The translations under genes and the position numbers were made by a program. A DNA stretch of 64,000 nucleotides from Streptomyces sp. NRRL F-5126. Its GTDB lineage: Bacteria > Actinomycetota > Actinomycetes > Streptomycetales > Streptomycetaceae. How positions within the stretch are numbered: the stretch's first letter is position 1; every line of letters starts with the position of its first letter. The stretch is from contig NZ_JOFZ01000015.1 in assembly GCF_000721265.1 (NCBI RefSeq), forward strand, positions 1-64,000, read 5' to 3'. Below the pieces are notes generated by a model, which worked only from the letters and a program-made list of their open reading frames with translations, was not told where the DNA came from and ran no database searches. Below, piece after piece: positions 1-64,000 of this stretch.

Positions 1-3000
1 GCCGGGGTCGTAGTTGCGGAAGCCCATGTCGTAGGTGCCGGACTGGGCGTCCCAGCGCTTCGCGTTGAAGCGGTAGGGGTTGTACGTCTCCTTCGTCGGG
101 TCGGTGGAGTCGGGTTTGTCGATGCCGGTGAACTCGGACTTGTCGTCGGCGCCGTAGGCGGTGTAGCCGTAGGTGGCCTTGGTGTCGCCGGTGTTGTCGG
201 TGAGGGTTTCGACGTCGGTGTGGCTGTTGTAGCCGTAGTAGCCGTCGGACGGGTCGAAGGTGTACGTCGTCGACTTCAGCGCGCCCGTGTCGTCGGCCTT
301 CTCGGACTTGCGTGGCCGTGAGCAGGCGGTTGCGGTCGTAGGTGTAGGTGGTCGTGGTGCCCTTGACGGTCTGGTTGATGACGTTGGCGTTGTCGTCGTG
401 GACGTAGGTTTCCGTGTCGGCGCCGTTGCCGGTCTTCACCGCCTTGGCCAGGCGGTCGGCCGGGTCGTAGGTGTAGTCGGTGGTCGAGGAGAGGTACGCC
501 GTGTGGTCGTCGGCGTTCATCTTCTTCGCCACGTCCTGCGCCTTGTTGCCGTTCGGGTCGTAGGCGTAGGTGTGTGAGGCGACGAGGGTGCCGTCGGTCT
601 TCTGCTCGGTGGTGGTGTGGACCGGGCCGTCGAGGTAGTAGCTGTAGTCGACGGTGTTGTCGTTGGCCTTCGTCTGCTGCAGCGTCTGACCACGGTCGGT
701 GTACGTGTACGCGGTGACCTTCGGTGACGTGTCCGTGGACGAAGTGCCCACCGAGACCGTGTTGACCAGGTTGCGCAGGTCGTAGGCGTATGCCGAGTAC
801 TGGCCGGGGTGGTCGACCGTCTTCGGCTGGCCGTCCGCGTCGTACGTGTACGAGGTGGACGTCTTGGCCGTGCCGGCCAGCGATTCGGTGACCTTCTTGA
901 CCTGGTTGAGGCCCGTGTAGGCGATGCCGTAGTTGTCGATCTTCGCCCCGGAGGAGGCGTCGTCGATCGACGTGAGGTTGCCGTTCGCGTCGTACGCGTA
1001 CGTGAACGTCTTCTGCTCGTTGTCGGTGTCGGCGGAGTTGTCGCGGACGAGTTTCACTCCGTCCGCCACGACGGTGCCGCCGCTGTTCTCGGCCAGTTGC
1101 AGCTTGGCCGCGTTGCCCTGCTTGAAGCTGTAGGAGCCGAGGGAGACCCAGGTACCCGTGCCCGACGTCTGGTCGACCGTCTTGTCGGTCGTGCCGCCGT
1201 CGTGCGTCACCGTGTACTTCGCGTCCGTGGCCGCGCCCGGCACTGCCGGGTACTTCACGAAGGCCTCGTACGTGCCGTCCGACGGGATGTCGAGCGTCCA
1301 GGTGAACGTGTCGCTGCCGGTTCCGGCGGCGTGGGTGGCGTGGTTGTAGCCCTGCTCGCCTGTGATGTCGGCGGTCTGCCAGGTTCCCGTGGCCGACGTG
1401 GACTGGGTGTCGGAGTTGTCGGCCAGAACCACGTCCTTGCCGACCGGCACACCGTCGTCGGAGCGCGACTTGAGCTTGCCGTCCGGGTAGTAGGACCAGT
1501 TCATCGTGCGGTTGGAGGAACCGCCCGCTGACGTGAGCGTCCGGGTCGTCTGCTGCCCCAGGTCGCTGTAGTCGTAGGTGGTGAGGATGGACCACGGGTC
1601 GGTGGACGACTTGGTCCAGCCGTTGTCGAAGTAGGCGTACCTGGTGGTGTTGCGGACCGTCTGGCCCTCGGACGGGGGCAGTGACGTCGACTTGACCCGG
1701 CCTGCGGCGTCATAGCTGGTCTGGGTGTAGACGTTCGGGTCGTTGTAGCGGGCGTCCGCCGGGTCGTAGGGCTGGTACCGCTTGACCGGGCGGTTCAGCG
1801 CGTCGTAGTCGGTGCGCTGGGTGAACGCGTCCGTCGAACCCGCGTCCACCGAACGAGGCGTGAGGACCTTGATGGTGTTGCCGACCTGGTCGTACTCGTA
1901 CTTGGTGGTGCGGTACGTGATCGGCGAGGTGCCCTCGTGCGGCACCTGGACCTGTGCGACCTTCCCGCGCTCGTCGTAGGTGGTCAGCGTGGTGTTGCCG
2001 GCCGCGTCGGTGCTCGACGTGACGAGGCCGTCCTTGTCGTATGCCTTCCTTGTCGTGTGGCCGGCCGCGTCCGTCACCGCCGTGACGCGGTGGTCCAGGT
2101 CGTAGGCCGTCTTCGTCGTGTAGTCGGTGGTGTCGGTTGTGGCGTTCTTGATGGGGTCGATGACCGTGGTGGTGTTGCCGACGTTGTCGTACGTGTAGGA
2201 GATGGTGTCGCCCTGGGCGTTGACCACCGAAGTCAGCTGGTTGATCGCGTCGTAGTTGTTCGTCGTGACGTAGTCGGCGCTGTCGGTGGTGGTGAGGGTG
2301 CCGTCGGGCTCGGTGGTGGTCTTGAGGTTGCCGACCTTGTCGTAGGTGTAGGTCGTCTTCCGATCGTCCGACGTGCTGGTGTCCTTGGGCGCCGTGGCGG
2401 AGGTGATCTCGTCTGCCGCGTCGTAGACGGCCGTGGAGACGGCGCCGTTGGGCGCCGTCGACGTGGTGACGTTGTCGTTGGCGTCGTAGACCGGAGCGGG
2501 GGTGGTGATCAGGTCGCCTGTGTCCTGGTCCTTCGGGACCGTGGAGATGAGGGGACGTCCGAACGTGTCGTAGCTCTGGGTGGTCTTCTTGCCGAGCGCG
2601 TCGGTGACCTGGGTGACCTGGCCGCGTTCGTCGTAGACGTATGTCGTCGGCTCGTTGAGCGCGTCGGTGATGGTGGCCGGGTTGCCGGTCGGGCCGAAGT
2701 CGCTGTAGCCGGTGGGGTTGTTGTCGGCGTCGGTCGCCTTGGTCAGTTCCCCGTAGGTGTTGTAGGCGTACGTCGTGGTGTAGTCACCGTCGACCGTGGT
2801 GGTGGCGACGCCCTTGGGGTCGGTGACCGAGGTCAGGTTGCCGAAGGTGTCGTAGCCGAACTGCCAGGCGCGCCCTTCCGGGGACGTCTTGCGGTACAGG
2901 TCGGCCGCGTAGCCGTCGGCGCGGGTCTGGTACTCGTAGGTCGCCGCGTTCGCCGGCCATTTGGAGGTGTCCGCTACGCAGGTGGTCGTCTGGTCAGGGA

Positions 3001-6000
3001 CCCCCGAGGTGTTGTTCTCCGCGTCGCGTTGCCAGAGTGGGTAGCCGGTCTTGGGGTCGTAGCAGTACGCGGTTTTGGCGCCGTTGGCTTCCTCCAGGTA
3101 GGTGACGTTGTTGTCCGCGTCCCACGACATCTTCGTCGTCTCGGACTTGGCATTCGTCGTCTGGACGGGCCGGGCGAAGTCATCCGTGACGTAGTGGGTG
3201 GCGTGTGCCTGGGCGTCCGTGACGGTGGTGTCGACGAACTTGCTGTTCGCCGCGTCCGCCGCATACGCGAAGTCGGTGTTGCCGCCGAGGCGGTCGGTGA
3301 TGGTCTTGGTCCACCAGTGGTAGGCGGGGTCGTCCCCGGACTTCGGCTCGTAGTACGCGAGCTTCGTGGCATGGCCGCGCGGGTCGGTGGCCGACACCAG
3401 CTTGACGTTCTTGTTCCCCTGCGTCGCGTCGTACGTGAAGTTGAACGTCTTCGGCTGGGCGGAGCCGCACCGTCCACGAACTGGCCGAGCAGACCCTTGG
3501 CCGTGTAGTAGAAGGAGATCTTCCGGCCGGAGATATCCGTGATCGACTTGATGTGGTCGTAGATCTTGGAGTTGTTGAGCTTGCCGGTGTCCGTCGTCAG
3601 AACGCCTGAGTCGTCCACGTACTGGTAGCCCGACTGGCCCTTCTGCCAGTAGTCGACCGTGAGCGACTGGCGGCCTGCCGGGTCGGTGACGTACTTGAGG
3701 AACTTGGTCGGCTTGTTGTTGGACTTCCGCTCGGTGTACGTGAACGTCTGCGTGTTGCCGTTCTTGTCCACGGTGGACGTGAGATAGCCGTCGCAGCCGA
3801 ACAGGAACCGCGTGCCATCAGGGCTCAGCAGCGTCCAGGCGTCCGGTACCGGGTCCTTGCTGGGGGTACAGTCCAGGCCGGGCTTCGCGGTGATGCGGTA
3901 GTGGACTCCGGCGGGCGCCTTCCACGTGCCGTCGGCCTGCTGGGTGAAGACGTGGGTGGTGCCGTCCCCGTCGGCCAGGCGTATCTCGGTGGGGTGCGGG
4001 TTGGGGTGGAAGTCCAGCGGCGCACCGAGGCGTATGGGTCCGGCCAACTGCATGGACCAGCCCGCGCCGGACACCGTGTCGCTGGTGTCGAGGGAGTTGT
4101 AGGCGAGGCGGGCGAAGGTCGTCAGACCACGTCCGGGGTTGGTGAAGGCGTTGTACGACCACACCGTGTTGCCGGAGGCGAGGTTGTTCATCACCGTCGA
4201 GCCGGCGCCGGTGTTCTTGCCGGTGTAGGAGTAGAACTTCTCAAGACCGAGGGTGTCGGAGGTCGGGTCCTCGATGGTGATGTCCTGCGCCAGGCCCGCG
4301 ACGCCTCCGGTCGCCGAGTTCCAGGTGGCGTTGGTCTTGTTGTAGAGGTCCCAGGTCAGTGAGTACTGGGTGCGGGTGTTCGTCGGGTTGCCGGAGTCGG
4401 CGTTGGTGGGGGCCTTGACCTGAGCGTGGATGGTGGCCGTCTCGCCCGGGGAGAGGTCCTGCGGGAGGACGGTCTTGATCTGGTTGCCGCCGTTGGTGAC
4501 GTCCGTGCCGTCGGGCAGGGTCCAGCGGTAGGACAGTGCCTGGTCTGCCGCCGTCCACGTGCTGTTGGTGGTGTTGGTGACGGTGACGTCGACGTTGTAC
4601 GTCGTTCCCGGCGTCATCCTCTCCGGCGTGGAGGGCACGTAGTACGTCGAGGCCGTGGTGGCGTCCACATAGGTGACGTCCAACTGCGGGCGCAGTTGCG
4701 GCTCGGAGGTTTCCGAGGACGCGAAGACGCTGCGTTCCTGCGGGCCCGACGCGGATTCGTTGGCCACCTTCAGCAGGACGCCGTGGTTCGATGCGGGGGT
4801 GGTGATCCACTGCTGGGCCAGTGAGGTGGCGTCCCACCAGTGCCGGACCGGGTCGTTGGTGATGGAGGCCACCGTGTCCGAGACCGTGCCGGAGTAGTCA
4901 CCGCCGGGTGTGGTCCACGCCGTACCCGAGGCGGCGCCGTTCCATGTCGCGCCGGCCTCGTCGAAGTTGCGGCTGAGGGCGTGGAGTTCGTAGGTGGCCT
5001 GTCCACCGCCGGTGTTCGTAGTGATCGTCGACCAGGCCTGGAAGCGTGCGCTGATCACGCGTGCCGTCGACGGCAGCGAGCCGGTCGGGAACTTCAGGGC
5101 AGCCCTGGTGGTGCCGTAGGTGGCGGAGTTGTCGCCGACCTCCAGCCAGTGCTGGCCCACGCCGTCGGAGGCGATGGTGTCGTGGCCGGTGGACGGCTGC
5201 GCGGAGGACAGGGTGGTGTCCGTCTGCCCTGATTGGATGATCTGTGTGGTCTGCCCGGCCTTCGGCAGCTCCGCCAGCTGCACAGGGCCGCCGATGATCT
5301 TCCCGCTCTTCGTCTTGACCGCGACCTCGTAGTACACGGCGTGGAACGGGTCGGTGGCATCGGCGGCGGTGGGCACCGCGGTGGTGTCGGTGAAGGTGGT
5401 GGTTCCGGCCGCGACCGGGGCGATCAGTGTGGCCGCCGACGGGGTGAAGCCCTGGAAGACGCTGCGGTGGACCTGGTACTCGGCCAGGTCGTTGCCCGGG
5501 TCCCCGGTGGTGTTGGTGTAGGCGGGCCAGGACAGCTCCGCACCAGTCGCGTGGATCACGGTGGGCGCCTTCACTGCCACGCCGGGCGTGCCGTAGACGA
5601 CGGTCAGCTTCGGGTAGGTGGCCGTCTCCCCGCCGTACCCGAACTCCGCCGCCTCGTACAGCGGTCCGCCCTGCCCCAGGGTGGACTCGTCCGCTGCCTG
5701 CAGCACGAACCCGTCGTTCGCAGCCGTGCCGTCGATCCACTTTCGCACGGTGTCCGTGACCGCGAACTGGTGCCACTGGTCGTAGCTGCCGGCCGGCTTC
5801 GTCAGCGTGGTGCCCGGCTCGACCAGCCGCACCGCGTCCGCGACCACCGCGGTCGACGTCGAGGCGGGCCCGTCACCCAGCACGACCTTGCCCGCCGTGC
5901 CCGCCGCGAACGGCAGCGGCGTGCCGCCGATCAGCGACCGCCACACCCCGCCGCTGCCCGCGGACTGGTCGACGGTGCCGTGGTAGGTGCCCCCGTCGTA

Positions 6001-7515
6001 GTTCACCGTGTACGGCGCGTCCGTCGCCCGGTCACTGGCCGGGATGGTGTGCACGTCCACCCGGTAGGAGCCAGACGCCGGGACGGTCGGCTGCCAGGTG
6101 TAGGTGTCCCCGGCGACCGAGTCCTTGTTGTACGCGTAGTCGCCGTTGATGGCGAACGGCGTGTACGTGGTGTTGCCCGAGTACGGCCACGAGCCCTTCG
6201 CCGCCGTACCCGCGTCGCCGTCGTCCACGCTCACCGTCGTGCCCGACAGTTCGCCCGACAGGCCGCTCGTGTTCGCCCACGTGGCCGTCGACGCGTCCCA
6301 CGAACCCGTCGCCCGGTGCGCCTCGATCACCACGTCGTGGGTGTTGGAGGTGTGGACCTGGTTGTAGTACACGCCCAGCTTCGCCGAGGAGATGTCCGTG
6401 CCCGCGGGGATGCTGGAGAGGGGGAACTTCAGCAGGGAGCGCAGCGTGCCCGTCTGCGTGGTGCCGACGCCGAGTTGCCAGGTGCCGTCGAGGTTGATCG
6501 TCGGCCGGGTGGAGTCCACCATCACGTCCTGCGAGGTGGACGGGGTCGGCGCGATCATCACCGTCGGGTCGACCGTCACCGGGAACCGGCGGTCCTTCGC
6601 GGCCAGCCACTTCGCATCCGGACTCAGCGTGACCTGCCACGACGAACCGTGCCGAGTCAGCTTCTGCGCCACGCGGCCGTGCGACATGTCGGCCACCGGG
6701 GAGTCGGTGTTCTTCGGGGCCTGGAACATCACCGCGGCCGGGATCACCAGCACGGGACGGCCCGTCTCGCTGCCGCCGTACAGGCCGATCGAGCCGTCCT
6801 TGTTCTGCCGGGGCGTCAGCCCGTGCGTCTTGAGGTTGAACGTGAAGGAGACCGGGCCGCGTGGGGCCCGGTCGAGGACGATGTTCTCCTTCACCGCACC
6901 ACGCCCGACCCGGTAGGTCACATCGGCGCCGCCGGCCGTCAGATTCTTGTACGTAACGGTGTCGCCCTTGGCCACCGGCGAGAGCGCCCTGTCCGCGCCG
7001 GCCAGACCCAGCGTGACGGTGTGCCGGGCGTCGGCCTCGAAACGCAGCAGGCTCCCACTGCGTGAACCGAAGTAGGAGCGGGCCAGGTTGGTGGTGTTCG
7101 CGTACCGGTAACCGGAGCGGCCGCTCGCGGCGACCTTCGTGTCGATCGCCTTCCAGCCGGCCGCCGAGTGGTAGTCAAGCGGCACGGCGGACAGCTCGGC
7201 CTGCGTCGTGCCGTCCGACAGCTTCCAATACCGCGCCGAAGCGGTCCGCTTACCCGTCAGCTCCCGTACCCGATGCGCCTTCGGCGCCTTCCTGCCCGGC
7301 GGCAGCTTCTGCCGGTCCGCAATCCCCAGGGCGTCGTGTGACGGGGGCTTCGCGCTCGCCTTGCCGTCATCCCCGAACCAGCCTTTGACGGTGTCGACTA
7401 TTCCCTTGCCGTCACCATGGTCAGCGGGCGCCGCATAGGCCATCTGGGGCAGCGCGGTACTCGTCACCGCGGCCGCCACCAGGCACACGAAAAGCCTGCC
7501 CAGTCTGGGTCTCAC
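1..7515 (-). pseudogene. Secreted giant RHS/YD-repeat protein, frameshifted twice, C-terminus beyond left edge
   Basis: The GTG start at 7515 follows a strong GGGGAAGG ribosome site. Residues 1-29 form a Sec signal peptide ending AYA-AP. Two DNRLRE-like segments follow (about 325-440 and 780-940), with a golvesin-like segment between (about 450-565), an Ig-like stretch, and from about residue 1250 many YD repeats (TYTYD, DANGN types); a second golvesin-like block lies near 1100-1450 on the plus coordinates. The frame breaks near 3465, where one base seems lost after VDG. Read literally, translation runs into about 165 Arg-rich foreign residues and stops at 2974 (1513 aa). The real frame continues as QPKTFNFTYD to about 313. 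One extra base near 310 restores the original frame, in which the RHS core signature YNPYRFNAKRW is read near position 50-80. Either this is a decayed gene or both shifts are assembly errors. RHS proteins often carry variable C-terminal toxins; that part is not in the window. Confidence 0.8.
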
Positions 7516-7722
7516 GTCAAACCTTCCCCTGCGTGACCGATACGGAAATCGACAACCGACAACTCGTGCCGCCTGCAGAACACGCAGGCCACAGGAAGTA
7601 GCGGCGGATTTCTAGTCACACGGGTGGTGCCATGTCAACGGCTGGGATTTTGCCGCCACTTGGCATCTTGTGCACCCAGAACGGGACAGAACACGACCAG
7701 GGAGAATGTCCGATATATTTGT

Positions 7723-7748
7723 CCACTGGAAATGGCCGTTCCCAGTGG
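7723..7748. promoter_or_regulatory. Inverted repeat upstream of the MmpS-like gene
   Basis: Perfect 7-bp arms CCACTGG and CCAGTGG with a 12-base spacer lie between the divergent RHS gene and the MmpS-like gene. It could be an operator or a leader hairpin. The rest of 7516-7810 is intergenic DNA with lower GC than its surroundings, as expected of a divergent promoter region. Confidence 0.3.
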
Positions 7749-7810
7749 TGTACAACCGGTCCGATTCAATCCGACTACCCGGCGGTCGAGATTCCCGAAG
7801 GGGGCCATTC

Positions 7811-8326
7811 GTGGGGGGAAACAACCCGGCAGCGGCGACAGCCGACCCGGCCACCGAGGCGAATTCGGCCAGCGAGGACGAATACGCCGCCGCGACGGGG
7901 AAAAGGCCCGGCGGCGACCGCGCCGGCCTCATCGCGGGCATCGCCGTGCTGGCCGCCTGCGCCGCCCTCGTCCTCTACGGAGTCCTCCACACCGGCAGCG
8001 ATGACGGCAGCACGGCACACCACCGCACCCCCACGGCGCCCGTCACCTACGAAGTGACCGGCACCGGAACCGCCGAACTCACCTACCAAGCCCGCAGCGC
8101 GTCCGGCCGGGCCACGGTCGTCCACGCCGCCCACCTGCCCTGGCACACCACCGTCGACGTCCCGCTCGGGAAGCAGCCCATCATCAGCATCGTCCTCGGC
8201 CACAATGGCGGCCAGGCACACTGCAGCCTCGCCATCCACGGCAAGCACGCCCAAAGCGCCACCGCCAGCGGCCCCTACGGCCGTGCCACCTGCACCGCCA
8301 CCCTGCCCAAGGGGCCGAAGCGGTAG
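7811..8326 (+). CDS. MmpS-like membrane-anchored protein
   Basis: A 171-aa protein with a short acidic cytoplasmic N-terminus, one transmembrane helix (about residues 38-58) and a small extracytoplasmic beta domain. The domain pattern YEVTGTG, AELTYQ, LPW, VDVPLGKQP and two cysteines (GQAHCSL and GRATCTA, probably a disulfide) resembles the MmpS/transport-accessory fold common in actinomycetes. I chose the GTG at 7811 because GAAGGGGG lies about 6 bases upstream. The frame is open further up to an ATG at 7670, but that extension (HWKWPFP...) looks non-coding. The gene is transcribed away from the RHS gene. Its role is unknown; no MmpL transporter is nearby. Confidence 0.65.
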   Translation: MGGNNPAAATADPATEANSASEDEYAAATGKRPGGDRAGLIAGIAVLAACAALVLYGVLHTGSDDGSTAHHRTPTAPVTYEVTGTGTAELTYQARSASGRATVVHAAHLPWHTTVDVPLGKQPIISIVLGHNGGQAHCSLAIHGKHAQSATASGPYGRATCTATLPKGPKR

Positions 8327-8372
8327 TTCGCGAACGGTCGGAGGGCGGTTGACGTGCAGCGCTCTGGCGCGA

Positions 8373-9245
8373 TTACGGCGCCTCCGCGAGAACCTCGGCG
8401 ACCGCGCGGCGTCCCAGCTCCGCCATGGGCGGGTTGGTGTGCCGGTAGTAGTCGATGCCGCTGACGAACGTGAGCGCCCAGCCCCTGCCGCGTGCCCAGG
8501 TCGCGTCGTCGAACCCGGCCGCGGTGCGGAAGGTCGGCCGGGTCCGCGCGTTGAGCAGTGTCCACGCCGGGATGGCGTCGCAGGCCGGGTCGCCCGCGCC
8601 CGCCGCGCCGAAGTCGATCACGGCGCGGAGCCGGCCGCCGCTGACCAGGACGTTGCCGGGGATGAGGTCGCCGTGCGTCCACTGGGGAGGCCCGTCCCAC
8701 TCCGGCTGGTCCAGGGCACGCTCCCAGGCCGCGAGAACGGCGGGAACGTCGAGGACGTCCGCCGCCTTCGCCGTCCACTCACGTACGTCGGCGTCACGTG
8801 TACGAAGCGAACCGGTCCGGTAGCCCCGCCGCGCCCCGGTGGAGTCGGCGGCGCGCATCGCCGCGACGAACTCCCCGAGGTCCGAGGCGAACCGGTGGTC
8901 CTCACGCTCCGCGTCCTTCGGGTGCGCGCCCTGCGTCCAGTGGCTGACGGCCCACCGGTACGGGTACCCGAGGCCCGGGTGTCCCAGTGCGATCGTCCGG
9001 GGGACGGCCACGGGCAACAGCGCGGCCAGCCGGGGCAGCTGATCGTGCTCGAACTCCAACTGCCCCACGGCGGCGGCGGTTCGCGGCAGGCGCACCGCCA
9101 TGTCGTGGCCGAGCCGGTACACGGCGTTGTCGGTGCCCGGTGGGTGCACCACCTCGACGGGCAGGTCGGCCCACTGCGGGAACTGCTGCGCGATCAGCCG
9201 CCGCACCAGGTCGGCGTCGGTTCGAACTTCGTCAGCGTGCATCAT
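8373..9245 (-). CDS. Aminoglycoside phosphotransferase (APH) family kinase
   Basis: A 290-aa protein with the APH kinase-like fold. The catalytic Brenner motif HGDLIPGNVL is at 191-200, and the metal-binding DFGAAGAGDP begins at 211. The N-lobe carries AVRLPR (about 50-55), where the nucleotide-binding part is expected. The substrate is not predictable: the family includes antibiotic kinases, homoserine/choline kinases and many unknowns. The gene is monocistronic, tail to tail with the MmpS-like gene (46-base gap), and upstream of its start lies the end of the aldo/keto reductase gene on the same strand. The start is the first of two adjacent ATGs (9245 or 9242). No resistance phenotype should be assumed. 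Confidence 0.85.
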   Translation of the reverse strand: MMHADEVRTDADLVRRLIAQQFPQWADLPVEVVHPPGTDNAVYRLGHDMAVRLPRTAAAVGQLEFEHDQLPRLAALLPVAVPRTIALGHPGLGYPYRWAVSHWTQGAHPKDAEREDHRFASDLGEFVAAMRAADSTGARRGYRTGSLRTRDADVREWTAKAADVLDVPAVLAAWERALDQPEWDGPPQWTHGDLIPGNVLVSGGRLRAVIDFGAAGAGDPACDAIPAWTLLNARTRPTFRTAAGFDDATWARGRGWALTFVSGIDYYRHTNPPMAELGRRAVAEVLAEAP

Positions 9246-9291
9246 CAGGCCCGGACCCTACCCAGCTCGCCAGTGGCACGCACAGCGGTTT

Positions 9292-10167
9292 TCAGCGGCC
9301 GATGCCGTCCAGCTCGGCCACGTCCGCCTCGGAGAGGGAGAGGCCCGCGCCCGCGATGTTCTCGCGCAGGTGCGCGACCGACGACGTGCCGGGGATGAGC
9401 AGGATGTTCGGCGAGCGCCGCAGCAGCCAGGCCAGTGCGACGGACATCGGCGTGGCGCCCAGGCGGGCCGCGACCACCGAGAGCGCCTCGGACTGCAGCG
9501 GTGTGAAGCCTCCGAGCGGGAAGAACGGCACGTAGGCGATGCCGTCGGCGGCGAGCCGGTCGACGAGGGCGTCGTCCTGGCGGTGGGCCAGGTTGTACAT
9601 GTTCTGCACGCAGACGATCGGCGCGATGCCGCGCGCCTCGGCGACCTGTTCCTCGGTTGCGTTGCTGACTCCGAGGTGCCGGATCAGGCCCTCCCGCTGG
9701 AGTTCGGCGAGCGTTCCGAACGCCTCGGCGAGCGAACCGGGTTGAGGGCCTTCGGCGTCGCCCATGCGCATGTTGACCAGGTCGAGTGCCTCGACCCCGA
9801 GGGATGCGAGGTTCTCGTGTACCTGCTTGCGCAGGTCTTCGGGCCGCCGGGCCGTGGGCCAGCCGCCCTGCGCGTCGCGGTTCGCCCCCACCTTGGTGGC
9901 GATGAACAGGGAGTCCGGGTAGGGGTGCAGGGCTTCGCGGATCAGCGCGTTGGTGACGCGGGGACCGTAGGCGTCGCTGGTGTCGATGTGGGTGATGCCG
10001 AGGTCGGCCACGGTGCGCAGCACGTCAAGGGCGCCGTTGTGGTCGGCCGGCGGCCCCATGACCCACGGGCCGGTGAGCTGCATCGCGCCGTAGCCGAACC
10101 GCGTGACTTCCGCGTCGCCCAGGGTCCAGGTGCCGCCGGGGAGCGGGGTGGGGGATGTGTGCATCAT
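9292..10167 (-). CDS. Aldo/keto reductase family oxidoreductase
   Basis: A 291-aa NAD(P)H-dependent reductase of the AKR (TIM-barrel) superfamily. Asp62 and Tyr67 (IDTSDAYG) and Lys92 (ATKVG) of the catalytic tetrad are visible. Where the tetrad His normally sits the sequence reads LVNMRMGD, so this member lacks the usual His. The cofactor signature HLGVSNAT is near 164-171. The ATG at 10167 follows GAAAGG by about 6 bases; a second ATG is directly adjacent. The longer open frame to 10215 is unlikely to be translated. It is divergent from an HxlR-type regulator across 130 bases holding a palindrome, an arrangement typical of regulators that control a neighbouring reductase in response to reactive electrophiles. 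Confidence 0.88.
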   Translation of the reverse strand: MMHTSPTPLPGGTWTLGDAEVTRFGYGAMQLTGPWVMGPPADHNGALDVLRTVADLGITHIDTSDAYGPRVTNALIREALHPYPDSLFIATKVGANRDAQGGWPTARRPEDLRKQVHENLASLGVEALDLVNMRMGDAEGPQPGSLAEAFGTLAELQREGLIRHLGVSNATEEQVAEARGIAPIVCVQNMYNLAHRQDDALVDRLAADGIAYVPFFPLGGFTPLQSEALSVVAARLGATPMSVALAWLLRRSPNILLIPGTSSVAHLRENIAGAGLSLSEADVAELDGIGR

Positions 10168-10231
10168 GGCGCCTTTCGTCGCAGACCAGGGGTGGCGTTT
10201 CCTGCCTCCCCGCATCAGTATTGGAGAGCTG

Positions 10232-10246
10232 CTTCCCTACGGGAAG
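10232..10246. promoter_or_regulatory. Palindrome between AKR and HxlR genes, candidate operator
   Basis: CTTCCC and GGGAAG separated by TAC form a perfect inverted repeat in the shared promoter region. Its symmetry and place fit a binding site for the adjacent HxlR-type dimer. That it is the target is inference. Confidence 0.5.
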
Positions 10247-10297
10247 TAGGCACTTTCGAGTGCGTAACCGGTGCAATGGGGAGAGGCTGGGTAAGCA

Positions 10298-10741
10298 GTG
10301 ACGACGAAGGCAGGCGGGAAGGCCCGTACCAAGGCGGAGTACGACGCGTTCCTGGCTGCGTGCCCCAGTCGTCAGCTGCTCGACCGCATCTCGAACAAGT
10401 GGGTCGTGCTCGTTCTGTGCGCGCTGGGCGGCGACGCGTCCGCGCGGCCCGGAGCGTCGGACGGCGCGAGGGCGGGCGCGAGGGCGATGCGCTACTCCGA
10501 GATCTCGCGGCTGCTGGCAGGGGTCAGCCAGAAGATGCTGACCCAGACCCTGCGGTCGCTCGAACGCGACGGCCTGCTCACCCGCACCGTGACACCGACG
10601 GTCCCCGTCACCGTCTCCTACGAGCTGACGGGCCTCGGGCTCTCGCTGCATGAGCTGACCCGGCACCTCAGGTACTGGGCGCAGTCCCACATGGACGAGG
10701 TCTTCGCACACCGCGAGGAGTACGACGTACGCACCTCGTGA
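10298..10741 (+). CDS. HxlR-family winged-helix regulator
   Basis: A 147-aa regulator with the HxlR pattern: Cys22 in CPSRQLLDRISNKW (the conserved, often redox-active N-terminal Cys), then MRYSEISRLLAGVSQKML (recognition region) and the wing LTRTVTPTVPVTVSYELT. Between the first helix pair and MRYSEI there is an Ala/Gly/Arg-rich insert of roughly 18 residues (positions about 46-63) absent from typical family members. The start is GTG at 10298 with GAGAGG upstream. It probably represses itself and the divergent aldo/keto reductase. Confidence 0.88.
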   Translation: MTTKAGGKARTKAEYDAFLAACPSRQLLDRISNKWVVLVLCALGGDASARPGASDGARAGARAMRYSEISRLLAGVSQKMLTQTLRSLERDGLLTRTVTPTVPVTVSYELTGLGLSLHELTRHLRYWAQSHMDEVFAHREEYDVRTS

Positions 10742-10766
10742 CGGTCTCGGTGGGCGCCCCGCCGGC

Positions 10767-11903
10767 TCAGGCCGGGGCGTCTTCACGTCCCGAGAACAGG
10801 CTGATGACCCCGGCGGGGGCGTCCGCGCCGAAGATGAACTCGATGGTGCGGTGGGCTTCGGTGGCCGCCTTCCGGCTCCGGGGGAACATCGCGCTCTCGT
10901 GGTCGGCCAGTGCCCGCTCGATATCGCCGGGGTGGGCCGCGATCGCGGTGCCGAGTTCGGCGCCGTCGAGCATCGCGAGATTGGCTCCGTCTCCTCCGGG
11001 AACGGTCGCGTGCGCCGCGTCGCCGATGAGCGTGACGCCGGGGACCCGGTCCCAGCGGTGGTCGTCGGGCAGCTCGTGGATGCCGCGCAGGACGGGCGCG
11101 GACTCGCCGTCGGTGATCAGGGCCCGCAGTTCCGGCGCCCAGCCGTCGAACTCCGCGGCGATCCGCGCCTTCGCGGCCGGGGCGTCGGCGAAGTCGATCG
11201 CGCCGAACCACTCCGCCGGACGGTGCAGCACGACGTAGGTGTGGACGACGTCATGGGGCTCGCGGTGGGCGAGGAATCCCTTGCCCGGGACCAGGGCGTA
11301 GAGGGCGCCGTCCCCGACGAGGCCGGCCACACGCGGGTGGGCCGTGCCGACGTCGTGGAGGCAGGTGTCGACGTAGCTCATGCCCGAGTACACCGGCCGC
11401 TCGTCCGAAAGGAGCGGCCGGACCTTGGACCAGACACCGTCGGCGCCCACGAGGACGTCGGAGACGGCCGACGAGCCGTCCGCGAACGACAGCTCGTGCC
11501 GTCCGCTCCCGACGGGGGCCGCCGCGACGAGCTTCTTGCCCCATCGCAGCGTGCCGGGCGGCAGTGATTCGAGCAGGATGCGGCGGATGTCGCCGCGCAG
11601 CGTCTCCGGCCGTTCCAGGGAGCCGTCGTCAGGACGGTCGACGACCACTCGCCCCCGCTCATCGACGACACGCCGTGCGCCGCCGCCCCGGTGGATGATC
11701 GAGCGGTACTCCTCGGTGAGCCCGGCCATCTCCAGGGCGAGTTGGCCGTCTTCCTCGTGGAGGTCGAGCTGCCCTCCCTGCGTGCGGACGCCAGGCGACC
11801 CCTCCGCCTCGTAGACGGTGGCGGGGATGTTGTGCAGGTGCAGGATCCGGGCGAGCGTGAGTCCGCCGAGGCCCGCGCCGATGATCGAGACCGGGGTCGT
11901 CAT
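10767..11903 (-). CDS. FAD-dependent monooxygenase (PHBH/TetX-like)
   Basis: A 378-aa class A flavoprotein monooxygenase. The N-terminal Rossmann motif GAGLGG is at 9-14, the DG motif reads GADGVWSK in mid-protein, and the FAD-ribityl motif GDAAHATVPGGDGAN starts near 294. Such enzymes hydroxylate aromatic compounds; some inactivate tetracyclines, but nothing here fixes the substrate. The ATG at 11903 follows AAAGGAA. A minus-strand promoter with TATAGT (11934-11939) and two operator-like palindromes lies just upstream. No dedicated divergent regulator is adjacent, unlike the neighbouring redox genes. Confidence 0.85.
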   Translation of the reverse strand: MTTPVSIIGAGLGGLTLARILHLHNIPATVYEAEGSPGVRTQGGQLDLHEEDGQLALEMAGLTEEYRSIIHRGGGARRVVDERGRVVVDRPDDGSLERPETLRGDIRRILLESLPPGTLRWGKKLVAAAPVGSGRHELSFADGSSAVSDVLVGADGVWSKVRPLLSDERPVYSGMSYVDTCLHDVGTAHPRVAGLVGDGALYALVPGKGFLAHREPHDVVHTYVVLHRPAEWFGAIDFADAPAAKARIAAEFDGWAPELRALITDGESAPVLRGIHELPDDHRWDRVPGVTLIGDAAHATVPGGDGANLAMLDGAELGTAIAAHPGDIERALADHESAMFPRSRKAATEAHRTIEFIFGADAPAGVISLFSGREDAPA

Positions 11904-11933
11904 GGTGATTCCTTTCGCGTGGGTCGCCCGCAC

Positions 11934-11970
11934 ACTATAACGAACATTGTTCCACCAACGAACACAGTTC
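11934..11970 (-). promoter_or_regulatory. Promoter and paired operators of the FAD monooxygenase gene
   Basis: On the minus strand TATAGT (11934-11939) makes a good -10 box. A poor TTCGTT-like -35 lies 17 bases upstream. Two inverted repeats, GAACATTGTTC (11942-11952) and GAACACAGTTC (11960-11970), have centres 18 bp apart and lie over the spacer and -35. This is a classical repressor arrangement; the regulator is not identified. Confidence 0.55.
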
Positions 11971-12005
11971 TCCAACGGGTGGTTCGTGACGGCCCCGCGA
12001 GGGCG

Positions 12006-12758
12006 TCAGACCTGGCCGTATCCGCCGTCGACCTGGTAGTCGGCGCCATTGACGTGGGAGGCCGCGTCCGAGGCGACGAATGCGATGACGGCGGCGGCCT
12101 CTTCCGCCGTACCGGCCCGGGTCATCGGGGTCCCTGTGGCCATCGTGGCGATGAGCGCCTCGCGTTCCTCGGCAGTGGCAGCCAGCTGTGCGATACCGGG
12201 CGTATCCGTCGGGCCCGGGCTCACCACGTTCACCCGGATCGCGCGTGGGGTCAGCTCAAGGGCCCAGGTACGGGCGAGGGCGCGTACCCCGGCCTTGGAG
12301 GCCGCGTAGACACTCCGCCCGCGCGACGCCTTGTGCGCGGCCATCGAGCCGGTGAGGACGATGACGCCACCGTCCGCCAGCAGCGGCAGCGCCTTCTGGA
12401 CGGTCATGACCGTGCCGGTGATGTTGACGTCGAAGACCGTCCTGATGATGTCCTCGGTGATGGTTCCCAGCGGTGCGGTCGCGATCGCCGCCGCATTGAC
12501 GACCAGCACGTCCAGCCGGCCACTGCGCCGCTCGACCTGCGCGAAGAGCCGGTCGAGGTCGTCGGCCGAGCGCGAGTCGGCCCGCACTCCGATGACATCA
12601 CCCGGTATGTCCGCGGCCGTCGCCGTCACGGCGTCCTGGTCCCGTCCGGTGATGTAGACGGTACCGCTCGCTTCGGCGATCTTCCGTGCGGTGGCGTGCC
12701 CGATACCGGCGCTCCCGCCCGTCACGACCGCGACCTTGTTGTCAAACGCGTTGCTCAT
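12006..12758 (-). CDS. SDR-family NAD(P)-dependent oxidoreductase
   Basis: A 250-aa classical short-chain dehydrogenase. The cofactor motif TGGSAGIG is at residues 13-20, NAA appears in VVNAAAIAT, the catalytic Ser is in LTGSMAAH, Tyr and Lys are in YAASK, and the C-terminus has the usual NGADYQVDGGYG. The ATG at 12758 begins MSNAFDNK. The frame is open upstream to 12857, but that part overlaps the promoter region and is not SDR-like. It is divergent from an XRE/MmyB-type regulator that probably controls it. Confidence 0.9.
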   Translation of the reverse strand: MSNAFDNKVAVVTGGSAGIGHATARKIAEASGTVYITGRDQDAVTATAADIPGDVIGVRADSRSADDLDRLFAQVERRSGRLDVLVVNAAAIATAPLGTITEDIIRTVFDVNITGTVMTVQKALPLLADGGVIVLTGSMAAHKASRGRSVYAASKAGVRALARTWALELTPRAIRVNVVSPGPTDTPGIAQLAATAEEREALIATMATGTPMTRAGTAEEAAAVIAFVASDAASHVNGADYQVDGGYGQV

Positions 12759-12788
12759 GGAACTCGTCGTCCGTTCATCCGGGTAGCC

Positions 12789-12834
12789 GTTCCGAAGGGA
12801 ACGTCCTGAGGAACACAGGCGGTACGAGCCTGTG
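12789..12834. promoter_or_regulatory. Two inverted repeats between SDR and XRE genes
   Basis: GTTCC-gaag-GGAAC (12789-12802) and CACAGGC-N7-GCCTGTG (12814-12834) lie in the 165-base divergent promoter region. Either could be the XRE regulator operator. Confidence 0.4.
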
Positions 12835-12923
12835 CCTGATGCGGACACCGGTGCCAAGAGCCCGCTGGTACTGGTGCCGGCAGCACCAGGCGGACGGTTC
12901 CCCGGCTCTGGCAGAGTGGACAG

Positions 12924-13763
12924 GTGCCGACGACCACGAACCGGACCGAACTGCGTGAGTTCCTGCGCTCACGACGCGCGCGGGTCTCACCCGAGGACGT
13001 CGGCATCCTCCCGGGGGTGCGCCGGCGCACCCCCGGGCTGCGCCGCGAGGAGGTCGCCCAGCTGGCCGGTGTCGGCATCACCTGGTACACGTGGCTGGAG
13101 CAGGGGCGGCCGATCAACGTCAGCCCGCAGGTGCTCGACGCGGTGGCCCGCACGCTGTTTCTGGAGGCCGCCGAGCGCGACCACCTCTACCGTCTGGCAG
13201 AGGTCCCCCGGCCCCCGGCCGGCAACGATCCGCCGACCGAGCTCCCCGGCCACCTCGACACCGTCCTGGGAGCCCTGGACCCATTGCCCGCCATGCTGGT
13301 CGACGCCCGCACCGACGTGCTGCGCTGGAACGGCGCATACGCCGCCCTGCACCCGGCGCTGGTGAGTGCTCCGCCCGGCGAGCGCAACACCCTCTGGCAC
13401 CTCTTCGCGGTACCGGAGGGGCAGCACCGCATCGTCAACCGGGACGAGCAGGCGCCCGAGGCCGTGGCAGGGTTCCGCTATCGCTACAGCCAGAACCTGG
13501 GCGACCCGCGATGGCAGGACTTCGTCGCCCGTCTGTGCGCCGCGAGCCCGCTGTTCTCCCGGCTCTGGGCCACGCACGACGTCGCCCCACCCCACCTGTG
13601 CGACAAGCGCTACGACATCACGGGGATCGGCGAAGTGACCCTGCGTGCCACCGGCATGGAACTGACCGACCATCCCGGCGTCCGCCTCGTCGTCCAGACC
13701 CCCACCGACAGGCGCAGCCGCGAGAACATCGACCGCCTGCTGCGCCGGACGACGCACCTGTGA
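12924..13763 (+). CDS. XRE-family regulator with MmyB-like ligand domain
   Basis: A 279-aa protein. The N-terminal HTH (about 10-75) has the signature TPGLRREEVAQLAGVGITWYTWLEQGR, shown here as TPGLRREEVAQLAG then WYTWLEQGR. A PAS-like MmyB ligand-binding domain follows (about 105-270) with PAMLVDARTDVLRWN, the usual W-N segment and LVVQTP near the end. This regulator type is abundant in streptomycetes and is usually encoded divergently from an SDR, as here. The start is GTG at 12924, with little ribosome-site sequence upstream; a leaderless or near-leaderless transcript is possible. Confidence 0.88.
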   Translation: MPTTTNRTELREFLRSRRARVSPEDVGILPGVRRRTPGLRREEVAQLAGVGITWYTWLEQGRPINVSPQVLDAVARTLFLEAAERDHLYRLAEVPRPPAGNDPPTELPGHLDTVLGALDPLPAMLVDARTDVLRWNGAYAALHPALVSAPPGERNTLWHLFAVPEGQHRIVNRDEQAPEAVAGFRYRYSQNLGDPRWQDFVARLCAASPLFSRLWATHDVAPPHLCDKRYDITGIGEVTLRATGMELTDHPGVRLVVQTPTDRRSRENIDRLLRRTTHL

Positions 13764-14085
13764 CGAACGTGCCGGCGCTCGGACACGGGGCCAGGCTCCA
13801 CCGGCCGCGAGCCCGCGCCGAGCGAAGTCACCTCACGGCCGGCGTCCGACGTTTCGCCGCCGAGCGGCACAGCTCTCTCGCGTCCTGCGGCCGGCTCGAC
13901 ATCGACGCCTGGTGTGCCGAGAACACCGAACACGGCCGCCCCGGCCGCCGGGCGGGCCGCCCTCGAACTCGCGACACGTGAATACGCGAACCCACCGCTA
14001 CCGAGAGCCTGCGACGGGCCGCCTGCCCGTCAGCGGGCACGGAGGCGCTCTGGTGCGCGGGCGCGCGTGCTGGTGGGATGGGGGC
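13764..14085. other. Non-coding gap, no gene seen
   Basis: 322 bases between the XRE regulator and the methyltransferase. Frames are open only because of GC content; they show no recognisable protein, no clear hairpin with a U tract and no tRNA. It presumably holds the methyltransferase promoter. Confidence 0.6.
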
Positions 14086-14856
14086 GTGAACGCGACTCCC
14101 GCCGGCCCCGCGCCGGCCGCGGTGCCCGTGTACGACCGGATCGGCGTCGGGTACCGCGACGTGCGCAGGCCCGACCCCCGGCTCGCGGCGGTGCTGCGGC
14201 GCGCGCTCGACGGTGCCAGGACCGTCGTCAACGTCGGTGCGGGCGCCGGGTCGTACGAGCCCGGCGACCTCGACGTCACCGCCGTCGAGCCGTCGCGGGT
14301 GATGCTCGGCCAGCACCCGGGCGGGCGGAAGGTGCAGGCATGCGCCGAGGAACTGCCCTTCCCCGACGGGGCGTTCGACGCGGCGACGGCCGTGATGACC
14401 GTGCACCACTGGACGGACCTCGCGCGCGGCCTCGCCGAACTGCGGCGCGTCGCACGGCGCCAGGTGGTGTTCACGTGGGACGTGGCACACCGGCCCGAGC
14501 TGTGGCTTCTGGCCGAGTACCTGCCGGAGATCAGGGCGATGGAGGAGGCCAGGTTCCGGCCCGTCGCCGAGGTGGCCGGGCTGATGGGCGCGCACACCGT
14601 CCTGGCGTTCCCCATCCCGCACGACTTCACCGACGGGTTCCAGACGGCGTACTGGCGCCGCCCCGAGCGGTTCCTCGACCCCGCCGTGCGTGCCGCCAAC
14701 TCGACGTTCGCGCAGTTGCCCGCGGACGTCGTGGAGCCCGCGATGGCGCGGCTGCGCGCCGACCTGGACTCCGGCACCTGGGCGCGCCGCCACGCCGGCC
14801 TGCTGGCGCGCGAGGCCGTCGACTACGGCTACCGCGTGCTGATCGCGGGCGACTGA
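14086..14856 (+). CDS. Class I SAM-dependent methyltransferase
   Basis: A 256-aa protein. Motif I is VVNVGAGAGSYEPGD (about residues 46-60), the following acidic residue is in VTAVEPS, and a post-motif reads LPFPDGAFDAATAVMTVHHW, here LPFPDGAFDA plus AVMTVHHW. This is the Methyltransf_11-type fold. The substrate is unknown. The start is GTG at 14086 with GGATGGGGG just upstream; the frame is open to 13912 but without coding character. Its 3' end overlaps the 3' end of the next, convergent gene by 28 bases. Confidence 0.82.
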   Translation: MNATPAGPAPAAVPVYDRIGVGYRDVRRPDPRLAAVLRRALDGARTVVNVGAGAGSYEPGDLDVTAVEPSRVMLGQHPGGRKVQACAEELPFPDGAFDAATAVMTVHHWTDLARGLAELRRVARRQVVFTWDVAHRPELWLLAEYLPEIRAMEEARFRPVAEVAGLMGAHTVLAFPIPHDFTDGFQTAYWRRPERFLDPAVRAANSTFAQLPADVVEPAMARLRADLDSGTWARRHAGLLAREAVDYGYRVLIAGD

Positions 14857-15368
14857 CCGGACGCCGCGACGGCCGGCTCGCGCCGGGAGTGCCCGGCGCG
14901 CCGCGCCAGGACGATCATGATCGCCGGGACCAGTACGTCGTAGACGAGGATGCCCCCGGTGTTGCCGGCGTGGTGGTCGCCGTTCGCGAACCACTGGTAG
15001 AGGTGCCCGATCGTGGCGCCCCACAGGAACGCCCCGGCGGCGAGTCCCGCGGTGAGCCGTTCCCGGGCCGGGGCGGTCCTGGCGCGGAAGGCCAGGACGG
15101 CGAGCGCCAGGTTGGCGAAGGCGATCTCGAACATGAACGGGGTCCTGGTGAAGCCGATCGCGTCGGCCATGGTGGCGGGCATCAGCAGGAAGGAGAGCGT
15201 CATCCACAGGCTTCCGCAGCCCAGCGCGCTGACGGCCCACCAGCGCACCCAGGTCTCGGCGGGCGTCCGCTCGGGGTGCCTGCGGGTGCCCACGAGCGCC
15301 CCGACGACCGCCACCAGGAGGAACAGCATGGGAGTCGCCGACTTCGCGACGTACGAGAGAGTGTCCAT
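14829..15368 (-). CDS. Four-helix membrane protein (DUF6790-like)
   Basis: A 179-aa integral membrane protein with about four hydrophobic helices: near 14-28, 45-65, 78-95 and 105-125, then an amphipathic stretch. The conserved-looking GHLYQWFANGDHHAGNTG sits in the last loop. It resembles small uncharacterised membrane proteins annotated as DUF6790. The ATG at 15368 is divergent from a MarR regulator 56 bases away with a palindromic operator between, so control by that regulator is likely. Confidence 0.7.
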   Translation of the reverse strand: MDTLSYVAKSATPMLFLLVAVVGALVGTRRHPERTPAETWVRWWAVSALGCGSLWMTLSFLLMPATMADAIGFTRTPFMFEIAFANLALAVLAFRARTAPARERLTAGLAAGAFLWGATIGHLYQWFANGDHHAGNTGGILVYDVLVPAIMIVLARRAGHSRREPAVAASGQSPAISTR

Positions 15369-15378
15369 GGCTTGAGTG

Positions 15379-15404
15379 TTGCATGGTTAATATTAATCGC
15401 GCAA
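15379..15404. promoter_or_regulatory. MarR-type operator between membrane protein and MarR genes
   Basis: A perfect TTAATATTAA core (15387-15396) is flanked symmetrically by TTGC and GCAA. It is strikingly AT-rich for this genome and fills nearly half of the 56-base divergent intergenic region, as expected of a MarR dimer site overlapping both promoters. Confidence 0.7.
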
Positions 15405-15424
15405 GATTCGAGTAGGATGGTGGC

Positions 15425-15844
15425 GTGGACGAAGGACTCGCAGATCTCCTGCACCGCGTGGTCATGCTGCTCGGCGACGCCACCCGCAAGCGCGCCGGCC
15501 ACGACGGCCGCCTGGGCTACAGCCAGTTGCGCCTCTTGGGCGCGCTTGAGGGCATCCAGCCGACGACGCAGCACCGGCTCGCACAGGCGCTCTCGGTGTC
15601 CGACCCGGCGGTGAGCCGGGCCCTGCGGCCCCTTGAGGCGGACGGCCTGGTGGAGGTCGTTCCCGACCCCGACCACGGGCGGCGCCGCCTCGTGCGCATC
15701 ACCAGTGCGGGCGAGGAGGCCTTCCGCACGGAGGGGAGGCCTCTGCACGACGAGTTCAAGGCCGCTCTCATCGCGGCCGGGTTCCCCTACGAGCGCTACC
15801 TCGATGACACTCTCCGCCTGGCCGAGATCCTCACGCCGGAGTGA
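15425..15844 (+). CDS. MarR-family regulator
   Basis: A 139-aa winged-helix repressor: dimerisation helix at about 1-30, LGYSQLRLLGAL, the HTH TTQHRLAQALSVSDPAVSRALRPLE in two parts around residues 47-70, and the wing VVPDPDHGRRRLVRIT with the family DxxxRR-like hairpin. The start is GTG at 15425 with AGGATGG immediately upstream. It probably represses itself and the divergent membrane-protein gene through the palindrome between them. Confidence 0.88.
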   Translation: MDEGLADLLHRVVMLLGDATRKRAGHDGRLGYSQLRLLGALEGIQPTTQHRLAQALSVSDPAVSRALRPLEADGLVEVVPDPDHGRRRLVRITSAGEEAFRTEGRPLHDEFKAALIAAGFPYERYLDDTLRLAEILTPE

Positions 15845-15880
15845 CGGCGGGAAGCCGGGTACGCACGTCGGCGCCCGCGC

Positions 15881-16258
15881 TCAGGGCCGGTCGAGGCGGA
15901 GCCGTACCGCCCTCGGCAGGCCCGCGACCACCAGGTCGTACGAGTCCTCGATCAGCTCGCGCACCATGCGCCGCGGCAGTTCGCCGACCGTGACCGAGTT
16001 CCAGTGCCGCTTGTTGAGGTGCCAGCCCGGGACGATCGACGGGTACGCCTCGCGCAGCCGCAGGGCCTCCTCCGGGTCGCACTTGAGCGAGACCGTCAGC
16101 GGCAGTTCGTCCAGCGCGCAGAACGCGAAGATCTTGCCCTCGACCTTGAACACCGTGAGCCCCGGTGCCTGCGGGAACGGGGTGTCCTCGGCCGCGCCCG
16201 CGAGGCCGAGGCAGAAGGACCTCAGCCGCTGCGCGGTCATCGTGCCCGACGGCGTCAT
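15881..16258 (-). CDS. MmcQ/YjbR-family protein
   Basis: A 125-aa protein of the YjbR fold, with PGLTVFKVEGKIFAF, LPLTVSLKCDPEEALRLRE and the signature HLNKRHWNSV. The family is described as DNA-binding or CyaY-like; its function is not settled. Its ATG (16258) overlaps the TGA of the CBS membrane protein in an ATGA junction, so it is translationally coupled to the phoH-ybeY-CBS operon as its last gene. Confidence 0.85.
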   Translation of the reverse strand: MTPSGTMTAQRLRSFCLGLAGAAEDTPFPQAPGLTVFKVEGKIFAFCALDELPLTVSLKCDPEEALRLREAYPSIVPGWHLNKRHWNSVTVGELPRRMVRELIEDSYDLVVAGLPRAVRLRLDRP

Positions 16259-17559
16259 GGCGTCACCCGCTCCCCGTGGTCCGCGGCCGCCGGCAGCGGC
16301 TCCGCGAGGATCGTGAGGATCTTGTTGCGGCGGCCCGCCGGATCCTCCGCCGTCAGGCGCAGCCTGCGGCCGTCCGGCAGGTCGATCTGCGCCGTGGCGC
16401 CCGCGATCGGCACCCGGCCGAGCGCCTTCGCGAGCAGCCCGCCGACCGTCTCCACGTCCTCGTCGTCGAACTCGTCGAGGCCGAACAGCTCGCCCAGGTC
16501 CCCGATGTCGAGGCGCGCCGTCACCCGGTACGAGCCGTCGCCGATCTCCTCGACGGGCGGCTGCTCCCTGTCGTACTCGTCGGTGATCTCGCCGACGATC
16601 TCCTCCAGGATGTCCTCGATCGTGACGATGCCGGCCGTGCCGCCGTACTCGTCGATGACGACCGCCACGTGGTTGCGCTCCTGCTGCATCTCGCGCAGCA
16701 GGTCGCCCGCGTTCTTCGTGTCCGGCACGAACGCGGCCGGACGCATCGCGGTGGAGACCGGGTCGGCCTCCGAGTCGCGGTTCACGTGCGTCTTCCTGAC
16801 GAGGTCCTTCAGGTAGACGATGCCGACGACGTCGTCCTCGTTCTCCCCCGTCACCGGGATGCGGGAGAAGCCCGAGCGCAGGGCGAGCGTCGTGGCCTGA
16901 CGGATCGTCTTGTACCGCTCGATCGCGACGAGGTCCGTGCGCGGCACCATCACCTCGCGCACCAGCGTGTCGCCCAGCTCGAAGACCGAGTGCACCATCC
17001 GGCGCTCCTCGTCCTCGATCAGCGACTCCTGCTCCGCCAGGTCGACCAGGGCCCGCAGCTCGGCCTCGCTGGCGAACGGGCCCTTGCGGAACCCCTTGCC
17101 GGGCGTGAGCGCGTTGCCGAGGAGGATCAGCAGTGCCGGCACGGGCCCCATGAACCGGGCCAGCGGCAGCAGGACGTACGCGGCGGCCGTCGACGTGTTC
17201 ACCGGGTGCTGGCGGCCGATCGTACGGGGCGACACACCGACCGCCACGTACGAGACGAGCACCATCACGCCGATCGCGACCAGCAGCGCCTCCCACGTGG
17301 CGTCGAACTCCTCGACGCACCCGTACGTGACGAACGCGGCGGCCGCCATCTCGCACGCCACCCGCACCAGCAGCGCCATGTTGAGGTAGCGCGTGGGGTC
17401 GGACGCGACCTGCGCGAGCTTCGCCGCACCCCTGCGGCCGTTCCGCACCGCCTCGGCGGCTCGGAACGCGGAGATGCGGGCCAGGCCCGCCTCCGCGCAG
17501 GCGGCGAGCCAGGCCACGACGACGAGCGCGACGGCCCCGAGGATCAGCGACGTGCTCAC
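16255..17559 (-). CDS. CNNM/CBS/CorC-HlyC membrane protein (hemolysin family)
   Basis: A 434-aa protein. N-terminal DUF21/CNNM membrane domain (about 1-135) with hydrophobic helices near 4-22, 60-80, 90-110 and 122-145; two CBS motifs (about 185-310) containing [12 protein letters not shown] and [20 protein letters not shown]; and a C-terminal CorC_HlyC domain (about 335-425) with [11 protein letters not shown]. Family members are linked to Mg/Co export or tolerance rather than haemolysis. Its GTG (17559) overlaps the ybeY TGA in a GTGA junction, so it is coupled within phoH-ybeY-CBS-YjbR. Confidence 0.92.
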
Positions 17560-18053
17560 GACACGGTGGGCGCGGGCGACGGGCCCGTCAGGCCGCGCTC
17601 CGCCCGCCAGCCGTCCACGATGGCCGCCTGGAGGCCGAACATCTCGGCCTTCTCGTCGGGCATCTCGTGGTCGTAGCCGAGCAGGTGCAGCACGCCGTGG
17701 ACGGTGAGCAGCTGGAGCTCCTCGTCCATGGTGTGGCGCGTGGGCGCCTCCTGCCCCTGCTTGAGCGCGACCTCGGGGCACAGCACGATGTCGCCGAGCA
17801 GCCCCTGCGGGGGCTCCTCCTCGTCCTTGCCCGGCGGGCGCAGCTCGTCCATCGGGAAGGACAGCACGTCCGTGGGTCCCGGCAGGTCCATCCACTGGAT
17901 GTGGAGCTGCTCGATGGCGGCCTCGTCCACCACGATCACCGAAAGCTCGGAGAGCGGGTGGATACGCATCCTGCCGAGCGCGTAGCGGGCGATGTCGAGG
18001 ATCGCCTGCTCGTCGACCTCGGTTCCTGACTCGTTGTTGACGTCGATCGACAT
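17556..18053 (-). CDS. ybeY: Endoribonuclease YbeY (rRNA maturation)
   Basis: A 165-aa metal-dependent RNase acting in 16S rRNA 3' maturation and ribosome quality control. The zinc motif [11 protein letters not shown] gives ligands His119, His123 and His129. [10 protein letters not shown] and [10 protein letters not shown] are the other family blocks. The ATG at 18053 matches the usual family start; the upstream open frame is not conserved in character. It lies 22 bases after phoH and overlaps the CBS gene start by 4 bases, the standard actinomycete order. Confidence 0.96.
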
Positions 18054-18075
18054 GGTGCGCTGGGACACTCCCCGG

Positions 18076-19107
18076 TCAGTGCCGCGGCTCGTTGCCTGTG
18101 CGGCTGTCGTACTTCTCGTAGGCGTCGACGATACGGCCGACGAGCTTGTGCCGTACGACATCCTGCGACGAGAGGCGGGAGAAGTGCACGTCGTCGACGC
18201 CTTCCAGGATGTCCTGGACCTGCCGCAGGCCGCTCTTGGTGCCGCCGGGCAGGTCGACCTGGGTGACGTCGCCCGTGATGACGATCTTCGAGTCGAAGCC
18301 GAGGCGTGTCAGGAACATCTTCATCTGCTCGGGGCTCGTGTTCTGCGCCTCGTCCAGGATGATGAAGGCGTCGTTGAGCGTACGGCCGCGCATGTAGGCG
18401 AGCGGGGCGACCTCGATGGTGCCCGCCGCCATCAGGCGCGGGATGGACTCCGGGTCGAGCATGTCGTGCAGCGCGTCGTACAGGGGCCGCAGGTAGGGGT
18501 CGATCTTCTCGTAGAGCGTGCCGGGCAGGAAGCCGAGCCGCTCACCGGCCTCGACGGCGGGCCTGGTCAGGATGATCCGGGTGACCTGCTTGGACTGCAG
18601 GGCCTGCACCGCCTTGGCCATGGCGAGGTATGTCTTGCCGGTGCCGGCGGGGCCGATGCCGAAGACGACCGTGTGCTTGTCGATCGCGTCGACGTAGCGC
18701 TTCTGGTTGAGCGTCTTCGGGCGGATCGTGCGGCCACGGTTGGACAGGATGTTCTGCGTGAGCACCTCGGCCGGCGTCTCCTGGCCGTCCGCACCGCCGT
18801 TCTCGCTCGCCTTGAGCATGGCGATGGAACGTTCCACTGCGTCCTCCGTCATCGGCTGACCGGTGCGGAGCACCAGCATCATCTCGTCGAACACGCGCTG
18901 GATCAGGGCGACGTCGGCCGCGCTGCCCGAGGCGCTGATCTCGTTGCCCCTCACATGGATGTCGGCGGACGGGAACGCCGTCTCGATCACACGGAGGAGC
19001 GAATCCCCGGAACCGAGGACCGTCACCATCGGGTGCTTGGCGGGGACGGTGAACCGTGCCGTGGTCCGGTCCTGCGAGGGCTGCTGGGCTGTGGATGTCC
19101 GATTCAT
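18076..19107 (-). CDS. phoH: PhoH-like ATPase
   Basis: A 343-aa cytoplasmic P-loop ATPase/putative RNA helicase-type protein. KH-like N-terminal part (about 25-100), then the PhoH core with Walker A GPAGTGKT (152-159), [16 protein letters not shown], Walker [10 protein letters not shown] and GDVTQVDLP. The start is uncertain: the ATG at 19107 (MNRTSTAQ) gives the usual length, while the ATG at 19131 has GGGAGG almost abutting it. It heads the phoH-ybeY-CBS-YjbR operon. Confidence 0.93.
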
Positions 19108-19248
19108 GGGCCGGCGCTGTGGCCTGCACATACCTCCCGTTGCAGGGTTCTCGCTGCTCGACAACCTCTGGACTACCAGCGTACGACCCCGCACCGACAA
19201 GCCCGAAGGACTTTTCGACACCGGCCGGACGGGCGGCGGGCCGCGCCG

Positions 19249-20379
19249 TCACGTCGAGCGGCGGAAGCCGATCGTCGGGACCGCGCGCCGCAGCGGCCAG
19301 GGCCTGGCGGGAGCGGGCAGCAGCGAGGACAGGAAGTCGTAGCGGCGCAGGCCGCCCGGGTCCTGGCCGGCGTCGTCGCGCACGTAGCTCCACCAGGCGG
19401 CGACCTCGGCCCAGCCGGGCGCCGAGAGCGAGCCGCCGAACTCCTGGACGGACAGGGCCGCGGTGAGCCCCGCGAACGCGAGCCGGTCGGCGAGCGGCCA
19501 GCCCGCGAGCGAGCCGGTGATGAACCCGGCCATGAAGACGTCGCCCGCGCCCGTGGGGTCGAGCGCCTCGACGGCGATCGCCGGGACCTCGGCGGTCTCG
19601 CCCGTGCCGCCGTCGACGGCGTAGGCGCCGTCCGCGCCGAGCGTGACGACCGCGACGGGCACGTGCTCGGTGAGGGCGCGCGCGGCGGCGCGCGGGCACT
19701 CGGTGCCGGTGTAGCGCATCGCCTCGGCCGCGTTGGGCAGGAACGCCTCGCAGTGCTCCAGGTCCGCGAGGCGGCGCAGGTCCCAGCTGCCGGTGTCGTC
19801 CCAGCCGACGTCCGCGAAGACGCGCGCGCCCCCGCCCGCCGCCCTGGCGATCCAGTCCTGCCTGCGGCCGGGGACGAGCGAGGCCACGGCGGCACGCGCG
19901 CGCGGCGGGCATTCGGGCAGGGCGCCGTCGGGCGGGGGCGCCTCGTGGCCGTGCGAGACCATCGTGCGCTCGCCCTCGTAGGCCATGGAGACGGTGACCG
20001 GGGAGTGCCAGCCGGGCACGGTGCGCGACCTGGAGAGGTCGATGCCCTCGCCCTGTTCGAGCGCGTCCTTGCAGTACTCGCCGTAGTGGTCGTCGCCGAA
20101 CGCGGCGGACAGTGACGTCCGCAGGCCGAGCCTGGCGAGGGCGGTCGCCATGTTGGCGACGCCGCCCGGGCTCGATCCCATGCCGCGCGCCCAGGACTCG
20201 GTGCCGCGCACGGGTGCGCTGTCGAGGCCGGTGAAGATGATGTCGAGGAAGACGGTGCCGGTCAGGTACACGTCGCAGTCGGGGTCGCCCCGCCCGCGCA
20301 GCCCGCCGAGCGGGTCGATGCCCGGCTCCGCGGCGCCGCTGCGGGCTGTCGTCTCTCCGGTGCGGTCTCGTGGGGTCAC
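19249..20379 (-). CDS. PfkB-family carbohydrate/nucleoside kinase
   Basis: A 376-aa ribokinase-type kinase. N-terminal substrate and lid region with SSPGGVANMATALARLG (PfkB signature 1-like, about 70-86). The C-terminal anion-hole/catalytic motif DPTGAGDVFMAGF (about 285-297) carries the base Asp of GAGD. The sugar or nucleoside phosphorylated cannot be told. GTG at 20379 follows CAGGAG with 7-base spacing; the much longer frame upstream is a shadow of the ribonuclease Z gene. It lies between rnz and phoH on the same strand. Confidence 0.9.
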   Translation of the reverse strand: MTPRDRTGETTARSGAAEPGIDPLGGLRGRGDPDCDVYLTGTVFLDIIFTGLDSAPVRGTESWARGMGSSPGGVANMATALARLGLRTSLSAAFGDDHYGEYCKDALEQGEGIDLSRSRTVPGWHSPVTVSMAYEGERTMVSHGHEAPPPDGALPECPPRARAAVASLVPGRRQDWIARAAGGGARVFADVGWDDTGSWDLRRLADLEHCEAFLPNAAEAMRYTGTECPRAAARALTEHVPVAVVTLGADGAYAVDGGTGETAEVPAIAVEALDPTGAGDVFMAGFITGSLAGWPLADRLAFAGLTAALSVQEFGGSLSAPGWAEVAAWWSYVRDDAGQDPGGLRRYDFLSSLLPAPARPWPLRRAVPTIGFRRST

Positions 20380-20483
20380 GGCGGGCTCCTGGTACGCGTG
20401 CTTTCCGGCCAGTCTGCCCGATGAGGACGGTTGTAAGAGGCGGGCCGCGAGGGGCCGCGGCGGGCGGCGGCGGTGAGCGGCGG

Positions 20484-21395
20484 CTAGCGGCGTTTCGGCA
20501 GGGGGACGCGCATGAGGTCGGCCGCGACCGTGATCTCGCCGGTGAAGCCCGCCGCGCGCGCCTGGCGGCCGAACGCGGCGGGGTCGTCGTAGCGCTGCGA
20601 GAAGTGCGTCAGCACGAGGTGGCGCACGCGCGCGTCGCGGGCGACCGCGCCCGCCTGGCCCGCGGTCAGGTGGCCGAAGTCCGCGGCCAGGTCCGCGTCC
20701 TCGTCGAGGAACGTGGACTCGGCGACGAGCAGGTCGCAGCCGTCCGCCAGTGCGTGCACGCCGTCGCACAGCCGCGTGTCCATCACGAAGGCGAACCGCT
20801 GTCCGCGGCGCACGCGGCTGACGTCGTCGAGCCGCACTCCCCGCAGCTCGCCGTCGCGCAGCAGCCGCCCCACGTCGGGGCCCGCGACGCCGTGCGCGGC
20901 GAGCCGGTCCGGCAGCATCGTGCGGCCGTCGGGCTCGGTGAGCCGGTAGCCGTACGCCTCGACCGGGTGCGAGAGGCGGTGCGCGCACAGCGTGTACGCG
21001 GGTGTCTCGGCGAGCGTGACGAGCCCGTCGCCCTCGACCGGGCCCCGCGCGATCGCGACGGTCTCGCGGAAGGCGGTCGCGTGCGCGAGCCGCTCGTAGT
21101 AGCGCTGCCCGCTCGCCGGGTAGTGGGCGGTGACCCGGTGGGGCACGCGGTCGAGGTTGATGCGCTGGATCACCCCGGCGAGCCCGAGCGAGTGGTCACC
21201 GTGGAAGTGCGTCACGCAGAGGCGGTCGACGTCGTGCGCGGACACCCCGGCGCGCAGCATCTGCCGCTGCGTGCCCTCGCCCGGGTCGAACAGCAGGCCT
21301 TCGCCGTCCCAGCGCAGCAGGTAGCCGTTGTGGTTGCGGTGGCGTGTGGGCACCTGGCTCGCGGTGCCCAGCACGACGAGTTCGCGTACGGACAC
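20484..21395 (-). CDS. rnz: Ribonuclease Z (tRNA 3'-processing endonuclease)
   Basis: A 303-aa metallo-beta-lactamase-fold tRNase Z that matures tRNA 3' ends. The metal motif HFHGDH is at 63-68, with further ligands in [15 protein letters not shown] and [10 protein letters not shown]. The start is GTG at 21395 ([10 protein letters not shown]), 24 bases after the HIT gene stop, so co-transcription with HIT is likely. The length matches the short RNase Z form of bacteria. Confidence 0.93.
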
Positions 21396-21419
21396 GGCGA
21401 CCGTCCCGTCCCTGCCCGG

Positions 21420-21779
21420 CTATCCGGGGGGCCAGTTGAAGCCGCGTCCGCCGAGTACGTGGGCGTGCACGTGGAAGACCGTCTGGCCGGCGCCGCCCCC
21501 GGTGTTGAACACGATCCGGTAGCCGCCCTCGTCCACCTTGTCGCCTGCGGCGACCTCGGCGGCCTCGCGCAGCACGTCGGCGGCGATGTCCGGCTCGGCG
21601 GCCGCGAGGGCGGCGGCGTCGGCGTAGTGGGCCCTGGGGATGACGAGGACGTGCGTCGGGGCCTGCGGGTTTATGTCGCGGAAGGCGACGGTGGTCGCGC
21701 TCTCGCGCACGACCGTGGCAGGCACGTCCCCCGCGACGATCTTGCAGAACAGGCAGTCCGCCTGTGGTTCTCCCGCCAT
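21420..21779 (-). CDS. HIT-family nucleotide hydrolase
   Basis: A 119-aa HINT-type protein. The histidine triad is HVHAHV (His103, His105, His107); CLFCKI at 9-14 is the conserved N-terminal Cys pair, and INPQAPTHVLVIP is a family block. It hydrolyses AMP-linked substrates (purine phosphoramidates, adenylates). ATG at 21779. Upstream lies a 637-base repeat-rich spacer rather than the end of rsmE. Confidence 0.94.
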   Translation of the reverse strand: MAGEPQADCLFCKIVAGDVPATVVRESATTVAFRDINPQAPTHVLVIPRAHYADAAALAAAEPDIAADVLREAAEVAAGDKVDEGGYRIVFNTGGGAGQTVFHVHAHVLGGRGFNWPPG

Positions 21780-22143
21780 GGCCGGGTCCTCACTCCTCAC
21801 GTCCGTAGGACGGCATCGTATCCGGCCACGCCGGCGGACGTTCCACTCAGCCGCGGGTGCGGCCGCCGGCCGCCGGGCCGCGGGGCACGCGGCCCGCGGC
21901 GCAGGCGGCCGCACGATCGGGACCAGCCCCGGCGGGGCCGCGGGGGACGCGAGGCCACGTGCGGGCGGGTGGCTGTGCCAGGCGGCCGGGACGACGGTGG
22001 CCGCGCGAATCAGGGGCCCGCGCCCCGTGCGAGCAACCGGGTCCCTCGCGAGCAGCGGCCTGTGCATGCCACAGGCGGCAAGTGGCAACGCGGGATGCGA
22101 CCGGGGCGCGCCCACGCGCGGTCAGGACACTGGCGGCCCCGGC

Positions 22144-22392
22144 CGAGACGGGCGGCGCCCGGCCAGGGCCAACCGGCGGTTCAGGCAGCTGCGTCCCGTC
22201 ACCACCAGCGGCCCACGCCGCCACAGGCGGGCAGCGCGACGTCACGGAAACCGATACCGCCGCCCGGCGTGCGGCGGCCGCACGCCGGGCGCCCTGTACG
22301 GGCAGGGCACCGCAGGCCCGAACCGAGACGGACGGCGCCCGGCCAGGGCCAACCGGCGGTGCAGGCAGCTGAGGCCCGTCACCACCAGCGGG
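22144..22392. repeat. Tandem duplication, period 180 bp
   Basis: A 69-base block at 22144-22212 recurs at 22324-22392 with about five mismatches (core GGCCAGGGCCAACCGGCGGT). The second copy ends only 24 bases from the rsmE stop. A 12-base string at the rsmE 3' end (CGCGGTCAGGAC, 22412-22423) also recurs at 22117-22128. Confidence 0.8.
22262..22290. terminator. Strong 13-bp hairpin, candidate rsmE operon terminator
   Basis: GCCCGGCGTGCGG and CCGCACGCCGGGC flank a 3-base loop, a perfect stem 127 bases past the rsmE stop on the minus strand. There is no long U tract, as usual for GC-rich actinomycetes. It lies between the two 180-bp repeat copies. Confidence 0.5.
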
Positions 22393-22416
22393 CCGCGCGC
22401 CGCAGGCGATACGCGG

Positions 22417-23163
22417 TCAGGACCAGCGGCCCGTGCGGGCCAGCAGGACCGCGAGGGCCGCCGTGCCCGCCGTCGACGTGCGCAGGACGCTCGCGCCCAG
22501 GCGGTGCGGCAGGGCGCCAGCGTCCGCGAATTCCGCCAACTCCTCGGGAGTGACGCCGCCTTCGGGTCCTACGACGAGCACCAGGTGCCCTGTGCGCGGC
22601 AGTTCCGCGGTGGCGAGTGGCGCGGCGACGCCGCCGTCCTCGTGCAGCACGGCCGCGAAGTCCGCGGTGGCGAGCAGCGCGGCGACGTCGCGTGTCGACG
22701 CCGCGTCCGCGACGTCGGGGAAGCGCAGGCGGCGCGACTGCTTGCCCGCCTCGCGCGCCGTCGAGCGCCATTTCGCCAGCGACTTGGCGCCGCGCTCGCC
22801 CTTCCACCGCGTGACGCAGCGCCCCGCCTGCCACGGGACGATCGCGTCGACGCCGGTCTCGGTCATCGTCTCGACGGCCAGCTCGCCACGGTCGCCCTTC
22901 GGCAGCGCCTGCACGACGGTGACGCGCGGCGCCGGCACGTCCTCCGTGCGCACGTCCGTGACGGCGACGTCGAGGCGGTCCTTGCCCTGCACGGCCTGGA
23001 CGGTGCCGTAGGCGCCGGTGCCCGCGCCGTCGGTGAGGACGACCTCCTCGCCGGCGCGCAGCCGCCGCACGGACACGGCGTGGCGGCCCTCGGGCCCGTC
23101 GAGCACGACCGTGCCCGGGCGCAGCGCGACATCGGCGCCCACCACGAACACCGGCGCCGTCAT
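22417..23163 (-). CDS. rsmE: 16S rRNA (uracil-1498-N3) methyltransferase RsmE
   Basis: A 248-aa SPOUT methyltransferase with an N-terminal PUA-like RNA-binding part (about 1-75) and a C-terminal knotted SAM domain. Motifs: VQALPKGDRGELAVETMTE in two parts near 90-105, LVVGPEGGVTPEEL (about 190-203) and LGASVLRTSTAGTAAL (about 218-233). The ATG at 23163 overlaps the upstream gene stop (ATGA), so the pair is coupled. The hrcA-dnaJ-(nitronate monooxygenase)-rsmE-HIT order is typical for actinomycetes. Confidence 0.94.
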   Translation of the reverse strand: MTAPVFVVGADVALRPGTVVLDGPEGRHAVSVRRLRAGEEVVLTDGAGTGAYGTVQAVQGKDRLDVAVTDVRTEDVPAPRVTVVQALPKGDRGELAVETMTETGVDAIVPWQAGRCVTRWKGERGAKSLAKWRSTAREAGKQSRRLRFPDVADAASTRDVAALLATADFAAVLHEDGGVAAPLATAELPRTGHLVLVVGPEGGVTPEELAEFADAGALPHRLGASVLRTSTAGTAALAVLLARTGRWS

Positions 23164-24233
23164 GACGCGTTGCCGAGCGACATCGCGGCTCGCGCCGCGT
23201 CGGTCTCCGCGGCGAGCACCCCGACGAGCTGCCCCGCGGGCAGCGCGCGCGCCATCCCGTGGCCCTGCCCCGCCCACAGCGCCATGCCCTGCGGGTCGCC
23301 CGCCCTCGCGGCGGCCCTGCGCAGCGGCGAGGTGAGGTGGTGCACCTCGGGATAGGCCTGCGGCGCGTACGGGCCGTGCTCGCGCATGAAACGGTTCACG
23401 AGCCCGCGCGCGGGGCGGCCCGAGAAGGCGCGCGTCAGCTCGGTACGCGCGAACAGCGGGTCGGTCATGGCGTGTTTGTGCAGCTCGTCGGCGCCCGACT
23501 CGGGTGTCACGAGGAACGCGGTGCCGAGTTGCGCGGCGTCCGCGCCGAGCGCGAGCACCGCGGCGACCTGGTGGCCGCGCATGAGCCCGCCGGCCGCGAG
23601 CACGGGCAGGTCGACGGCGTCCCTGACCTGGACGACGAGGGACATCAGGCCGATGCCCGCGCCGTCGGCCGAGGGCTCGTCCTTGTGCGTGCCCTGGTGG
23701 CCGCCTGCCTCGACGCCCTGCGCGCAGACCGCGTCGGCGCCCGCGGCCTGGGCGGTGCGCGCCTCCTCGGGGGTCGTGACGGTGACCATCGTGAACGTGC
23801 CGGCGCGGCGGAACCTGTCGAACACGCTGCGGGGCGGGCAGCCGAAGGTGAACGACACGGCCGGCACCGGATCGTCGAGCAGTATGGCGAGCTTGGCCTC
23901 GTGGCCGTCGTCCCATCCCCGATCGGGGTCCCCGAGCGCCGTGTCGTACCAGTCGGCCTCGCCCGCGAGTTGACTGCGGAACAGCTCCACGGCGGCGCGG
24001 TCCGCGTGCCGGGTCTGCGGCATGAAGACGTTCACGCCGAAGGGGGCGCCCGTGAGCCCGCGCAGGTGCTTGATCTCCTCGTACATGCCGTCCGCCGTCT
24101 TGTAGCCGGCGGCGAGGAAGCCGAGGCCGCCCGCGTCGGACACGGCGGCGGCCAGCTGGGGGCAGGACGCTCCGCCTGCCATGGGGGCCTGCACGATCGG
24201 ATACCGAAAGAGATCGGTCAGCGTGGAGGGCAT
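23160..24233 (-). CDS. Nitronate monooxygenase-like FMN enzyme
   Basis: A 357-aa TIM-barrel flavoprotein of the 2-nitropropane dioxygenase/NMO family. FMN-binding parts are visible as PIVQAPMAGGASCP at the N-terminus, AQGVEAGGHQG with the likely catalytic His, VLAAGGL and GADAAQLGTAFL. Family members oxidise alkyl nitronates, but some act as enoyl-ACP reductases, so the substrate is open. The ATG at 24233 (MPSTLTD) gives the family length; an ATG ten codons upstream is also in frame. It sits between dnaJ and rsmE and overlaps rsmE by 4 bases. Confidence 0.88.
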   Translation of the reverse strand: MPSTLTDLFRYPIVQAPMAGGASCPQLAAAVSDAGGLGFLAAGYKTADGMYEEIKHLRGLTGAPFGVNVFMPQTRHADRAAVELFRSQLAGEADWYDTALGDPDRGWDDGHEAKLAILLDDPVPAVSFTFGCPPRSVFDRFRRAGTFTMVTVTTPEEARTAQAAGADAVCAQGVEAGGHQGTHKDEPSADGAGIGLMSLVVQVRDAVDLPVLAAGGLMRGHQVAAVLALGADAAQLGTAFLVTPESGADELHKHAMTDPLFARTELTRAFSGRPARGLVNRFMREHGPYAPQAYPEVHHLTSPLRRAAARAGDPQGMALWAGQGHGMARALPAGQLVGVLAAETDAARAAMSLGNAS

Positions 24234-24395
24234 GCACGCATCGTGCCATGTCCGGATCAGCACGCCGAATCGCTACCGCATCTGGCATATGCCAAAGACA
24301 GGGCCACCGGTCGCAGCGGTTCGCAAGGACCAAATCGCCCCCTTTGAGACCGGCGGCAGGCGCCCGGCGGCGACGAGAACCGGCCACGCGCAGGC

Positions 24396-24437
24396 GCACG
24401 GGACCGGCGCGAGCCGCAGCCCGCGCCGGTCCCGTGC
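24396..24437 (-). terminator. hrcA-dnaJ terminator hairpin
   Basis: A perfect 16-bp stem (arms 24396-24411 and 24422-24437, GCACGGGACCGGCGCG type) with a 10-base loop lies 22 bases past the dnaJ stop. No U tract follows. Confidence 0.75.
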
Positions 24438-24458
24438 GTACGAACGTGCCCGTGCCGC

Positions 24459-25592
24459 CTAGCGGCCGTTGAAGGCGTCCTTCAGCCGGGAGAACAGCCC
24501 CTGCTGGCCGGGCTGGAACTGGCCCGTCGGCCGCTCTTCGCCGCGCAGCTTGGCCAGTTCGCGCAGCAGGTGCTCCTGCTCCGGGTCCAGCTTCGACGGT
24601 GTCGTCACCTCGACGTGCACGACGAGGTCGCCGCGCCCGCCGCCGCGCAGGTGGGTCACGCCGCGGCCGTGCAGCGGGATCGACTGGCCCGACTGCGTGC
24701 CCGGGCGCACGTCGATCTCCTCCACGCCGTCCAGCGTCTCCAGCGGGCACTTCGTGCCGAGCGAGGCCGCCGTCATGGGGATCGTCACCGTGCAGTGCAG
24801 GTCGTCGCCGCGCCGCTGGAAGATGCCGTGCGGCTGCTCGTGGATCTCCACGAACAGGTCCCCGGCGGGGCCGCCGCCAGGGCCGACCTCGCCCTCGCCC
24901 GCGAGCTGGATCTTCATGCCGTCGTCGACACCGGCCGGGATCTTGACGGTGAGCGTGCGGCGCGAGCGCACCCGCCCGTCGCCCGCGCACTCGGGGCACG
25001 GGGTGGGCACGACCGTGCCGAAGCCCTGGCACTGCGGGCACGGGCGCGACGTCATGACCTGGCCGAGGAACGACCGCGTCACCTGCGAGACCTCGCCGCG
25101 GCCGCGGCACATGTCGCACGTCTGCGCCGATGTGCCGGGCGCGGCGCCCTCGCCGTTGCACGTGGTGCAGACGACGGCCGTGTCGACCTGGATCTCCTTG
25201 GTCGTCCCGAAGGCCGCCTCGCCCAGCTCGATCTCCAGACGGATCATCGCGTCCTGGCCGCGGCGCGTGCGCGAGCGCGGCCCGCGCTGCGACGACGTGC
25301 CGAAGAACGCGTCCATGATGTCCGAGAAGTTGCCGAAGCCGCCGGCGCCGAAGCCGCCCGCTCCCCCGCCGTTTCCGGAGAGCGGGTCGCCGCCGAGGTC
25401 GTAGACCTGCTTCTTCTGCGGGTCGGACAGCACCTCGTAGGCGGCGTTGATCTCCTTGAAACGCTCCTGCGTCTTGGGATCGGGGTTGACGTCCGGGTGC
25501 AGCTCGCGCGCGAGCCTCCTGAACGCCTTCTTGATCTCGTCCTGGGAGGCGTCGCGGCGCACGCCGAGTACGGCGTAGTAGTCCGTGGCCAC
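24459..25592 (-). CDS. dnaJ: Chaperone DnaJ (hrcA-linked)
   Basis: A 377-aa full-length DnaJ. J domain (1-70) with HPD at 32-34, Gly/Phe-rich linker (about 75-105) and zinc-finger domain with four CxxCxGxG repeats: CTTCNGEG, CDMCRGRG, CPQCQGFG, CPECAGDG. The C-terminal substrate and dimer domains follow. It stimulates DnaK ATPase and binds unfolded protein. The GTG start at 25592 directly abuts the hrcA TAA, so the genes are co-transcribed and controlled by HrcA through CIRCE. Streptomycetes usually have another dnaJ in the dnaK operon; this is the hrcA-linked copy. Confidence 0.96.
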   Translation of the reverse strand: MATDYYAVLGVRRDASQDEIKKAFRRLARELHPDVNPDPKTQERFKEINAAYEVLSDPQKKQVYDLGGDPLSGNGGGAGGFGAGGFGNFSDIMDAFFGTSSQRGPRSRTRRGQDAMIRLEIELGEAAFGTTKEIQVDTAVVCTTCNGEGAAPGTSAQTCDMCRGRGEVSQVTRSFLGQVMTSRPCPQCQGFGTVVPTPCPECAGDGRVRSRRTLTVKIPAGVDDGMKIQLAGEGEVGPGGGPAGDLFVEIHEQPHGIFQRRGDDLHCTVTIPMTAASLGTKCPLETLDGVEEIDVRPGTQSGQSIPLHGRGVTHLRGGGRGDLVVHVEVTTPSKLDPEQEHLLRELAKLRGEERPTGQFQPGQQGLFSRLKDAFNGR

Positions 25593-26609
25593 TTACGACT
25601 CCGCCAGGATCTGTCCGACGTAACGTGCCACTGCGCGTACCGCTCCCATCGTTCCCGGGTAGTCCATGCGGGTCGGTCCGACCACGCCGAGTTTGGCGAC
25701 TGCCTCGTCGCCCGAACCGTAGCCGACGGCGACGACGGATGTGGACGCGAGGCCCTCGTGGGCGTTCTCGTGCCCGATGCGTACCGTCATGCCCGGCTGG
25801 CCCGCCTCGCCGAGCAGCTTGAGCAGCACGACGTGCTCCTCAAGCGCCTCGAGCACGGGCCTGATCATCAGGGGGAAGTCGTGCCCGAACCGGGTGAGGT
25901 TCGCCGTGCCGCCGATCAACAGGCGCTCCTCGGTCTCCTCGACCAGGTTCTCCAGCAGCGTCGCGAGGACGGTGGAGACGGTGGCACGATCCTCCGCCTC
26001 GAAGGAGTCGGGGAGGTCCTGCACGAGCCGCGGCACGTCCGCGAAGCGGCGCCCCACGACCCGGCTGTTGAGCCGCGCCCGCAGATCCGCGAGCGCGACC
26101 TCGCCGAACGGGGCCGGGCAGTCGATCATGCGCTGCTCGACGCGGCCCGTGTCGGTGATCAGGACGAGCGTCAGCCGGGCCGGCGCGAGGGAGAGCAGTT
26201 CCACGTGACGCACCGTCGAGCGCGTCAGCGACGGATACTGGACGACGGCGACCTGCCGGGTGAGCTGTGCGAGCAGCCGCACGGTGCGGCCCACGACGTC
26301 GTCCAGGTCGACCGCGCCCTCCAGGAAGTTCTGGATCGCGCGGCGCTCGGGCGAGGACAGCGGCTTGACGCCCGCCAGCTTGTCCACGAACAGCCGGTAC
26401 CCCTTGTCGGTGGGGATGCGGCCCGCGCTCGTGTGCGGCTGGGCGATGTAGCCCTCGTCCTCCAGGACGGCCATGTCGTTGCGGATCGTCGCGGGCGACA
26501 CGCCGAGGCGGTGCCGCTCGGTGAGCGCCTTGGAGCCGACGGGCTCCTCCGTGCCGACGTAGTCCTGGACGATGGCACGCAGCACTTCGAGTCTGCGTTC
26601 GCTGAGCAC
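25593..26609 (-). CDS. hrcA: Heat-inducible transcription repressor HrcA
   Basis: A 338-aa repressor with an N-terminal winged helix (about 1-75: [17 protein letters not shown], then [20 protein letters not shown]), the signature [17 protein letters not shown], shown here as [13 protein letters not shown], and a GAF-like central domain. It binds CIRCE and represses heat-shock genes until GroEL becomes limiting. The start is GTG at 26609, 50 bases downstream of the CIRCE element. It forms an operon with dnaJ. Confidence 0.96.
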
Positions 26610-26658
26610 CGGCGCACACCTCCAGCCGTCGTCGTTCGTCGCCCTTTACGACCCTGTT

Positions 26659-26683
26659 TGGCACTCGATCCGGTGGAGTGCCA
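26659..26683. promoter_or_regulatory. CIRCE operator
   Basis: TGGCACTC, nine bases (26667-26675), GAGTGCCA: the canonical CIRCE geometry with one base changed in each arm from TTAGCACTC-type consensus. It lies in the hrcA-dnaJ leader, the expected HrcA autoregulatory site. The divergent MBL gene starts 110 bases away and might also feel it. Confidence 0.92.
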
Positions 26684-26697
26684 GCCCCTTCCGGGTC

Positions 26698-26728
26698 AGT
26701 GTACGGCTGTGGGGTGCGGGCGTAGCAA
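26698..26728 (-). promoter_or_regulatory. Candidate hrcA promoter
   Basis: On the minus strand TTGCTA (26723-26728) and TACACT (26698-26703) are separated by 19 bases. This would place the transcription start just upstream of CIRCE. The spacing is slightly long, so it is a prediction only. Confidence 0.45.
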
Positions 26729-26792
26729 GGCAGTGTTCGAGCGAAAGGCACCACAGGGGCACGTACGGGGCCCGAGGACGGAGGAGAGCTCG

Positions 26793-27551
26793 ATGGTGGA
26801 CGGCGGCGGCGCGCCCGGCTGGGCCGCGGAGGGCTGGGAGGAGCTGGCGCCGGGCGTCGGCCGGTGCAGGCTGCCCGGCTGGGACTGCACGGCGGGGCTC
26901 GTGGTGGGCGCCGCGGGCGCGCTGCTCGTCGACGCGGGCTCGACGCTCGGCGAGGGCGCGGCGCTGCGGGGTGCGGCGGAGCGCCTGCTGGGCGGCGGGC
27001 GGGTGACGCACCTCGCACTCACGCACCCGCACTTCGACCACGTTCTCGGCGCGGGCGCCTTCGCGGACGCCGAGGTCATCGCCGCCCCGGGCGCGGCCCG
27101 CGAGCTGGCGGGCGCGGCGGGCCGGGCCGCGCTGTACGCGGACGCGGTCGGCCACGGCGTGGCGCGGGAGGACGCCGCGGCGGCGACAGCCGCGCTCCGT
27201 GCGCCCGGGGTCAAGGTCTCACGCCCGTACGAGCTGGACCTCGGCGGCGGCACCGTGGCGCTCCTGGTGGACGCGGGCCCCGGCCACACGGCGGGCGACC
27301 TGGCGGTGCTGGTGCGCCCGCGCACCGGTCCCCCGGTGCTGTTCTGCGGCGATCTGGTGGAGGAGTCGGGTCCTGCGCAGGCCGGTCCCGACGCGCTGCC
27401 GGGCCGCTGGCCCGACGCGCTCGACGGCCTGCTGGCACTCGGCGGCGAGGCCGCGCGCTACGTGCCGGGGCACGGCGCGGTGGTGGACGCGGCATTCGTC
27501 CGCGAGCAACGCGCCGCGCTGGCGGCGGCGTTCGGCGCCGGGAGCGCATAG
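26793..27551 (+). CDS. MBL-fold metallo-hydrolase
   Basis: A 252-aa metallo-beta-lactamase-fold protein. Metal ligands: THPHFDHVLG (HxHxDH-type), the next His in GPGHTAGD, the Asp in FCGDLVEE and the final His in YVPGHG. The overall pattern is that of small thioesterase/glyoxalase-like hydrolases; the substrate is unknown. ATG at 26793 follows GGAGGAG. It is divergent from hrcA and followed after 9 bases by the DUF3097 gene, so the two form an operon. Confidence 0.85.
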   Translation: MVDGGGAPGWAAEGWEELAPGVGRCRLPGWDCTAGLVVGAAGALLVDAGSTLGEGAALRGAAERLLGGGRVTHLALTHPHFDHVLGAGAFADAEVIAAPGAARELAGAAGRAALYADAVGHGVAREDAAAATAALRAPGVKVSRPYELDLGGGTVALLVDAGPGHTAGDLAVLVRPRTGPPVLFCGDLVEESGPAQAGPDALPGRWPDALDGLLALGGEAARYVPGHGAVVDAAFVREQRAALAAAFGAGSA

Positions 27552-27560
27552 GGTCGGTGC

Positions 27561-28391
27561 GTGCGCAGCTACAGCCCTGACCTGACGCCCCCGTGGAAGC
27601 GCTCCACGCCCGTTCCCGAGGTTCCCGCGGAGCCCGAGATGGTGGTCGAGGAGGTGTCGACGGGGTTCTGCGGTGCGGTGATCCGCTGCGAGAAGACCGC
27701 GCAGGGGCCGACGGTCACCCTGGAGGACCGCTTCGGCAAGCACCGCGTCTTCCCGATGGAGCCGGCCGGGTTCCTGCTGGAGGGCAGGCCCGTCACGCTC
27801 GTGCGCCCGGGTCCCGCGGCGCCCGCGGCTCCGTCCCGTACCGCGTCCGGCTCGGTCGCGGTGCCGGGCGCGCGGGCGCGCGTCGCGCGTGCGGGCCGCA
27901 TCTACGTGGAGGGCCGGCACGACGCGGAGCTCGTCGAGAAGGTCTGGGGCGACGACCTGCGCGTGGAGGGCGTCGTCGTGGAGTACCTCGGCGGCGTGGA
28001 CGACCTGCCCGCGATCGTCGCGGACTTCGCCCCGGGGCCTGACGCGCGTCTCGGCGTCCTGGTCGACCACCTCGTGCCCGGCACGAAGGAGTCCCGCATC
28101 GCCGCCGACGCCTCGGGCGAGCACGTGCTGGTGGCGGGCCACCCGTACATCGACGTGTGGGAGGCCGTGAAGCCGTCGTCGGTCGGCATCGGCGCCTGGC
28201 CGAGGGTGCCGAGGGGCGAGGACTGGAAGACGGGGGTGTGCCGCGCCCTCGGCTGGCCGGAGAACACGGGCGCGGCGTGGCAGCGCATCCTCGCGTCGGT
28301 CCACTCGTACAGGGACCTGGAGCCGGCGCTGCTCGGCCGGGTGGAGGAACTGATCGACTTCGTCACCATCGGCGGCCCCGAGGGCCCGTGA
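27561..28391 (+). CDS. DUF3097-family protein
   Basis: A 276-aa actinobacterial conserved protein. N-terminal beta part (MVVEEVSTGFCGAVIRCEK), a Pro/Ala linker (about 85-105), then a Toprim-like region: YVEGRHDAELVEKVWGDDLR, GVLVDHLVPGTKESRIA, and HPYIDVWEAVKP. The VEGxxD and LVDHL pieces suggest a nucleotide- or nucleic-acid-acting Toprim fold, which is inference. GTG start at 27561 is 9 bases after the MBL stop. Function not established. Confidence 0.8.
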   Translation: MRSYSPDLTPPWKRSTPVPEVPAEPEMVVEEVSTGFCGAVIRCEKTAQGPTVTLEDRFGKHRVFPMEPAGFLLEGRPVTLVRPGPAAPAAPSRTASGSVAVPGARARVARAGRIYVEGRHDAELVEKVWGDDLRVEGVVVEYLGGVDDLPAIVADFAPGPDARLGVLVDHLVPGTKESRIAADASGEHVLVAGHPYIDVWEAVKPSSVGIGAWPRVPRGEDWKTGVCRALGWPENTGAAWQRILASVHSYRDLEPALLGRVEELIDFVTIGGPEGP

Positions 28392-28405
28392 GGCCTGCGG
28401 GCCTC
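28390..28405. terminator. Short hairpin between convergent DUF3097 and hemW genes
   Basis: GAGGCC-tgcg-GGCCTC overlaps the last base of the DUF3097 stop and may serve both converging transcripts. The remaining 40 bases before hemW are GC-only sequence. Confidence 0.45.
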
Positions 28406-28445
28406 GGCGGCGGGCGCGGGCGCGGGCGCGGCTACGGGAGTGGGA

Positions 28446-29678
28446 TCAGTCCACCAGGTCCCTGATCACCGCGTCCGCCAGCAGTCGGCCGCGCAGGGTG
28501 AGCACCGCGCGGCCCGCCTCGTGCGGGGCCGGTTCCAGCAGGCCGTCCCGCACGGCTCGGCGCGCCGCCGTCAGGCCGTCCTCGTGGAGCAGCGCCAGCG
28601 GGACGCCCTCCCGCAGCCGCAGCTCCAGCATGACGCGCTCGACGCGGCGGTCCTCCGCCGTGAGCAGTTCGCGGCCCGCGCCCGGCGAGCGGCCGTCCGC
28701 GAGTGCCGCCGCGTAGGCGCCGGGGTGCTTCACGTTCCACCAGCGCACGCCGCCGACGTGGCTGTGGGCGCCCGGGCCCGCGCCCCACCAGTCGGCGCCG
28801 CGCCAGTACAGCTCGTTGTGCAGGCAGCGCGCGGGCTCGGTGGTGGCCCAGTTGGACACCTCGTACCAGGAGTAGCCCGCGGCCGACAGCGCCTCCTCCG
28901 CGATGAGGTAGCGGTCCGCGTGCTCGTCGTCGTCCGTCATGGGGACCTCGCCGCGCCTGATGCGGCGGGCGAGGCGCGTGCCCTCCTCGACGATCAGGGC
29001 GTAGGCGGACACGTGGTCGGGGCCCGCGCCGATCGCCGCGGCCAGCGAGGCGCGCCAGTCGTCGTCGCTCTCGCCCGGCGTGCCGTAGATCAGGTCGAGG
29101 TTGACGTGCTCGAAACCCGCGTCGCGCGCCTCGGCGACGCAGCGCTCGGGGCGGCCGGGCGTGTGCGTGCGGTCGAGGACGCTCAGCACGTGCTGCCGCG
29201 CGCTCTGCATGCCGAACGAGACGCGGTTGAAGCCGCCCTCCCGCAGGACCGCGAGGTAGGCGGGGCCGACGGACTCCGGGTTGGCCTCGGTTGTGACCTC
29301 GGCGTCATCCGCGAGGCCGAACTCGTCGCGCACGACCGCGAGCATCCGCACGAGGTCGGCCGCGTCCAGCAGGGTGGGCGTGCCGCCGCCGACGAAGACC
29401 GTGCGCACCGGGCGCGGGTCGTCGCCGAGCACCTTGCGGGCGAGGCGGACCTCGTCGGCCAGGGTGTCGGCGTAGTTGTCGCGCGAGGCGAGCACGCCTC
29501 CGGAGCCGCGCAGCTCGGTGGCGGTGTAGGTGTTGAAGTCGCAGTAGCCGCAGCGGGTCGCGCAGTACGGCACGTGCAGGTAGAAGCCGAGGGGACGGTC
29601 GGCCGCGCCGTCGAGGGCGTGCGGCGGCAGCTCGCCCGTGGTGGGGACGGGGTCGCCGTCTGGCAGTGCGGAGGGCAT
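28446..29678 (-). CDS. hemW: Radical SAM heme chaperone HemW
   Basis: A 410-aa radical SAM protein related to coproporphyrinogen dehydrogenase. The cluster motif CATRCGYC gives Cys39, Cys43 and Cys46; FVGGGTPTLL is the SAM-binding GGxP block; NRVSFGMQS and LDLIYGTPGE are HemW/HemN signatures, and a HemN C-terminal domain follows. HemW inserts haem into target proteins rather than acting in synthesis. I chose the ATG at 29678 with GGAG four bases upstream; an ATG three codons earlier (29687) is equally in frame. A GGGAAC hexamer repeat lies about 55 bases upstream. Confidence 0.92.
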   Translation of the reverse strand: MPSALPDGDPVPTTGELPPHALDGAADRPLGFYLHVPYCATRCGYCDFNTYTATELRGSGGVLASRDNYADTLADEVRLARKVLGDDPRPVRTVFVGGGTPTLLDAADLVRMLAVVRDEFGLADDAEVTTEANPESVGPAYLAVLREGGFNRVSFGMQSARQHVLSVLDRTHTPGRPERCVAEARDAGFEHVNLDLIYGTPGESDDDWRASLAAAIGAGPDHVSAYALIVEEGTRLARRIRRGEVPMTDDDEHADRYLIAEEALSAAGYSWYEVSNWATTEPARCLHNELYWRGADWWGAGPGAHSHVGGVRWWNVKHPGAYAAALADGRSPGAGRELLTAEDRRVERVMLELRLREGVPLALLHEDGLTAARRAVRDGLLEPAPHEAGRAVLTLRGRLLADAVIRDLVD

Positions 29679-29730
29679 GGGCTCCATTGTCCCGCACGCG
29701 CCGCCCGGCCCTGGCCGGGTCGATCCCGGC

Positions 29731-29758
29731 CCGTTCCCGTTCCCGTTCCCGTTCCCGG
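29731..29758. repeat. Hexamer microsatellite (CGTTCC)4
   Basis: Four perfect copies of a 6-bp unit, read as GGGAAC on the hemW strand, lie just upstream of the hemW start. Copy-number change would alter promoter or leader spacing. Confidence 0.85.
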
Positions 29759-30110
29759 CCCTGTGCCACGTCCCGGCCGGGCGCGGGACACCGCGGCGCG
29801 CCCCGCGTACATCGGCGACCGGCACCCGCCGCGTGTGCCCGCACACCGGGCGGCACGCGCCGTACCGGCAACCGGCGCCCGGCCCCGAGGCGCCGCGAGG
29901 GTCCCGGGACCGTGCCCGGCCCGCTTACGCCGACGCTCCCGCAGGCCCGACCCTGTGCCCGGCCCGGCCGAGCGCAGGACACCGCGGCGCGCCCCGCGTA
30001 CATCGGCGACCAGCACCCACCGCGTCTACCCGCACACCGGACGGCACGCGCCGTACCGGCTACCCGGGCCCGGCCCCGACGGGCCGCGTGTGCCGCCCGG
30101 CGCCCGACCG
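29758..30110. repeat. Tandem duplication, period about 191 bp
   Basis: The block starting at 29758 (CTGTGCC, then ACACCGCGGCGCGCCCCGCG and TACATCGGCGACC) recurs from about 29949. The best-kept 115 bases (from 29787 and 29978) differ at roughly one base in ten. Confidence 0.8.
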
Positions 30111-30323
30111 CCGGGCCGACCCGGGCCCTCGTGCCCTCCTGGCGGCGTGGTTCGCGCACCTCAGCGGCCGATGCCTGCCGCGCGCCTGCTCTCCGTGCAG
30201 CGGCGCCGCGCCGTACGTCACAGGCCCGGGCGACGGGCCGGCCCAGGCCGCGTGACCGGACTTGGCCGCACAGCCGGCCCGCCTCAGCGGCCGGTACCTG
30301 CCACGTGGCCGGTCCTGAGCGCT

Positions 30324-30341
30324 CGGCGCGCGTGCGCGCCG
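30324..30341 (-). terminator. Hairpin directly after the phosphatase gene
   Basis: CGGCGCGC-gt-GCGCGCCG, a perfect 8-bp stem immediately past the stop codon at 30343. Confidence 0.5.
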
Positions 30342-30342
30342 C

Positions 30343-32424
30343 TCACTCCGCCTGGAAGACGAGCAGGGCCAGGTCGTCGTCCGGCGGTGCCCCGTCGAAG
30401 TCGTGCACGACACTCCTGATGCGCCCCGCCACCCGTTCGGCGCTCAGCCCCACGCAGGAGGCCAGGGCATGCGCGAGCCCGTCGCCGTCGTCCAGCATCC
30501 GGCCGCCGGAGCGGCGCTCGGTCACGCCGTCGGTCACGCACAGCAGCGTGTCGCCCGGCTCCAGGTCGAAGGTATGGCTCTGGTACGGGCTGTTCTCCGC
30601 GATGCCGAGCAGCAGTTGGGGCTCGGCCGCCTGCCGCACGGTCCCGTCAGGACGGAGCAGGAGCGGCAGCGGGTGGCCCGCGCTGGCCAGCGTGCACCGG
30701 GCTCCGCCGCCCTTGCCGCCGACGGGCAGCGGCACGAGCTCCCCGTAGAGCAGGGAGAGGAAACGCGGATGGTAGCCGTCGGACGCGCCGGCGACCGGCA
30801 GCCCCGCCGCCACGGCCTCTCCCGCCGCCATCGTCTCCGCCGCGCTCACGGCGGCCAGCGCGGACGCCGCCTCCGCGGCCTCCGTCGCGTCGTCGAGCAG
30901 CAGCCTGTTCAGCCGGTCGAGCACCTCGCCCACGCGGTACCCCTCGCGGCCGAGCAGCCGGAGCCAGGGCCGGGCGAGACCCGTGACGACCGCGGCCTCG
31001 GGGCCGCTGCCCTGCACGTCACCGAGCATGAAGCACCAGCGGTCGCCCGGGCAGTGGAACACGTCGTAGAAGTCGCCGCCCGCCAGCCCCTCGTCGCTCG
31101 GCTCGTAGACGAGGCCGCTCGCGACGCCCGGGATCCGTGCCACCTGGCTGGGCAGCAGACCGCGCTGGAGCACGCGGCTGATGGTGGCCTGCCGCGTGTA
31201 GCGGCGTGCCGCGCCGATGGCGAGTGCCACGCGGCGCGCGAAGTCCTCGACGAGCGTGACGATCGCGTCGGACACGGCCGCCTTGCCGGGTCTGCCGAGC
31301 ACGAGGGTGCCGACGGGCCTGCCGTTCGTGACGAGCCGGCAGGCCAGCGCCACGCCCGGGTCGCCGTCGGCCGCGGGTCCCCGCATCTCGGTGACGCCCG
31401 GATACGGCGGGTCGCCAGGACCCGGCGGGTTCTTCTCCAGCGCGGCGCGCAGCGCGTCGAGCCGCGACTCGTCCGCGTGCCAGGCTCCCGCGAGGCGCGG
31501 CGCCGTGCCCGCCCCGTCCAGCCACACGGCGCACCAGTCGGCGAGCCGCGGCACCAGGAGCTGGCCCGCCAGCGCCGCGACCAGTTCCTCGTCGAGCTGG
31601 CCCGCCAGCAGGTCCGACGTCTCCGCGAGGAAGGACAGCGCGCCGTGCCCGCGCCAGTCGGCCTCGTCGCGTGCCGAGCCGCGGACGGCTCCGGCCGCCT
31701 CCTCGTCCGCGCGGACGGGCGGCCTGCCGAGGGCGCCCGCGCCGTCCAGCGGGATGCGGGCCCAGACGGTCTTGAGCCCGGTCCTGTACGTGACGCCCCA
31801 GCACTCGGCGAGCGAGGCGACGATCTGGAGGCCGCGGCCGTACTCGGGGGCCTGTCCACCGGCCTGTCCGTACGGTGTGCCCGGGTCGGCGGGCGCACGC
31901 GACGGGTGGTGGTCGGAGACCTCGACGAGCAGCCCGACGAGCTCCTCGTCCGCGCCGTGCGGCCCCCCGTCGGACTGCGCTGCCGCGCCGTCGGACTGCG
32001 CTGCCGCGCCGCCGGTGCCCGGTGTGCCGGCCGTGGCCCGCTCGTGGAGGCGGCAGCGCACCTCGACGCTGGTGCCCGCGTGCACGACGGCGTTGGTGAC
32101 CAGTTCGTCCGCGACCAGGGCCGCGTCGTCCGCGAGCAGGTCCGTGCTGTGGGCGCCGGGCGCGCATCCGGCGGCGTCCTCGCCGCCTCCAGGACCGGGC
32201 GGCGGAGGTTCGCCGCCGGCCCGCGTGCCGCAGAAGGCGCACGCGCCGAGCAGCCCGAGCGCCGCCCATTCCGCGAGGGCCGCGCGCACGAGCCGCCGCG
32301 CCTCCGCGGGCGCGACCGGGTCGCTCTCCAGGCTGATACGGACGGAGGGCGGCGCGTCCGCCCCCTGCGGCTCCCCGCTCGGGTTGCCGGGGTCGGTCGC
32401 ACGCTGGATCGGAAAGGGCCCCAC
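30343..32424 (-). CDS. SpoIIE/PP2C-type phosphatase with N-terminal RsbW-like ATPase domain
   Basis: A 693-aa signalling protein. An HATPase_c_2 anti-sigma-type domain (about 30-225) contains LVADELVTNAVVHAG and GRGLQIVASLAECWG; a GAF-like sensor domain (about 260-415) follows; the C-terminal SpoIIE phosphatase (about 445-690) has GGDFYDVFHC, FMLGDVQGSG, ASAGHPLP, VTDGVTERR and DDDLALLVFQ with metal-binding aspartates. It should both bind or phosphorylate and dephosphorylate partners of an anti-anti-sigma switch. The ATPase domain is interrupted by a Cys- and Pro/Gly-rich loop (CAFCGTRAGG onward) and by a duplicated AAAQSDG heptad. The start is GTG at 32424. No anti-sigma partner is adjacent. 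Confidence 0.9.
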   Translation of the reverse strand: MGPFPIQRATDPGNPSGEPQGADAPPSVRISLESDPVAPAEARRLVRAALAEWAALGLLGACAFCGTRAGGEPPPPGPGGGEDAAGCAPGAHSTDLLADDAALVADELVTNAVVHAGTSVEVRCRLHERATAGTPGTGGAAAQSDGAAAQSDGGPHGADEELVGLLVEVSDHHPSRAPADPGTPYGQAGGQAPEYGRGLQIVASLAECWGVTYRTGLKTVWARIPLDGAGALGRPPVRADEEAAGAVRGSARDEADWRGHGALSFLAETSDLLAGQLDEELVAALAGQLLVPRLADWCAVWLDGAGTAPRLAGAWHADESRLDALRAALEKNPPGPGDPPYPGVTEMRGPAADGDPGVALACRLVTNGRPVGTLVLGRPGKAAVSDAIVTLVEDFARRVALAIGAARRYTRQATISRVLQRGLLPSQVARIPGVASGLVYEPSDEGLAGGDFYDVFHCPGDRWCFMLGDVQGSGPEAAVVTGLARPWLRLLGREGYRVGEVLDRLNRLLLDDATEAAEAASALAAVSAAETMAAGEAVAAGLPVAGASDGYHPRFLSLLYGELVPLPVGGKGGGARCTLASAGHPLPLLLRPDGTVRQAAEPQLLLGIAENSPYQSHTFDLEPGDTLLCVTDGVTERRSGGRMLDDGDGLAHALASCVGLSAERVAGRIRSVVHDFDGAPPDDDLALLVFQAE

Positions 32425-32580
32425 TGCGGCTCCCGTGTCCGGTTGTCTGCTGCGTGTGCGCTGTGCCGGTCACGGCACGCCTCGTCGGTCCTGTGGGTGA
32501 CCAAGCAAGGGTGGCAGACAGACCCCGCCCGTGCACGCCAAGTCACCGAAAAGGGCAGAGATTACGCATCGGGACAGCCC

Positions 32581-32609
32581 GCGGCGCCGGGGCAGTGGCC
32601 CGGCGCCGC
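32581..32609 (-). terminator. Acyl-CoA ligase terminator
   Basis: GCGGCGCCGGG and CCCGGCGCCGC form a perfect 11-bp stem with a 7-base loop, 32 bases past the ligase stop on the minus strand. Confidence 0.7.
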
Positions 32610-32640
32610 ACCGCGCGTCACTCCTCTCGCGCGCACGCTC

Positions 32641-34530
32641 TCACTTCTCGCGCGTGCCCGCGTACATGTCCTCGATCAGGTCGCCGTACTCGCGCTCCAC
32701 GACCGGGCGCTTCAGCTTGAGGCTCGGCGTCAGCTCGCCGTGCTCGATGTCGAGGTCGCGGGGCAGCAGGCGGAACTTCCTGATGGCCTGCCAGCGCTGG
32801 AGCCCGTCGTTCAGGCGCTGGACGTACCCGTCGATCAGCCGCTGCGTCTCGGAGGCCTCCATGACCTGCGCGTACGTCTTGCCGCCCAGGCCGTGCTCCG
32901 CGGCCCACTCCATGATCGTGGGCTCCTCCAGCGTGATGAGCGCGCTGCAGAAGTTGCGTCCGCCCCCGACGACGAGGATGTTCGAGACGAACGGGCACAC
33001 CGCCTTGAACTGGCTCTCCACCTCGGCGGGCGAGATGTACTTGCCGCCGGACGTCTTGATGAGGTCCTTCTTGCGGTCGGTGATTTTCAGGTACCCGTCG
33101 GTGGAGAGCTCCCCGATGTCGCCCGTGTGGAACCAGCCGTCCGGCTCCAGGACCTCGGCGGTCTTCTCGTCCAGGCCGTGGTAGCCGACCATGATCGCGG
33201 GGTTGCGGATGAGGACCTCGCCGTCCGCCGCGATGCGCACCTCGGTGCCCGGCATGGGCTTGCCGACCGTGCCCGTGCGCATCGCGACGCCCGGGTTGAC
33301 GAAGCAGGCCGCGCTCGTCTCCGTCAGCCCGTAGCCCTCCAGGATGGGGATGCCCGCGCCCGAGAAGAAGTAGTTGATCTCGGGGGCGAGTGCGGCGGAG
33401 CCGGAGACGGCCGCGCGGAGCCTGCCGCCGAACGCCTCGCGGATCTTCGCGTACACCAGCGCGTCGGCCACCTTGTGCTTGGCGGCGAGGCCGAAGGGGA
33501 CGGACTCGTTGCCCGTGTGCCGGAAATTGTCCTGGGAGACCTTCGACGTCTCACGGGCGACGGCCGCGGCCCACTGGAAGATCTTGTACTTGGCGGCCCC
33601 GCCCGCGCGCGCCTTGGCGGCGACGCCGTTGTAGACCTTCTCGAATATGCGCGGCACCGCGGCCATGTACGTCGGCCGCACGATCGGCAGGTTCTCGATG
33701 ATCTTGTCGACGCGGCCGTCGACGGCGGTGACGTGGCCGACCTCGATCTGCCCCGAGGTGAGCATCTTGCCGAAGACGTGGGCGAGCGGCAGCCACAGGT
33801 ACTGCACGTCGTCCTTGGAGATCAGCCCGGTCGCCGCCATGGCCTTCGCCATGTACGACCACGAGTCGTGCCGCAGCCTGACGCCCTTGGGCCTGCCGGT
33901 CGTGCCCGACGTGTAGATGAGCGTCGCGAGCTGGTCGGGCCTGAGGGCGCCGATCCGCTGCCTGACGACGTCGGGGCGGGCCGCGAGCTCCTCGGCGCCG
34001 AGCTTCTCCAGGTCGTCGAGCGAGAGTACCCAGCCCTCGGGGTCGGACTCGGCCGGCTTCGCGTCCGCCGCCTCGATCACCACGACGTGCGCGAGGTCGG
34101 GCAGCTCGGCGCGGTGCGCCCGCACCTTGGCGAGCTGGCTCGCGTCCTCGGCGATCAGCACGCGGCTGCCGGAGTCGGACAGGATGAAGACGGACTCGTC
34201 GGCGTTGGTCGACGGGTAGATGGTCGTCGTGGCCGCGCCCGCGCACATCACGCCGAAGTCGGCGAGTATCCACTCGATGCGGGTGGCCGAGGCGAGCGCG
34301 ACGCGCTCCTCGGGCCGCACGCCGAGCGCGACGAGGCCGGCCGAGATGTGGTAGACGCGCTCGGCGGTCTCGCCCCAGGTGAGCGACTTCCACTCGTCGG
34401 GCCCCTGGCCCGACGCGGGGGGAACGGGGTACCGGAACGCCTCCGCGTCAGGCGTGGCCGCCACGCGCTCAATGAAGAGGGTCGCCACGGAGGGCGGCCG
34501 GTTCTCGATCAAGTTGTCTGTGTCGCTCAC
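32641..34530 (-). CDS. Long-chain fatty acid-CoA ligase (AMP-binding)
   Basis: A 629-aa ANL-superfamily enzyme that adenylates a fatty acid and transfers it to CoA. P-loop LIYTSGTTGRPKGVRL (about 211-226), GYGLTETSAACF (about 400), the DGWFHTGDIG hinge region and the C-terminal lysine region ITDRKKDLIKTSGGKYISP, here DRKKDLIKTSGGKY. This is the FadD15/ACSL-like long form. The start is GTG at 34530 with GGAGGAA-type sequence upstream. It is monocistronic, with symmetrical operator-like repeats in its promoter region that fit TetR-type control of fatty acid genes. Confidence 0.92.
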   Translation of the reverse strand: MSDTDNLIENRPPSVATLFIERVAATPDAEAFRYPVPPASGQGPDEWKSLTWGETAERVYHISAGLVALGVRPEERVALASATRIEWILADFGVMCAGAATTTIYPSTNADESVFILSDSGSRVLIAEDASQLAKVRAHRAELPDLAHVVVIEAADAKPAESDPEGWVLSLDDLEKLGAEELAARPDVVRQRIGALRPDQLATLIYTSGTTGRPKGVRLRHDSWSYMAKAMAATGLISKDDVQYLWLPLAHVFGKMLTSGQIEVGHVTAVDGRVDKIIENLPIVRPTYMAAVPRIFEKVYNGVAAKARAGGAAKYKIFQWAAAVARETSKVSQDNFRHTGNESVPFGLAAKHKVADALVYAKIREAFGGRLRAAVSGSAALAPEINYFFSGAGIPILEGYGLTETSAACFVNPGVAMRTGTVGKPMPGTEVRIAADGEVLIRNPAIMVGYHGLDEKTAEVLEPDGWFHTGDIGELSTDGYLKITDRKKDLIKTSGGKYISPAEVESQFKAVCPFVSNILVVGGGRNFCSALITLEEPTIMEWAAEHGLGGKTYAQVMEASETQRLIDGYVQRLNDGLQRWQAIRKFRLLPRDLDIEHGELTPSLKLKRPVVEREYGDLIEDMYAGTREK

Positions 34531-34594
34531 GGCTTCCTCCGGAACCGTACGGGTCGCACCGCACGATGCATCTGATCAAGAGACGTATGGCGTT

Positions 34595-34629
34595 CCGGTA
34601 ACTGACCGACGAGTAGCTACCGGGCGGTA
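34595..34629. promoter_or_regulatory. Candidate operator of the acyl-CoA ligase gene
   Basis: CCGGTA (34595-34600) and TACCGG (34618-34623) form a spaced inverted repeat, and TACCG-GG-CGGTA (34618-34629) a compact one sharing the right arm. They lie 65-100 bases upstream of the ligase start. Confidence 0.45.
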
Positions 34630-35161
34630 ATCAGACTAGGCCCCAGGTGGCACAGGCGTAAGGGGGGCGACATTTCCCACACACCCGTGAGGGGGCGGCG
34701 CAGGGAGGATGCACGAACGGTCGGCGGGCCGCGGGGGTCTCCGCGCGGCCCGCCTGACGTCCGGACCGCGCCTGCGGCGAGGCGCGGAAGGCGCGGTACC
34801 GGCCGGTGGCCAGGCGCGAGCCGCGCGCACTCGGGCCGGGGGCGACCGGGCTTCGGAGCCCCGCCGCCCGCCGGAGGCCGGTTCCGGAGCGCGCCCGTGG
34901 CGCCCGGCGGCAGCGGGGTGCAGGGTGCCGGTGCCGCTCGAATGGGCAGGACCACGGAGCCGACGGCGGCGCGCGCGGGCGCCGAGGCGGTGTGGGCGCG
35001 GCCGACCCGACGCGTGGGCACGGGCGGCGTGTTCGGGACCGCGCGAACCCGGGGCGCATGCCCGCGGCAGCGGCGCGCGGGGGCCGGTGCCGCGGGAACG
35101 AGCCACGGTTTGGGGCGACGCGGGCGCCGGGGCCACGCTCATGGCGCGCCGACGCGTAGTG

Positions 35162-35190
35162 CCGGGGCGGAGCCAGGGGCTCCGCCCCGG
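35162..35190. terminator. Perfect 13-bp hairpin in the lepA-ligase spacer
   Basis: CCGGGGCGGAGCC and GGCTCCGCCCCGG with a 3-base loop. Same stem and loop size as the hairpin at 22262-22290. It lies 268 bases past lepA, so it may be a second terminator or a repeat element. Confidence 0.45.
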
Positions 35191-35343
35191 ATATGGGGCC
35201 CGCCGCGAGCCGGGGCGGGCCCGCGGCTCACAGCGGGGTCCGGGGACCCGGTGCCGGTGCCGCTCGAACAAGCACGGCCCGGGCCCGGGGCCGCTGCCCG
35301 GCCGGCGCGGGCGCCGGGGGCGCGGTCGTGGCACGCCGACCCA

Positions 35344-35421
35344 TGGTGCGGCGCGGTCGACGCAAGGCGTGGTGCGGCGCGGTCGACGCAAAGCGTGGTG
35401 CGGTGCGGTCGTCGCAAAGCG
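35344..35421. repeat. Three tandem 26-bp repeats
   Basis: Units begin at 35344, 35370 and 35396 (core GGTGCGGCGCGGTCGACGCA). The second differs from the first at one base, the third at two further bases. They end exactly where the lepA terminator hairpin begins. Confidence 0.9.
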
Positions 35422-35453
35422 TGGGCGCGGCCGGCGAGGGCGGCGCGCCCACG
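35420..35453 (-). terminator. lepA terminator
   Basis: CGTGGGCGCG and CGCGCCCACG form a perfect 10-bp stem with a 14-base loop starting 5 bases after the lepA stop. Confidence 0.75.
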
Positions 35454-35457
35454 CGTG

Positions 35458-37329
35458 TTACTTCTTCGTCTTGCCCGACCCGGAGTCGTCGCTGGACAGC
35501 ACCGCGATGAACGCCTCCTGCGGCACCTCCACGCTGCCGACCATCTTCATCCGCTTCTTGCCCTCCTTCTGCTTCTCCAGCAGCTTCCGCTTGCGGGAGA
35601 TGTCGCCGCCGTAGCACTTCGCGAGTACGTCCTTGCGGATGGCGCGGATCGTCTCGCGCGCGATGACGCGGGAGCCGATCGCCGCCTGCACCGGCACCTC
35701 GAACGCCTGCCTCGGGATCAGCTCGCGGAGCTTGGCGACGAGCCGCACGCCGTAGGCGTACGCCTGGTCGCGGTGCGTGATCGCGGAGAAGGCGTCCACC
35801 TTGTCGCCGTGCAGCAGGATGTCGACCTTCACCAGCTGGGCGGACTGCTCGCCCGTGGGCTCGTAGTCGAGCGACGCGTACCCGCGCGTCTTGGACTTCA
35901 GCTGGTCGAAGAAGTCGAAGACGATCTCCGCGAGCGGCAGCGTGTAGCGGATCTCGACCCGGTCCTCGGAGAGGTAGTCCATGCCGAGCAGCGTGCCGCG
36001 CCGGCCCTGGCAGAGCTCCATGATCGAGCCGATGAACTCGCTCGGCGCGAGGATCGTGGCCCGCACGACCGGCTCGAACACCTCGTCGATCTTGCCTTCG
36101 GGGAACTCGCTCGGGTTGGTGACGGTGTGCTCCTTGCCGTCCTCCATCACCACCCGGTAGACGACGTTCGGCGCCGTCGCGATCAGGTCGAGGCCGAACT
36201 CGCGCTCCAGTCGCTCCCTGATCACGTCGAGGTGCAGCAGGCCGAGGAAGCCGACGCGGAAACCGAAGCCGAGTGCGGCGGACGTCTCCGGCTCGTAGAC
36301 GAGGGCCGCGTCGTTGAGCTGCAGCTTCTCCAGGGCGTCGCGCAGCTCCGGGTAGTCGGAGCCGTCCAGCGGGTAGAGCCCGGAGAAGACCATGGGCCGC
36401 GGGTCCTTGTAGCCGCCCAGCGGCTCGGTCGCGCCCTTGGCCTGCGAGGTGATGGTGTCGCCGACCTTGGACTGCCGTACGTCCTTCACACCGGTGATCA
36501 GGTAGCCGACCTCGCCGACGCCGAGCCCGTCGGCCGCCCGCATCTCCGGCGAGTTGGTGCCGATCTCCAGCAGCTCGTGCGTCGCGCCCGTCGACATCAT
36601 CCTGATGCGTTCGCGCTTGTTGAGCTGTCCGTCGACCACGCGGACGTACGTGACGACGCCGCGGTACGAGTCGTAGACGGAGTCGAAGATCATCGCGCGG
36701 GCCGGCGCGTCGGCGACGCCTACCGGCGCCGGGATGTCCGCGACGACCTTGTCGAGCAGCAGGTCCACGCCGAGGCCGGTCTTGGCCGACACCTTCAGCA
36801 CGTCGTCGGGCGAGCAGCCGATCAGGTTCGCGAGCTCCTCGGAGAACTTCTCGGGCTGCGCCGCCGGCAGGTCGATCTTGTTGAGCACAGGGATGATCGT
36901 GAGGTCGTTCTCCATCGCCAGGTAGAGGTTGGCGAGGGTCTGCGCCTCGATGCCCTGCGCGGCGTCGACCAGCAGGATCGTGCCCTCGCAGGCGGCGAGC
37001 GACCGGGAGACCTCGTAGGTGAAGTCGACGTGCCCGGGGGTGTCGATCATGTTGAGGATGTGGGTCGTGCCGTGCCCCTCGCCCGCGGTGGGCGCCCAGG
37101 GCAGCCGGACGGCCTGGGACTTGATGGTGATGCCGCGCTCGCGCTCGATGTCCATGCGGTCGAGGTACTGGGCGCGCATCTGCCGCTGATCGACGACACC
37201 GGTGAGCTGGAGCATCCGGTCGGCGAGCGTGGACTTGCCGTGATCGATGTGCGCGATGATGCAGAAGTTACGGATCAGCGCGGGGTCCGTGCGGCTGGGC
37301 TCGGGCACGTTGACAGGGGTCGCGGGCAC
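35458..37329 (-). CDS. lepA: Elongation factor 4 (LepA)
   Basis: A 623-aa translational GTPase that remodels stalled or misplaced ribosomes. G1 AHIDHGKST (26-34), the switch region [16 protein letters not shown]3 [13 protein letters not shown]4 NKIDLPAA, then EF-G-like domains and the LepA-specific C-terminal domain ending in a Lys-rich tail. Length and order are typical. The start is GTG at 37329. It is divergent from rpsT, and a perfect 15-bp palindrome lies in its leader or promoter. Confidence 0.97.
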
Positions 37330-37379
37330 GCAGGGTCCTGATTCTTGAGTGGCTTCGCCTTACGGGTACTGATCCTGGT

Positions 37380-37394
37380 GCGGACACTGTCCGC
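37380..37394. promoter_or_regulatory. Perfect palindrome upstream of lepA
   Basis: GCGGACA-C-TGTCCGC, 51-65 bases before the lepA GTG. It could be an operator or a leader hairpin. No regulator is known for it from the sequence. Confidence 0.4.
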
Positions 37395-37495
37395 GGATGC
37401 TGTCCTTGGGGCGTGTCGCCTTGTCTCGGGTCGACATCGGATCGGATCGATACGCAGAAACACCATCGTCCCACGGCAGGCGCCCCGCGACCGAT

Positions 37496-37525
37496 TTGGG
37501 CCGGTCATATCGGGGCTGCTAGCCT
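37496..37525 (+). promoter_or_regulatory. Candidate rpsT promoter
   Basis: TTGGGC (37496-37501), 18-base spacer, TAGCCT (37520-37525). The predicted start near 37532 gives a leader of about 68 bases before the rpsT GTG. Confidence 0.55.
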
Positions 37526-37599
37526 GAACAGCTGTGTCTCGTGCCTCGTGCGCGCGACGCTCACCGAAGAAGATCATCCGAACCTGCAAAGGCTCTTTC

Positions 37600-37866
37600 G
37601 TGGCGAACATCAAGTCCCAGATCAAGCGGAACAAGACGAACGAGAAGGCGCACCTGCGCAACAAGGCCGTCAAGTCCTCCCTGAAGACGGCGATCCGCAG
37701 GACCCGCGAGGCCGCGGCCGCCGGTGACGTGGAGAAGGCCACCGCCGCCGCCCGCCTCGCCGCGCGCGAGCTCGACAAGGCCGCGTCGAAGGGTGTCATC
37801 CACAAGAACGCCGCCGCCAACAAGAAGTCGGCGCTGGCCGCGACGGTGAACGGCATCCAGGGCTGA
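37600..37866 (+). CDS. rpsT: 30S ribosomal protein S20
   Basis: An 88-aa three-helix S20 with family blocks [20 protein letters not shown] and [16 protein letters not shown]. It binds 16S rRNA in 30S assembly. GTG at 37600 follows AAAGG with 7-base spacing; the frame is open 66 bases further upstream but that lies in the leader. It is monocistronic, divergent from lepA, and ends at a hairpin shared with holA. Confidence 0.97.
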
Positions 37867-38006
37867 GCGCTCTCGCTCGTGCTTGACCCGATCGTCTGAT
37901 CGACGCCGGCGGGACCCGGCGGGCCCCTCTCTCCCGCCCCTGCCGGCACCCGGATCCGCGCACCGACTGCGTTCGCCACGCGGGTGCGGATCCACCGGAT
38001 GTACAC

Positions 38007-38042
38007 GTGAGGCCCCCAGCCACCCAAGGCCGGGGGCCTCAC
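38007..38042. terminator. Bidirectional terminator between rpsT and holA
   Basis: GTGAGGCCCCC and GGGGGCCTCAC form a perfect 11-bp stem between the convergent genes. A second, bulged inverted repeat built on GGATCCGC/GCGGATCC precedes it (about 37951-37999). Confidence 0.85.
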
Positions 38043-38090
38043 GCATGCACGGCGGCCGGCGGCCCGGTGGGCTCAGTAGCTCGGGCGGGC

Positions 38091-39086
38091 TCAGCGGCCC
38101 TGATGGGCCGGGCGGGCGGCTCGTGCGATCGTCACGACCGCCTTCTCCAGCGCGTACTCCGGGTCGTCACCGCCGCCCTTGACGCCCGCGTCCGCCTCGG
38201 CCACCGCACGCAGCGCGGTGGCGACACCGTCCGGCGTCCAGCCGCGCATCTGCCGGCGCACCCGGTCGATCTTCCACGGCGGCATGCCGAGCTCGCGCGC
38301 CAGGTCCGCCGGGCGGCCGCCGCGCGCTGAGGACAGCTTGCCGATGGCGCGCACGCCCTGCGCGAGCGCGCTGGTGATGAGTACGGGAGCCACGCCCGTC
38401 GACAGCGACCAGCGCAGCGCCTCAAGCGCCTCCGCCGCCCTGCCCTCGACCGCGCGGTCCGCGACGGTGAAGCTCGATGCCTCCGCGCGGCCCGTGTAGT
38501 AGCGGCCGACGACCGCCTCGTCGATCGTGCCCTCGACATCGGCGCAGAGCTGGGACGCCGCGCTCGCCAGCTCGCGCAGATCGCTGCCGATGGCGTCGAC
38601 CAGGGCCTGGCACGCCTCGGGCGTGGCCGAGCGGCCCAGGGCGCGGAATTCGGACCGTACGAAACCGAGCCGCTCCGCGGGCTTCGTCGTCTTCGGGCAG
38701 GCCACCTCGCGCGCCCCTGCCTTGCGGGCCGCGTCGAGGACGGCCTTGCCCTTGGCGCCGCCCGCGTGCAGCAGCACGAGCGTGATCTCCTCGACGGGCG
38801 CGCCGAAGTGGGCCTTGAGGTCCTTGACCGTCTCGGCGGACAGGTCCTGCGCGCCGCGCACGACGATGACCTTGCGCTCGGCGAACAGCGACGGGCTGGT
38901 CAACTCGGCGAGTGTGCCCGGCTGGAGCTGGTCCGACGTCAGGTCGCGCACGTCAGTGTCCTGATCGGCCGCGCGCGCCGCGGCGACGACCTGCTGCACG
39001 GCGCGGTCGAGCAGCAGGTCCTCCTGGCCCACGGCGAGGGTGAGGGGGGCGAGCGGGTCGTCGTCGCGTGCGTTCTTGGTGGCCAT
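38091..39086 (-). CDS. holA: DNA polymerase III subunit delta
   Basis: A 331-aa clamp-loader delta subunit that opens the beta clamp. N-terminal PLTLAVGQEDLLLDRAV, FAERKVIVVRGAQDLS and VLLHAGGAKGK, then the C-terminal helical DNA_pol3_delta_C region (LGMPPWKIDRVRRQMRGW). The ATG at 39086 (MATKNARDDD) fits the family; an ATG four codons upstream (39098) has GGTGGGG in front and is a real alternative. It is convergent with rpsT. Confidence 0.95.
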   Translation of the reverse strand: MATKNARDDDPLAPLTLAVGQEDLLLDRAVQQVVAAARAADQDTDVRDLTSDQLQPGTLAELTSPSLFAERKVIVVRGAQDLSAETVKDLKAHFGAPVEEITLVLLHAGGAKGKAVLDAARKAGAREVACPKTTKPAERLGFVRSEFRALGRSATPEACQALVDAIGSDLRELASAASQLCADVEGTIDEAVVGRYYTGRAEASSFTVADRAVEGRAAEALEALRWSLSTGVAPVLITSALAQGVRAIGKLSSARGGRPADLARELGMPPWKIDRVRRQMRGWTPDGVATALRAVAEADAGVKGGGDDPEYALEKAVVTIARAARPAHQGR

Positions 39087-39218
39087 CGCTGTCAGCATGG
39101 CACGCCCCACCGACAACGGGCCGCCGGGGCGGGTCCGGGTGTCCGGGCCGGCGCGGCTGTCTGCGAGGATCCCGAGTCCGGATGGCTACGCTGGATCCGC
39201 GAGCCGCAGGAGGTTGCG

Positions 39219-40115
39219 ATCTGTACGGGTGACGGGCACGGCCCCCGACGGTCCGAGCGGGAGGACCCGCTCGAAGCCGGATGGGAGAGGCACAGGCCCG
39301 CGGTATTCGGCGCGGCCTACCGGCTGCTCGGCAGCGTGGCAGACGCCGAGGACGTGACCCAGGATGTGTGGCTGCGGGCGGCAGGAGCCGATCTGCGGGG
39401 CATCGATGACCTGCGGGCCTGGCTGGTGACGGTGGCCGCGCGCCGGTCGTACGACATTCTCAAGAGCGCCCGTTTCCGTCGGGAGACCTATGTCGGGCCG
39501 TGGCTGCCGGAGCCGCTGCTGACCGGGCCGGACGCGTCGCAGCCGGTCCTCGTCGACGAGTCCGTCGGCTCGGCGATGCTCCTGATCATGGAGGAACTGT
39601 CCCCGCCGGAGAGGGTGGCCCTCGTCCTGCACGACGTCTTCGGTCTCGCGTTCGGCCGAATCGCCGAAGTGCTGGACGTCTCCGTGCCGGGTGCCCGGCA
39701 GCTCGCCTCCCGGGCGCGACGGCGGGTGGCCAAGGCGAAGCAGTCCATGCCGCAGGCGTCGAAGGCGGAACGCGAACGCGTCCTCGCGGTCTTCCGCGCT
39801 GCCTACGAGGCCGGGGACCTGGCCGGCCTGGTCAGGCTGCTGCACCCGGACGCCGTCTACGTCACCGACGGCGGCGACAAGGCCGCCGCGGCGCGCAAGC
39901 CCATCCACGGCGGCGAGCGCGTCGCCGAGGTGATGGTGCGTGTCGGCCGCCAGTGGCGTCCTGACCGCATCGACCTCGTCGAGGTCGGCGGCGAACTCTC
40001 CCTGGCGTTCCGCCGGGAGGGGCGTGTCTACTCCGTGGACACGCTGCAGATCGCGGACGGTCTGATCACCGCCTACCGCAGGGTCATCAACCCGGACAAG
40101 CTCTCCCACCTCTGA
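39219..40115 (+). CDS. ECF-type sigma factor with C-terminal SnoaL-like domain (SigJ group)
   Basis: About 298 aa. Region 2 (HRPAVFGAAYRLLGSVADAEDVTQDVWLR) is shown by AAYRLLGSVADAEDV and TQDVWLR; region 4 by LSPPERVALVLHDVFGL with FGRIAEVLDVSVPGARQLASR following. A SnoaL-like domain (about 185-298) follows, as in SigJ-type extracytoplasmic-function sigma factors. No ATG, GTG or TTG exists in this frame between 38766 and region 2. An excellent AGGAGG (39208-39213) sits 5 bases before an ATC at 39219, so either ATC is the start or the extreme 5' end carries a frameshift. It is followed by a hairpin and an oxidoreductase gene it might control. Confidence 0.82.
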   Translation: MCTGDGHGPRRSEREDPLEAGWERHRPAVFGAAYRLLGSVADAEDVTQDVWLRAAGADLRGIDDLRAWLVTVAARRSYDILKSARFRRETYVGPWLPEPLLTGPDASQPVLVDESVGSAMLLIMEELSPPERVALVLHDVFGLAFGRIAEVLDVSVPGARQLASRARRRVAKAKQSMPQASKAERERVLAVFRAAYEAGDLAGLVRLLHPDAVYVTDGGDKAAAARKPIHGGERVAEVMVRVGRQWRPDRIDLVEVGGELSLAFRREGRVYSVDTLQIADGLITAYRRVINPDKLSHL

Positions 40116-40134
40116 GCCGTCACGTCCCGGGGGG

Positions 40135-40173
40135 CTGCCTCGTCTCCCTGATGAGAATCGGAACGAGGCAGCG
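40135..40173 (+). terminator. Hairpin after the sigma factor gene
   Basis: GCTGCCTCGT and ACGAGGCAGC, a perfect 10-bp stem with a 19-base loop, 20 bases past the stop. Confidence 0.6.
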
Positions 40174-40338
40174 AGGCAGCCGAGGGAATGCGCGCCAGCA
40201 GGTGAGATCGATCAGGCGGAATGGCAAGGATCCATCTACCGCATCCCCCTACCGCATCTCCCCGGATCACGAGCCGCGACGAGGCTCGCGTGTGAAGGGT
40301 CGCGCATTCGGGTCGCCTCCTGACCGGAAAGGACATGT

Positions 40339-41259
40339 ATGCAAGCCGTTACCGTCCGCGACCGTGAGGCCGGTCTCGCCGGGTTGGCCCTGGCGGACCT
40401 GCCCTACCCCCACATGGCCGAGAACGACGTCGTCGTGCGGGTGCACGCGGCGGGCTTCACCCCCGGAGAGCTGGACTGGCCGGCCACGTGGACCGATCGT
40501 GCGGGCCGCGACCGGACGCCGAGCGTGCCCGGACACGAGTTCTCGGGTGTCGTCGAAGAGCTGGGGTTCGGCACGACCGGCGTGAGCGTCGGCCAGCGGG
40601 TGTTCGGCATGGCCGACTGGACCCGCAACGGCTCGCTCGCCGAATACGTCGCGGTGGAGGCCCGCAATATCGCACCGCTGCCTGCGGACATCGACCACAC
40701 CCTGGCCGCCGCCCTGCCGATCTCCGGGCTGACCGCCTGGCAGGGACTGTTCGACCACGGCCGCCTGGGCACGGGCCAGACCGTCCTGATCCACGGCGCC
40801 GGGGGCGGCGTCGGCTCGATCGCGGTACAACTCGCCCGCGAGGCCGGCGCCCGTGTCATCGGCACCGGCCGGTCCGCCGATCGGGACAGGGCGCTCGCAC
40901 TGGGCGTCGACACCTTCCTGGACCTGGGCACGGAGAAGCTGGAGGACGCCGGCCAGGCCGACGTCGTGTTCGATGTGATCGGCGGAGACATTCTCGACCG
41001 ATCGGCCGCTCTGGTCCGGGCCGGCGGCACGCTCGTCACCATCGCCATGCCGCCGAACGTTCGGCCCGAGGACGGCCGGGCGGTCTTCTTCGTCGTCGAA
41101 CCCGACCGTGCCCGGCTCGCCGACCTCGTCCGGCGCGTGAGGGACGGCCGGATCAAGCCGGTCGTCGGCTCCGTACGGCCGCTCGCCGAAGCACCCGCCG
41201 CGTTCACCCCCGCCACGCGCACCCCGGGCAAGGCGATCATCCGCGTCACGGAAGGCTGA
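40339..41259 (+). CDS. NADP-dependent quinone-type oxidoreductase (MDR superfamily, no structural zinc)
   Basis: A 306-aa medium-chain reductase. GroES-like N-terminal domain with VPGHEFSGVV, then a Rossmann domain with HGAGGGVGSIAVQLA (about 154-168), the NADPH-type GTGRS and a C-terminal PLAEAPAAF helix. The Cys ligands of zinc alcohol dehydrogenases are absent, so it is in the quinone reductase/zeta-crystallin branch. The ATG at 40339 follows GGAAAGGA. It is flanked by a sigma factor upstream and an XRE-cupin regulator downstream. Confidence 0.9.
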   Translation: MQAVTVRDREAGLAGLALADLPYPHMAENDVVVRVHAAGFTPGELDWPATWTDRAGRDRTPSVPGHEFSGVVEELGFGTTGVSVGQRVFGMADWTRNGSLAEYVAVEARNIAPLPADIDHTLAAALPISGLTAWQGLFDHGRLGTGQTVLIHGAGGGVGSIAVQLAREAGARVIGTGRSADRDRALALGVDTFLDLGTEKLEDAGQADVVFDVIGGDILDRSAALVRAGGTLVTIAMPPNVRPEDGRAVFFVVEPDRARLADLVRRVRDGRIKPVVGSVRPLAEAPAAFTPATRTPGKAIIRVTEG

Positions 41260-41266
41260 ACCGGAG

Positions 41267-41300
41267 ACCACCGGTGATCGGAGCACGGATCACCGGTGGT
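41267..41300. terminator. 13-bp inverted repeat between oxidoreductase and XRE-cupin genes
   Basis: ACCACCGGTGATC and GATCACCGGTGGT are perfect arms around an 8-base loop, 7 bases after the oxidoreductase stop and 40 bases before the regulator ATG. It may be a terminator or the regulator operator. Confidence 0.6.
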
Positions 41301-41339
41301 CCGCCGACCGCATTGCGGGAAAGGCATACAGTACTGCCC

Positions 41340-41957
41340 ATGACGCAAGAAAATGCGGATCTTGACAGCCTCGTACGCAAACGGATCCGGGCCCTGCGGG
41401 TCGCCCAGGGCTGGTCCCTGGAAGAACTGGCCGGCCGCGCCAATATGAGCCAGTCCTCGCTCAGCCGCATCGAGAACGGCCGGCGCCGCCTCGCGCTGGA
41501 TCAGCTCGTGACCCTCGCCCGCGCCCTGGACACATCGCTCGACCAGCTCGTGGAGAACGCCTCCGACGATGTCGTCACCAGCCCGGTGATCGACGGCGTT
41601 CACGGCCTGATGCGGTGGGCCGTCAAGGGTGACCCCGGCGTCAGCGTGATGCGCCGGCGGATGACCGACCCGCCGCCGGACGACCCCGCCCGCATGCGCG
41701 CCCATCCCGGCCGCGAATGGCTGGTGGTCCTGTCGGGCACCGCCGTCCTCATGCTCGGCCACAGCCGGATCCGCGTCGAGACCAACCAGGCCGCGGAGTT
41801 CCCCACGATGATGCCGCACGCGATCGGCGCCGAGCGCGGGCCGTGCGAGATCATGGGCATCTTCGACCGCGATGCCCGCCGAGGCCACCAGCAAGAGGCC
41901 CGCGAGGCCGCGGACGGCGCCGGCGACCGCGGGGACGGTCGCGAGCCGCGCGAGTGA
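41340..41957 (+). CDS. XRE-family regulator with C-terminal cupin
   Basis: A 205-aa protein. HTH (about 14-68) with LRVAQGWSLEELAGRANMSQ and SSLSRIENGRR; a cupin barrel (about 100-180) has the pattern HPGREWLVVLSGTAVLM and ends FPTMMPHAIGAE, giving candidate metal-ligand His residues. The last 25 residues are charged and low-complexity. The ATG at 41340 lies 40 bases after a perfect 13-bp inverted repeat. It probably senses a small ligand and controls itself and perhaps the upstream oxidoreductase. Confidence 0.87.
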   Translation: MTQENADLDSLVRKRIRALRVAQGWSLEELAGRANMSQSSLSRIENGRRRLALDQLVTLARALDTSLDQLVENASDDVVTSPVIDGVHGLMRWAVKGDPGVSVMRRRMTDPPPDDPARMRAHPGREWLVVLSGTAVLMLGHSRIRVETNQAAEFPTMMPHAIGAERGPCEIMGIFDRDARRGHQQEAREAADGAGDRGDGREPRE

Positions 41958-41986
41958 CGAACGCCGCCGAGCGCGATGCCGCTCGG

Positions 41987-42232
41987 CTAGGGCGCCTCGA
42001 CCCAGCCGTCCCAGGCCGCGGCGTACGCCTCCAGTTCGGCCCGGTCGATGCGGCCCTCGGGGTCGGCCACGACGACGAGCCACTGCGCGTCCTCGGCGTC
42101 GTCCTCGCCGGCCAGGGCGTCGCGTACGACCTGCGGTTCCCGGGTGGTGCCGAAGCGGTCCGCCAGCTGCTCAGCCGCCTCGTCGGCCGACTCGCGGTCG
42201 GGCAGCACCAGCAGGTGTGTCACGTCGTCCAT
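41987..42232 (-). CDS. Small acidic conserved hypothetical protein
   Basis: An 81-aa acidic protein (MDDVTHLLVLPDRES...), predicted alpha/beta with a ferredoxin-like beta-alpha-beta feel: THLLVLPD, a helix ESADEAAEQLADRFG, then WLVVVADPEG and a C-terminal helix. It may resemble RraB-type RNase E inhibitor domains, which is only an impression. ATG at 42232, with GGGAGCGCGGGG upstream. It lies downstream of the YceI gene on the same strand with a 46-base gap. Confidence 0.7.
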   Translation of the reverse strand: MDDVTHLLVLPDRESADEAAEQLADRFGTTREPQVVRDALAGEDDAEDAQWLVVVADPEGRIDRAELEAYAAAWDGWVEAP

Positions 42233-42278
42233 GTGCCGTGCCCCGCGCTCCCGTCCGCCGGGCCGTCCCGCCCGTCCC

Positions 42279-43178
42279 CTACTTGAACTGCAGCTCGGTG
42301 CCCTTGGGCACGATCTGGATCTCCAGCTCGACCTTGATGCTCGAACCGACGGCGGCGATACCACGGGCCAGCATGGTCTGCCAGTTGATGGTGTAGTCCT
42401 CGCGGTGCAGCTCCGCGGTGGCGCGCACGGCCGCGCGCGTCTCGTTCTCCATGCCGACGCGGACACCGCCGTACACGGCGTCGAGGGTGACCGTGCGGGT
42501 GACGCCGTGCAGCGTCAGGGCGCCGGTGATGAGCCAGTTGTCGCCGCCGCGGTGCTGGAAGCGGTCGCTGTAGAACTCCATCGTCGGGTAGTTCTCGACG
42601 TCGAGGAAGTCCCCCGAGCGCAGGTGGTCGTCGCGCATCCGCACGTTGGTGTCGATCGACGAGGCGTCGATGACGACGTGCATCGCCGAGTCCTCCATCG
42701 ACTCGCCGATGCGTATCGCGCCGGCGAAGTTGTCGAACCGGCCGTAGACGCGGGCGAGTCCGATGTGCCGTGCCACGAAGCCGACGCGCGAGTGGGCCGG
42801 TTCGATCTCCCAGTCGCCGGGCGTGGGCTGAGGCTGCGGCGGCGCGTCCTGCAGCGTGATGTCCCCGAGCGACGCCAGCTGGACGTCCTCGGTGATCGAC
42901 GCGCTCGCCCGGTAGGGGCTGTAGCTGTCGGCGGTGATGGCGAGCCGGTACTCGCCCTTGGGCACCATGGCCGTCACGCCGCCGAACGGGTCGGTCTCGC
43001 CGCTGACGACCTTGCGGCCCCCGGCGTCGGTGACCGTGAACTCGGCGTTCACGACGGGCTCGCGCACGGGGCTGAGGACACGGCAGGTCAGCAGCCCGGC
43101 TCCCGGTGGCACCGAGAGTCCCGAGAACGGGTTCTTCTGGTCCGCGGACGTCCGCCGGCCGAACAAGCGGCTGATCAT
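42279..43178 (-). CDS. YceI-family protein with N-terminal carboxypeptidase-regulatory-like domain
   Basis: A 299-aa protein. N-terminal beta-sandwich (about 28-110) typical of CarbopepD_reg-like folds (TVTDAGGRKVVSGETDPFGG, MVPKGEYRLAITADSY); a Pro/Gln linker; then a YceI lipocalin-like domain (about 118-297) with WEIEPAHSRVGFVARHIG, VYGRFDNFAG, YPTMEF and LTLHGVTRTVTL. YceI domains bind isoprenoid-type lipids. There is no signal peptide, so this form seems cytoplasmic. ATG at 43178 with AGGGG upstream. It follows comEC on the same strand across a hairpin-containing gap. Confidence 0.88.
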   Translation of the reverse strand: MISRLFGRRTSADQKNPFSGLSVPPGAGLLTCRVLSPVREPVVNAEFTVTDAGGRKVVSGETDPFGGVTAMVPKGEYRLAITADSYSPYRASASITEDVQLASLGDITLQDAPPQPQPTPGDWEIEPAHSRVGFVARHIGLARVYGRFDNFAGAIRIGESMEDSAMHVVIDASSIDTNVRMRDDHLRSGDFLDVENYPTMEFYSDRFQHRGGDNWLITGALTLHGVTRTVTLDAVYGGVRVGMENETRAAVRATAELHREDYTINWQTMLARGIAAVGSSIKVELEIQIVPKGTELQFK

Positions 43179-43207
43179 GTCGTGATACCCCTGGGCTCTT
43201 GACTGGC

Positions 43208-43230
43208 CAGGAGCCCGCCCACGGCTCCTG
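43208..43230. terminator. Hairpin in the comEC-YceI gap
   Basis: CAGGAGCC and GGCTCCTG around 7 bases; either a second comEC terminator or part of the YceI leader. Confidence 0.4.
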
Positions 43231-43312
43231 AACGAATAGGCATTCGATCACTGTTGTGCTGTACCGGGCAAACCCGGCGGCAGGAACGGAAGCCCGTCGT
43301 TCGGTTTCCCGT

Positions 43313-43354
43313 CCGGCCGATGATGGCAGACGCGTCCTTCATCCCGTCGGCCGG
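43313..43354 (-). terminator. Inverted repeat overlapping the comEC stop
   Basis: CCGGCCGA (43313-43320) and TCGGCCGG (43347-43354) bracket the comEC stop codon at 43339-43341. Confidence 0.4.
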
Positions 43355-45813
43355 TCCGCTGTCCGGGACACCGCGCGCAGCGTCCTCCCGCTTCCCGTGA
43401 CGGCGATCTCGCCGTCCTTGTCGGTCCGCAGAACCGTCGCGCCCCAGGCCCGCAGCGCACCCACCGTACGCGGTGACGGATGCCCGTACGGGTTGCCCGT
43501 GCCGCACGAGATCAGCGCGAGACGCGGGCTCAGCACGCGCATCAGACGCGCGTCCTGGTGGGCGGAGCCGTGGTGGGCGACTTTCAGGACGTCCACACGC
43601 GGCAGAGCGGGGTACGACCTCAGCAGCGCCCGCTGCGCGAACGGCTCGAGGTCTCCAGGCAGCAGCAGCGTGGGGCCGCGATCGACGGTCACCAGCATGG
43701 TGACGCTGGAGTCGTTGGGCTCCTCCGTCACGGGCCCAGGACCGGCGCGCGGCCAGAGCACCCGCCAGGACAGCGGCCCCACCTCGCGCCGCTCCCCGGC
43801 CACCGCGGGCGCCACCGGCACCCCGGCCGCGGCCGCCGTGCGCCGGACGAACGCCGCCTCACCCGCGGGCTCGTAAAACGTCGTCGTCTCGATCTGCCCG
43901 ACGGAGCGCCCGTGCAACACCCCGGGCAGCCCGGTCACATGGTCGGCGTGGAAGTGGGTGAGTACCAGCAGCGGAATCCGCTCCACCCCGAGTTGCCGCA
44001 GGCAGCGATCCACGAGCGCCGCGTCGGGGCCCGCGTCCACGACGACGGCGCTGCCCGGCCCGGCGGCGAGTACCGTCGCGTCCCCCTGGCCCACGTCGCA
44101 CATCGCGTAGGACCAGCCGGGCGGCGGCCAGCCCGTCACGAGCCGGGTGACCGCCGGCGGCCGAAGCAGCGCCAGGAGCAGCAGCACCGCGCACACCGCC
44201 GCCGTCCAGGGCCGGTGCCTGAGCCCGCGCGCCACCAGCAGCAGCGCGACCGTCACCCCGGCCAGCAGCGCACCACTCGCCCAGCCGCCCGGCCACGCCA
44301 GCTGCGCGCCGGGCAGCGCGGCCCCGGCTCGTGCGACCCCGGCGATCCAGCCGGCGGGCCACCCCGCGCACCGGGCCAGCACGTGGGCGAGCGGCATCGC
44401 GACGGGCGCGGTGGCCAGGGCCGCGAACCCCAGCACCGTCGCGGACGCCACGGCCGGCTCGGCCGCGAGGTTGCACGGCACCGCCACCAGGCCGACGCGT
44501 GCGGCGAACACCGCGACCACCGGAGCGCACACGGCCTGCGCGGCGCCTGCCGCCGCGAGCACCTCCGCGAGCCGCTCCGGCACGCCGCGCCGCACGAGCG
44601 CGGCGCTCCACCGCGGCCCGATCGTCAGCAGCGCACCCGTGGCCAGCACCGACAGCGCGAAGCCGTAGCTGCGCGCCAGCCACGGGTCGTACAGCACGAG
44701 TGCCAGTACGGCCGCGGCCAGCGCCGGGATCAGCGACCTGCGCCGGCCGGTGGCGATGGCGAGCAGCGTCACAAGACCGCAGGCGGCGGCCCGCAGCACG
44801 CTCGGGTCCGGACGGCAGACCACGACGAACGCCAGGGCCACCGCCCCGCCGAGCAGTGCCGTCACCCGCAGGGGGATGCCCAACCGGGCGGCGAGGCCCC
44901 GTCTTTCCGCCCGCAGCGCGAGCGCGGGCGGGCCGATGAGCAGCGACAGCACAAGGCTGAGGTTGCTTCCCGAGACGGCGGTGAGGTGCGTGAGGTCGGT
45001 GGCTTGGAACGCGGCGTCGAGTTCCGCCGTGATCCTTGAGGTGTCGCCGACCACCAGTCCTGGCAGCAGCGCACGCGCGTCGGACGGGAGCGGGGCCGTG
45101 GCCTTCCTGAGCCCGGCCCGCAGTCCGCCCGCGGTGCGTTGCGCCCAGGTCGGCCGCCCGGCCACGGCCGGCGGCGCCCCCGAGCGCGCGGGCCTCAGGA
45201 TCGCCGCATGGGTGGCGTCGTCCGGGAACGGCGGCTCGAACCGCGCCGTGAGGCGCAGCCGTGTCGACGGCAGCAGCCGCTGCCATGCCGCCGTGTGGCC
45301 GCCGGGCGTCACGAACACGAGGACGGGCGTGGCGACCTCGACGGCGGGCCCGGCGCGCGGGGACACCTTGACGACGCGCGCGTCGAACATCAGCGACGCG
45401 GCCGCCAGATGGTCGCCCGTGACCTTCTGCCGCACCGGCCGCGGGTCGGACGAGACGGTCACCTCGACGGCGGCGCTCCCGTAGCGCTCCGCGAGGGCGG
45501 GCACCGGCCCGCGGTGGACGTCCGCCGCGTGCAGTCCCGCCGACACCGCGCCCGCCGCCGCGCAGCAGAGCACGGCCACGAGTACGGGACACCAGGTGCG
45601 GGAGCGCCGGGCCCAGAGCGCAGCCGCCGCCGCGAGGCAGCCGGCCACGGCGGCGGCCGTCCAGCGCGCCGGCAGGCCGACGGCGAGGGCAGCAGCTCCC
45701 CATGCGGCGAGCGCGGGCGGCACGAGCCGCGCGTCGGCCGGGCCCTCGCCGAGGCGATCGAGGCGGCCGGGACCCTGCCCGTCCGCTGCGGTCGGGCCCT
45801 CGCGACGCTTCAC
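43339..45813 (-). CDS. comEC: ComEC/Rec2-family DNA channel and MBL protein
   Basis: An 824-aa polytopic protein. N-terminal helices and DUF4131-like soluble part (about 30-250), the competence membrane domain with TDLTHLTAVSGSNLSLVLSLL (shown by HLTAVSGSNLSLV, about 275-290) and many transmembrane segments to about 560, then a metallo-beta-lactamase domain with LTHFHADHVTGLPG, EPNDSSVTMLV, LLPGDLEP and KVAHHGSAHQD. It forms the inner-membrane channel for single-stranded DNA uptake in competent bacteria; its role in streptomycetes is unclear. GTG start overlaps the comEA TGA (GTGA), so translation is coupled. Confidence 0.93.
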   Translation of the reverse strand: MKRREGPTAADGQGPGRLDRLGEGPADARLVPPALAAWGAAALAVGLPARWTAAAVAGCLAAAAALWARRSRTWCPVLVAVLCCAAAGAVSAGLHAADVHRGPVPALAERYGSAAVEVTVSSDPRPVRQKVTGDHLAAASLMFDARVVKVSPRAGPAVEVATPVLVFVTPGGHTAAWQRLLPSTRLRLTARFEPPFPDDATHAAILRPARSGAPPAVAGRPTWAQRTAGGLRAGLRKATAPLPSDARALLPGLVVGDTSRITAELDAAFQATDLTHLTAVSGSNLSLVLSLLIGPPALALRAERRGLAARLGIPLRVTALLGGAVALAFVVVCRPDPSVLRAAACGLVTLLAIATGRRRSLIPALAAAVLALVLYDPWLARSYGFALSVLATGALLTIGPRWSAALVRRGVPERLAEVLAAAGAAQAVCAPVVAVFAARVGLVAVPCNLAAEPAVASATVLGFAALATAPVAMPLAHVLARCAGWPAGWIAGVARAGAALPGAQLAWPGGWASGALLAGVTVALLLVARGLRHRPWTAAVCAVLLLLALLRPPAVTRLVTGWPPPGWSYAMCDVGQGDATVLAAGPGSAVVVDAGPDAALVDRCLRQLGVERIPLLVLTHFHADHVTGLPGVLHGRSVGQIETTTFYEPAGEAAFVRRTAAAAGVPVAPAVAGERREVGPLSWRVLWPRAGPGPVTEEPNDSSVTMLVTVDRGPTLLLPGDLEPFAQRALLRSYPALPRVDVLKVAHHGSAHQDARLMRVLSPRLALISCGTGNPYGHPSPRTVGALRAWGATVLRTDKDGEIAVTGSGRTLRAVSRTADRPTG

Positions 45814-46946
45814 AGGCGCACCAGCGGTTCCAGATCGGCGAAGCGCTTGTCACCGATCCCATCGACCTCGCGCAGTTCGTCGACGGAACGGAACCCGCCG
45901 TTCTGCGCGCGGTAGTCGAGGATGTGCTGCGCCAGCACGGGCCCCACGCCCGGCAGCGTGTCGAGCTGGTCCTTCGTGGCGGAGTTCAGGCTGACGGGTC
46001 CGGTGGAGGCCCCCGGTGGCGCGGCGCCCCCGCCCGCGCCACCGCCCGCGCCCGCGCCCGCGCCACCGGACGAGACGGCCGGGGCGCCGCCGGGGCCGCC
46101 GACGACGACCTGCTCTCCGTCCGTCAGCAGGCGGGCCCTGTTGATGCCCGTGAGGTCCGTGCCCTTCTTCGCCCCTCCGGCCTCGCGCAGCGCGTCCTCC
46201 ACCCGCGAGCCGGTGGGCAGCCGGAACACGCCGGGGTGGCGGACCTCGCCCGCCACGTCCACCACAATCCTGGCGGGCGGTCCCGCCGATGACGCGGGCC
46301 CCGCGGCGGCCGACGGCAGGGCCCCGCCCCGGCCGCCGCCCTCGGACAAGGCCGGGGGCGCGTTGGAGGCGGCGGTGGCCGGGGACGGCGCCGCCTCGCG
46401 CACGCTGCCCACCGTCCGCGGGGCGCTGACGGCTTTCGGCCGCGCCACCCAGAAGTGGTGGACGGCCAGCAGCGCCGCCACCGCGAGCACGGCGCCGAGC
46501 GCCGCCAGTGCCCTCGGCTCGATCCCGAACCGCAGCCTCACCCACACCGGCAGCCGGTCCCGCAGCGCGAGCGTGAAGCGCTCGCGGCGGCCCAGCGCGC
46601 CGAAGGACGCGCCACCGTCCCGCGCCAGTGGCGGGGGCTCGGGCTCGGGCTCGCACGCGGCGTCGGACTCGGCGCCGGGCGCAGCTGCCGATGCGGCTGC
46701 CGCGCCCCCTCCCAGCAGCGCGTCCGCGCGGCGGCGCGCGCTGTCCGGCCCGGCAGGCGGCTTCAGCGGGGGCATCAGCGCCGTGTCCGCCTCTTCCCCG
46801 CTCGCGCGCGCCTGCCTCTCGCGCGCACGCACGAGCGCCCGGGAAGAGCGAGGCACCCGGCCGGAGCCACCGCCGGCGGAACGGGTGGCCGCGGGACGAG
46901 CGGGCAGAGGTCGGGGCTGGGCGCGGGGCCGCACACGGAGGGTCAT
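45810..46946 (-). CDS. comEA: ComEA-family helix-hairpin-helix DNA-binding protein
   Basis: A 378-aa protein with a long Arg/Pro-rich cytoplasmic N-terminus (about 1-140), one transmembrane helix (about 144-165), a Ser/Ala/Gly linker, an SLBB domain (IVVDVAGEVRHPGVFRLP, about 225-285), a Gly/Ala spacer and a C-terminal double HhH (SLNSATKDQLDTLPGVG, VDELREVDGIGDKRF). It captures extracellular double-stranded DNA for ComEC. ATG at 46946. The upstream region contains two DnaA-box-like sequences. Confidence 0.92.
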   Translation of the reverse strand: MTLRVRPRAQPRPLPARPAATRSAGGGSGRVPRSSRALVRARERQARASGEEADTALMPPLKPPAGPDSARRRADALLGGGAAAASAAAPGAESDAACEPEPEPPPLARDGGASFGALGRRERFTLALRDRLPVWVRLRFGIEPRALAALGAVLAVAALLAVHHFWVARPKAVSAPRTVGSVREAAPSPATAASNAPPALSEGGGRGGALPSAAAGPASSAGPPARIVVDVAGEVRHPGVFRLPTGSRVEDALREAGGAKKGTDLTGINRARLLTDGEQVVVGGPGGAPAVSSGGAGAGAGGGAGGGAAPPGASTGPVSLNSATKDQLDTLPGVGPVLAQHILDYRAQNGGFRSVDELREVDGIGDKRFADLEPLVRL

Positions 46947-46998
46947 GCCTCAACACGTTAGGTATCCGCCGCGGCTCGCGATGATCTTGGTCGAGATC

Positions 46999-47025
46999 TG
47001 TGGACGACCAGCCCGTTGTGGACAA
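46999..47025 (-). promoter_or_regulatory. Two DnaA-box-like sites upstream of comEA
   Basis: On the minus strand TTGTCCACA (47017-47025) and TCGTCCACA (46999-47007) lie in the same orientation with centres 18 bp apart. The first is an exact match to the streptomycete DnaA box TTGTCCACA and the second differs at one base. Confidence 0.5.
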
Positions 47026-47069
47026 CTCGGCCACCCCGGCGGGTGACGCGCCCGCCCCGCCGCAGCGCC

Positions 47070-47915
47070 CTACCGGGGCGAGACCACCGCTCCGAGCAGC
47101 CCCGGCCCCGTGTGCGCGCCGATCACCGCTCCCACCTCGCTGACGTGCAGCTCCACGAGGCCCGGCACGCGGTCGGCGAGCTGCTCGGCGAGCGCGGCGG
47201 CGCGCTCGGGAGCCGCGAGATGGTGCACGGCGATGTCCACCTCTCCCCCGCCGGCCCGCTCCACCACGATGTCCCGGAGCCGCCCGAGCGCCTTGGACGC
47301 GGTGCGCACCTTCTCCAGCAGCTCGATGCGCCCGCCGTCCAGGTGCAGCAGCGGCTTCACCGCGAGCGCCGATCCCAGCAGTGCCTGCGCGGCGCCGATC
47401 CTGCCGCCCCTGCGCAGATAGTCGAGCGTGTCGACGTAGAAGTACGCGGAGGTCGCCTTCGCGCGCCTCTCGGCGGCCGCGACGGCCTCTTCGAGACCGC
47501 CGTCGCCCTCGGCGGCCTCGGCCGCGGCCACGGCGCAGAAGCCGAGTGCCATGGCCACCATCCCCGTGTCCACCACCCGCACGGGCACGGGCGCGTCGCG
47601 CGCCGCGAGCACGGCCGCGTCGTACGTGCCGGAGAACTCCGCCGACAGGTGCAGCGACACTATGCCGCTCGCCCCGGCCTCGGCCGCCTTGCGGTACGCG
47701 ACCGCGAACGCCTCGGGGCTCGGCCGCGAAGTGGTCACCGACCTGCGCTTGCGCAACGCCTCCGCCACGGCCGTCGCGGAGATCTCGCTGCCGTCCTCGA
47801 ACGCCTTGTCGCCGAGCACGACGGTCAGGGGCACCGCCGTGATGCCGTAGTGCCGCGACGTCAGCGGCGGCAGGTAGGCCGTGGAATCGGTGACGATGGC
47901 GACATGGCGGGACAT
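47070..47915 (-). CDS. DegV-family fatty acid-binding protein
   Basis: A 281-aa DegV protein that holds a fatty acid for the acyl-phosphate-making kinase FakA in other bacteria. Family parts: VAIVTDSTAYLPP, TSRPSPEAFAVAY, SLHLSAEFSGTYDAA and YFYVDTLDYLRRGGRIG. The ATG at 47915 begins MSRHVAIVTDS; the longer open frame upstream adds no family sequence. It lies between the coiled-coil membrane protein and comEA on the same strand. Confidence 0.92.
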   Translation of the reverse strand: MSRHVAIVTDSTAYLPPLTSRHYGITAVPLTVVLGDKAFEDGSEISATAVAEALRKRRSVTTSRPSPEAFAVAYRKAAEAGASGIVSLHLSAEFSGTYDAAVLAARDAPVPVRVVDTGMVAMALGFCAVAAAEAAEGDGGLEEAVAAAERRAKATSAYFYVDTLDYLRRGGRIGAAQALLGSALAVKPLLHLDGGRIELLEKVRTASKALGRLRDIVVERAGGGEVDIAVHHLAAPERAAALAEQLADRVPGLVELHVSEVGAVIGAHTGPGLLGAVVSPR

Positions 47916-48014
47916 GCTCCGGAGGTTACCCGCAGCGGCGCTGCTCAGGCAGCCGGGGCCTCGGAGAACCGGAACCATCGCTACCAGTATCCGTACGAAC
48001 CCCCCGCCCCGGGC

Positions 48015-48743
48015 TCAGCCGGACGCCTCCGGCCGTTTCCGCGTGCGCCACGCCTCCTTGCGCAACGGATTCCCGGCTGCGAAGCGCCGGGGGTCGGAAG
48101 GGCCGATCGCCTCGGGCCCGGCGGCGTCCGCCGCCTCCACCGCCTCGGTGCTCCCCGCGCCGGCCGGGCCCCACTCCCGTGGGCCCTCGTGCTCCTCGAC
48201 GGGCGCCCAGTGGCGCAGCGCTCCCGACTCCACATCGATGTCCGCGCTCAGTGCCGCCAGGTCGTCGTCCGCGAACTTCCTGGCCCTGTCCCTGATCGCC
48301 CACCGCAGCGAGTCCGCGGCGCGCGTGATCTGCTCCGTGCGCTCCCGCAGCTCCTGAAGGTGGGCGCCGACCGTCGCGCGGTCCGGGTCGCGCTCGGCGT
48401 GTTTGAGGTGACCCTCGAGCTCGTGTCCGTGGGCGCTGAGCCGTTCGAAGAGGCGTGCCGACTCCTCAAGCGACGCGTCGGCGGCGACGCCCGCGTACAG
48501 CGCCTCCTGCGTCGACCGCATGGACGTCCGCAGCCGCAGCCTGAGCTGCGCGAGCTCGCCGGCCATGCCGGGTTGCCCGAAGCTCTTGGCGCGCAGCGTC
48601 GTGTCCTCGACGGAACGGCGCGCCTGCGCGATCGTGCGGTCCACGCCCCGCTTGGCGGCCCCGACCGCCTTCACCGTCGCGTACGCACCCACCACGACCG
48701 CGGCGACGAAGAGCAGCACCACGATGAGCAGCACGGCTTCCAT
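48015..48743 (-). CDS. Membrane-anchored coiled-coil protein of unknown function
   Basis: A 242-aa protein. One N-terminal transmembrane helix (residues 3-24, LLIVVLLFVAAVVVGAY), then a long charged helical region rich in heptads (about 30-160) and an acidic, Ala/Gly-rich disordered tail (about 175-242) ending basic. The topology suggests a cytoplasmic coiled coil tethered to the membrane, or a DUF948-like protein. ATG at 48743 with GAGGG six bases upstream. It is conserved in position between leuS and degV in streptomycetes as far as I recall; function unknown. Confidence 0.78.
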   Translation of the reverse strand: MEAVLLIVVLLFVAAVVVGAYATVKAVGAAKRGVDRTIAQARRSVEDTTLRAKSFGQPGMAGELAQLRLRLRTSMRSTQEALYAGVAADASLEESARLFERLSAHGHELEGHLKHAERDPDRATVGAHLQELRERTEQITRAADSLRWAIRDRARKFADDDLAALSADIDVESGALRHWAPVEEHEGPREWGPAGAGSTEAVEAADAAGPEAIGPSDPRRFAAGNPLRKEAWRTRKRPEASG

Positions 48744-48813
48744 GGGTGCCCTCCGAAACGGTCGCGGCCCGGTCGGTCCGGGCCTCAGCGGCCCCTTCCA
48801 CGGTAAACGCAGC

Positions 48814-48852
48814 GGGGCGGCCGCGGGTTCCTCCAGAACCCCCAACCGCCCC
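48814..48852 (-). terminator. leuS terminator
   Basis: A two-part stem: GGGGCGG/CCGCCCC outside, GGGTTC-ctcca-GAACCC inside. It lies about 56 bases past the leuS stop and before the coiled-coil gene. Confidence 0.7.
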
Positions 48853-48908
48853 GTAGGGGAGGCCCCTGACGAGCCGGGCGCAGGGGCCGCCCGGCAGAGG
48901 CGAAGGGC

Positions 48909-51794
48909 CTACGCCGGCACGATGTTCACGAGCTTCGGCGCGCGGACGATCACCTTCCTGATCCCCGCGCCGCCCAGCGCCGCCACCACCCCGGGCTGGG
49001 CGAGCGCCAGCGCCTCGAGATCGGCGTCGGACACCGAGGGCGGCACGTCGAGGCGCGCCTTCACCTTGCCCTTGACCTGCACCACGCACGTCACCGTCTC
49101 GTCCACGACGTACGCCGGGTCCGCGACGGGGAAGTCCTGGTGGACGACGGTGTCGGTGTGGCCGAGCCGGTGCCACAGCTCCTCGGCGATGTGCGGGGCG
49201 AACGGCGCGACGAGCAGCACGAGCCGCTCGGCCACGGACCGTGCGACCGGGGCCGCCGTCTTCGTCAGGTGGTTGTTCAGCTCGGTGATCTTGGCGACCG
49301 CGGTGTTGAACCGCAGCGCCTCCAGGTCCTGGGTGACCCCGTCGATCGCCTTGTGCAGCGCGCGCAGGGTCTCCTCGCCGGCTTCGGCGTCCACCACGGT
49401 GACGTCGCCGGTCGCCTCGTCCACGACGTTGCGCCACAGCCGCTGCAGCAGCCGGTACTGGCCGACGACCGCGCGCGTGTCCCAGGGCCTGGACACGTCG
49501 AGCGGGCCCATGGCCATCTCGTAGAGGCGCAGCGTGTCCGTGCCGTACTCGGCGCTGATCTCGTCGGGCGTGACGGCGTTCTTCAGCGACTTGCCCATCT
49601 TGCCGAGCAGCCGGCTGACCTTCTCGCCCTCGTAGTAGTAGGCGCCGTCGCGCTCCTCGACCTCGGCCGCGGGTACGGCGATGCCGCGCTTGTCGCGGTG
49701 GACGAACGCCTGGATCATGCCCTGGTTGTACAGCTTGTGGAACGGCTCGGAGGCCGAGATGTGCCCCAGGTCGAACAGCACCTTGATCCACATGCGGGAG
49801 TACAGCAGGTGGAGCACGGCGTGCTCCGCCCCGCCCACGTACAGGTCGACGCCGCCGTGCGGCATGCCCTCACGCGGCCCCATCCAGTACCGCTCGACGG
49901 CGGGGTCGACGGCCTCGGCGGTGTTGGTCGGGTCCAGGTAGCGCAGCATGTACCAGCAGGAACCCGCCCAGTTGGGCATGGTGTTCGTCTCGCGGCGGTA
50001 GCGCCTGACGCCCCGTCCGTCGCCCAGGTCCAGGTCGACTTCGACCCAGTCCTCGTTGCGCGACAGCGGCGTCTCGGGCTCGGTGTCGGCGTCGTCCGCG
50101 TCGAACGTGCGCGGCGAGTAGTCGTCGACCTCGGGCAGTTCGAGCGGCAGCATCGACTCGGGCAGCGCGTGCGCGGTGCCCTCCTCGTCGTAGACGATCG
50201 GGAAGGGCTCGCCCCAGTACCGCTGGCGGCTGAACAGCCAGTCGCGCAGCCGGTAGTTGACTGTGCCCTCGCCGATGCCGGTCTCGGCGAGCCAGGCGGT
50301 GATGCGGGCCTTGGCCTCGACGACGCCGAGGCCGTCGAGGGCGATGTCCGTGCCCGTGGAGTTGACCAGCACGGCGTCGTAGGAGGCGAACGCGTCGTCC
50401 CATGCGGCCGGGTCGGTGGAGCGGCCGTCGGTCGGCTGCACGACGCAGCGCATCGGGAGCTCGAAGGCGCGCGCGAAGGCGAAGTCGCGGCTGTCGTGGG
50501 CGGGCACGGCCATGATCGCGCCGGTGCCGTAGCCCATCAGGACGTAGTCGGCGATGAAGACGGGCACCTGGTCGCCGCTGACGGGGTTGGTTGCGAACGC
50601 GCCGGTGAAGACGCCCGTCTTGTCCTTGGCCTCCGCCTGACGCTCGACGTCCGACTTCGAGGCCGCCTGCTTGCGGTAGGCGTCGACGGCGTCGGCCGGG
50701 GTCGCGTGGCCGCCCGTCCATACCTCGTGCGTGTCGGCGGGCCAGGCGGCGGGCACGATCTTGTCGACCAGGTCGTGCTCGGGCGCGAGCACCATGTACG
50801 TGGCGCCGAACAGCGTGTCCTGGCGCGTGGTGAAGACGGTGATCGCGTCGCCCGCGCCGCCCACCGGGAAGTCGACGCGCGCGCCCTCGCTGCGGCCGAT
50901 CCAGTTGCGCTGCTGGAGCTTGATGGCCTCGGGCCAGTCCAGGGCGTCCAGGTCGTCGATCAGCCGGTCGGCGTACGCGGTGATCCGCATGTTCCACTGG
51001 CGCAGCTTCTTCTTGAACACCGGGTAGTTGCCGCGCTCGGAGCGGCCGTCCGCGGTGACCTCCTCGTTGGCCAGCACGGTGCCGAGCCCGGGGCACCAGT
51101 TGACCGGCGCGTCCGAGGCGTACGCCAGCCGGTACCGCCCCAGCACGTCGGCGCGCTCGGCGTCACCGAGCGCCGACCAGGGCCGCCCGTCGGGAGTCGG
51201 CCGCTGCCCCCGCTCGAACTGGGCGACGAGCGTCTCGACGGGCCGCGCCTTGCCCGCGGCCGGGTCGTACCAGGAATGGAAGATCTGCACGAAGATCCAC
51301 TGCGTCCAGCGGTAGAACTCCGGGTCGATCGTCGCGACCGCGCGCCGCTTGTCGTGGCCGAGACCCAGGCGGCGCAACTGCCGCGTCATGTTCTCCATGG
51401 CGGCCTCGGTGGAGACCCTGGGGTGGGTGCCGGTGGCGACGGCGTGCTGCTCAGCGGGCAGGCCGAAGGCGTCGAAGCCCAGCGTGTGCAGCACGTTGTG
51501 GCCCGTCATCCGCTGGTGGCGCGCGTACACGTCGGTGGCGATGAAGCCGAGGGGGTGCCCTACGTGCAGGCCGACGCCCGACGGGTACGGGAACATGTCC
51601 ATGACGTACCGCTTGGGCCTGGCCACGATCGCCGGGTCGCCGGCCAGGTCACCGCTCGGGTTGGGCGCTTCGTACGTGCCGTCGGCGTCCCAGAAGTCCT
51701 GCCAGCGCGCCTCGATGTCGGCGGCCATGGCGGCCGTGTAGCGGTGGGGCGCGGTGTTCTCCGCGCCGGCGGCAGCCGGGTTCGTCTCGCTCAT
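48909..51794 (-). CDS. leuS: Leucyl-tRNA synthetase
   Basis: A 961-aa class Ia synthetase. The HIGH-like motif is in [14 protein letters not shown], the large CP1 editing domain has [18 protein letters not shown] (shown by [12 protein letters not shown]), the KMSKS loop reads [11 protein letters not shown], and the C-terminal domain contains [12 protein letters not shown]. It charges tRNA-Leu with leucine. The ATG at 51794 ([10 protein letters not shown]) is chosen because the frame upstream covers a leader with its own peptide and a terminator. Expression is very likely controlled by the leucine-codon attenuator at 51857-51963. Confidence 0.97.
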
Positions 51795-51856
51795 GTCCTC
51801 AGAAGCTCCATCGGTCGTCTCTGCCGCGGGTCCCAGTCGTTTCTGCCGCGGGAACG

Positions 51857-51934
51857 AAAAAACCCCTCGCACAGGAGGGGACGCCGCGCTGATTTTGACG
51901 GGATCTCTCATCCGCCGGTACTGATCAGCGCGGC
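51857..51934 (-). promoter_or_regulatory. leuS attenuator: hairpin pair and U-tailed terminator
   Basis: On the minus strand GCCGCGCTGAT (51934-51924) pairs perfectly with ATCAGCGCGGC (51893-51883). Two bases later comes CCCCTC-N6-GAGGGG followed by six U (51880-51857), an intrinsic terminator unusual in its clean U tract for this genome. The 5' arm of the first hairpin overlaps the last codons and stop of the leader peptide, so ribosome position would decide which structures form. Confidence 0.8.
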
Positions 51935-51963
51935 TCGCTAAGCAGAAGGCGTACGGCACGCAT
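51925..51963 (-). CDS. leuS leader peptide [12 protein letters not shown]
   Basis: A 12-codon ORF about 130 bases upstream of the leuS ATG, with three consecutive leucine codons CTT CTG CTT. CTT is rare in streptomycetes, which favours stalling when leucyl-tRNA is short. A TAACCT hexamer ends 6 bases before the ATG, so the transcript may be leaderless, starting at or near the ATG; no ribosome site is visible. A stalled ribosome would alter folding of the hairpin and terminator downstream, so leuS rises when charged tRNA-Leu falls. Confidence 0.8.
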
Positions 51964-52008
51964 GCGCACAGGTTACCGCAGCCGCCGCAAGGGCCGCACG
52001 GCGCATGC

Positions 52009-52042
52009 GTGAGGGCCCGTCCCCTGGGGGGCGGGCCCTCAC
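52009..52042 (-). terminator. Terminator after the first tRNA-Ala
   Basis: GTGAGGGCCCG and CGGGCCCTCAC, a perfect 11-bp stem, 18 bases past the tRNA 3' end. It separates the tRNA from the leuS leader. Confidence 0.8.
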
Positions 52043-52059
52043 GCCGAGTACACCGATTG

Positions 52060-52132
52060 TGGAGCTAAGGAGAATTGAACTCCTGACCTCCTGCATGCCA
52101 TGCAGGCGCTCTACCAACTGAGCTATAGCCCC
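52060..52132 (-). tRNA. tRNA-Ala(GGC), copy 1
   Basis: 73 nt folding into a full cloverleaf: acceptor GGGGCTA/TAGCTCC with the G3:U70 wobble that identifies tRNA-Ala, D arm AGCTCAGTTGGTAGAGC, anticodon loop ATGGCAT with anticodon GGC, T arm with GTTCAATTC and discriminator A. CCA is not encoded. Identical to the copy at 52834-52906. Confidence 0.97.
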
Positions 52133-52212
52133 GTGCGATGGGGCAACAGTACACGGTGACCAGGCTGGATCACCAATTCGTCGGCCCCGGCGTCAGGCCC
52201 GCGCGAACGGCG

Positions 52213-52446
52213 TCAGGCCCGCGCGAACGAGTAGAAGCGCTTCAGCGTGCAGTGCTCGTCGAGCAGCCGTCCGTAGATCGGCTCGCCCTCCAGCTCGCGG
52301 TACGTCTCGATCGGGTCGCCCTTTATGATCAGTGCCCGCGCGCACTCCTCGCACCAGTACTGGTAGGCGAGGTTCAGCGGGTCCATGTCCCTGACAATGG
52401 GCGTGCCGCTGCCGCACCAGTCGCAGGTACGCCTGTGTGCGCCCAT
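52213..52446 (-). CDS. Small zinc-ribbon protein
   Basis: A 77-aa protein with two Cys pairs, RTCDWCGSGTP and YWCEECARAL, making a zinc ribbon, followed by a conserved-looking C-terminal half (GDPIETYRELEGEP, TLKRFYSFARA). It looks like a small actinobacterial family of unknown function (I think DUF5318-like). ATG at 52446 is 2 bases after the stop of the other zinc-ribbon gene, so the two are coupled. Confidence 0.75.
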   Translation of the reverse strand: MGAHRRTCDWCGSGTPIVRDMDPLNLAYQYWCEECARALIIKGDPIETYRELEGEPIYGRLLDEHCTLKRFYSFARA

Positions 52447-52448
52447 CA

Positions 52449-52610
52449 CTAGCTCCAGCTGTGGCCGCAGGCCGTGCACACGTATGAGACTCCACCGTTG
52501 TCACCGAGCACCTGTGCCACATGGGACGAGCCGCAGGAGGGGCAGTTGAGACGGGCGGACCCGTCCGTTCCGGCACGCAGTGCATCATCGTCGATGCTGC
52601 TGGCGGACAT
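52449..52610 (-). CDS. Tiny zinc-ribbon protein
   Basis: A 53-aa protein with two CxxC knuckles: LNCPSCGSSH and YVCTACGHSW, the classical zinc-ribbon arrangement with about 17 residues between. The ATG at 52610 follows GGGAGGAGAGC. Together with the following 77-aa zinc-ribbon gene it forms a two-gene unit between two identical tRNA-Ala genes. A nucleic-acid or ribosome-associated role is plausible but not shown. Confidence 0.75.
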   Translation of the reverse strand: MSASSIDDDALRAGTDGSARLNCPSCGSSHVAQVLGDNGGVSYVCTACGHSWS

Positions 52611-52783
52611 CGTGCTCTCCTCCCGTCCCGGCCGACCGTCCCCTCCGGCGGTCCGATTCTGCCATGGCGGGGCCGCGTGGGGCAGCCGCAATCGGCCCCC
52701 CTCACGCCGCTGACAGCCGGGTCGTTATACGCACGGCCACGCTCGGCCGCGGGACGGGCGGAACACCGGGAGGGGAAACGCGC

Positions 52784-52817
52784 AGCGCCCCCGAACCGTG
52801 AACGGATCGGGGGCGCT
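52784..52817 (-). terminator. Terminator after the second tRNA-Ala
   Basis: AGCGCCCCCGA and TCGGGGGCGCT, a perfect 11-bp stem with a 12-base loop, 16 bases past the tRNA. Confidence 0.8.
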
Positions 52818-52833
52818 GTCTGCGTAGGAACCG

Positions 52834-52906
52834 TGGAGCTAAGGAGAATTGAACTCCTGACCTCCTGCATGCCATGCAGGCGCTCTACCAACTGAGCTAT
52901 AGCCCC
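52834..52906 (-). tRNA. tRNA-Ala(GGC), copy 2
   Basis: Identical over all 73 nt to copy 1, with a few identical flanking bases (GTG before and after). Anticodon GGC reads GCC and GCU alanine codons, the former being the commonest Ala codon in this genome. It has its own terminator. Confidence 0.97.
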
Positions 52907-52973
52907 GTGTGTCCTGTGCGCTGCGCGCCGCGGACAAGAAGAACCTTAGCCTGCGGGCCGCCGGAAAGTGAAA

Positions 52974-53657
52974 TCAGTCGTCGTCGCCCAGGACCGGCTC
53001 GGGCAGCGAGCCCGCGTTGTGCTCAAGCAGGCGCCAGCCGCGCACCCCTTCGCCGAGCACCGACCAGAAGCAGTTGGTCAGCCCGCCGAGGCCCTCCCAG
53101 TGGCGGGCCTCGATGCCGAGCAGCCGGCCGATCGTGGTGCGGATCGCGCCGCCGTGGCTGACCACGACGAGCGTGCCGCCGTCCGGCAGCGCGTCCGCGT
53201 GGCGCAGCACGACCGGTGCGGCCCGGTCGGCGACTTCGGTCTCCAGCTCCCCGCCGCCGCGGCGCACGGGCTCGCCGCGCTTCCACGCCAGGTACTCGTC
53301 GCCGTACCGCTCGTTGATCTCGGTGTGCGTGAGGCCCTGCCAGTCGCCCGCGTACGTCTCACGCAGGCCGGCGTCGTGCGTCACATGGAGGCCCGTCTCG
53401 GCGGCGAGCCACGCGGCCGTCGCGGCGGCGCGGCGCAGGTCGGACGAGACGATCGCGTGCGGCTTCAGCTGCGCGAGCTGCCCCGCGGCACGCCTGGCCT
53501 GCTGGATCCCGACGTCCGTCAGCTCGATGTCCGTGGAGCCCTGGAACCTGCCCTCGACGTTCCACCGGGTCTGCCCGTGCCGCCACAGCACGATCCTGCG
53601 GTCGCGCAGGGGCGCCTCCGCGGCGGACGCGGGCGGGCTGGCGCCGTACGCGCTCAG
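52974..53657 (-). CDS. Histidine phosphatase (phosphoglycerate mutase-like)
   Basis: About 227 aa. Catalytic RHGQTRWNVEGRFQG (phospho-His in RHG), the Arg in SSDLRRAAATA, the acidic residue in LRETYAGDWQG and the second His in VVVSHGGAIR, i.e. the complete histidine phosphatase core; the substrate is unknown. No ATG, GTG or TTG is available in frame near the N-terminus. The CTG at 53657 overlaps the rsfS TGA as CTGA, mirroring the ATGA/GTGA coupling elsewhere in the window, so a CTG start is the best guess. Confidence 0.88.
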   Translation of the reverse strand: MSAYGASPPASAAEAPLRDRRIVLWRHGQTRWNVEGRFQGSTDIELTDVGIQQARRAAGQLAQLKPHAIVSSDLRRAAATAAWLAAETGLHVTHDAGLRETYAGDWQGLTHTEINERYGDEYLAWKRGEPVRRGGGELETEVADRAAPVVLRHADALPDGGTLVVVSHGGAIRTTIGRLLGIEARHWEGLGGLTNCFWSVLGEGVRGWRLLEHNAGSLPEPVLGDDD

Positions 53658-54085
53658 CTCGCGTCCCCGTCGGCCTCCGCGGACAGCGCCGCGTGCTCCT
53701 CGCGCCTGCCCTTCGTCTTCGCCGCGTCCTCGGGGAGCGGCAGCTCGGGGCAGTCCTTCCAGAGCCGCTCGAGGGCGTAGAAGACCCGCTCCTCGTTGTG
53801 CTGGACGTGGACGACGACATCCACGTAGTCGAGCAGGATCCAGCGCGCGTCGCGGTCGCCCTCGCGGCGTACGGGCTTGGCACCGCACTCCTTCTGGAGC
53901 CGCGCCTCGATCTCGTCCACGATCGACTTGACCTGCCGGTCGTTGGGCGCGGAGGCGAGCAGGAAGGCATCGGTGATCGACAGGACGTCACTGACGTCGT
54001 AGGCGATGATGTCGTGCGCGAGACGGTCGGCGGCCGCCTGGGCGGCGGTCTCGACGAGCTGGACGGCACGGTCGGTAGCGGTCAC
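53654..54085 (-). CDS. rsfS: Ribosome silencing factor RsfS
   Basis: A 143-aa RsfS/Iojap protein that binds L14 and blocks subunit joining in slow growth. Family blocks: LAHDIIAYDVSDVLSITDAFLLASAPNDRQVKSI (shown by IIAYDVSDVLSITDAFLLAS), EGDRDARWILLDYVDVVVHV (DARWILLDYVDVVVHV) and ERVFYALERLW. The GTG at 54085 (VTATDRAVQL) fits the family start. The C-terminal 25 residues are a charged extension. It lies between the LCP-like gene and the phosphatase, in the nadD operon. Confidence 0.95.
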   Translation of the reverse strand: MTATDRAVQLVETAAQAAADRLAHDIIAYDVSDVLSITDAFLLASAPNDRQVKSIVDEIEARLQKECGAKPVRREGDRDARWILLDYVDVVVHVQHNEERVFYALERLWKDCPELPLPEDAAKTKGRREEHAALSAEADGDAS

Positions 54086-54161
54086 AAGCAGGCTTTCGTC
54101 GGTGGTCGTGGAGAAGTCCAGGGTCTCACGGACCACTGACAGGCCGCGCCCCGCGACCGTC

Positions 54162-55955
54162 TCAGCCGAGCTTCTGCTTGAAGTCCTCGCCGAGGACGAC
54201 GGCGACATCGGCGTTGCCCGCGGAGCCCTTCCTGACAGCGCCCGCCGGCAGCCCCAGCGTCTTGGCGACCCCGGCGGCCTTCGCCTTCTCCTTCGGGTCC
54301 GCGTACGTGACCGAGGACGAGGCGGCCGTGGCGCCCGTGCCGCTGTCGACCACGGTGTAGCCCGCGTTCACGAGCTTCACGCGTGCGGTCTCCGTGGCCG
54401 ACTTCCCGCCCGTGGCGTTCTTCACACCGACCCGCAGGAAGCCCGACGGGTCCGAGGCCTTCACCGAGCCGCCGAGGATCTGCTTGACCTCGCTCTCGCC
54501 CCGCGAGTCGAGCTGCCCGTCGGTCCCGACGGGCAGGACCACGGTCTTGTACCGGTCCTTCTTCGCGTGGTCGGCGAGTTTCGCGAGGGCCGCGCCGAGA
54601 TCGCTGTCGGTCAGCGACGGGTCGAGGATCTGCGCAAGCGTCTGCACGGTGACGGTCGCGGCCTTCGGGTCGCTCGACATCTTCCGCAGCGTGGCCTGCA
54701 TGACCTCGCCGAACCGTTCGAGCTGCTTGTCGTCGCTCTCGCCCGGCGCACGGTAAGTGGCGTACGCGACGGCCGCCTTGCCGCTGAGGGTCTGGTCGGC
54801 GCCCTTGTGGACGAGGGGCGCGGTGCCCTTCTTCGTGTCGGGCACGTCGGTGTCGGTGGTGACGCCGATGTTGCCGACCAGGTCGACGAGGTTCTCCAGG
54901 TACGGGGTGTCGAGCCGCCACGTGCCGGCGACCTTGGTGCCGAGCAGGTTGCCGAGTGCCGTGCGCGTGCCGTCGGAGCCGTCCTCGTCCACGGACTTGC
55001 CGAGGGTGGTGACCGTGCCGTCGTCGTTGGTCACGGCCAGGGAGTTCGGCAGCAGGACCGTGCTGCCCTCCCCCGTCGTCTCGTTGTTGACCAGCAGGGC
55101 CGTCGAGGTGCTCTTGTCGGCCGTGTTGTGCAGGTGCACCACGATGACGTCGCGCTTCTGCGGGCCGCCTGACGCCGCCGACTGCTTCTTCGCCGTCGCG
55201 CCCACGCCCGGCAGCTTGCCCGCGTACCAGAGGTAGCCGGCACCGCCGACCACCACGACGGCGAGGACGACGAGCAGCGCGACGAACCGGTGCTTGCCGC
55301 GCCGCCTGGCCTCCTCGCGCCGCTCGGAGCGGCTCTCGGTGAACTTCAGCCAGTCGATGACGTCCTCGGAGTCATCGTCGGGCTCCTCGATGAACGAGAA
55401 CTGCTCGGTGCGGTACTCCTGTTCGGGTGCGGGGCGCTGGCCGGGCACGGCCGCCCGGCTCCCGGTGTCCGCGCCGGCCTGGTCGGGGAATTCCCGCTGC
55501 CCCGTGCCGTGCTGCTGCGGCGGCTGTTGTTGTTGTTGCTGCTGCTGCTGCTGCTGCGGGATGTTCCACTGCTGGGTGGTGTCGACAGCGGCGGGCTGCT
55601 GCCCCGTGCCGTAGTCGCCTGCCTGGCCGTAGCCGCCGTACCCGTAGCCCTGCTGCTGCCCGTAGGGGTCGCCGTACCCGGGCGGACGGCCCTGCTGCGG
55701 CTGCCCCTGAGCCCCCGGCTGCTGCCCGTAGGGGCCGTACCCGTAGGGCTGCCCGCTTCCGGCGCCGGCTGCGGGGTCCTGGCCCGGCACCGTCGGCTGC
55801 TGCCCGGTGTCGTATCCGTAGCCGTACCCCTGCTGCTCGTCGCCGGGCTGCTCGTACACGGGCCGGCCGTACGCGTCGTACCCGACGACCCGCGGGCCGC
55901 CGTTGTACGGGTCGTATGGACCAGGACCGTACGGCGGCTGCTGCTGGTCGTTCAC
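54162..55955 (-). CDS. LytR-CpsA-Psr (LCP)-like protein with LytR_C domain
   Basis: A 597-aa protein. Long disordered cytoplasmic N-terminus (1-225) rich in Gln, Gly, Tyr and Pro with PYG/GYG repeats and an 11-Gln run (codons 55524-55556); an acidic patch EEPDDDSEDV; one transmembrane helix (about 233-255); a divergent LCP domain (about 275-470) with VVHLHNTADK, LLPNSLAV and LERFGEVMQATLRKM; and a LytR_C domain (about 500-597) with LRVGVKNATG and VVDSGTG. LCP enzymes attach glycopolymers to peptidoglycan; some core residues differ here, so activity is uncertain. GTG at 55955 follows AAGAGGGG. Confidence 0.85.
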   Translation of the reverse strand: MNDQQQPPYGPGPYDPYNGGPRVVGYDAYGRPVYEQPGDEQQGYGYGYDTGQQPTVPGQDPAAGAGSGQPYGYGPYGQQPGAQGQPQQGRPPGYGDPYGQQQGYGYGGYGQAGDYGTGQQPAAVDTTQQWNIPQQQQQQQQQQQPPQQHGTGQREFPDQAGADTGSRAAVPGQRPAPEQEYRTEQFSFIEEPDDDSEDVIDWLKFTESRSERREEARRRGKHRFVALLVVLAVVVVGGAGYLWYAGKLPGVGATAKKQSAASGGPQKRDVIVVHLHNTADKSTSTALLVNNETTGEGSTVLLPNSLAVTNDDGTVTTLGKSVDEDGSDGTRTALGNLLGTKVAGTWRLDTPYLENLVDLVGNIGVTTDTDVPDTKKGTAPLVHKGADQTLSGKAAVAYATYRAPGESDDKQLERFGEVMQATLRKMSSDPKAATVTVQTLAQILDPSLTDSDLGAALAKLADHAKKDRYKTVVLPVGTDGQLDSRGESEVKQILGGSVKASDPSGFLRVGVKNATGGKSATETARVKLVNAGYTVVDSGTGATAASSSVTYADPKEKAKAAGVAKTLGLPAGAVRKGSAGNADVAVVLGEDFKQKLG

Positions 55956-56007
55956 CGGTGCCCCTCTTCGGTGGGTGACTGCCGTGGGCGCTCGCGCGCC
56001 CGATCGC

Positions 56008-56622
56008 TCACGCGCGGTACAGCTGGCGCTTGTCGATGTACCGCACGACGCCGTCCGGCACCAGGTACCAGACGGGGTTGCCCTTGACGACGCGCTCCCG
56101 GCAGTCCGTGGACGAGATGGCCAGCGCGGGCACCTCGACCAGGGAGACACCGCCCTTGGGCAGCCCGTCGTCCGTCAGATCATGCCCCGGACGGGTGACC
56201 CCGATGAAATGCGAGAGCGCGAAGAGCTCCTCGGCGTCCCGCCACGTGAGGATCTGCGACAGCGCATCGGCGCCGGTGATGAAGAAGAGGTCGGCGTCCG
56301 GGTTGAGCTCGCGCAGGTCACGCAGGGTGTCGATGGTGTACGTCGGGCCGCCGCGGTCGATGTCGATACGGCTGACCGAGAACTGCGGGTTGGAGGCCGT
56401 GGCGATGACCGTCATCAGGTAGCGGTCCTCCGCGGGGGACACCGCCTTGTGGCTCTTCTGCCACGGCTCGCCCGTCGGCACGAAGACCACCTCGTCGAGG
56501 TGGAAAAGCGCCGCCACCTCGCTGGCCGCCACCAGGTGGCCGTGGTGGACAGGATCGAATGTCCCGCCCATCACGCCGAGTCGGCGCCTGCCGGGGGCGG
56601 CGGGTCCTCGCTGCTCTTCCAT
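56008..56622 (-). CDS. nadD: Nicotinate-mononucleotide adenylyltransferase
   Basis: A 204-aa NadD that makes nicotinate adenine dinucleotide in NAD synthesis. Nucleotidyltransferase motif [12 protein letters not shown] (HxGH-type, about 19-30) and the C-terminal [10 protein letters not shown] (ISSTxxR). [14 protein letters not shown] is the NadD block. ATG at 56622. It lies downstream of two mini membrane proteins and upstream of the LCP-like gene. Confidence 0.95.
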
Positions 56623-56660
56623 GCCCGCAGAGCCTACTGGCACGTGGTTTCGGCCGTCGC

Positions 56661-56810
56661 TCAGCGGTCCCGGTTGAAGCGCGTGGTGACCCACAGCAGC
56701 AACAACAGGACGAACAGGGCCCCGCCACCGGTCAGGTAGGGGCTCAGGCTGTCGTGGCCGCTGCCCTCGGCGAGGGTGGCGAGATGTGCGGTGGTACCGG
56801 AGGCGATCAT
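56661..56810 (-). CDS. 49-aa single-span membrane protein
   Basis: Starts [16 protein letters not shown], then a transmembrane helix [18 protein letters not shown] and a short basic tail (NRDR). ATG at 56810 with a weak GAAG in front; stop at 56661. Coding is supported by the clean hydrophobic segment with positive-inside tail, its fit between neighbours (83 bases after the 55-aa gene, 38 before nadD) and the lack of any other explanation. Function unknown. Confidence 0.65.
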
Positions 56811-56893
56811 CTTCAACAGGACCTATCGATCGACGGTGGGTCGGTGACTTCGGGCACATCGTATGCGGGCCCGCGCGGCGGGCACATGCCGAC

Positions 56894-57061
56894 TCAGTCG
56901 TTGCCCCCATTGTCGCCGTTGTCGCCGTAGCCGCGCAGCAGGAACCAGGCGAGGAAGACCGCGCCGAGAACCATGACGACGATCACGACACGCAGGACCG
57001 TACCGGCGCCCTGCTGGCCCGCGGTGGCCAACGCCGCGGCGAGTGTGGTGGCTGCCTGCAT
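56894..57061 (-). CDS. 55-aa single-span membrane protein
   Basis: [16 protein letters not shown], then one transmembrane helix (about 23-45, [21 protein letters not shown]) written in part here, and a Gly/Asp/Asn-rich tail [13 protein letters not shown] at 57061 with GAGGAG-type sequence upstream (CGAGGAGCGC). It would be the first gene of a minus-strand set with the 49-aa protein and nadD. Function unknown. Confidence 0.65.
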
Positions 57062-57188
57062 GACGAGTGCGCTCCTCGATCTCTCGCTGACCGCCGCACC
57101 GGAAACGTACCGGGAAGCGGCTGTTGCCCCCACCCACACGGTAGCCCCAGCGCCTAGGCTGTTCTCCGGCAGGGGGACGAGCCGGCAT

Positions 57189-57212
57189 CCCGTGCGGGAT
57201 CCCGTACGGGAC
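57189..57212. promoter_or_regulatory. Near-perfect 24-bp palindrome before the M48 protease gene
   Basis: Arms TCCCGTGCGGGA and TCCCGTACGGGA centred on GGATCC, with one mismatched pair. It lies 26-49 bases upstream of the protease ATG, in the divergent promoter region with the 55-aa gene. Operator candidate. Confidence 0.6.
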
Positions 57213-57237
57213 AGGTGACGCAGCAAGGGGACGGGCC

Positions 57238-58335
57238 ATGACCGACGACAGCGACCACAGCGGCGTTCCGATGCGGAAGCGCAGGCGCTTCCCCGGCATC
57301 TCCTCGCGGGCCTACGAGCACCCCGCCGACCGCTCCGCGCTGGTCGCGCTGCGGAAGCTGAGCGGCTTCGACACCGTCTTCAAGGCGCTCAGCGGCCTGC
57401 TGCCCGAGCGCAGCCTGCGGCTGCTGTTCCTCTCCGACTCGGTGCGGGTGAGCGAGGCGCAGTTCCCGCACCTGCACGAGATGCTCCTCGACGCGTCGTA
57501 CGTCCTCGACCTGAAGAAGGTCCCGACGATGTACGTCACGCAGAACCCGCAGCCGAGCGCCATGTGTGTCGGGCTCGACGAGCCGATCATCGTCGTCTCC
57601 ACGGGCCTGGTCGAGCTGCTCGACGAGGAGGAGATGCGGGCGGTCGTGGGCCACGAGACGGGCCACGCGCTGTCCGGGCACTCGGTGTACCGGACGATCC
57701 TGCTGTTCCTGACGAATCTCGCGATGAAGGTCGCCTGGATCCCGCTGGGGAACGTGGCGGTCATGGCGATCGTCACCGCGCTGCGCGAGTGGTTCCGCAA
57801 GTCGGAGCTGTCGGCGGACCGCGCGGGGCTGCTGGTCGGGCAGGACCTCCAGGCGTCGATGCGCGGCCTGATGAAGATCGCGGGCGGCAACCACCTGCAC
57901 GAGATGAACGTGGACGCGTTCCTCGCCCAGGCCGAGGAGTACGAGAGCGCGGGCGACCTGCGCGACTCGGTCCTGAAGATCATGAACGTGCTGCCGCGCT
58001 CGCACCCGTTCACGACGGTGCGGGCGGCGGAGCTGAAGAAGTGGGCCGCGAGCCGCGACTACCAGCGGATCATGGACGGGCACTACCCGCGCAGGGACGA
58101 GGACAAGGACGCCTCGGTGTCCGATTCGTTCCGCGACTCCGCGTCGCACTACGCCGACACCGTCAAGGGCAGCAAGGACCCGCTGTTCAAGCTGGTGGGC
58201 GACATCGCGGGCGGCGCGGGCGACCTCGGCGGCAAGCTGCGTGACCGCTTCATGGGCGGCCAGGGCGGCAACGCGGCGGGCGGCCAGGGCGGCCAGGGCG
58301 ATGAGCCGACGGACGGCGGCCAGGCGGGCGCCTGA
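57238..58335 (+). CDS. M48-family metalloprotease
   Basis: A 365-aa zinc protease. The active-site HEXXH is VVGHETGHALSGHS (about 139-152); the third ligand is probably in the SELSADRAG segment (ExxxD-type, about 188-196). A hydrophobic stretch between (ILLFLTNLAMKVAW and LGNVAVMAIVTAL) may dip into the membrane. The N-terminus is basic and the tail is Gly-rich (GGQGGNAAGGQGG). ATG at 57238 follows AAGGGGAC. It is convergent with the anchored protein gene at 58342, only 6 bases apart. It could turn over membrane proteins; the substrate is unknown. Confidence 0.9.
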   Translation: MTDDSDHSGVPMRKRRRFPGISSRAYEHPADRSALVALRKLSGFDTVFKALSGLLPERSLRLLFLSDSVRVSEAQFPHLHEMLLDASYVLDLKKVPTMYVTQNPQPSAMCVGLDEPIIVVSTGLVELLDEEEMRAVVGHETGHALSGHSVYRTILLFLTNLAMKVAWIPLGNVAVMAIVTALREWFRKSELSADRAGLLVGQDLQASMRGLMKIAGGNHLHEMNVDAFLAQAEEYESAGDLRDSVLKIMNVLPRSHPFTTVRAAELKKWAASRDYQRIMDGHYPRRDEDKDASVSDSFRDSASHYADTVKGSKDPLFKLVGDIAGGAGDLGGKLRDRFMGGQGGNAAGGQGGQGDEPTDGGQAGA

Positions 58336-58341
58336 GCCGCG

Positions 58342-59481
58342 TCAGTGCGCGGTGGGCGAGTGCGTCGGCGCCGCGTGCGTGCTTGCCGCGTGCGCCGGCG
58401 CCGAGCGCCCCGGCGCGCCGAGCGCCCCGCACAGGTCCCCCGTCAGGCGGCCAGGGGCGAACGGGTCGACCTCCACCGGATCGCCCGACGGGGCGCTCGC
58501 GCCCGCGAGCAGCGGCGCGAACGCCTTGCGGGCCGCCGCGGAGCACGCCTCGGGCCCCGCGTCGACGTCGCTCTGCACGAGCCGGGCGCGCTTGGTCTCC
58601 AGGTCGCTCATGTCGAAGCGGAACCGCAGCTCACGCCGCACGGTGAACAGCGACGCCGCGTCCTTCGCCGTGCTGCCGGCCGGGCGCAGCAGATAGACGA
58701 ACGTATGGTGCGTGCTGACCTCCAGCGCCCGGTCGGCGCTCTCCCGGTACGCCATCGAGCCGTGCACCCGCACCGCGCCGTCCGCCTGCCGCACCTTGGC
58801 GGGGTCGAACGACACCAGCCAGCCCGCCGGCTCGTGCAGTCCGTCCGCGTCCGGCGCGGCGAACGAGCGGTCGAACTGGCCGGTCTGCGCCGGGTCGAGC
58901 AGGTCGCGGACGGCGTCGCGGTCCCGGCCGGCGAGCACGTCGGGGTTGAGCGCGGAGGCGACCAGGTAGCTCTTGGCGATTCCGAGCGCGGTCCCCACCT
59001 GGCTCGCGGAGAAGTGGGCCGTGCTCTTCGGCACCGGCGTCGGGATGCCCTCTCCTCCGACGTGGAAGCTCTTCGCGGGGCTGTTGGCCAGCAGCTCGGC
59101 AGGGGTGCCGCCGGGCACATCGGCGGTGGGGGCGAGTGGTACGACGGTCATCCGCAGCTGCGCGGCGGAGCGCGGCGTGCCCGGCGGCCTGCTCGGCTGG
59201 CGGAAGCCCAGGTAGACGGCCGCGCCGAAGGCCAGCGCGAGCAGCACGAACAGCGTCAGGAGCGGGTGTGGGCCTCTTCTGGGGCCGCGCGTGGCAGCGC
59301 CCGCGCGAGAGCCGCGCGTACGCACCGCGTGCTCGCTGCCTGCCATGCGCTCGCGCGCGGAGAGCTCCTGGATGCGGGCAGCGCGGACGAACGATTCGTC
59401 GAAGACGACGGACCGGTACTCGTCGTCGCCTCCGGGCGGACCGTCGGGTGTCCCCTCGGGCGGGTCTCCATGCCCTGCCAT
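58342..59481 (-). CDS. Single-pass membrane protein, paralogue A of a motif-sharing pair
   Basis: A 379-aa protein. Cytoplasmic N-terminus with the motif DDEYRSVVFDESFVRAARIQEL (here SVVFDESFVRAA, about 25-36), an Arg-rich stretch, one transmembrane helix (about 74-93) and a large extracytoplasmic domain (about 105-379) with mixed alpha/beta character, ending in His/Ala/Thr-rich low complexity. No known domain recognised. The next gene upstream encodes a protein with the same N-terminal motif. ATG at 59481. Confidence 0.75.
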   Translation of the reverse strand: MAGHGDPPEGTPDGPPGGDDEYRSVVFDESFVRAARIQELSARERMAGSEHAVRTRGSRAGAATRGPRRGPHPLLTLFVLLALAFGAAVYLGFRQPSRPPGTPRSAAQLRMTVVPLAPTADVPGGTPAELLANSPAKSFHVGGEGIPTPVPKSTAHFSASQVGTALGIAKSYLVASALNPDVLAGRDRDAVRDLLDPAQTGQFDRSFAAPDADGLHEPAGWLVSFDPAKVRQADGAVRVHGSMAYRESADRALEVSTHHTFVYLLRPAGSTAKDAASLFTVRRELRFRFDMSDLETKRARLVQSDVDAGPEACSAAARKAFAPLLAGASAPSGDPVEVDPFAPGRLTGDLCGALGAPGRSAPAHAASTHAAPTHSPTAH

Positions 59482-59615
59482 ATTTTCAGAGTAGGCCGCG
59501 GCGGACGGAGGTAAACGCGGCCGTAGAGGTCAACTTGCACCAGAACCGGCCATCGGCGATCAGGGCTGGAGCGGGTTCCGGTTACGCATCCGAGGCGCCC
59601 GGCGCCCGGGTCGGC

Positions 59616-60233
59616 TCAGCGGGTGCGCGGCACGGCCGAGACCGGCGGTGCCGACTGGCGCCGTCCGCCACCGCCCGCCTTGTCGCCGCCGTCGGCGGGG
59701 TCGTCCGGCCCCTCGACGCGCGGCGCGTCTATTCCCGTGGAGGCCGGCTGCGGCGCCTGCCCCGGCCTGCTGCCGCCTCCCGAGCCCCGGGAGACCGCGG
59801 AGAGCGCGAGCGCCACCATGCCGATGCCGATCAGCAGCGCGAGCAGCCAGGCCACCGGCCGGTGCCAGCGCGCCCGGCCGTGGTAGGGGAACAGCGTGCC
59901 GCCGTGGCGGCCGTACGGGCTCGGCGCATCCGGGTCGTCGGGGTCGTACGCGCCGTGCGCGCGGGCCTCCGGGTGCCTGCGGCTGTACAGCTCGTCCCAG
60001 AGCTCGTGCTCCTCCTCAGGGGCGTGCCTGCCGGCGCGCGACCTCGCGGCGTCGGCCTCGGCGCGGGCCTGGGCGGCGGCGAGCAGCCGCTCGACCGCCG
60101 ACGGCTCATGGAACTCGGCCGCCCGCACGAAGGCCTCGTCGAGCACCACGGAGGCGAACTCCTCGTCCGCTCCGCGGTCGTCGTCGGGCTCCCAGCCGTC
60201 CTGGAACGGCCTGCCCCCCACGTCGTCCGCCAC
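59616..60233 (-). CDS. Single-pass membrane protein, paralogue B of a motif-sharing pair
   Basis: A 205-aa protein. N-terminal DEEFASVVLDEAFVRAAEFHEPSAVERLL (here SVVLDEAFVRAA, about 29-40) matches paralogue A; a helical Ala/Arg/Glu region follows, then a DDPDAPSPYGRHGG turn, one transmembrane helix (about 126-145) and a short disordered extracytoplasmic Pro/Gly tail. The GTG at 60233 is preferred by alignment with paralogue A; a GTG at 60296 is also in frame. It lies between proA and paralogue A on the same strand. Confidence 0.75.
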   Translation of the reverse strand: MADDVGGRPFQDGWEPDDDRGADEEFASVVLDEAFVRAAEFHEPSAVERLLAAAQARAEADAARSRAGRHAPEEEHELWDELYSRRHPEARAHGAYDPDDPDAPSPYGRHGGTLFPYHGRARWHRPVAWLLALLIGIGMVALALSAVSRGSGGGSRPGQAPQPASTGIDAPRVEGPDDPADGGDKAGGGGRRQSAPPVSAVPRTR

Positions 60234-60315
60234 GGATCCAGCGTATCCCCGCCGGGCCGCTTTGGGCAGGGAGAGTCCGTCTTCTTCCCCTGCCACGCGG
60301 TATGAACCGCGCCAC

Positions 60316-61599
60316 TTACCTGGTGTGGCCGTCCCCGGTGACGATGTACTTGGTCGACGTCAGCTCGGGCAGGCCCATCGGGCCGCGCGCGTGCAGCTTC
60401 TGCGTGGAGATGCCGATCTCGGCGCCGAAGCCGAACTGGCCGCCGTCGGTGAAGCGGGTGGACGCGTTCACGGCGACCGTCGTCGAATCCACCAACCGGG
60501 TGAACTTGCGGGCCGCCGCCTGCGAGGTCGTGACGATGGCCTCGGTGTGCCCGGACGACCAGAGCCTGATGTGCGCCACCGCCGCGTCCAGCGAGTCGAC
60601 GACCGCGGCCGCGATGTCGTACGAGAGGTACTCGGTCTCCCAGTCGTCCGCGGTGGCCGCCACGACCGTCGCCTTGCTCCGCTCGCCGTACGGCACGACG
60701 CGCTCGTCGCCGTGGACCGTCACCCCCGCGTCGGCGAGTGCGTCGAGCGCGCGCGGCAGGAAGTCGGCCGCGACGTCCTGGTGCACGAGAAGCGTCTCCG
60801 CGGCGTTGCACACGCTGGGCCTGGACGCCTTGGAGTCGACGAGGATCGACACGGCCATGTCCAGGTCGGTGTCGGCGTCGACGTACACGTGGCAGTTGCC
60901 CGTGCCGGTCTCGATGACCGGCACCGTGGACTGCTCCACGACGGTGCGGATCAGCGCGGCGCCGCCGCGCGGGATGAGGACGTCCACCAGGCCGCGCGCC
61001 CGCATCAGTTCGCGCGCCGAGTCGCGGTCCTCGCCCGGCACCAGCTGCACCGCGTCCGCCGGAAGACCAGCCCCGCCGACCGCGTCGCGCACCACCCGTA
61101 CGAGCGCGGTGTTGGACGCGATCGCGGACGAGGAGCCGCGCAGCAGCACGGCGTTGCCCGACTTCAGGCAGAGCGCGGCCGCGTCGACGGTCACGTTGGG
61201 ACGCGCCTCGTAGATGATGCCGACCACGCCGAGCGGCACCCGGACCTGCCGCAGGTCGATGCCGTTCGGCAGGGTCGAGCCGCGCACCACCTCGCCGACC
61301 GGGTCGGGCAGCGCGGCCACGTCGCGCACGTCCCGCGCCATGGCCCGCACCCGCTCGGGGGTGAGCGTCAGCCGGTCGATCATCGCTTCCTCGGCGCCCG
61401 CACGCCGGGCCCGCTCGACGTCCTCGGCGTTGGCCGTGACGATCTCGTGGGTGCGCACCTCGAGCGCGTCGGCGATCGCGAGCAGCGCGTCGTCCTTGGC
61501 CGCGCGCGGCAGCGGTGCGAGGTCCTCAGCGGCCGACTTCGACCGGTAGGCGGCCCTGGCGACCGCTGAGAGGTTGTCGTAGGGCGAGAGCGAGGTCAT
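60316..61599 (-). CDS. proA: Glutamate-5-semialdehyde dehydrogenase
   Basis: A 427-aa gamma-glutamyl phosphate reductase, second step of proline synthesis, NADPH-dependent. Aldehyde dehydrogenase fold with [21 protein letters not shown] (shown by [18 protein letters not shown]), the catalytic Cys in [17 protein letters not shown] and the C-terminal [18 protein letters not shown] at 61599. It is separated from proB by one conserved unknown gene on the same strand. Confidence 0.96.
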
Positions 61600-61714
61600 G
61601 AACCGCAGCGTAGTGCGCGCGGAGCAGGCTTTCCGCCCGTATCCCGCACTGCGAGACGCCCCCCGTCCCCGTCCGCCGAGGCGGCGGGGGACGGTTCCGG
61701 GGGCGCGCCCGCGG

Positions 61715-62233
61715 TCAGAACGGGTGGACGCCGACGCGGGCCGCGGGCGGCGGCCCGTACCCCTCCGCCACGCGCTGGTGGTACGTCTCCCGGTCGATGA
61801 CCTCGAGGCCGACGATCTCCCAGGGCGGCAGCTTCGCGCTCGACCTGTGCTCGCCCCACAGCCGCAGCGCGACGGCCGCCGCGTCGTGCAGGTCCCTGGC
61901 CTCTTCCCAGTACCTGATCTCGGCGTGATCGCCCGCGTATCTGCTGGTCAGCAGGAAGGGGTGGTCGTGCGCCAGCTGTTCGAGCGCCCGCCTGACGTCG
62001 GTGAGCGGCGCCTCGTCGCCCGAGACGCTGAGCGTGACGTGCCACAGCCGCGACACCGGACGTGCCCCGCCGTCGGAACCCTCGGGCTCGCCGGCGGGCC
62101 GCCCGTGCCCGCCGGGGGCGCCGAAGTCGTCGCCGGCGTCGACACTCGTGAGGATCGTCTCGTGTCCCGCCGTCCGCCGGGCGTGGACGCCTCCGCCCGG
62201 GCGGATCGCCGTGCCTGGACGCACTCGTCTCAC
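61715..62233 (-). CDS. Conserved actinobacterial protein of unknown function between proB and proA
   Basis: A 172-aa protein. Basic and Gly-rich N-terminus (1-60), then a compact domain (about 62-170): [52 protein letters not shown] and [20 protein letters not shown], each only partly quoted here: [42 protein letters not shown]. The alpha-beta pattern suggests a ferredoxin-like fold. The GTG at 62233 is chosen for its strong AGGAGGAGG with 6-base spacing; a GTG at 62056 would give the compact domain alone. Its place between proB and proA hints at a link to proline synthesis but does not show one. Confidence 0.75.
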
Positions 62234-62383
62234 CGGCGGCCTCCTCCTGCTGATCGGTGCTGCTGCTTCCCCTGTCCCCCCATAGAGTTGACCAGCCCGA
62301 GGCCGCCCTTGGGGGCGTTTTCGGCAACCTCCACGCCGCCGGAACGCCTCCCACACCCTTTCTCAGCCCATCGGGGGGCCGCC

Positions 62384-63529
62384 TCAGCGCTGGAGCACCA
62401 CCAGATCGTCCTTGTGTACGACCTCGCGCTCGTAGGCCGGGCCGAGCTCTCTGGCCAGGTCGCGGGTGGAGCGTCCGAGCAGCTGCGGCAGTTCCTTCGC
62501 GTCGAAGTTGACCAGGCCCCTGGCGACCGCCATGCCGTCCATGTCCCGCAGCTCCACCGGGTCGCCGGCGCCGAACTCGCCCTCCACCGCGGCGATCCCG
62601 GCGGCGAGCAGCGACGTGTGGCGCTCCACGACGGCGCGCACCGCGCCGTCGTCCAGGGTGAGGGCGCCGCGTGGCGTGGAGGCGTGCGCGAGCCACAGCA
62701 GCCGGCCGCGCGAGCGCCGCCCCGTGGGGTGGAAGTACGTGCCGCTCTCGCGTCCCGCGAGAGCGTCGGCGGCGCGGCTCGCGGAGGTCAGGACGACGGG
62801 GACGCCCGCGCCCGTGGCGATCCTGGCCGCCTCGACCTTGGTGGCCATGCCGCCGGTGCCCACCCCGGCCTTGCCGGCGCTGCCGATCGTGATCCCCGCG
62901 AGGTCGCCGGGGCCGCGCACCTCGCCGACGCGCGAGGCGCCCGGGGTGGCCGGGTCGCCGTCGTAGAGGCCGTCCACGTCGGACAGGAGCACGAGCAGGT
63001 CGGCGCGTACGAGGTGGGCGACGAGGGCGGCGAGGCGGTCGTTGTCGCCGAAGCGGATCTCGTCCGTGGCGACGGTGTCGTTCTCGTTGACGACGGGCAG
63101 CGCGCCCATCCGCAGGAGCTGTTCGAGGGTGCGGTACGCGTTGCGGTAGTGGCTACGCCTGCTGGTGTCGTACGACGTCATCAGCACCTGGCCCACGCGC
63201 ACGCCGTAGCGGGCGAACGAGGCCGTGTAGCGGGCGATCAGCAGCCCCTGGCCGACGCTGGCGGCGGCCTGCTGGCGGGCCAGGTCGCGGGGGCGGCGCC
63301 CCAGGCCGAGCGGGGCGAGGCCCGCCGCGATGGCGCCGCTGGAGACGAGCACGACCTCGCGCTCGCCGCCGCGCACCGAGGCGAGCACATCGACCAGGGC
63401 GTCCACCCGGTCGGCGTCGAGCCCGCCCGCGGCGGTCGTCAGGGACGAGGAGCCGACCTTGACGACGATCCTCCGCGCGCCCGTCACGGCGTCCCGCCGC
63501 GTCTGCGCCTGCTGCCGTGCCGCTGCCAC
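62384..63529 (-). CDS. proB: Glutamate 5-kinase
   Basis: A 381-aa enzyme phosphorylating glutamate in the first step of proline synthesis. Amino acid kinase domain (about 18-265) with IVVKVGSSSLT, LVSSGAIAAG, VVNENDTVATDEIRFGDND (shown by NENDTVATDEIRFGDND) and GTGGMATKVEAA, then a C-terminal PUA domain (about 285-370). GTG start at 63529. Usually feedback-inhibited by proline. It is in line with the unknown gene and proA. Confidence 0.96.
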   Translation of the reverse strand: MAAARQQAQTRRDAVTGARRIVVKVGSSSLTTAAGGLDADRVDALVDVLASVRGGEREVVLVSSGAIAAGLAPLGLGRRPRDLARQQAAASVGQGLLIARYTASFARYGVRVGQVLMTSYDTSRRSHYRNAYRTLEQLLRMGALPVVNENDTVATDEIRFGDNDRLAALVAHLVRADLLVLLSDVDGLYDGDPATPGASRVGEVRGPGDLAGITIGSAGKAGVGTGGMATKVEAARIATGAGVPVVLTSASRAADALAGRESGTYFHPTGRRSRGRLLWLAHASTPRGALTLDDGAVRAVVERHTSLLAAGIAAVEGEFGAGDPVELRDMDGMAVARGLVNFDAKELPQLLGRSTRDLARELGPAYEREVVHKDDLVVLQR

Positions 63530-63678
63530 GTCCCGTCGCCCCTGCTCTCCCGCTCACCGTCCGCCGCCTTGCGCCGGTCAGCGTACGCGTACGGTCCGTG
63601 GCGGCGGACACCCTTTCCACCTGCCGGACGGTGGGTCCCGCGGCGGTGCGGCCGGCCCTCACGGCCCGGCCGGTGCGC

Positions 63679-64000
63679 TCAGTGGGCCGCGGGGCGCAGC
63701 GACGCGCGGAAGGCCGTGCTCTCCTCGTAGGTCGGCAGGAGTCCGCGCCGCGCCGCCTCGGCAAGCGAGGGCGCCTGCGCGTCCTTCGACGACAGCAGCG
63801 GCTCGATGCCCTCGGGCCACTCGATCCCGAGGTCCGGGTCGAACGGGTCGATGCCGTGCTCGCGCTCCGGCGCGTAGCCCGAGGAGCACAGGTAGACGAC
63901 GGTGGCGTCGTCGGTGAGCGCGAAGAACGCGTGCCCGAGCCCCTCGGAGAGGTACACGGCGTGGTGCGTCTCGTCGTCCAGGCGCACGGCCTCCCACGAC
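63679..64000 (-). CDS. dTDP-4-dehydrorhamnose 3,5-epimerase-like protein (C-terminal part)
   Basis: The visible part, about 107 residues, is the C-terminal half of an RmlC-type cupin epimerase: HHAVYLSEGLGHAFFAL, VVYLCSSGYAPEREHGIDPFDPDLGIEWP (here YLCSSGYAPEREHGIDP), then LLSSKDAQAPSLAEA and GLLPTYEE. The family core His/Asp and N-terminus lie beyond the right edge, so the ATG-like codon at 63987 is internal, not the start. The family epimerises nucleotide-sugars for cell-wall or antibiotic glycosides. Whether other sugar genes follow cannot be seen. Confidence 0.82.
   Translation of the reverse strand, partial: SWEAVRLDDETHHAVYLSEGLGHAFFALTDDATVVYLCSSGYAPEREHGIDPFDPDLGIEWPEGIEPLLSSKDAQAPSLAEAARRGLLPTYEESTAFRASLRPAAH

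Follow-up and report, generated by a model that had tools for sequence, protein, structure and literature searches.

Is transcription of leuS, the gene for leucyl-tRNA synthetase, controlled in Streptomyces by a ribosome that translates a short leader peptide? The question is raised by a locus of Streptomyces sp. NRRL F-5126, which we studied within a window of 64,000 nucleotides (the whole stretch of DNA that was analysed). A sequence-only reading of this DNA had pointed to a 12-codon ORF with the codons CTT CTG CTT, an 11-bp hairpin over its stop codon and a stem with a tail of six U ahead of leuS. Each of these elements was found, and all lie on the minus strand.

The leader of leuS and its known relatives

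The locus consists of the following elements:

51970..51975 (-): TAACCT, a promoter hexamer of the -10 type, 6 nt ahead of the leader ATG
51925..51963 (-): leader ORF of 12 codons, leaderless translation probable
51940..51948 (-): Leu codons CTT CTG CTT, the third of which (51942-51940) is the near-invariant CTT
51924..51934 (-): hairpin arm A, GCCGCGCTGAT, with the stop codon inside; supported by covariation
51883..51893 (-): hairpin arm A', ATCAGCGCGGC, the partner of arm A; supported by covariation
51863..51880 (-): terminator hairpin CCCCTC-CTGTGC-GAGGGG; supported by terminator scan and covariation
51857..51862 (-): U-tract (T6), directly 3' of the terminator stem
48909..51794 (-): leuS, leucyl-tRNA synthetase of 961 aa, by match to profile TIGR00396

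The codons of the leader ORF are ATG CGT GCC GTA CGC CTT CTG CTT AGC GAG CCG CGC TGA (minus strand). Arms A and A' form a perfect 11-bp hairpin whose 5' arm includes the stop codon and the two codons before it, and the spacing from A' to the terminator amounts to two bases. The identity of leuS is based on the NCBIfam profile leuS_bact (TIGR00396), for which we observed 878 bits compared to a cut-off of 548. Across both strands of 51700-52160 we detected 2 terminator-like sites compared to 0.2 in shuffled sequences, and the leuS-leader terminator is the stronger one. The folding energy of the leader region was unremarkable (z -1.37), with 13 of 200 shuffles folding equally well.

Other features were noted in the same window. 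Upstream of leuS on the minus strand are two equally scoring tRNA-Ala(GGC) genes (52059-52132 and 52833-52906), ~0.8 kb apart. Between tRNA-Ala and the leader we found a perfect 12-bp inverted repeat, CGTGAGGGCCCG/CGGGCCCTCACG (52008-52043), which has no T-run. ARAGORN also reported a 74-nt tRNA-Ser(GCT) at 44198-44271 on the minus strand; this call has no Rfam support and is probably false.

A leuS attenuator in Streptomyces is already known. Classical attenuators before leuS were predicted for S. avermitilis and S. coelicolor in 2005 (Seliverstov et al., PMC1262725), and the sequence-only reading, which regarded attenuation of leuS by a leader peptide as less familiar, was therefore outdated on this point. 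The 2005 attenuators resemble the locus studied here in that a leader ORF, hairpins and a terminator with a U-tail precede leuS. In its account of leuS that report names an antiterminator hairpin, for which we found no covariation, and it reports two species only, whereas the leader described here spans much of the class. In 2021 the leader leuL2 (SLIV_24828) was described before leuS of S. lividans TK24 (PMC8079986), with an identical peptide and a leaderless start, followed by a hairpin and uridines. As far as the published description of leuL2 allows a comparison there is no anatomical difference: here too the peptide precedes leuS, and a hairpin and a uridine stretch lie between leader and leuS. 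Leu control codons in a short ORF and an intrinsic terminator between this ORF and leuS, two marks of a classical attenuator, are likewise found.

Two other systems are similar in part. The uORFC-8-2 motif before cysS of Rhodobacterales (PMC8632094) is also a candidate for ribosome-mediated attenuation of a synthetase gene, again by way of a short ORF that contains the control codons; as described there it differs in the amino acid (cysteine) and in belonging to alphaproteobacteria. The LEU element before leuA of Actinobacteria, as outlined in PMC1262725, is again an actinobacterial leader ORF with Leu codons, but is characterised by a pseudoknot or base stem with a Shine-Dalgarno box and precedes another gene. 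Our literature search found no report of a leuS attenuator outside Streptomyces (Lopatovskaya et al. 2010 may hold such predictions) and no report of a leucine response of leuS. A Term-seq study of S. clavuligerus gives 150 premature transcription units, and its main text does not contain the words leucyl or tRNA synthetase (PMC8269248).

Distribution, start site and codons of the leader

With up to 3 mismatches allowed, the 39-nt leader ORF was found in 382 of 392 Streptomyces genomes, and the reversed-pattern control gave 0 among the rows listed. Seven of the 10 misses have a diverged leader, two (G297 and G045) showed none, and the remaining genome (G001, 79% complete) has no LeuS match. 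In G297 and G045 (loci L184 and L185) the sole LeuS match is ~45% identical to that of the window and we found no leader upstream of it, which suggests a gene replacement. In the family sample the leader was present in 61 of 61 genomes from 17 genera, with LLL in 58 and two Leu left in 3 of them. The rest of the order showed it in 15 of 15 cases, one with two Leu. Among further loci of the class with a long LeuS it was present in 20 of 42 (L113 with a single Leu) and absent in 22 of 42.

For a wider search we used a covariance model built from 58 elements. At E values up to 0.01, where the weakest matches may be due to chance, it matched 185 of 394 genomes of the class and 75 of 137 genera; in the genome studied here there was one match. 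We compared the position of the matches to leuS coordinates: among the matches listed, 39 of 41 are on the same strand and 9-199 nt upstream of leuS, and the other two are on another contig. Of 60 matches chosen and fetched from 21 families, 58 had a recognisable LeuS of the long or short type downstream. The two exceptions are L252, which was weak in the LeuS test but stands upstream of leuS by its coordinates, and L235, which ends with its contig. A restriction of the leader to the long LeuS type is ruled out, as model matches also stand before the short type. One genome (G711; loci L269 and L270) has two leuS genes, one nearer the short and one nearer the long type, each with a leader of its own. 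When 296 genomes from across the phylum were sampled, 16 matched the model; one of these (G952) is outside the class.

A scan with the leader pattern gave a LeuS within 900 nt downstream for 72 of 80 matches among those listed, a check that is based on the long-LeuS query alone. As for the other 8 among the matches listed, L287, L327, L338, L344 and L351 have less than 180 nt of sequence left, L303 shows a frame variant with ~320 nt remaining, and L284 and L345 are apparently chance matches. Among the matches listed the pattern occurred in Kitasatospora, Streptacidiphilus, Catenulispora, Actinospica, Amycolatopsis, Prauserella, Saccharomonospora, Jiangella, Actinopolymorpha, Nocardioides, Kineosporia, Isoptericola and Ornithinimicrobium, as well as in a MAG with the label Nitriliruptorales, an order that belongs to a different class. 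Two MAG contigs labelled Chloroflexi and Acidobacteria (L302 and L354) hold an actinomycete-like leader and a LeuS that is 63-64% identical to that of the window; they are probably misbinned.

The sequence-only reading had considered a leaderless start of the peptide, and this view is supported. All 150 unique elements have a TANNNT box that stops 6 or 7 nt short of the leader start, and none of the other spacers between 0 and 24 nt was observed. For the pattern-found set we observed such a box in 71 of 78 cases among the matches listed, compared to 1 in the control; the chance matches L284 and L345 (records labelled Deltaproteobacteria and SAR202) were left out of this count. A scan of the leader region for sigma-70-type promoters returned 0 sites, and the case for the -10 box is hence based on its conservation and on the S. 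lividans data. In S. lividans TK24 RNA-seq of 5' ends identified the AUG of leuL2 as a leaderless start (PMC8079986). The peptide of leuL2 is identical, and with this leaderless start transcription in S. lividans begins at the leader itself and not downstream of the position equivalent to 51925, where a start would have spoken against the proposed leader.

A box of the same kind was observed at loci that have no leader. In 12 of 24 such loci (L095, L101-L104, L107, L108, L118, L120, L121, L127 and L131) a TANNNT box is located 6-8 nt before an in-frame start of leuS, compared to 0 of 160 loci with a leader. Where the leader is missing, leuS itself thus often looks leaderless.

Conservation of the Leu run in relatives, which the sequence-only reading had set as a check, is apparent from the spread of the ORF through Streptomyces and is accompanied by covariation of both stems. 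Across the 150 unique elements Leu occupies the first, second and third place of the run in 146, 148 and 150 cases, respectively. These counts are inflated because the search favoured LLL: a short ORF with LLL was the search criterion for most elements, and five variants were added by hand. The choice of CTT is free of this bias except in L003-L032, which were found by a CTT-holding pattern with up to 3 mismatches. At the third place, 147 of the 150 elements have CTT and 3 have CTC. As background we took the 5' portions of 103 leuS genes from the same loci, in which only 1 of 1173 Leu codons is CTT. Outside Streptomyces, 78 of 81 loci that were located by way of leuS have CTT at the third place. 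The 59 model-found elements show CTT in 52 and CTC in 7 cases at the third place, a second Leu in 59 of 59 and a first Leu in at least 46; the pattern-found set, for which CTT was demanded, does not enter the codon counts. Judged by these comparisons the Leu codons are under selection.

In this genome ARAGORN identified tRNA-Leu with the anticodon GAG twice and with CAG, TAA and CAA once each (10 long-arm tRNAs of the 63 tRNA matches were examined). A GAG anticodon reads CUU by wobble. The presence of tRNA-Leu(GAG) therefore allows the decoding of CUU, and it is silent on charging. From theory, the codons favoured in leaders are expected to be those whose tRNA is sensitive to starvation (PMC1183508, in its treatment of codon choice). 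In enteric attenuators, too, a rare Leu codon serves as control codon, CUA there compared to CUU here.

Covariation of the hairpins and the search for an antiterminator

The sequence-only reading had raised the question of whether the hairpin and the U-tailed stem covary among relatives. Alignment A1 contains 58 of 61 picked elements (loop of at most 45 nt and at least 8 pairs). Pairing holds in 96.6% of its 928 cells, and both sides changed in 5 of 16 pairs, compared to 1.5 in shuffled and 0-2 in slid controls. Alignment A3 contains 100 diverse elements, leaving out the partial match L259. Here 98.1% of 1593 cells pair and both-side changes occur in 11 of 16 pairs, although A3 was fitted to the covariance model and so leans towards the modelled structure. 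We counted 90 cells with both-side changes in A3 compared to 16.3 in the shuffles, and the slid controls gave 1-3 pairs. We also scanned all pairs of well-filled A3 columns with a scoring that is free of structure. The helix pairs and the columns of the -10 box rank top, and the scan adds one or two pairs to the base of the terminator. By all three measures both hairpins, A:A' and the terminator, covary.

Some variation around the terminator was observed in its own right. Amycolatopsis-type loci (L280, L298, L299, L301, L313, L316, L320 and others) keep the leader and both hairpins, and their T-run is broken up (TCGAGTTGTTTC); with the U-tract eroded, termination may differ in these loci. In a set drawn mostly from Streptomyces and its family, leaving out elements with fewer than 8 pairs, 123 of 148 elements have a TGYG motif in the terminator loop (51874-51869 in the window), 102 of them at exactly 12 nt past the end of A'. 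The diverse set shows the motif in only 55 of 100 elements. We take TGYG to be pause-like by its consensus, and a pause hairpin with TGYG ~12 nt after A' is put forward here purely as an idea.

The sequence-only reading had furthermore proposed an antiterminator fold that excludes the terminator. The best candidate that we identified is a pairing of GCGCGG in A' with CUGYGC in the terminator loop. In a strict switch of the trp type the free A' would pair with this loop, loop out the 5' arm of the terminator and act as a true antiterminator. Two observations are in line with such a switch: 91.8% of 343 A1 cells allow the pairing, and when 65 distinct nascent segments were folded, many had this pairing as their lowest-energy fold. 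Its comparative record points the other way. None of the A' x loop pairs in A1 changed on both sides and the covariation score is equal to that of shuffles (245 of 500 were as high). Across 100 elements the real loops folded no better than shuffled ones (mean z +0.19; 3 of 100 at a rank of at most 0.05). The all-column scan returned a single A' x loop pair (140-168), with a score at background level. A' hardly varies and the covariation test is therefore low in power. The place of the stop codon differs in some families, unlike in the strict trp-type design. We regard a strict trp-type switch as rather doubtful. Overall the sequence-only reading is supported in part: the conservation that it had set as a check and the leaderless start that it had considered are supported, whereas its antiterminator was not found.

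How the leader may control leuS

In our assessment the leader is likely to be a ribosome-mediated transcription attenuator of leuS. Very probably more leucyl-tRNA synthetase is made when charged Leu-tRNA is short, a response to leucine that we infer from the anatomy of the locus. Transcription would start at or beside the AUG of the 12-codon leaderless ORF. If charged Leu-tRNA is ample, the ribosome would clear the Leu codons and A would pair with A'; with A:A' formed the adjoining terminator would form as well and many transcripts would end before leuS. If charged Leu-tRNA is scarce, the ribosome would stall on the Leu run. Once the third codon (CUU) occupied its A site, this ribosome would cover the first bases of arm A, and A:A' could not form because the start of this arm is masked. 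The terminator would then fail more often and leuS would be transcribed. The loss of A:A' may weaken the terminator in one of two ways, either by A' pairing with the terminator loop or by the loss of a helper or pause hairpin. Ribosome stalling, the masking of arm A and the failure of termination are proposed steps, as is the leucine response.

The geometry of the leader is consistent with this proposal. Given ordinary ribosome footprints, approximately the first five bases of arm A would be covered when the third Leu codon occupies the A site, whereas a ribosome waiting at the first Leu codon would cover none. This fits with the third codon being the constrained one. Arm A starts 8 nt past the first base of the third Leu codon, and in 98 of 100 diverse elements no gap falls between the Leu run and this arm. 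In contrast, the length of the loop, the N-terminus of the peptide and, in some families, the position of the stop codon vary, and the peptide ends and the hairpin loop differ between families. A spacing that stays fixed while these parts vary indicates that the waiting place of the ribosome relative to arm A seems to matter. The enteric trp and leu operon attenuators likewise combine a short ORF that contains control codons with a U-tailed terminator downstream. Compared to these, the leader described here differs in its leaderless start, in the synthetase as its target, in the Leu run being upstream of the first arm and in having no demonstrated antiterminator.

The leader could also be translated and matter in some way other than classical attenuation, for example with a constitutive terminator and with translation modulating only mRNA stability or the basal level. 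Leader codon changes in S. coelicolor, as told in PMC1262725, provide a precedent: they had no effect for ilvB and an effect inconsistent with attenuation for leuA. The want of a covarying antiterminator and the eroded U-tract in Amycolatopsis-type loci point in the same direction. Without a leucine-dependent ribosome position, however, the position-fixed Leu codons, the rare third codon and the steady place before leuS would be hard to explain, and we consider such a mode of control unlikely. Action in trans of the terminated leader RNA or of the peptide, as a small RNA or peptide, is very improbable. It would agree with the very high conservation within the genus, and the leader peptide peTrpL of Sinorhizobium has been reported to act in trans (PMC7298713, in its description of peTrpL). 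The conserved parts of the leuS leader are nevertheless those that attenuation requires, the peptide ends and the hairpin loop vary by family, and the element keeps to leuS. Control by a T-box, as is common for synthetase genes of Gram-positive bacteria, is extremely improbable: we found no support for it, Rfam at gathering thresholds matched only two tRNAs in the whole window, and a search of 51780-52020 up to E = 1 returned zero matches.

Attenuation by the translating ribosome remains our preferred reading, and a more far-reaching form of it is conceivable, which we offer tentatively. There might be one ancestral leuS attenuator across the class Actinomycetes, standing before both LeuS types, that reads the charging of tRNA-Leu(GAG) by means of a single fixed rare CUU 8 nt before the hairpin arm. 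It would have no dedicated antiterminator; the waiting ribosome would just block a helper hairpin beside the terminator. Lineages without the leader would often have a leaderless leuS transcribed from the same kind of promoter.

As the switch itself has been published, the finding is in this respect an ordinary one. By comparative measures the leuS attenuator is real and under selection, and it is wider than reported in the literature that we found. The comparison adds a strongly covarying alignment, one conserved rare codon, natural losses and the same leader before a different LeuS type. A curated model of the leader element would be useful, because it has no match among the Rfam families. 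With this material, the way in which a leaderless leader of actinomycetes acts on its terminator, with an antiterminator or without, can be tested in standard Streptomyces strains.
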